Part shown: piece by piece, positions 1-22,066 of the stretch
Position numbering within the stretch: the first letter of the stretch is position 1
Layout: every line of letters begins with the position of its first letter
Origin: Nitrospinota bacterium
Lineage (GTDB): Bacteria > Nitrospinota > Nitrospinia > UBA9942 > JAHJSF01
Assembly: GCA_018830405.1 (NCBI GenBank)
Contig: JAHJSF010000174.1
Coordinates: forward strand, 1 to 22,066
DNA length: 22,066 nucleotides
Direction of reading: 5' to 3'
Notes under the pieces: generated by a model
Told to the model about the DNA's origin: nothing
What the model saw: only the letters and a program-made list of their open reading frames with translations
Databases searched by the model: none
Position numbers and translations under genes: made by a program

Positions 1-637
1 TCGTATCTATATTCATAATAAATACGTTCATATTTCCCCCTGTCATGCGAGGGATGACTATCAAGTTGCCGCCTATAATTACAGTGGGGGTTTCATTAAT
101 GGAGAGTTGATGGGCCATCTCAAGATTGTCGGCGATCTCTTTAGCCTTGACCCCGGAGTCGAGCATCTCCCCAAACTTTTTACTGAGACCCAAAGATGAG
201 GCCTGTTTCTTCAGCCATTTCACATCTGAGATATCCTGATTTTCTACAAATTGTGCCTCAAATAGTTTGGCCCTCATCTCATCCCCCTTCCCCATATCTC
301 TGGCGATGAGGTAGGCCTCGGTGGCCTTGGTTGAGCCGTCTCCCCACTGAATCGGGATATGGACAAACTTTATCTTATTTTTTTTACCAAGGGTGTTCTC
401 TTGTCCAAAGAAGTTATAACAATGCCCGCAGTAGAAGCTGCTGAATATTTCAAGCTGAACATATTCTTTCGAACGGCGGGCCGGTCTCCCCTCAATAACC
501 GCATATATCCCGGCCGGTTTTGTGTCCTTGCCCCCCTCTGATTTTACAGGGCGATAAAAGAGACATCCCATTATTAAGAGAACGGGAAGGAGGGGTGCCA
601 GTCTTTTTAGGGAAAACCCCAAAGAGGAAGATTTCAT
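1..637 (-). CDS. DsbA-like thioredoxin-fold lipoprotein, partial (C-terminus cut by window edge)
   Basis: Probable exported thiol:disulfide oxidoreductase. The reading frame is open from an ATG at 637 to the window edge (212 codons). The N-terminus has a short basic stretch, a hydrophobic segment and a lipobox-like I-M-G-C with the candidate lipidated Cys at residue 25, so the protein is probably membrane-anchored outside the cytoplasm. The redox motif C-G-H-C lies at residues 70-73 after a typical beta strand (VQLEIFSSFY). An inserted helical region follows, and then an E-T-P-T-V-I-I-G-G segment that supplies the cis-proline of the thioredoxin fold. CGHC is the PDI-type active site rather than the CPHC of E. 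coli DsbA. The start is 14 bases below the aroF stop and lacks a strong Shine-Dalgarno, so it may be co-transcribed with aroF. Whether it is an oxidase, reductase or isomerase cannot be told. Confidence 0.8.
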   Translation of the reverse strand, partial: MKSSSLGFSLKRLAPLLPVLLIMGCLFYRPVKSEGGKDTKPAGIYAVIEGRPARRSKEYVQLEIFSSFYCGHCYNFFGQENTLGKKNKIKFVHIPIQWGDGSTKATEAYLIARDMGKGDEMRAKLFEAQFVENQDISDVKWLKKQASSLGLSKKFGEMLDSGVKAKEIADNLEMAHQLSINETPTVIIGGNLIVIPRMTGGNMNVFIMNIDT

Positions 638-651
638 TAAATATGCCAGTC

Positions 652-1674
652 TTATTTGTACATCCCTCTCCCCGCGGCAATGGCAAACTTCTCTATATCT
701 TCCATCAGCTGCTTGAACTTGGCCGGTTTGAGAGACTGGGCCCCATCTGATAGGGCATCTTCCGGTTTTGGGTGAACCTCAACAATTATACCGTCAGCTC
801 CGGCCGCCACCGAGGCCATAGCCATAGAGTGTATATACTCCCAATGACCGGTAGCATGGCTTGGGTCTACTACTATAGGGAGGTGTGTTTCCTTACGCAG
901 AACCGGTATGGCGCTTATGTCGAGGGTATTTCGAGTGGCGGTTTCAAATGTTCGAATTCCCCTTTCGCACAAGATAACGTTTCTATTTCCCTCAGACATT
1001 ATATATTCGGCCGACATGATAAACTCCTTAATGGTGGTCATCATCCCCCTCTTCAAGAGGATCGGTTTTTTGCACTGCCCGAGAAGTTTTAGCAGGGTAA
1101 AATTTTGAACGTTCCTGGCCCCCACCTGCATGATGTCGGCATAGTCGGCCACAAGATCCATGTCATTAGGGTTTACAACCTCGGTGATAATCGGAAGGCC
1201 GGTCTCTTTTTTGGCCTCGGCCAAAAGTTTCAGCCCTTCTTCCTCAAGACCTTGGAAGGCGTAGGGGGATGTGCGGGGTTTAAATGCCCCTCCCCTGAGG
1301 ATATTACCCCCGGCTGCCTTTACGGCTCTGGCCGATTCAAGTATCTGTTCTCTGTTCTCAACCGAGCATGGTCCGGCCATGACAACGATGTTTTTTCCCC
1401 CTATCTGAAGTCCGCAAACGTCTATGACCGTATTCTCTTTTTTAAATTCCCGCCCGGCCAATTTGTAGGGCTTCATAATAGGGACTACACTCTCCACACC
1501 GCGCATCGATTCAAGGGCCTGCAGACGGCCCTTATTCTCTTCATTTCCAACGGCGCCTACTATTGTCTTTTCAACTCCCCTGAGGGCGTGCGGGGCGTAT
1601 CCCAGTTCTCTAATCTTTTCGATAATTTTGTTTATATCCTCTTCCGCGGCCCCCGGTTTCATTACTATAATCAT
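652..1674 (-). CDS. aroF: 3-deoxy-7-phosphoheptulonate (DAHP) synthase, type I-beta with N-terminal regulatory domain
   Basis: Condenses phosphoenolpyruvate and erythrose 4-phosphate, the first step of the shikimate pathway, in the cytoplasm. The 340 residues fit the Bacillus/Thermotoga-type enzyme. Residues 1-70 form a ferredoxin-like (FeS-less, ACT-like) domain beginning MIIVMKPGA. The catalytic barrel follows, with VMAGPCSVE, RGGAFKPRTSPYAFQG, QVGARNVQNF, LLKRGM, the ERGIRTFE segment and the VVDPSHATGH metal-binding signature. In this family the N-terminal domain mediates feedback inhibition by aromatic amino acids or prephenate; that is family knowledge, not visible here. An AAAGGAG ribosome site lies about 12 bases before the chosen ATG, which is rather far. 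It lies downstream of leuS on the same strand with a 75-base gap that holds a small palindrome. Confidence 0.96.
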   Translation of the reverse strand: MIIVMKPGAAEEDINKIIEKIRELGYAPHALRGVEKTIVGAVGNEENKGRLQALESMRGVESVVPIMKPYKLAGREFKKENTVIDVCGLQIGGKNIVVMAGPCSVENREQILESARAVKAAGGNILRGGAFKPRTSPYAFQGLEEEGLKLLAEAKKETGLPIITEVVNPNDMDLVADYADIMQVGARNVQNFTLLKLLGQCKKPILLKRGMMTTIKEFIMSAEYIMSEGNRNVILCERGIRTFETATRNTLDISAIPVLRKETHLPIVVDPSHATGHWEYIHSMAMASVAAGADGIIVEVHPKPEDALSDGAQSLKPAKFKQLMEDIEKFAIAAGRGMYK

Positions 1675-1709
1675 TACTTTATATATCTCCTTTAAATTTG
1701 TATCCTATT

Positions 1710-1724
1710 GGAACAACATGTTCC
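1710..1724. promoter_or_regulatory. Short palindrome in the leuS-aroF gap, possible operator
   Basis: GGAACA-ACA-TGTTCC is a perfect 6-base inverted repeat with a 3-base spacer, centred about 43 bases before the aroF start. Its size and symmetry suit a dimeric regulator site. It lacks the GC content and T-run expected of a terminator. No regulator can be named. Confidence 0.3.
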
Positions 1725-1749
1725 ATAACAGTTATATATCACTTGTCGT

Positions 1750-4170
1750 TTATTTTACAACGATATTAACAAGTTTGTCAGGGACAACTATCTCTTTTAT
1801 TATGGTCTTCCCCTTGGTATGTTCCACCACTCGCTCATTTTTTAAGGCCGCCTCGATGAGGGCCTCCTTAGCCGTTCCTTTAGGCATCTCTTCCGTTCCC
1901 CTTACCTTCCCATTGACCGAAAAGACTATCGTGACCGATTTATCGATTACCTTGTCAGGATCAAATGTCGGCCAAGCAGCATTCAATATGGAAGGCTTAT
2001 GGCCGGTAATTTCCCATAACTCCTCCGTCATAAATGGGGCAAAGGGGTGAAGTATCTTGATAAAGTCTAAAAGGAGCCCCCTGTTTAAGACCTCTTCTTT
2101 TTGGAGAGAACTTATAAAGATCATCATCTGGCTTATGGCCGTATTAAACTCCAAGTTATCCAATTTCTCGGTAACTATCTTAATCGTTTTGTGCCGCAGC
2201 CTGTCCACCTCTTCGCTTATCGGGGCATTTTCTTTGATAGGTTTTTCGAATAACCGCCACACCTTTTCCAAAAATCTTCTTATCCCGTATATCCCCTGAA
2301 CATTCCACGGTTTGTCCACCGATAATGGGCCGAGAAACATCTCATACATACGCAGGGTATCCGCCCCATGCTCGGCGATAACATCGTCCGGGTTTATTAC
2401 ATTCCCCCTCGACTTTGACATCTTCTCCCCATTTTCCCCCAAGATCATCCCCTGATTCCTCAGCTTGATGAATGGTTCGGGTGTATCAACAACCCCTATG
2501 TCAAAAAGAACCTTGTGCCAGAAGCGGGCGTAGAGGAGGTGAAGAACGGCGTGCTCTGTCCCTCCGATGTAGAGATTAACCGCTGTCCAATAATCAATTT
2601 TATCCGGTCCGGCCAAGGCCGTATCGTTTTTAGGGTCCATAAATCGCAGGTAATACCAGCAGCTCCCTGCCCATTGGGGCATGGTATTGGTCTCTCTCTT
2701 GGCAGGGCCGCCGCATTTAGGGCAGGTGGTGTTTACCCAGCTGTCGATTGTGGCCAGGGGGGATTCTCCCGTTCCGGTCGGTTTATAGCTTTCAACCTCC
2801 GGAAGTTTGAGGGGCAATTCTTTTTCATCAATGGGCACTATGCCGCATTTTTCACAGTGAACCAACGGGAAAGGTTCTCCCCAATATCTTTGGCGGGAGA
2901 ATACCCAGTCGCGTAATTTATAATTTATGGCCCGTTTCCCTCTCCCCTCAGACTCAAGTTTGTCTATTATCTTCTTCTTAAATTCGGCCGTTGTCAGTCC
3001 GTTAAACTCCCCTGAATTTACCGCTATCCCCTCAACTGTTTCAGCAGCCTCCAGTTCGTAGGTGGAACCATCTTTGCTGACAACCTGGACAATGGGCAAC
3101 GACATCTTTTGGGCAAACTCAAAGTCACGTTCATCATGGGCCGGAACGGCCATAATTGCCCCGGTTCCGTATCCCATCAGAACATAGTCTGATATCCAGA
3201 TCGGAATCTCTTTATTGTTGACCGGGTTTATGGCGTATCCTCCGGTAAAGACTCCTGTCTTATCCTTATTCATGTCGGTCCTCTGCAGATCGGAGGCCTT
3301 GGCCGCCTTATCTATATAGGCCTTAACCTCGCCTTTTTGCTCGTTGGTCATTATCTTTTGTACGAGGGGATGTTCGGGGGACATGACCATATATGTTGCC
3401 CCGAAGAGGGTATCCGGTCTGGTGGTATATATATTCAATTTTTCGTCACAGCCTCGAATGTCGAAGACTACCTCGGCCCCCTCGCTCCTCCCGATCCAGT
3501 TCCTCTGCATCGCCTTGATTGAGTCGTCCCAATCGAGAAGGTCGAGGTCTGTAAGGAGCCTGTCGGCGTAGGCGGTTATCTTGAGCATCCACTGTCTTAT
3601 ATTTCTTCTCTCTACCTCTTTACCGCATCTATCGCAACGCCCTTCTTTGACCTCCTCATTGGCCAGTCCGGTTAGACATTCGGGACACCAGTTTATGGGG
3701 GCATTAGACTCGTAGGCCAATCCTTTTTCAAACAGCTTTAGAAATATCCACTGGGTCCATTTGTAATAGTCAGGGTCACAGGTGGCTACCTCCCTGTCCC
3801 AGTCGTAGCAGAAGCCGAATGATTTTATTTGTGTCCTGAAGGTGTCTATGTTTTTATAGGTTGTCTGAGCCGGATGTGTCCCCGTCTTTATGGCGTAATT
3901 TTCCGCCGGCAGGCCGAAGGCATCAAAACCCATCGGGTGGAGGACATTATAGCCGTTCATCCTCTTGAATCGTGTATATATATCGGTGGCGGTATAGCCT
4001 TCAGGGTGCCCTACATGAAGCCCGTTACCGGATGGGTAGGGGAACATATCAAGGACGTAGAGACGTTTTTCCCTCGGAACAGAGTTATCCTCATTTACAG
4101 AGAAGGTCTTTTCCCTGTCCCAATAGGCTATCCATTTGTTCTCTACTTCTTCGTGGTTGTAATCTTTCAC
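1750..4170 (-). CDS. leuS: Leucyl-tRNA synthetase
   Basis: Charges tRNA-Leu with leucine. From a GTG at 4170 the protein is 806 residues, normal for bacterial LeuRS. The class I HIGH motif is H-V-G-H at about residues 52-55 ([16 protein letters not shown]). A zinc-knuckle-like C-P-E-C ... C-D-R-C follows. The CP1 editing domain shows [16 protein letters not shown] and [15 protein letters not shown]. The KMSKS motif is at about 583-587, and the anticodon-binding and C-terminal domains complete it. The frame stays open upstream to an ATG at 4206, but that extension runs into the palindromic repeat at 4202-4291. The GTG has AGAGGAG placed 5 bases ahead, so I prefer it. A consensus-like promoter lies at 4322-4351. 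No T-box elements are visible in the leader. Confidence 0.97.
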
Positions 4171-4187
4171 CCAAGCTCCTCTTCTTT
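4171..4187 (-). promoter_or_regulatory. Ribosome binding site that fixes the leuS start at GTG 4170
   Basis: On the minus strand AGAGGAG is followed by CTTGG and then GTG. This is the best Shine-Dalgarno in the region. It places the start inside the longer open frame and excludes the 12-residue extension encoded partly by the palindromic repeat. Confidence 0.7.
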
Positions 4188-4201
4188 CGTTTCCGCATTC
4201 C

Positions 4202-4291
4202 GTCATTCCCGCCCCGTATCAGGTACGGGGTAAACTCCAGTGGGAATCCAGAAAAAACAAGGACTGGATTCCGCATCAAGTGCGGAATGAC
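4202..4291. repeat. REP/BIME-like palindromic repeat in the leuS leader
   Basis: A 90-base element with nested symmetry. The outer ends GTCATTCC (4202-4209) and GGAATGAC (4284-4291) are complementary, as are GGAATCCAG (4243-4251) and CTGGATTCC (4264-4272). Each half also has its own hairpin: CCCCGTA-TCAGG-TACGGGG (4212-4230) and CCGCA-TCAAG-TGCGG (4271-4285), with nearly the same loop. The ends (GTCATTCC, GGAATCCAG) are of the kind commonly seen in dispersed intergenic repeats. It lies wholly between the putative leuS promoter and start codon, so it would be transcribed as structured leader RNA. Confidence 0.7.
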
Positions 4292-4321
4292 AATTGTTTG
4301 GTTCGTATTAGTTATCAGTGA

Positions 4322-4351
4322 ATTATAAGTGGATAGCCCCCCCCCTGTCAA
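4322..4351 (-). promoter_or_regulatory. Sigma70-type promoter for leuS with a G9 tract in the spacer
   Basis: On the minus strand TTGACA (4346-4351) and TATAAT (4322-4327) are both perfect consensus hexamers with 18 bases between them. Nine of the 18 are an uninterrupted G run (4337-4345). Transcription would start near 4314, giving a leader of about 145 bases. Slippage in the G run would change the spacer length. Confidence 0.72.
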
Positions 4352-4571
4352 ACCGCTCAATTTGTTAATCGCCAAAGCTATGTTGATGCGATAGAATTGT
4401 TTTGGTTATTTGCCAAAAGCAGGCCGGATAATTTTTGCGGGATTGGCCGGTCTCCCTTTTATTTGCATTTCAGGGAATGAGGGCTTAGATTTGAATATCG
4501 AAACTCTCTGTATTGAGGTATAGAGATTAACTCAAAAAATACAATAGCCGTGGGGAGAGGGAGCATATTTT
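4352..4571. other. Intergenic region between the leuS promoter and ampG
   Basis: No coding potential or RNA gene recognised. It must hold the ampG promoter, but no pair of hexamers stands out: a TTGAGG ... TACAAT pair near 4515-4550 has a spacer of 21 bases, which is too long. A GGGAG ribosome site lies at about 4558-4562. Confidence 0.5.
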
Positions 4572-5789
4572 ATGTTTAAAGTTATTTTCAGCCGCCGCAT
4601 GGTTGTCTCTTTTATCATGGGGTTTGCTTGCGGACTGCCGCTGCTTCTGACTTCGACGGTCTTGCAGGCTTGGATGAAAAAAGAGGGGATGGATTTAACG
4701 CTGATTGGTTTGATGGCGCTGGTTGGACTCCCCTATACCCTGAAGTTTCTCTGGGCGCCTTTTCTTGACAGGTTTACCCTTTCCTTCCTAGGACGGAGAA
4801 GGGGATGGCTGCTGGTAGCCCAGATAGCGCTTGCTTTATCAATAGCCTGGCTGGGGTTTGCGAGTCCTGCGAAGAATCCGGCGATGATGGTCTTTGCAGC
4901 AATCCTCGTAACCTTTTTCAGCGCCTCACAGGACATTGTTGTTGATGCCTACAGGAGAGAAGATCTTGCAGATGAAGAATTGGGGCTTGGCTCTTCTTTC
5001 TATATTAACGGTTACAGGGTAGGGATGCTGCTGGCTTCCGGAGGCGGGCTTATACTTGCCGATTTCCTTTCTTTCTCCAAGGTTTACCTGATCATGGCGC
5101 TTTGTATGCTGCCCGCTATTATAACCACACTTCTGACACCAGAACCTGTAGTTTCAGAAGGGGCCCCAAAGACCATGAGAGAGGCAATTATAGAGCCGAT
5201 GAGGGAATACTTCAGCAGGGATAATGCTGTTATGATTCTTGCCTTTATTCTTCTCTACAAGATTGGCGATACCGTAGCCAGCGCGATTACAATCCCCTTT
5301 TATCTCGACATCGGATTTTCAATGACCGAGATCGGGACTGTCGTGAAAATATTTGGGTTCTGGGCGACCATAGCCGGGGGCCTGATAGGCGGTATGCTTA
5401 TGCTTCGCATCGGAATAAACCGTGCCCTCTGGATTTTTGGTTTTCTTCAGGCAATATCAACAGCAGGCTTTGCCCTTCTTGCCCATACCGGCTATAGTAT
5501 CCAGCTTTTGTCGGCAGTCATCGCCTTTGAAAACCTGACCGGCGGCATGGGGACCGCAGCTTATGCGGCATTTATGGCCAGCCTTACGAATAAAAAATTT
5601 ACCGCTACCCAGTATGCTCTTTTGAGCAGCCTGATGGGAGTCCCCAGGGTAATCGCCTCGGCCCCCACAGGATTTCTGGCAAAGCATATGGGTTGGGAGA
5701 ATTTCTTTATCTTATGTGTTCTACTCGCAATACCGGGAATGCTTTTGTTGCTCAAATTTGCACCGTGGGGAGGGCGCAGAGCATCATAA
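4572..5789 (+). CDS. ampG: AmpG-type major facilitator superfamily permease
   Basis: Integral inner-membrane transporter, 405 residues, with about twelve hydrophobic segments. The N-terminal part has the AmpG pattern: a cytosolic start, FACGLPLLLT in TM1, GLPYTLKFLWAPFLDR after TM2, and FLGRRRGWLL in the TM2-3 loop. These are followed by SASQDIVVDAYRRE, a hallmark of the AmpG/PAT family. Family members import GlcNAc-anhydroMurNAc peptides for peptidoglycan recycling, which implies a periplasm; the substrate here is inferred. GGGAG precedes the ATG by about 9 bases. It is a single gene flanked by dispersed repeats on both sides, between two housekeeping blocks. Its Leu/Arg codon choice (more CTG, CGC) looks somewhat unlike leuS and rnr, so it may have a different history. 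Confidence 0.85.
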   Translation: MFKVIFSRRMVVSFIMGFACGLPLLLTSTVLQAWMKKEGMDLTLIGLMALVGLPYTLKFLWAPFLDRFTLSFLGRRRGWLLVAQIALALSIAWLGFASPAKNPAMMVFAAILVTFFSASQDIVVDAYRREDLADEELGLGSSFYINGYRVGMLLASGGGLILADFLSFSKVYLIMALCMLPAIITTLLTPEPVVSEGAPKTMREAIIEPMREYFSRDNAVMILAFILLYKIGDTVASAITIPFYLDIGFSMTEIGTVVKIFGFWATIAGGLIGGMLMLRIGINRALWIFGFLQAISTAGFALLAHTGYSIQLLSAVIAFENLTGGMGTAAYAAFMASLTNKKFTATQYALLSSLMGVPRVIASAPTGFLAKHMGWENFFILCVLLAIPGMLLLLKFAPWGGRRAS

Positions 5790-5826
5790 CTTTGTATACC
5801 TTTGTTGCTCCTCGTCTCGTCGTTAC

Positions 5827-5845
5827 GGCGTATGCTAAATACGCC
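5827..5845. repeat. Hairpin-forming repeat after ampG
   Basis: GGCGTAT-GCTAA-ATACGCC is a perfect 7-base stem with a 5-base loop, set in a region rich in CGTCGT/CTCGTC words. It lacks a T-run, so it is not a convincing terminator. The surroundings look like an interspersed palindromic element. Confidence 0.45.
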
Positions 5846-5893
5846 TCACTTCTCATCATCGTCGCGCCTCGGCCTACTTTTTTCTCCCGCTCT

Positions 5894-6031
5894 GAAAAAA
5901 TCCTCTCCCCCTCTTGCAGGGGGAGATTTAGAGGGGGTTAGCAGGGTCAAGGGGGAGGGGGAAGCGGTTGCCTTCGGCTTTTGATAGTAAAAATCTCCCC
6001 CTTTAGAAAAGGGGGAGTAAGGGGGATTTGA
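5894..6031. repeat. Inverted pair of G/C-run palindromic repeats
   Basis: Two copies of a similar unit face each other. Unit A (about 5897-5940) has CTCCCCC ... GGGGGAG with outer AGGGGGAGATTT (5918-5929). Unit B (about 5989-6031) has AAATCTCCCCCT (5991-6002), a hairpin CTCCCCC-loop-GGGGGAG and a closing GGATTT. The 12-base segments at 5918-5929 and 5991-6002 are exact reverse complements. No ORF spans the pair. It looks like a non-autonomous interspersed element present twice in opposite orientation. Confidence 0.6.
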
Positions 6032-6080
6032 ATTCTCTTCTTCATTTCTTGTGCAGACAAGAAACGAAGCAAAGAAACTG
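6032..6080. other. Spacer between repeat elements
   Basis: No gene recognised. The sequence contains CTTGT ... ACAAG with a short loop (TTCTTGTGCAGACAAGAA), a further small hairpin that may belong to the neighbouring palindrome. With 5790-6031 and 6081-6326 it makes up a 537-base gene-free stretch almost filled by inverted repeats. Confidence 0.4.
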
Positions 6081-6209
6081 CCGCCTGCTGATTTTTTAAA
6101 CGGCTTGAAATAACGGTTGGGTTCGGAGCCTAAAAAAACTCGCTTCGCTCAAACAGTTTTTAGGCTTTTTCCTCCCCAACCTATTTCAATCCTAAAAATC
6201 AGATGGCGG
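6081..6209. repeat. Large nested palindrome (about 129 bases)
   Basis: Three concentric stems can be read. The outer one is CCGCC-nn-CTGATTTTT (6081-6096) against AAAAATCAG-nn-GGCGG (6194-6209). The middle is TTGAAATA-acGGTTGGG (6105-6121) against CCCAACC-TATTTCAA (6175-6189). The inner is AGCCTAAAAAAACT (6127-6140) against AGTTTTTAGGCT (6155-6166), closing on CGCTTCGCTCAAAC. The arms differ by small substitutions and a 2-base indel that keep pairing, as in a folded element. It has no ORF, so it is a MITE-like repeat or a structured RNA. Confidence 0.6.
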
Positions 6210-6242
6210 AGATTGGGAAGAGGAATGGTTTTATTTTTGGTG

Positions 6243-6325
6243 GTCTAACAATGGAAAAAATAGTGGCATTGAAAGACCTGCCCCTCAACCTTCTTTGGGC
6301 GTCCGACTAGACGCGTTTGTTAGGG
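6243..6325 (-). other. attC-like integron recombination site (degenerate)
   Basis: On the minus strand the TGA of the preceding ORF leads directly into CCCTAACAAACGCG, resembling the R'' end of an attC, and 83 bases on there is TTGTTAGAC. GTTAGAC fits the GTTRRRY consensus exactly. CCCTAAC differs from RYYYAAC only at the first base. The ends CTAACAA and TTGTTAG are exact complements. The interior (GTCGGACGCCC and beyond) folds poorly: the L boxes do not pair. The site may be decayed or recombined, or a chance match. Confidence 0.35.
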
Positions 6326-6326
6326 C

Positions 6327-6986
6327 TCATTTTCCACCACGTTGAATAGCAATATCTACGAGCTGCTCAGGAGATACAGGCCCATTCTTAATGCCGAGCC
6401 ACGAAAATATAAGCCGTGCACAATCTTGTTTGATAAATACAAACAATTGATGCATATCGTCATAAGAAATGTGGATTGGTGTACTCGACGGAAACATTGA
6501 GCCCACAACCTTCAAACGCCTATGCTCTTCGGGGCTAATAGTACTCTTAGCATGCAAAATTGCACGTCTCAGTATTCTCAAATCGCCCATGATATCAGAT
6601 TTAATTTGATTGGCTGGCACGCCTTTCGCGGCCGCGAGTCGCGGCCGTATTTCATCTTCCCAGTAGGTGAACAAGAAAACCACAATTGCTCGAGCATGGC
6701 GCTGCTCATTCGACCCGCCTGGAGAGTTAGTTTCAATATATGTATCAGCACGGACGATGCGGTTGTGAATAATGTCTGGCTTGCTTGGGTCTTCGTAGCT
6801 TGCGTAAACAACGATAGTTTCGCCATTTTCTTGTCGCTTTCCTACTGGCCGAGATATGCGGTGCACCTGTCTCTGAACTGTCGTGTAGTGGCCAGAAAAA
6901 CCCGCCAATGCGTCCATGTAGGTGCCAACCTGTTCGTTCACGAAATCGATGTATTCACGGACTATATCGTCGTAACGCTCACTCAC
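6327..6986 (-). CDS. Uncharacterised cassette-like protein with a HEPN-like R-x4-H motif
   Basis: 219 residues from a GTG at 6986, which has AGGAG 7 bases upstream. The frame continues up to an ATG at 7034, but that start has no ribosome site. I do not recognise the family with certainty. The protein is soluble and mostly helical. A central segment (AIVVFLFTYWEDEIRPRLA) is followed by SDIMGDLRILRRAILHAKS, where R-R-A-I-L-H matches the R-x4-6-H active-site motif of HEPN ribonucleases, placed in a helix as in that fold. Base composition is CpG-richer than that of the neighbours, and an attC-like site abuts the stop. It is a lone gene opposing ampG and rnr, consistent with horizontal acquisition. 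The HEPN assignment is inference from one motif and secondary-structure pattern. Confidence 0.6.
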   Translation of the reverse strand: MSERYDDIVREYIDFVNEQVGTYMDALAGFSGHYTTVQRQVHRISRPVGKRQENGETIVVYASYEDPSKPDIIHNRIVRADTYIETNSPGGSNEQRHARAIVVFLFTYWEDEIRPRLAAAKGVPANQIKSDIMGDLRILRRAILHAKSTISPEEHRRLKVVGSMFPSSTPIHISYDDMHQLFVFIKQDCARLIFSWLGIKNGPVSPEQLVDIAIQRGGK

Positions 6987-7265
6987 TGGCTTACTCCTGA
7001 TGTTTGCATGGTCGCCTCCATGACCCCTAAGCATTAATTGTTAAGAAACAAGTCAATGATATTAGATGTCATTGATTAAACTCTTCAGTTTGTCTAGAGG
7101 TAAGGCTATCCTGATATGCTTGAAAAAGCAAGAGCTGTACACACCCAACTCTACCCTCCTTATTGTCATCTCCCTTATATATTGATACTGTTATCTGCAA
7201 GGGTAATGGTTTAATAGAACCGGATATCTCTACGCAGAACCAACCGACACTTAATAGGTTATATT
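6987..7265. other. Gap upstream of rnr with a small inverted repeat
   Basis: 279 bases that hold no convincing gene. TCAATGA (7053-7059) and TCATTGA (7069-7075) form a perfect 7-base inverted repeat with a 9-base spacer, suitable as an operator for the leftward gene. The promoter of rnr must lie here, but no hexamer pair is persuasive. The rnr ATG has only a weak ribosome site (ATAGG). Confidence 0.4.
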
Positions 7266-9383
7266 ATGAAAATAAACAGCCAAACCATTTTGAAGTTTAT
7301 GGGAGAGGTGGCCGGCCGGCCCCTATCGATGAAGGATCTTATAAAAGGGCTGAATGTCCCCGCTACCGACCGTCACAAGTTTAGAATTCTGGTTAGAGAA
7401 TTGGTCAGCGATGGGGTCATTGTCAAGCTGAAGGGGGACAAATACGGCCTAGCCGAGAAGATGAACCTCGTGACAGGTCTCTTCATGGCTCATCCTGACG
7501 GTTTCGGATTTGTTCGTACCGACGAGATGAAGGAGGATGTTTTTATCTCCCCAAGATGTATCAAGGGGGCTATGAATGGGGATAAGGTTGTCTGCCGGGT
7601 TGAATCTCAGAACAAGGACGGCCGATATTCAGGACGGATAATCAGGATACTCAATAGGGCCCACCCGACCGTTACCGGGATTTATGAACGGGATTCCGCC
7701 CTCGGTTTTGTTATCCCGGCCGACCGTAAAATCAACTACGATATTTATATCCCCCGCGGACAGACGATGAAGGCCAAGACGGGGGAATCGGTCGTTGTCG
7801 AGATAACCTCATACCCCACCTCAAAGAGAAACCCTGAGGGGAAGATTGTCGAAATTCTCGGGCATCCGGATGACCCCGATGTTGAAATAGAGATGGTCCT
7901 CAGGAAATACAATATTCCCCACCGGTTTTCCGATGGGACTACCATAGAGGCCGAGGCCATTCGAAAAGAAATACCGAAGTCTGAGATCCAAAGAAGGGTG
8001 GATTTTAGGGATAGGACGGTTATCACTATAGACGGAGAGACGGCCAAAGATTTTGATGATGCCGTATCTATAGAGATGGTCGAGAAGGATGTCTATCGGC
8101 TCGGTGTCCATATCGCCGACGTCAGCTACTATGTTAAAGAGAATAGAGATATAGATAGAGATGCCTTTGAGAGGGGGACAAGCATCTATTTTCCTGACAG
8201 GGCCATACCGATGCTCCCCTTCAAACTTTCCGATGATATATGCAGTCTGAGGCCGGATGAAGATCGCCTGACTATGAGCGCCATATTGGATATAGACAGG
8301 TCGGGGAATGTGGTTAAGACAATATTCACCGAGTCGGTTATAAGAAGTGCCGAGCGAATGACCTATACAAACGTGGCCGCCCTGCTTAACGGAAGCACCG
8401 ACCCTCAATTGGTTGAACGGTATAAATCTATCGTTAAACCCCTCAAGCTTATGAGGGAGCTGGCCCAAATACTTGGCAAGAAGAGGACAGAAGAGGGGAG
8501 TATAGATTTTGACCTCCCCGAGTCGGTGATAATTCTTGATAGTAAGGGGAAGCCGGAGGCGATATTGAGGGCCGAGAGGAATGTGGCCCATAAACTAATA
8601 GAAGAGTTTATGCTGGCTGCCAACAGGGCAGTGGCCGAACGCTTTGCTACGATGAATATTCCGGCTATATACAGGGTTCACCAGGAGCCGGGCGAGGATA
8701 GCATTAAGGACTTTGAGGAGTTTGTCGGTAATTTTGGTTATACCCTAAAGAAGGGGAAGTTGACCCCAGCCGATTTCCAAAGGCTCTTGGAGAGAATAAA
8801 GGGGAAACCGGAGGATAAGATGATATCGATGGTAATGCTCAGACATATGAGACAGGCCCGTTACTCTACCGAGAATATCGGCCACTTTGGACTGGCCTTT
8901 GAATATTATACCCATTTTACCTCCCCCATCAGGAGGTATCCCGACCTGATAGTCCACCGCATCCTTAAAAAGACGATAGCCAAAAGAGATGGAGGGGATA
9001 AATCTATACTATTGGTTGATGAACTGCCTAATATAGCCGAGCATGTCTCGGTGGTTGAAAGGCGGGCCGAGCAGGCGGAGAGGGATATTGTTGACCTGAA
9101 GAAGGTGCAGTTTATGAAGGACAAGATAGGTGAGGTCTATAAGGGGATTATCTCCGGAGTGACATCTTTCGGAATCTTTGTTGAACTTCAGGATATATTT
9201 GTGGAGGGGCTTGTCCATATATCGTCGGTAGGTGATGACTACTATATATTTAACGAAAAGCACCACTCCCTGATAGGTGAGCGAACACGCAAGATATATA
9301 AGATAGGGGATGAGGTCGTAGTAAATCTGGTTAATGTCTCCATTGAAAAGAGGCAGATAGATCTTCTTTTGGTTAAGGGCTGA
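7266..9383 (+). CDS. rnr: Ribonuclease R (3'-5' exoribonuclease, RNB family)
   Basis: Processive 3'-5' exonuclease that degrades structured RNA and takes part in rRNA and mRNA quality control. The 705 residues are typical of the shorter RNase R forms. The order is: N-terminal winged helix (about 1-65), two cold-shock OB domains (about 66-230, with HPDGFGFV), the RNB catalytic domain (about 245-580) and a C-terminal S1 domain (about 618-703, starting GEVYKGIISGVTSFGIFVE). The catalytic acidic cluster is DGETAKDFDDAVS at 256-268. HIADVSYYV and HFTSPIRRYPDLIVHR are further RNB signatures. There is no long basic C-terminal tail as in E. coli. Five bases separate its stop from the next gene, so the two are probably co-transcribed although functionally unrelated. 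Confidence 0.97.
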   Translation: MKINSQTILKFMGEVAGRPLSMKDLIKGLNVPATDRHKFRILVRELVSDGVIVKLKGDKYGLAEKMNLVTGLFMAHPDGFGFVRTDEMKEDVFISPRCIKGAMNGDKVVCRVESQNKDGRYSGRIIRILNRAHPTVTGIYERDSALGFVIPADRKINYDIYIPRGQTMKAKTGESVVVEITSYPTSKRNPEGKIVEILGHPDDPDVEIEMVLRKYNIPHRFSDGTTIEAEAIRKEIPKSEIQRRVDFRDRTVITIDGETAKDFDDAVSIEMVEKDVYRLGVHIADVSYYVKENRDIDRDAFERGTSIYFPDRAIPMLPFKLSDDICSLRPDEDRLTMSAILDIDRSGNVVKTIFTESVIRSAERMTYTNVAALLNGSTDPQLVERYKSIVKPLKLMRELAQILGKKRTEEGSIDFDLPESVIILDSKGKPEAILRAERNVAHKLIEEFMLAANRAVAERFATMNIPAIYRVHQEPGEDSIKDFEEFVGNFGYTLKKGKLTPADFQRLLERIKGKPEDKMISMVMLRHMRQARYSTENIGHFGLAFEYYTHFTSPIRRYPDLIVHRILKKTIAKRDGGDKSILLVDELPNIAEHVSVVERRAEQAERDIVDLKKVQFMKDKIGEVYKGIISGVTSFGIFVELQDIFVEGLVHISSVGDDYYIFNEKHHSLIGERTRKIYKIGDEVVVNLVNVSIEKRQIDLLLVKG

Positions 9384-9388
9384 CATAG

Positions 9389-11077
9389 ATGCCAAGTAAT
9401 AAGATTAGGGTTTTATCAGGAGGGAGAGTCCTCGAATTAGAGAGGATTGCTTCTCTTATGGAACATTTCCCGGATATAAAATATAGGGTAAAATATGTTT
9501 GCCTAGACAATGATAGGGGCAATCTTGCCCCCTCCGCGGAAGAAAAATTTACCAAATTGAAAGAACCCCTGTTGAATAAACAGGCTGATATATTTATATC
9601 CCCCGCCAAAGATGTCCCATATCCCTTACCGATAGGTTTAGATGTAATCGCTTTCTTTAATGATTCCGAAAAGAGCAGTTCTCCGGCGAGAAAAATTAAA
9701 GGGTTCGCCAGAATTTTTGCCGACCCAATGGAGGAGTCTCTGGTTCTGGTTTCAAGGTGGGACAGGGCTGACCTGAAGGTGCTTTTCAGCGGAATAGATA
9801 TCCGTAGCGGTTATGGGAAGGTCTACCTGATTGGGGCCGGAGCCGGACGACAGGAACTCCTAACCATAGAGGCCGACAAGATTTTAAAAAGGGCAGATAT
9901 AATCTACTACGATAATTTGCTTGATAAGAGAATGCTCGATAATTATCAATGCAGAAAAAAATATGTGGGGAAAAGAAAAGGGAAACACTCCATTGCTCAA
10001 GAGCAGATCAACGAAATGCTCTACAAGGAGGTGTTAAAAGGCTCTATTGTTGTCCACCTGAAGGGGGGAGACCCCTTTATATTCGGAAGGGTGGGGGAAG
10101 AGATTAAATACTTACAGGAAAGACTGGTCGCGGTTGAGGTTATTCCGGGGGCGAGTTCCGCTTCTGTGGCCGCCAGCTCAACCAATATCCCCCTAACCAT
10201 GAGGGGGGTCAGCAACAAACTTAAGTTCCTGTCAGGACATAGTTTGACCAGGGATGAGGAGACGAAGGTTTACTTTATGGGGGCCACTAAATTAAAAGAT
10301 ATAAAAGAGGGACTAATTAAGAGTAATCATTTAGAAACACCTGTTGCCTTGGTGGAGAATGCGGGGGAGGCGAATGAAAGGGTAATTATAACCAATCTTG
10401 ACGGATTGGATAAGGCTAAAGTTAATTCTCCGGCCATTATTATAATAGGCAAGGTTGTCGGTCAATTTCAGAGGCAAAAGAGGTTTTTATTTACCGGCCT
10501 GGACCCCGGCAATGTAAGGGTGCAGGGGAGAATAGTTCATTATCCACTAATAAAAACCGAGCCGGTTGATTTTAAGGTTAGTTATATTAATAGTTATGGG
10601 GGGATAATATTTACAAGTAAAATGGGGGTTAAATCCTTCTGCAGTCGTTATCGGGTAGGTACGGAGCAGAAGATTGTGGCCATAGGGCCTCACACCAAAA
10701 GAGAATTGGAGGAACTTGGGTATAAGGTTGATTATATCCCCGAAGTCTCAGATTCGGACGAGCTGGCCAGGTTGATAAAGGGATTAAAGATAAAAAACTT
10801 CTTATATCCATCCTCGGATATTTCTGACAATAAGTTGCATGCCCTTAAAAATGTTACGAGGGTCATTACCTATAGAACAGAGGCTATCCGACAGCCCAAA
10901 TTAAACTTACAGGATTATGATGGGGTGATATTCTCTTCCCCCTCGACCGTAGATTCCTTCTTCAAGATTTACAATCGCCTATCTAAGCACCTCGTTATCT
11001 ATGTCTACGGAAAAACCACAGCCGAAAAATTAAAAGGGAAGGGGTATGAAAAGACTGTTCAAAATATTAAGGTATAA
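9389..11077 (+). CDS. cobA-hemD: Fused truncated HemC-like domain / CobA uroporphyrinogen-III methyltransferase / HemD uroporphyrinogen-III synthase
   Basis: 562 residues that supply the first steps from hydroxymethylbilane to siroheme. Residues about 365-562 fit HemD (ring closure to uroporphyrinogen III), with GGIIFTSKMGVKSF and VIFSSPSTVDSFF. Residues about 143-357 are CobA/SUMT, with GKVYLIGAGAGRQELLT, the SAM-site LKGGDPFIFGR and VIPGASSASVAASS. CobA methylates uroporphyrinogen III to precorrin-2. Residues about 5-100 resemble the first domain of porphobilinogen deaminase: IRVLSGGRVLELERI ... FTKLKEPLLNKQADIFI ... AKDVPYPLPIGLDVIAFF, with the K-D pair at 74-75 where HemC has its catalytic Asp. 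The later HemC domains and the cofactor Cys are missing, so this part cannot be a complete deaminase. Its stop faces that of precorrin-2 dehydrogenase 15 bases away. Confidence 0.88.
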   Translation: MPSNKIRVLSGGRVLELERIASLMEHFPDIKYRVKYVCLDNDRGNLAPSAEEKFTKLKEPLLNKQADIFISPAKDVPYPLPIGLDVIAFFNDSEKSSSPARKIKGFARIFADPMEESLVLVSRWDRADLKVLFSGIDIRSGYGKVYLIGAGAGRQELLTIEADKILKRADIIYYDNLLDKRMLDNYQCRKKYVGKRKGKHSIAQEQINEMLYKEVLKGSIVVHLKGGDPFIFGRVGEEIKYLQERLVAVEVIPGASSASVAASSTNIPLTMRGVSNKLKFLSGHSLTRDEETKVYFMGATKLKDIKEGLIKSNHLETPVALVENAGEANERVIITNLDGLDKAKVNSPAIIIIGKVVGQFQRQKRFLFTGLDPGNVRVQGRIVHYPLIKTEPVDFKVSYINSYGGIIFTSKMGVKSFCSRYRVGTEQKIVAIGPHTKRELEELGYKVDYIPEVSDSDELARLIKGLKIKNFLYPSSDISDNKLHALKNVTRVITYRTEAIRQPKLNLQDYDGVIFSSPSTVDSFFKIYNRLSKHLVIYVYGKTTAEKLKGKGYEKTVQNIKV

Positions 11078-11104
11078 GAGAGGACTAATCCCTTACTCTT
11101 TTTT
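11076..11104 (+). terminator. Possible weak terminator between convergent genes
   Basis: AAGAG-A-GGA-CTAA-TCC-CTTA-CTCTT followed by TTTT can form an interrupted stem with a T-run for the rightward transcript. It overlaps the last codons of the leftward gene. The internal asymmetry makes it weak. Confidence 0.3.
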
Positions 11105-11530
11105 AAATATCTCCTTTATCCTGTCCCTCCATCTGATCGCCTTGAGGGTGTTTTTGCCGTTTGAACTTACCGCGACCACCATTTCCTTATCTGTATAGAG
11201 AGCCGGTGATATAAAATCACAAAGCCTTCTATTGTCTACCACGTTCACCAGCAGGCCGAGCTTGTTGGCCTCCCTCTTTATTTGTTGGTTCAGTTCTTTG
11301 TTGTCGGTGCATACATATACAAGAAAATGGCCATCTAAGAATGAGGAATTGTAGTCTTTCTCATAATATTCGCCAACCATACCTTTTATTTCCGTGTCTA
11401 TTATCGTTCCGACTACGGTAATGTTCTCGGTAAATTGTTTCAATGTCTTCACCTTGCGCAGGGCAACATCTCCCCCCCCCACCACCAATATCTTTTTATT
11501 TTTTAGGTTGAGAAGGATGGGCAAATACAT
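11093..11530 (-). CDS. Precorrin-2 dehydrogenase (possible sirohydrochlorin ferrochelatase), siroheme synthesis
   Basis: 145 residues, homologous in pattern to the N-terminal part of CysG and to Met8/SirC. After MYLPILLNLKNKKILVVGGGDVALRKVKTL, the Rossmann NAD-binding loop is GGGDVALRK. Later come the YVCTDNKELN segment and NVVDNRRLCDFISPALY, the conserved region holding the catalytic Asp. It oxidises precorrin-2 to sirohydrochlorin; in Met8 and CysG the same domain also inserts iron, but at 145 residues the helical dimerisation domain is short, so iron insertion is uncertain. It is the last gene of the sulfur run, 11 bases after cysN, and fits a role in feeding siroheme to the sulfite reductase upstream. 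It is SirC/CysG-N-like, so I leave the symbol blank. Confidence 0.88.
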   Translation of the reverse strand: MYLPILLNLKNKKILVVGGGDVALRKVKTLKQFTENITVVGTIIDTEIKGMVGEYYEKDYNSSFLDGHFLVYVCTDNKELNQQIKREANKLGLLVNVVDNRRLCDFISPALYTDKEMVVAVSSNGKNTLKAIRWRDRIKEIFKKE

Positions 11531-11541
11531 GGGTAACCTTG

Positions 11542-13338
11542 TCAGATATAATATTCCAGAATTATCGATTTTTCCTTTAAGAGTTGATAGACCTTATCTG
11601 TGGCTCCATCTATATCTTCATCTTTGTCTAAAATTAGATTAATGCTGGATTGGCTCAAATTATTTTCTCCAACGTTTATGACCAGAATCTCATTCGGTTC
11701 GTTCAGCATTTTCAGAATTTGCAGGTCATATTCATCGGCATTATCAATGGTTGTTATAAATATTTGTCCTGAATCGGTCATTATGCGGGCCAATTCTCCC
11801 AGCCTTCTGATATGTTCGTCATAGGCGCTATCCTTGTCCAATATGTCTGCCTCTAGGCCAAGTCTAACGTTGCTTGTTCCCAGATAATAGGCCTTGAACT
11901 TTTCTTTAAATAGTTTTTGTTCAAGGGCCTTGGCAATCTTCCTTTTTCCGACATGATTTGCCCCGGTGAAAACTATGAATTTTGACTTGTGGTTATAGGC
12001 AACCGTTCTGTCTTCCTGCGATATCGAGCCCTTCTCCCAAATATCCTCTCTCTTTTCGACATGTTTCTCCAGGCTGCCAAATCCTTCCGCCAGATCCTCC
12101 AGAATAATCCCCCCACCGGCTATCTCATAATTATCTATAATTACAAACCGGCTTGTCCTCTCCGATTTCCCGACCAGGTCAAAGGCAATCGGTTTGACTG
12201 TTTCAAAAACCGCTTCCGCCACATCGTGCCGATCTATCTGCCCTTTGCTTTTATCGGATGTAAGATCGGTTGCGTCTATAACATTTATTATTTCCGCCAG
12301 TCTTAAAGATGCCTTGGCGGTGGTTAGTTTTAATTTATAATTTTTATTTTTTATCATCGGGGCCTTCCCGACCCAGAATATGTTGGCCTTGAATCTATTG
12401 CTGACACAAGGGGGAGGGTCTTTTTCCCCTGTCATAATTTCCCCCGGCTTTACATATATCTGAGTAGTCAGGGTAAAACCGGTGGCAGCACCGGCGGAGG
12501 CCGTTGTCTTCTGATCTGTATTAAAAGATTCGATTGATTTTATCCCTGTCTTCTTTTTAGACGGCCAGAAGACAACATCGTCACCCACCTTGATTGTTCC
12601 CGTCTCAATAGTTCCGGCCACTATTCGCCGGTCATCGTTTCCTCCGGTAAACTTGTAGATATCCTGGACCGGAATTCTTAGGGGGAGTTTTTCAAGGGTC
12701 GGTGTTTTTGCAAATTGATCGACCTGCTCCAATGTTGTAACGCCCGAATACCAAGGCATCTTTTCTGAATCGGCCACAATGTTATCCCCCTCTTTGGCGC
12801 TTATGGGGATAAAACTAATAGGTTTTACATTAATGTTGGCCAGAAATTCCGAATATTCAGATTTGATCTTCTCAAAGACATCTTTATCGTAATCAACCAA
12901 ATCCATTTTGTTGACCAAGACGGCAACCTGTTTAATCCCTATCATGGAAATAAGGTAACCATGTCTTTTGGAGTTTTCCTGAATCCCCTCGGCGGCATCT
13001 ATAACCAGCAGAGCGGCCTCGGCGTGGGCCGCTCCCGTTATCATATTCTTCAGAAACTCGATATGCCCTGGGGCATCGAGGACGATATAGTCCCGCTTTT
13101 TTGTCTTAAAGAAAGAGCGCGCTATGTCTATGGTAATCCCTTGGGCTTGTTCATCCTTCAGGGCGTCAAGGAGGAAGGCATACTCAAAGGGCTTGGCATT
13201 TTTTAGGCACATTTGCCTTACCTGTTCCAGTTTCCCCTCGGGGAGGGAACCGGTATCGGCCAAAAGCCTCCCCATGACGGTGCTTTTGCCGTGATCCACA
13301 TGCCCAACGATAACTATCCTAAATTGCTCTCTGGCCAT
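11542..13338 (-). CDS. cysN: Sulfate adenylyltransferase subunit 1 (CysN GTPase) with degenerate C-terminal APS-kinase-like domain
   Basis: GTPase subunit that drives ATP sulfurylase (sulfate + ATP -> APS), 598 residues. Residues 1-410 are EF-Tu-like: P-loop GHVDHGKST at 12-20, switch region GITIDIA, DAPGH, NKMD, then beta-barrel domains. Residues about 450-598 align with APS kinase (CysC), but its key positions are altered. The P-loop is GANHVGKR (459-466), with Arg where Ser/Thr should bind Mg-ATP. The usual D-G-D-N-V-R segment reads G-T-S-N-V-R (487-492), losing the acidic residues. The kinase half is therefore probably inactive. This suits the neighbouring APS-type CysH, which needs no PAPS. 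The start codon overlaps the cysD stop (TAATG), indicating translational coupling. Confidence 0.94.
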
Positions 13339-14219
13339 TACATATACCCCTCTCTCCGCAACGTTTCAAGTCCCCCTCCATCCTCCTTATCCTGTGCCCG
13401 GCCGGCGCGCTCGGCGATATTGGCAAACTTGCCGCTCCTTAACTCTTCTATAATCTCTTTAACCGTCGTTGCCTCAGATTCTACGGGGTTGGTGCACGGA
13501 TAGCAGCCGAGAGAGCGGTAACGTTTTCCCTCCCCCCGATCGAAATAGAGGGGAACTATCGGAATTTTTTCCCGTTCTATATACTCCCAGATATTTAATT
13601 CTGTCCAGTCAAGGAGCGGATGTACCCGCACGTGCGTTCCCGGGGCGAAATCTGTTTTATACTGATCCCAGAATTCAGGGGGCTGATCCCCCACATCCCA
13701 CTCATTCTCCTTGTCGCGTGGGGAGAAATAACGTTCCTTAGAGCGGCTCCCCTCCTCATCGGCCCTCACCCCCACTATTACGCCGGTGTAGGGTTCCCTG
13801 TTATTATCCAGATGATATCTTTTTTCCTTATGGTCCATCCTGTAGCGGGGCCATTCACCGGATAGGGTATGTTTTAGGGCCTCACTCTTTAGATTGCGGC
13901 AGCAGGATATCCTGTCGACATTCCCATCCGGAAATGTTTGTTTGTTCCTGATTGCCTCACTGTTTTCTCCATAGATCATATTGAGTCCCCAATCAAGGGC
14001 CAACCGATCCCTGTATTGAATCATCTCAGGTATCTTGTAGTGGGTGTCTATATGAACCAGAGGAATGGGGACGTGGCCGAAAAAGGCCTTTCTGGCCAGC
14101 CATAGTAAGACGGTGCTGTCTTTGCCAACAGACCAGAGCATGCAGAGGCTTTTGAATTCACGATATGCCTCCCTCAATATATAAACGCTTTTTGCTTCAA
14201 GTATATCCAGATGATCCAT
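13338..14219 (-). CDS. cysD: Sulfate adenylyltransferase subunit 2
   Basis: Catalytic subunit of ATP sulfurylase; partners with CysN to form APS. The 293 residues match the usual length of about 300. The PP-loop of the PAPS-reductase/ATP-pyrophosphatase superfamily is [10 protein letters not shown] at about 30-39. Also visible are [27 protein letters not shown], the [11 protein letters not shown] segment and [13 protein letters not shown] near the C-terminus. It lies 21 bases after cysH, overlaps cysN by one base, and is part of the 12-gene run. Confidence 0.97.
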
Positions 14220-14240
14220 TTATGAGACCCTTATGCTATT

Positions 14241-14972
14241 TTATTTGGAAGATGTTTCCTGCTTATCTATATGCAGACCGCATTCTTTATGCTCCGAACT
14301 TTCCCACCACCATCGGCCGGAACGGATGTCGTCTCCGGGGGAAACCCCCCTGGTACAGCAGGCACATCCGATGCTTGGATAGCCCTTGTCATGCAGGCTA
14401 TTGTAGGGGAGATTATTTTCCCTGATATAATCCCAGACATCTTTTTCACCCCATTCGGCCAGAGGATTTACCTTGACCAGATTAAATTTATTGTCCCATT
14501 CAATCTTTTCTAACCTGTTCCTTGTCGCGGCCTGTTCTCTCCGCAGTCCGCAAAACCATCCCTGCAACGAGGACAACTTTCTTTGCAGCGGTTCTACCTT
14601 CCTGACGCGGCAGCAAAGCATTCTATTCTCAACCGACTCATAAAATAGGTTTACCCCGTATTTATTAATCATATTCTCGACATCTCTTCTCTCAGGGAAT
14701 AATATTTCCAATCTCCTGCTATAATGCCGGCTGTTTTTTTCGATAAGGTCATATGTTTCTTGAGGAAGTCTGCCGGTATCCAGAGTGAAAATATTCATAT
14801 CCGGGGTAATCTTCATAATCATATCCGTCAATACCTGGTCTTCCGCTCCCAGGCTTGAGGCCAAGGCGACATTCTCCACGCCGAGCAGGTCTATGGCCCA
14901 AGATATGACCTCTTGCGGAGTTTTGGCAGATAGAATGGTCTGGTATTCCTTTATTTGTTCTTTGCTTAACAT
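14241..14972 (-). CDS. cysH: Assimilatory APS reductase (Fe-S type CysH)
   Basis: Reduces adenylyl sulfate to sulfite plus AMP. The 243 residues include the PP-loop-like SSLGAEDQVLTD (about 39-50) and the TGRLPQET segment. The four cysteines that bind a [4Fe-4S] cluster in APS reductases are present: C120-C121 in MLCCRVRKVEPL, and C203 and C206 in SIGCACC. The C-terminal KECGLH carries the catalytic Cys (C231), and SGRWWWE is also conserved. PAPS-specific reductases lack the CC...CxxC cluster ligands, so this is the APS-using form, requiring an electron donor such as thioredoxin. It sits between DUF2061 (8 bases) and cysD (21 bases). Confidence 0.95.
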   Translation of the reverse strand: MLSKEQIKEYQTILSAKTPQEVISWAIDLLGVENVALASSLGAEDQVLTDMIMKITPDMNIFTLDTGRLPQETYDLIEKNSRHYSRRLEILFPERRDVENMINKYGVNLFYESVENRMLCCRVRKVEPLQRKLSSLQGWFCGLRREQAATRNRLEKIEWDNKFNLVKVNPLAEWGEKDVWDYIRENNLPYNSLHDKGYPSIGCACCTRGVSPGDDIRSGRWWWESSEHKECGLHIDKQETSSK

Positions 14973-14980
14973 AATTTTAT

Positions 14981-15211
14981 CTAAATATTGTATTCAGGTG
15001 GTTTGGCCTTCTCCCGCCCAAAGGATATCTTGTTCCAGGCGCGCTCATGCAGAAAGTAGATGATAAACTTTGAAAAAAATTCAAATCCCCCTATCGATAA
15101 GGCTATCCTAACCTCATTAGTTACAAGCCAAGAAATCATGACTGTAGCCATTGTCCCTGCTATCCTCCAAGATAGGGCTTTGACTATACTTCTTTTAGCA
15201 TGTTCGACCAT
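14981..15211 (-). CDS. DUF2061 small membrane protein
   Basis: 76 residues with two probable membrane helices: about 13-32 (SWRIAGTMATVMISWLVT) and about 36-55 (IALSIGGFEFFSKFIIYFLHERAW). The pattern KALSWRIAGT ... FLHERAWNKI is the DUF2061 signature. From family knowledge, such proteins are often found beside sulfate-activation genes and have no established biochemical role. The gene is 2 bases after tusA and 8 bases before cysH, clearly within the sulfur run, so a role in assimilation at the membrane is possible. Its product would lie in the inner membrane. Confidence 0.85.
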   Translation of the reverse strand: MVEHAKRSIVKALSWRIAGTMATVMISWLVTNEVRIALSIGGFEFFSKFIIYFLHERAWNKISFGREKAKPPEYNI

Positions 15212-15213
15212 TG

Positions 15214-15447
15214 TTATCCCTTTTTAATAATTACCTTGAAGGTTTCCCCAAGGTTTTCTACGTTAATTACCTGATGCCCCTCATCCTTTAAGCTGCGGGG
15301 GACATTCAAAATTGCCTCCCCCTCATCGAGCAATACCTCTAACAACTCTCCCTGTTGAAGTTCTGCCAAGGCAGCCTTGGTCTTAACAAAGTTCATAGGG
15401 CAGCTTATGTTATGCAGATTTATCGATTTTTTTATATCAAGGCCCAT
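15214..15447 (-). CDS. TusA/SirA-family sulfur carrier
   Basis: 77 residues with the two-layer alpha/beta TusA pattern. The signature near the N-terminus is LHNISCPMNFVKTKAALAEL, with the putative persulfide Cys at residue 16 followed by Pro. Classic TusA has CPxP; here the fourth position is Asn (CPMN), as in a subfamily near sulfite-reduction genes (my recollection, not checked). Its first codons overlap the end of the JAMM-sulfite reductase gene by 11 bases, so translation is likely coupled. In context it may pass sulfur from the reductase to the activated carrier protein. This step is inference, since bisulfide alone is reported to serve in the Wolinella pathway. Confidence 0.88.
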   Translation of the reverse strand: MGLDIKKSINLHNISCPMNFVKTKAALAELQQGELLEVLLDEGEAILNVPRSLKDEGHQVINVENLGETFKVIIKKG

Positions 15448-16708
15448 TTAATATCTCCTCTTTTACTTTATCCACGCCTATTCGATCAATCATATGGCCA
15501 AAACGTTCTTTTTTGCGCCCATTCTCTTGATAGTATCTCAACGCCCTCTCAACCAACCGATAAGACTCCTCCTTCTCTGCTAACGCTTTAAGCCTTGTGG
15601 CCAGTCTGGGAATTTTCCCCATCGTTCCCCCAATGAAGACTGTGTAACCTGTTTTGGCCCCAACCCAAGCGCTGGTGGGGCAGGAAGAGGTGCAGATGCT
15701 GCAGTAGATACATTTTTCCTCGTTTAATTTATATTGATTATCCTCTTTGGTGATTGCTTCAGTCGGGCAAACATTCAGGCATAAATCACAATTAATACAT
15801 TTATCCTCTTCCCATCTTGGGAGCATTCCCCCCATAATGCCGATATCGTTTTCAGTTGCCTTGGCGCAATTGTGAGGACAGCCTGTGACCGACAGCTTAA
15901 ACTTATGAGGGGTATCTTCTCTGAAGTAGCGGCTATCCAGCTCTTTCGCCATCTCTTTTGTATCTATGATTCCCCAGCGGCATGTTGCTTCTCCCGGGCA
16001 GGCAACCACTATCCGCACCCTTGGTCCGCAGGCCCCCATTTTTATCCCGACCTCCGCCAACTCTTTTCTGGCGATTTCCAGATATTTATTATGGACGCCA
16101 TGAATCTCTACCCCTTGTCTGGTCGATAGATGGACAAAGCCCTCCCCATATTTTTTGGCAATATCCGCAATCCTTTGCAACTGTGCAACCGTCAGATCCC
16201 CTCCAACAGTGTGGAGGCGCATGGCGAAGAACCCCTTCTGTTTTTGCTGGATCATCCCAAACTTTTTCATGGCCGCTAAATCTAATTCCAGGCCACATAT
16301 TTTTAAACCCTCGATCTCAATTTTCAGGTTTAACACCTCCCCCTTTTTGATCTTGAAGGCCTTTATCTCTTTATCCGAAAGAGAGGCTATTACGTAAACA
16401 ATATTTGGGTCATAGGCCAGCCTTATATCCTCGTTGGAAGGTCTGGCCGGAGTGGCGGGATGGGTATGATAAACCGCTAAAATATTAAGCCCCAGACTAT
16501 TTGCCTCCCTGATAACCTTAAATTGCTCTTCGGGATCAAGGGTGAAATGTTCCTCAGACCGGTCTTTGTTGTCCATCGGATAGCACCTTGTAACAATGCC
16601 ATCCTTCCCCGCCAAGTAGCCGCAGGCCTCAAGAGGGGCATCACTCTCTCCATGCTTAAATATTTGATTGACTATTTCTTGGTTTATCTTAAACATCATA
16701 TTTCTCAT
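15437..16708 (-). CDS. Fusion of JAMM metallopeptidase (HcyD/Mec-like) and siroheme sulfite reductase with two [4Fe-4S] ferredoxin motifs
   Basis: 423 residues. The N-terminal part (about 5-135) is a JAMM/MPN+ domain: E27 in PLEACGYLAG, H81 and H83 in HTHP, and S91 and D94 in PSNED, giving the complete E...HxH...S..D zinc set. In Mec and HcyD such domains cleave the C-terminal tail of a sulfur carrier or release an amino acid from it. Residues about 160-423 are a small siroheme sulfite reductase: the GGDLTVAQLQRIADIA...LSTRQGVEIHGV domain, then the siroheme-cluster ligands C237-x5-C243 and C277-x3-C281. Two ferredoxin motifs follow at C304/C307/C310/C314 and C333/C336/C339/C343. One polypeptide thus holds both the sulfide producer and the carrier-processing peptidase. 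The start is ATG 16708 with a weak ribosome site; ATGs at residues 4 and 5 are alternatives. Confidence 0.9.
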   Translation of the reverse strand: MRNMMFKINQEIVNQIFKHGESDAPLEACGYLAGKDGIVTRCYPMDNKDRSEEHFTLDPEEQFKVIREANSLGLNILAVYHTHPATPARPSNEDIRLAYDPNIVYVIASLSDKEIKAFKIKKGEVLNLKIEIEGLKICGLELDLAAMKKFGMIQQKQKGFFAMRLHTVGGDLTVAQLQRIADIAKKYGEGFVHLSTRQGVEIHGVHNKYLEIARKELAEVGIKMGACGPRVRIVVACPGEATCRWGIIDTKEMAKELDSRYFREDTPHKFKLSVTGCPHNCAKATENDIGIMGGMLPRWEEDKCINCDLCLNVCPTEAITKEDNQYKLNEEKCIYCSICTSSCPTSAWVGAKTGYTVFIGGTMGKIPRLATRLKALAEKEESYRLVERALRYYQENGRKKERFGHMIDRIGVDKVKEEILNGP

Positions 16709-16733
16709 TTTTTTTACTGTTAGGATGTCTCTC

Positions 16734-17543
16734 TTATCTCTGTCCCTTTAAATCGCACGCCGCCTGTTCATAATCTGTTAAAGCTGTAATAGATGGTTTT
16801 TGGCCGCATACAGGGCAATTCAGATCCCTTTTTAAGGTTACATTCCTGAAAGTCATATCAAGGGCGTTAAATATTAGAAGCCTATTAACTAACAATTCTC
16901 CCTTTCCGATGAAGAACTTCAATGTCTCGGCCGCCTGTATGGTGCCGAGCATGCCGGCGATTGCCCCTAACACCCCTGCCTGCGAACAGGTAGGAACGGC
17001 ATCTTTGGGGGGAGGTTCCTTGAAAACACACCGATAACAGGCGTTGCCCGGCGTATGGGTCAAGGTTTGCCCGTCAAACCTCAATATTCCCCCGTGTGAA
17101 AAAGGTTTGCCGGCCATAACACAGGCATCGTTAATCAAAAATTTAGCGGCGAAATTGTCTGTTCCGTCTATTATAAAATCGTACCCCTTGATGAGATCGG
17201 AGATATTCTCCGCCGAGGCCAGATATTGATAGGTATTTACCTTTATATCGGGATTTATCTCTTTTATTTTCTCTTTGGCCGAGATTACTTTTGGCTTGCC
17301 TATGTCAGGGGTGAAATGGATTACCTGCCTTTGCAGATTGGTCCGATCCACCAGGTCGCCGTCAACGATTCCAATTGTTCCGACTCCTGCGGCAGCCAGA
17401 TAAAGAGCAATTGGGGCCCCCAGGCCGCCGGCCCCGATAATCAGTACCTTCCCATTTAATATCTTTTCCTGTCCCTCTATGCCGACATCTTTCAGTATGA
17501 TATGCCTACTGTATCTTTCTAACTGCTCATCGGTTAGGCTCAC
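16734..17543 (-). CDS. hcyF: ThiF/MoeB/HesA-type E1-like carrier-activating enzyme (HcyF-like)
   Basis: Adenylates the C-terminal glycine of a ubiquitin-like sulfur carrier. The 269 residues carry GAGGLG (37-42) for ATP, the DGDLVDRTNLQRQVIH segment with the conserved Arg, DGTDNFAAKFLIND, a zinc site C169-x2-C172 ... C243-x2-C246, and the crossover Cys region PTCSQAGVLG (C186). No rhodanese domain is attached. It starts with GTG, overlapping the metY stop by 4 bases (GTGA), and is followed 25 bases later by the JAMM-sulfite reductase gene. The position between a MetY-like enzyme and a JAMM protein, with a ThiS-like carrier nearby, points to the HcyF role rather than thiamine or molybdopterin synthesis. 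Confidence 0.88.
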   Translation of the reverse strand: MSLTDEQLERYSRHIILKDVGIEGQEKILNGKVLIIGAGGLGAPIALYLAAAGVGTIGIVDGDLVDRTNLQRQVIHFTPDIGKPKVISAKEKIKEINPDIKVNTYQYLASAENISDLIKGYDFIIDGTDNFAAKFLINDACVMAGKPFSHGGILRFDGQTLTHTPGNACYRCVFKEPPPKDAVPTCSQAGVLGAIAGMLGTIQAAETLKFFIGKGELLVNRLLIFNALDMTFRNVTLKRDLNCPVCGQKPSITALTDYEQAACDLKGQR

Positions 17544-18775
17544 TGTATCCCCTCCAGTCCATATTCAATATCGTTAATAAGGTCTTCAATGTCTTCTATC
17601 CCGACCGCCAATCTTATCATCGTCTCCCTTACCCCCATTTCTTCCCTTAGCTGGGGAGCATATTCACAAAATATGGTTGAAGCAGGGTGGAGGATTAAGC
17701 TCTTATTGTCGTTTAGATTGGTGGCCCGGCGTATAATCCTCAATCGATTTATAAAATTAAAGCAGGCCTCTTTGGAGCCGAGATCAAAGGTGAGCAGCCC
17801 CCCTGCCCCTTTGGGGAACTGTGCCTTGGCAACGGCATAAGAGGAGGAACTCTCCAAACCGGGATAATTAACATCCTTTATCTTTTTATTAGATTCCAGA
17901 TATCTTGCTATAGATAAGGCATTGGCACACGATCTGTCGGCCCTGATCGCCAGTGTTTCCAATCCCAGGCTTTGCAGATAGGCGCTGTTGGGGGAAAGGC
18001 AAGCCCCAAGGTTGCGGTAGGATTCACGTTTAAGCTTCTTTATCAGGCTGAAAGGGCCATATTTTTTAGCCTCTCCCTTTAGGTTCTCGTTTTTCTCCCA
18101 ATCAAATGTTCCGTTATCTATTATCAGACCCCCTACCGAAGTTGCTCCTCCGGAAATATATTTGGTGCTTGAAAGGATCTCGATATCTACCCCAAAATCC
18201 CTTGACCGGAATAGATAGGGGGGGGTGATGGTGGTATCCGCAATAGTTAATATCCCCTTCTCCTTGGCTATTTTAGATATGGCCTTTATATCCGCAACTT
18301 CCAGTTGTGGATTGGTAATCGTTTCCAAAAAAATCGCCCTGGTGTTTTTGTTGATTGATGCTTCAATCTTTTTAAGATCCGTCATGTCGGTGTATTGAGC
18401 CTCCAGCCCCCAAGGCTTGAGAGTCTTCTCAAAGAGTGAATAGGTGTTGCCGAACAGAAACTTTGTCGTTATTATGTTATCCCCACTGCCGGCGATACTT
18501 AGTATAAGGTTTGAAATCGCGGCCATTCCCGAAGAGAGGGCAACGACGGCCAAGGAGTCGGTGACATTCTTAATCTTCTGCTCAAAGTTTTCCACGGTCG
18601 GATTGGTTATCCTCGAATAGAGATGGCTTGGGATTTCCCCCAGAAAGGCCTTTTCTATCTCTTCGGCGGTTTCAAATTCATAGGCCACGCTGTTATAAAT
18701 AGGAAAATGGAGGGATCTATGGGCATCATCCTTTAAATATTTATTATGTATGGCCCGCGTTGTAAAACCCGCCAT
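17540..18775 (-). CDS. metY: PLP-dependent O-acetylhomoserine sulfhydrylase-like enzyme
   Basis: Cys/Met-metabolism PLP enzyme, 411 residues. Conserved signs are YSRITNPTVENFE, SSGMAAISN, the FLETITNPQLEVAD segment and the PLP lysine in SSTKYISGG (K205). The enzyme class joins sulfide (or a carrier thiocarboxylate) to O-acetylhomoserine to give homocysteine; a gamma-lyase or cystathionine synthase cannot be excluded by motif alone. It immediately follows the carrier gene, with TAATG overlap, and overlaps the activating-enzyme gene by 4 bases. This arrangement of carrier, PLP enzyme and E1-like protein supports the thiocarboxylate-using MetY role seen in Wolinella. Confidence 0.88.
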   Translation of the reverse strand: MAGFTTRAIHNKYLKDDAHRSLHFPIYNSVAYEFETAEEIEKAFLGEIPSHLYSRITNPTVENFEQKIKNVTDSLAVVALSSGMAAISNLILSIAGSGDNIITTKFLFGNTYSLFEKTLKPWGLEAQYTDMTDLKKIEASINKNTRAIFLETITNPQLEVADIKAISKIAKEKGILTIADTTITPPYLFRSRDFGVDIEILSSTKYISGGATSVGGLIIDNGTFDWEKNENLKGEAKKYGPFSLIKKLKRESYRNLGACLSPNSAYLQSLGLETLAIRADRSCANALSIARYLESNKKIKDVNYPGLESSSSYAVAKAQFPKGAGGLLTFDLGSKEACFNFINRLRIIRRATNLNDNKSLILHPASTIFCEYAPQLREEMGVRETMIRLAVGIEDIEDLINDIEYGLEGIQ

Positions 18776-18984
18776 TAGAAGTTACCTCCCCCTAAAAAAT
18801 ATAAGAAGTTTATTTCGTCTTGGTCCGTTAAAGATGTTGACGAAAAATTATCTCTCTTAACAAATTCTCCGTTAAGCTGAACGGAGACCATGTCCGGCAT
18901 TTCAACATTGTTTTTTGTTAACAATTCTGAAACGGTAATTTCCCCATCAAATTCCTGATATTCATTATTTACTTTGATTTTCAT
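18775..18984 (-). CDS. hcyS: ThiS/MoaD-like sulfur carrier protein with GGGNF tail (HcyS-like)
   Basis: 69 residues with a ubiquitin-like beta-grasp pattern: MKIKVNNEYQEFDGEITVSELL ... VSVQLNGEFVKRDNF ... LTDQDEINFLYFLGGG. Ordinary ThiS and MoaD end in Gly-Gly. Here the chain ends G65-G66-G67-N68-F69 before the TAA, so at least two residues must be removed to expose a glycine terminus. The Wolinella carrier HcyS also has a residue after Gly-Gly, removed by HcyD. The JAMM domain encoded three genes downstream is the obvious protease. The gene is 13 bases after cysK and overlaps metY by one base. ThiS for thiamine is the alternative, but no thi genes are present. Confidence 0.88.
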   Translation of the reverse strand: MKIKVNNEYQEFDGEITVSELLTKNNVEMPDMVSVQLNGEFVKRDNFSSTSLTDQDEINFLYFLGGGNF

Positions 18985-18997
18985 ATCATGGTTTCCT

Positions 18998-19930
18998 TTA
19001 ATCGTCCTTAAATAAACTGTTTAGGCTTAGATACCTCTCCCCTGTGTCGGGCAGGATAACGACAATCTGCTTCCCCTTGTTTTCATCCCTTTTGGCTATT
19101 TCTATGGCTCCCCTTACGGCAGCCCCTGAGGATATTCCGAGCAATAACCCCTCGTCTGTAGCCAGATTTTTGGTAGTTTCGAAGGCATCTTGATTGGAGA
19201 CCTTGATAATCTCATCAACAATATCCCTGTTCAGAACATCAGGGATAAAGCCTGCGCCTATCCCCTGAATCATATGATGACCGGGGTTCCCTCCCGATAA
19301 AACAGGGGAATCTTCCGGCTCGACCGCTATTATCTTTATCTCCCTACGCTTCGCTTTTAGGGCCTCTCCCACACCAGTTATCGTCCCTCCTGTCCCTACC
19401 CCTGAGATGAAGATATCGACCTTTCCGTCCGTATCTGACCATATCTCTTCGGCGGTTGTTTTACGGTGAATCTCAGGATTGGCCGGGTTGGAAAACTGCT
19501 GTAAGATTATTGACCCTTCAATCTCTTTATTGATCCTCTCTGCCTCCTCAATTGCCCCCCTCATCCCTTTGTCACCTTCCGTTAAAACAATCTTGGCCCC
19601 GAATATTTTCAGGAGGCTTTTTCGCTCTTTAGACATTGTTTCAGGCATAGTAAGAATCACCTTATATCCCTTAACCGCGGCAATCCAAGCCATTCCAATC
19701 CCGGTATTGCCGGATGTCGCCTCAATTATTGTTCCCCCAGGCTTTAGCACCCCTCTTTTTTCTGCATCCTCTATCATGCTGTAGGCGATCCGATCTTTGA
19801 CACTGGAGCAGGGATTAAACGATTCAAGTTTACCTATGATTTCCGCATTATATTTATTGGATAATTTGTTTAGCCTGACAAGGGGTGTTTTCCCAATCAA
19901 TTCGGTTAAATCATTTGCTATCTTTGCCAT
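18998..19930 (-). CDS. cysK: Cysteine synthase (O-acetylserine sulfhydrylase)
   Basis: Makes cysteine from O-acetylserine and sulfide, PLP-dependent. The 310 residues are typical. Visible are GKTPLVRLNKL, the PLP lysine in SSVKDR (K45), the TSGNTGIGMAW substrate loop, the GTGGTITGVG phosphate cup and a C-terminus ending DTGERYLSLNSLF. A CysM-like enzyme that uses a protein thiocarboxylate would be the main alternative given the neighbouring carrier, but the sequence looks like ordinary CysK. It is the second gene of the run, 33 bases after the Rrf2 regulator gene, suggesting autoregulated co-expression. Confidence 0.95.
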   Translation of the reverse strand: MAKIANDLTELIGKTPLVRLNKLSNKYNAEIIGKLESFNPCSSVKDRIAYSMIEDAEKRGVLKPGGTIIEATSGNTGIGMAWIAAVKGYKVILTMPETMSKERKSLLKIFGAKIVLTEGDKGMRGAIEEAERINKEIEGSIILQQFSNPANPEIHRKTTAEEIWSDTDGKVDIFISGVGTGGTITGVGEALKAKRREIKIIAVEPEDSPVLSGGNPGHHMIQGIGAGFIPDVLNRDIVDEIIKVSNQDAFETTKNLATDEGLLLGISSGAAVRGAIEIAKRDENKGKQIVVILPDTGERYLSLNSLFKDD

Positions 19931-19963
19931 TGTCTTTCCTTTCGACCAAAAATGTTTACTAAG

Positions 19964-20413
19964 TTATATGTGGTAGGTTATAGCGTTTTTCTTTTTAATC
20001 TTAGAGTCGTTCTCTTTTAGCTGCTCAAAGTTTATATTATCTACCATAGATGTTACCTTGCTTCCTATCTCTTGCCAGATAGGATAAAAAACGCATCTGT
20101 TTATCTCGCCGCATGTTTTTGGGGCATTTGGGTCAATGCATGATATTGGATAGGTAGTCCCTTCAATAAATCTAATTACTTCTCCCAATAAAATCTCTTT
20201 TGGGGGCTTGGCGAGAAAATATCCTCCATTTGCCCCTTTTTTGCTCTGGATGAACCCCCCTTTCTTCAGTTCCAACAAGATTTGCTCTAAGAACTTTCTG
20301 GGGATATCTTGCCTGTTGGCCATATCTTCAATATGTACCAATCTTTCAGAATAGTTGTTGGACAGGTCTAATATAACCTTTAGGGCGTAATCCCCCCTAT
20401 ATGATATTTTCAT
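19964..20413 (-). CDS. Rrf2-family transcriptional regulator (CymR/IscR-like)
   Basis: 149 residues. The N-terminal winged helix starts MKISYRGDYALKVILDLS and contains the IPRKFLEQILLELKKGGFIQSKKGANGGYFLAK recognition and wing region typical of Rrf2 proteins. Three cysteines in the C-terminal part (C92, C101, C107; spacing x8 and x5) are placed where IscR and NsrR bind an Fe-S cluster, though the first spacing is longer than in IscR. CymR-type members lack such ligands. It is the first gene of the sulfur run and lies right behind a strong promoter with an overlapping inverted repeat, so it probably controls itself and the operon, perhaps in response to cysteine or Fe-S status. The ATG has GGAG 5 bases ahead. 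Confidence 0.92.
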   Translation of the reverse strand: MKISYRGDYALKVILDLSNNYSERLVHIEDMANRQDIPRKFLEQILLELKKGGFIQSKKGANGGYFLAKPPKEILLGEVIRFIEGTTYPISCIDPNAPKTCGEINRCVFYPIWQEIGSKVTSMVDNINFEQLKENDSKIKKKNAITYHI

Positions 20414-20427
20414 CTCCGCTCCATTTA

Positions 20428-20446
20428 GTCTACTATGTTGATAGAC
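20428..20446. promoter_or_regulatory. Candidate operator of the Rrf2 regulator
   Basis: GTCTACTATGTTGATAGAC has 5-base inverted arms GTCTA/TAGAC with a 9-base centre. It begins directly downstream of the -10 hexamer and would span the transcription start, a position suited to repression. The assignment is by position and symmetry only. Confidence 0.5.
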
Positions 20447-20476
20447 ATTGTATTATTATGCGACATTTCTTGTCAA
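20447..20476 (-). promoter_or_regulatory. Promoter for the Rrf2-cysK-...-precorrin-2 dehydrogenase run
   Basis: On the minus strand TTGACA (20471-20476), an 18-base spacer and TACAAT (20447-20452). The start would be near 20440, giving a short leader of about 27 bases. No other convincing promoter is seen inside the run, where gaps are at most 33 bases. Confidence 0.7.
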
Positions 20477-20746
20477 GATATTTTTTATTTTTTTTTAAAC
20501 GGGGAGATTGGTTAGAATGATAGGCATGATTTTTGAGCCGGTAACACATTTGTCCAATGGATATATTTGTTGCTTGGGGGATAGGATGTTTAGCCTATGT
20601 CAGGCAAAATATCCTCTAATGTTTTGAGATGCAAAATTGTTTGGTAAGTAGTGATTTGCTATCAGGCATGGTGCTGAAATGTATTTTTACTGTGAGGAAC
20701 GGGGGCTTGGCTATTTCGTGACAGATCTTCGAGGCGAAGGGGAAAA
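20477..20746. other. Gene-free stretch between the sulfur-operon promoter and tRNA-Phe
   Basis: No gene is recognised; with the promoter region it is over 300 bases. It begins with an AT-rich track (T-runs near 20480-20498) that could act as an UP element for the leftward promoter. The only symmetry noticed is ATAGG ... CCTAT (about 20581-20600) and a 5-base stem CTTCG-AGG-CGAAG just past the tRNA end, neither with a T-run. Confidence 0.4.
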
Positions 20747-20822
<76 letters not shown>

Positions 20823-20835
20823 ATAAAAAAACTTA

Positions 20836-20872
20836 CAGAAAAAGGGGGGATTTGAGATCCCCCCTTTTTCTG
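20836..20872. terminator. Bidirectional Rho-independent terminator
   Basis: A perfect 16-base stem with the 5-base loop TTGAG: arms 20836-20851 (CAGAAAAAGGGGGGAT) and 20857-20872. The A-tract, G6/C6 stem and T-tract are symmetrical, so it works for both strands. It follows the small exported-protein gene on the minus strand. Confidence 0.8.
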
Positions 20873-20874
20873 GT

Positions 20875-20903
20875 ATTATAAATCAGAAAAATCGAATACT
20901 CAA
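20875..20903 (-). promoter_or_regulatory. Possible promoter for tRNA-Phe
   Basis: TTGAGT (20898-20903), a 17-base spacer and a perfect TATAAT (20875-20880) on the minus strand. Transcription would start near 20868, inside the terminator-like hairpin, so the tRNA precursor would begin with that stem. Confidence 0.45.
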
Positions 20904-20968
20904 GCCTCAGCTACCCGAGAAGCAAAAAAATTGGATAGAAAGGAGACTTTTATATTCTTAATAGCTGA

Positions 20969-21175
20969 TTAATGGGCCTTTTTCTCCATGTGCGACTCTT
21001 CGCACTTGTTGCCGTGGGCATCATGACCATCCTTGCACTCAACGCACTTGCCATGGGAATCCATTCCCATTCCTTCTTTACACTCAGCCTTCTTATCTGA
21101 CGCTGAGGCTACTGAAACAAAAGCGACCGAAACGGCAAACATCAAAGCCAATGCTAAACTGATATACTTCTTCAT
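20969..21175 (-). CDS. Small exported Cys/His-rich protein with two tandem CK(E/D)G...HGxKC units
   Basis: 68 residues from ATG 21175. An upstream in-frame GTG at 21187 sits directly on the AGGAGG ribosome site, so the ATG, 11 bases from AGGAGG, is preferred. Residues 1-25 form a signal peptide (MKKYISLALALMFAVSVAF) with an A-S-A cleavage site before S26. The mature part of about 43 residues is highly charged and has four cysteines (C32, C44, C47, C58) and several histidines. It reads as a duplicated unit: CKEGMGMDSHGKCVE then CKDGHDAHGNKCEE. This could bind a metal or form two disulfides in the periplasm; I do not recognise the family. It is a single gene with its own strong terminator. Confidence 0.75.
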   Translation of the reverse strand: MKKYISLALALMFAVSVAFVSVASASDKKAECKEGMGMDSHGKCVECKDGHDAHGNKCEESHMEKKAH

Positions 21176-21198
21176 CAATCCTTTCACCTCCTTTCAAC

Positions 21199-21204
21199 AT
21201 TATA
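21199..21204 (-). promoter_or_regulatory. -10 hexamer candidate for the small exported protein
   Basis: A perfect TATAAT on the minus strand, 6 bases before the AAGGAGG ribosome site, which would give a very short leader. No good -35 hexamer is found at 16-18 bases, so activation by a regulator or chance is possible. Confidence 0.35.
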
Positions 21205-21245
21205 TTGGGCTCAAAATATCATAAATTTGACCTGTTAACAAGGCA

Positions 21246-21285
21246 TATTTATCTCCTCTTAGCCCCTTTAAAGAGGAGATAAATA
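21246..21285. repeat. Perfect 15-base inverted repeat in the divergent intergenic region
   Basis: TATTTATCTCCTCTT (21246-21260), a 10-base loop AGCCCCTTTA and AAGAGGAGATAAATA (21271-21285). It lies upstream of both divergent genes and has no T-run on the exit side, so it is not a usual terminator for either. It could be an operator, a structured leader or a small mobile repeat. Confidence 0.55.
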
Positions 21286-21312
21286 CCATTGTCAGCAAGG
21301 CCGCAAATCTTT

Positions 21313-21341
21313 TTGTGTTTGCAGAATAAGTCTGTTATAAT
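21313..21341 (+). promoter_or_regulatory. Promoter for the DksA-like gene and rpoZ
   Basis: A perfect TATAAT (21336-21341) preceded 17 bases earlier by a weak -35 TTGTGT (21313-21318). It would start transcription near 21348, about 40 bases before the DksA-like ATG. Confidence 0.5.
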
Positions 21342-21389
21342 TTTTCCCTTTGGAAAGAATGAAGATAACTATATGAGGGGTCTAAAAAG

Positions 21390-21731
21390 ATGAAAGAATA
21401 TACAGCTAATATGAAGCAGACTTTAATTGAGCGCCGAGAGCAGCTTTTGTCCCACGAAAATTCCTCTATTCCTGAGTCGACCGATACAAGGGAAGGGGAT
21501 GATATCGACCAAGCCGGTTCGGCCTACGAGCAGGAGATGGCCTTTATTATGAAAAACCGCGAGATAGAGGAGTTGAAGAATATCAATGAGGCCTTGGAGA
21601 AGATAAAGAGTGGGGAGTATGGGGAGTGTGAGGAATGCGGAGACAAGATAAACCTTAAGAGGTTAAAGGCGATGCCTTTTGTTAAATATTGTGTCAAGTG
21701 CCAAGCCAATTTAGAGGCTGAGGAGAAATAA
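21390..21731 (+). CDS. DksA/TraR-family RNA polymerase-binding C4 zinc-finger protein
   Basis: 113 residues. The N-terminal coiled coil (about 1-75) has at its tip D37-D-I-D40-Q-A42, matching the D-x-x-D-x-A motif by which DksA reaches through the polymerase secondary channel. The C-terminal zinc finger is C80-x2-C83 ... C101-x2-C104 in GECEECGDKINLKRLKAMPFVKYCVKC. It is shorter than E. coli DksA (151) and longer than TraR, as is common for DksA-like proteins outside the gammaproteobacteria. DksA potentiates ppGpp control of transcription; that role is inferred from the intact tip and finger. GAGGGG lies about 10 bases before the ATG. It is followed 28 bases later by rpoZ. Confidence 0.92.
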   Translation: MKEYTANMKQTLIERREQLLSHENSSIPESTDTREGDDIDQAGSAYEQEMAFIMKNREIEELKNINEALEKIKSGEYGECEECGDKINLKRLKAMPFVKYCVKCQANLEAEEK

Positions 21732-21759
21732 CAGCGGGTTTTATTGGAGGAGTTTGAAT

Positions 21760-22005
21760 ATGGAAAATTTAGAGGCAGAGCTTTTTGCTAAGGTCAGGGA
21801 TGTTATTCCCGGCAGATTTATGATGGCCAATGTTGTGTCGAGGAGATTGGAACAGCTGATAAGAGGGGCCGAGCCAAAGTTTGACCCTAAAGAGATTAAG
21901 GGGATGTCTAAACTTGAGATAGCTCTGAAAGAGATTGCCGAAGGAAGGATTACCGTGCTTGCCAAGAAGGAAGATGGAGAAGAGGCGGCAGAAGCCGCGG
22001 AATAA
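21760..22005 (+). CDS. rpoZ: RNA polymerase omega subunit
   Basis: 81 residues from ATG 21760. GGAGG lies 9 bases upstream; an in-frame TTG at 21754 is too close to it. The conserved omega core is visible: GRFMMANVVSRRLEQLIRGAEP, then SKLEIALKEIAEGRITVL, and an acidic tail. Omega helps fold and hold the beta-prime subunit and, in E. coli, forms part of the first ppGpp site. It is probably co-transcribed with the preceding DksA-like gene. Only a weak 5-base hairpin (about 22024-22044) is seen after it, so the transcript may run on past the window. Confidence 0.93.
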   Translation: MENLEAELFAKVRDVIPGRFMMANVVSRRLEQLIRGAEPKFDPKEIKGMSKLEIALKEIAEGRITVLAKKEDGEEAAEAAE

Positions 22006-22066
22006 TCAATCCCTGTTAATTTTACAACAATCTTTTCCGGTTGTTTAAGGCGTTATTTTTCACAGA

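Follow-up and report, generated by a model that had tools for sequence, protein, structure and literature searches.

One reading frame joining a JAMM peptidase to a siroheme sulfite reductase in a putative protein-thiocarboxylate operon of a Nitrospinota bacterium

Krishnamoorthy and Begley (2011) reportedly worked out the biochemistry of a protein-thiocarboxylate route to methionine in Wolinella succinogenes, built from HcyS, HcyD, HcyF, MetY and Sir. Loading of the Wolinella carrier uses bisulfide from Sir. In the CysO/CysM/Mec+ system of Mycobacterium tuberculosis, a JAMM enzyme frees the amino acid from a thiocarboxylate carrier. The 2011 Wolinella work is cited in PMC6225789 and PMC5764234, and the operon type considered here corresponds to neighborhood row 4e of Iyer, Burroughs and Aravind (2006; PMC1779556), who also list sulfite reductases with a C-terminal ThiS fusion in Actinobacteria (Nocardioides, Acidothermus). 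Those ThiS fusions are the only fusions of sulfite reductase found in the available text of PMC1779556, where no JAB-SIR fusion was found. Neither did the searchable literature yield a description of one, so that the initial annotation of this DNA, which knew of no account of this exact fusion, stands on that point.

The stretch of DNA analyzed here (the window, 22,066 nucleotides) encodes on its minus strand, from position 20413, the order Rrf2, CysK, carrier, MetY, E1, JAMM-SIR, TusA, DUF2061, CysH, CysD, CysN and precorrin-2 dehydrogenase (SirC), with CobA-HemD on the plus strand facing this predicted sulfate-to-homocysteine operon:

19964..20413, minus: Rrf2 family regulator (PF02082)
18998..19930, minus: CysK, cysteine synthase A (TIGR01139, above cut-off)
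18775..18984, minus: ThiS-like sulfur carrier of 69 aa ending LGGG-NF (TIGR01683, PF02597)
17540..18775, minus: MetY-like PLP sulfhydrylase (PF01053, E 1e-111)
16734..17543, minus: E1-like carrier adenylyltransferase of HcyF/MoeB/ThiF type, without rhodanese domain (PF00899, NCBIfam)
15437..16708, minus: JAMM-SIR fusion gene, 423 aa, a single open frame from ATG to stop (Pfam, NCBIfam, AlphaFold)
15214..15447, minus: TusA/SirA-like protein with CPMNFVK motif (PF01206)
14981..15211, minus: DUF2061 small membrane protein (PF09834)
14241..14972, minus: CysH, APS-reductase type (TIGR02055, 265.6 bits, cut-off 235.3)
13338..14219, minus: CysD, sulfate adenylyltransferase small subunit (NF003587, above cut-off)
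11542..13338, minus: CysN, with degenerate APS-kinase-like C-terminus (TIGR02034, 340 bits, cut-off 336)
11093..11530, minus: precorrin-2 dehydrogenase of CysG N-terminal type, siroheme supply (TIGR01470)
9389..11077, plus: CobA-HemD fusion, siroheme supply (PF00590, PF02602)

Carrier, JAMM, E1, MetY and Sir, by which we recognize a Wolinella-type pathway, are encoded together in the window, and the best solved relative of its MetY is 3ri6 (E 4e-131, with the next at 4e-90, a lead of about 130 bits), which we take to be the Wolinella MetY. This agrees with the thiocarboxylate setting that the initial annotation had proposed from the letters. Despite the MetY-type enzyme, no MetX (homoserine O-acetyltransferase, TIGR01392), the expected source of O-acetylhomoserine, was found in the window's genome, which is 87% complete. 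The APS-kinase-like C-terminus of CysN has an apparently degenerate P-loop (GANHVGKR), as would suit a CysH of the APS type and not of the PAPS type. The DUF2061 membrane protein also lies between TusA and CysH in L007, L009, L010, L011 and L073/L090. Outside the operon, the window's LeuRS (1750-4206, minus) is 65-67% identical to that of two genomes labelled Spirochaetes and 45-57% identical to those of the other genomes compared; the group for the window's own phylum contains just 77 genomes.

The fusion gene is made up of the following parts:

16349..16681, minus: JAMM/Prok-JAB domain, residues 10-120 (PF14464, E 3e-23), with zinc set E27, H81, H83, S91 and D94
16271..16324, minus: junction and linker, residues 129-146, the gap region between the domains in the alignment, with the lowest pLDDT at 135-139
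16049..16252, minus: SIR ferredoxin-like half domain NIR_SIR_ferr, residues 153-220 (PF03460, E 2.2e-21), bearing R164 and R197
15452..16027, minus: SIR siroheme/4Fe-4S domain NIR_SIR, residues 228-419 (PF01077, E 8.5e-36), with C237, C243, C277, C281, K269 and K271
15668..15817, minus: inserted 2x[4Fe-4S] ferredoxin domain (Fer4), residues 298-347 (PF00037 and PF14697, motifs)

A script check of the 423-aa translation places E27, H81, H83, S91 and D94, and the siroheme/4Fe-4S ligands C237/C243 (Cx5C) and C277/C281 (Cx3C), exactly where the first reading of one frame with a JAMM zinc set, siroheme ligands and two ferredoxin motifs had put them, and locates two CxxCxxCxxxCP motifs in the SIR half at 304-314 and 333-343. 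By motif, R164, R197, K269 and K271 match the sulfite-binding Arg/Arg/Lys/Lys set of SiR, and the catalytic and ligand residues are kept in the aligned relatives. The N-terminal half has the E, HxH, S and D set in a JAMM fold, and the C-terminal half the ligands and Arg/Arg/Lys/Lys set of a small Fsr/AsrC-like siroheme SIR. Each half is a full-length domain (E 1e-21 or better), and the architecture is not a product of chance. Judged by sequence, both predicted activities look intact, with the 2x[4Fe-4S] insert as the likely electron entry; the homologous start of the gene may be M5 rather than M1. A plus-strand reading of 15437-16708, for which the initial annotation named no strand, is ruled out by stops throughout, and the SIR half, at 152 bits against an NCBIfam cut-off of 324 for TIGR02912, is related to AsrC but is not AsrC. 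Neither a second Prok-JAB nor another full SIR match was found in the window's genome (87% complete).

AlphaFold predicts two well-formed domains (mean pLDDT 92.6). Because pLDDT falls below 50 at linker residues 135-139 and pTM is 0.69, the model gives no confident orientation of JAMM relative to SIR; the protein would consist of two loosely tethered domains, each well folded, and the model lends no support to the channelling of sulfide onto the carrier that the initial annotation had suggested. Among solved folds (Foldseek, VIA-align), the SIR half comes closest to the SIR portion of Fsr (7np8; Z 30.4, rmsd 2.5 across 277 residues), and the best relatives of the JAMM half are 2kks and P. furiosus JAMM1 (5lda; Z 20.5, rmsd 1.6).

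The check for proteins combining JAMM with NIR_SIR, which the initial annotation had suggested, returned joined frames in two loci besides the window (L007 and L082), that is, in 3/12 of the loci having both. L007, labelled Planctomycetota, encodes a protein of 427 aa that is 65% identical to the window's and has the same architecture; its linker is Pro-rich and lacks both an ATG and a Shine-Dalgarno from which SIR could be started separately, so that this is a clean fusion. The second frame (L082:1480-2898:+, also seen as L096:7372-8790; 472 aa) lies in the same kind of operon and joins JAMM to SIR of another clade (the SIR parts are 35% identical); its source, G891, comes from the same phylum as a genome labelled Spirochaetes. 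L082 keeps, in frame, an AAGGAG site and an ATGATG at which SIR could start, so that free SIR may also be made, and single-base changes would split the frame; because of this internal ribosome site we do not count L082 as a strong third case. In the L082 SIR, the first cysteine motif for siroheme is CxxxC (ACAGC) rather than Cx5C, as it is in the related SIRs of L066 and L069 (ACGGC). No further JAMM-SIR fusion was found in samples, non-exhaustive, of about 1,680 genomes from seven phyla, none elsewhere among the 77 genomes of the window's own phylum, and no relative among viral contigs.

JAMM and SIR are separate, in the same order, in nine loci (L008, L009, L010, L013, L073/L090, L077/L091, L078/L092, L079/L094 and L080/L093), in line with the expectation that HcyD-like and Sir-like genes are normally distinct neighbors; labels in these records include Syntrophus, Elusimicrobiota and Spirochaetales. 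The two genes overlap by 4 bases in L009 and, by longest frame, in L073, and by 14 bases in L078-L080; L008, L010 and L013 have 1-8 bases between them, and L077 has 842. They are always in different frames (9/9), and fusion therefore requires loss of a stop plus an indel.

The best SIR tree implies three gains of the fused state, with L007 grouping with split Elusimicrobiota genes (97/93). For SIR alone, the AU test does not reject that the fusions in the window and in L007 go back to one event (p = 0.127); concatenations of eight genes (p = 0.011) and of the five carrier-pathway genes (p = 0.021) do reject it. The two fusions are thus likely, though not certainly, independent, with the odd amino-acid make-up of L007 and possible horizontal transfer of the operon as caveats. 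SIR of the window's clade is in addition fused C-terminally to TusA in 5/5 Nitrospirota genomes with a match (L085-L089, L039), with no JAMM, carrier or E1 gene adjoining in the stretches examined. Across lineages SIR is joined to three sulfur-relay partners (JAMM, TusA and ThiS), a pattern that is suggestive of cooperation rather than a demonstration of channelling.

All nine carriers from JAMM-containing operons (the window and eight relatives) have a tail beyond GGG: GGG-NF in the window, GGG-R in L007 and L090, GGG-SQK in L008, GGG-SLI in L009, GGG-TY in L013, GGG-SVQ in L096, GGG-ADDERIYH in L092 and GGG-ADDERLCH in L093. Such a tail, variable in letters and constant in presence, is as expected if JAMM removes it, and lends this role indirect support. 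Three ThiS-like carriers in Chlorobiaceae loci terminate exactly at GGG; since these are probably thiamine carriers, the contrast is indirect support only.

We propose, with a probability of about 0.72, that JAMM-SIR combines HcyD and Sir in one bifunctional enzyme, working in a protein-thiocarboxylate pathway that leads from sulfate to homocysteine and methionine. CysDN would activate sulfate and CysH reduce it to sulfite, which the SIR half (siroheme plus 4Fe-4S), receiving electrons via its own two ferredoxin clusters, would reduce to sulfide. The JAMM half would remove the residues after Gly-Gly-Gly (or Gly-Gly) of the ThiS-like carrier, E1 would adenylate the exposed glycine, and sulfide, directly or via TusA, would convert it to the thiocarboxylate. 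MetY would then pass the thiocarboxylate to activated homoserine, and JAMM would free homocysteine and regenerate the carrier. We infer this order of reactions from Wolinella biochemistry. The fusion itself would have arisen by loss of the boundary between adjacent, usually overlapping genes, giving one tethered enzyme. In support of the HcyD-Sir reading are the full-length domains with their catalytic sets, the complete operon with siroheme supply, the conserved tails and the recurrence of the fusion; we count against it the lack of MetX in the 87% complete genome, a junction one base from the split state, and the CysK neighbor, which would allow cysteine as a product.

Whether the join matters for function is a matter on which we are evenly divided: the fusion may well be real and yet functionally neutral, doing no more than keep equal the amounts of two enzymes whose translation was coupled already, and channelling nothing. 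Split relatives that already overlap or abut, a model with no confident fixed orientation of the domains (pTM 0.69) and a sporadic distribution (3/12 loci) all fit such neutrality. However, the fusion recurs across distinct lineages, in one case with SIR of another clade, and the same SIR is fused to TusA in every Nitrospirota match (5/5), both of which suggest a pull linking SIR to the sulfur relay.

That relay raises another, unlikely, possibility, namely that SIR passes sulfur to TusA instead of releasing free sulfide, with TusA acting much as DsrC does for DsrAB and the carrier being loaded from TusA. In almost every locus with a JAMM gene, TusA comes next after SIR, SIR-TusA fusions occur in five Nitrospirota genomes, and by structure comparison the SIR of this clade is a fold relative of DsrAB. 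Several Chlorobiaceae loci, however, have SIR with no adjacent TusA, and carrier loading in Wolinella uses bisulfide from Sir. Docking of SIR on TusA is likewise not predicted with confidence in the model of the natural fusion L089 (mean pLDDT 79.9, pTM 0.63).

Less probable again is a cysteine product, in which CysK or MetY would make carrier-cysteine and JAMM would free Cys, as in CysO/CysM/Mec+. In the window and in L007, the gene just upstream of the carrier is indeed CysK, and the missing MetX (87% complete genome) would be consistent with this, but MetY comes directly after the carrier in all carrier-containing loci examined, CysK is absent or more distant in several, and the nearest solved structure to MetY is 3ri6, all of which favor homocysteine.

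With respect to the junction, which in the window reads GAGGGTTTAAAAATATGTGGCCTGGAATTAGATTTAGCGGCCATG, one further feature has to be considered, identified by a one-base deletion scan and by matching split arrangements in relatives:

16296..16312, minus: relic Shine-Dalgarno (GAGGG) and ATG (16298), now out of frame

Any one-base deletion at gene positions 413-431 gives an overlapping pair, a JAMM of 141-146 aa and a SIR from this ATG, which then stands at a normal distance behind GAGGG with an N-terminus spaced like those of the relatives; the site is probably the ancestral SIR start. With the junction one base from a split arrangement, the fusion is either young or a one-base error, and we consider a young fusion the better account and an assembly error the less likely one. 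No frameshift is apparent in the other 16 window genes (zero events in about 16 kb). If errors are uniform, this limits their rate to about 2e-4 per base, and the chance of an artefact in the junction stretch to no more than about 0.3%; the latter figure is raised to about 10% overall because errors may be clustered or homopolymer-linked. An assembly or sequencing error joining two overlapping genes is accordingly improbable: the exact pair restored by one deletion, the different frames of JAMM and SIR in 9/9 mostly overlapping or abutting split loci, and a linker codon usage that favors neither frame would suit it, but the intact neighbors, the clean version of the same join in L007 (Pro-rich linker, no ATG or ribosome site) and the fact that a genuine young fusion would look identical speak against it. 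The frameshift that the initial annotation had named among the grounds for refuting its reading thus keeps a small probability, given the one-base distance from the split state, although the rest of the window and L007 speak against it.

Going beyond the HcyD-Sir reading, SIR might be a channelling enzyme that hands its sulfur product on to a protein (TusA, the adenylated carrier or both) instead of letting it go as free sulfide, selection for which would have brought about its fusions, those with JAMM in separate lineages as well as those with TusA in Nitrospirota and with ThiS in Actinobacteria; we regard this as doubtful and put it forward as a speculation. On the question of free assimilatory sulfide versus hand-over from sulfite reductase to carrier, the JAMM-SIR and SIR-TusA fusions are natural constructs for testing, and the window's junction illustrates how a coupled gene pair can become a single protein through a one-base step.

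With the Wolinella pathway the window shares a tailed carrier, JAMM, E1, MetY and Sir clustered with sulfate-reduction genes; HcyD and Sir are separate there, whereas in the window and in L007 they form one polypeptide, and the window's operon also holds TusA and DUF2061, which are not known to belong to the Wolinella set. Fsr (7np8, 7npa) has a SIR half with an inserted 2x[4Fe-4S] domain like that of the window (28-32% identity, Z of about 30), but it is fused to an F420H2 oxidase, and the window's SIR to a peptidase. P. furiosus JAMM1 (5ld9, and 5lda with SAMP2) and Desulfitobacterium DSY2949 (2kks) share the fold of the window's JAMM half, at rmsd 1.6-2.1, as well as its catalytic set, and are stand-alone proteins, unlike the fusion, while the M. 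tuberculosis CysO/CysM/Mec+ system is a cysteine pathway with no fused sulfite reductase. The pathway itself is already known, and the joining of JAMM to SIR is a recurrent and apparently undescribed variant of it.
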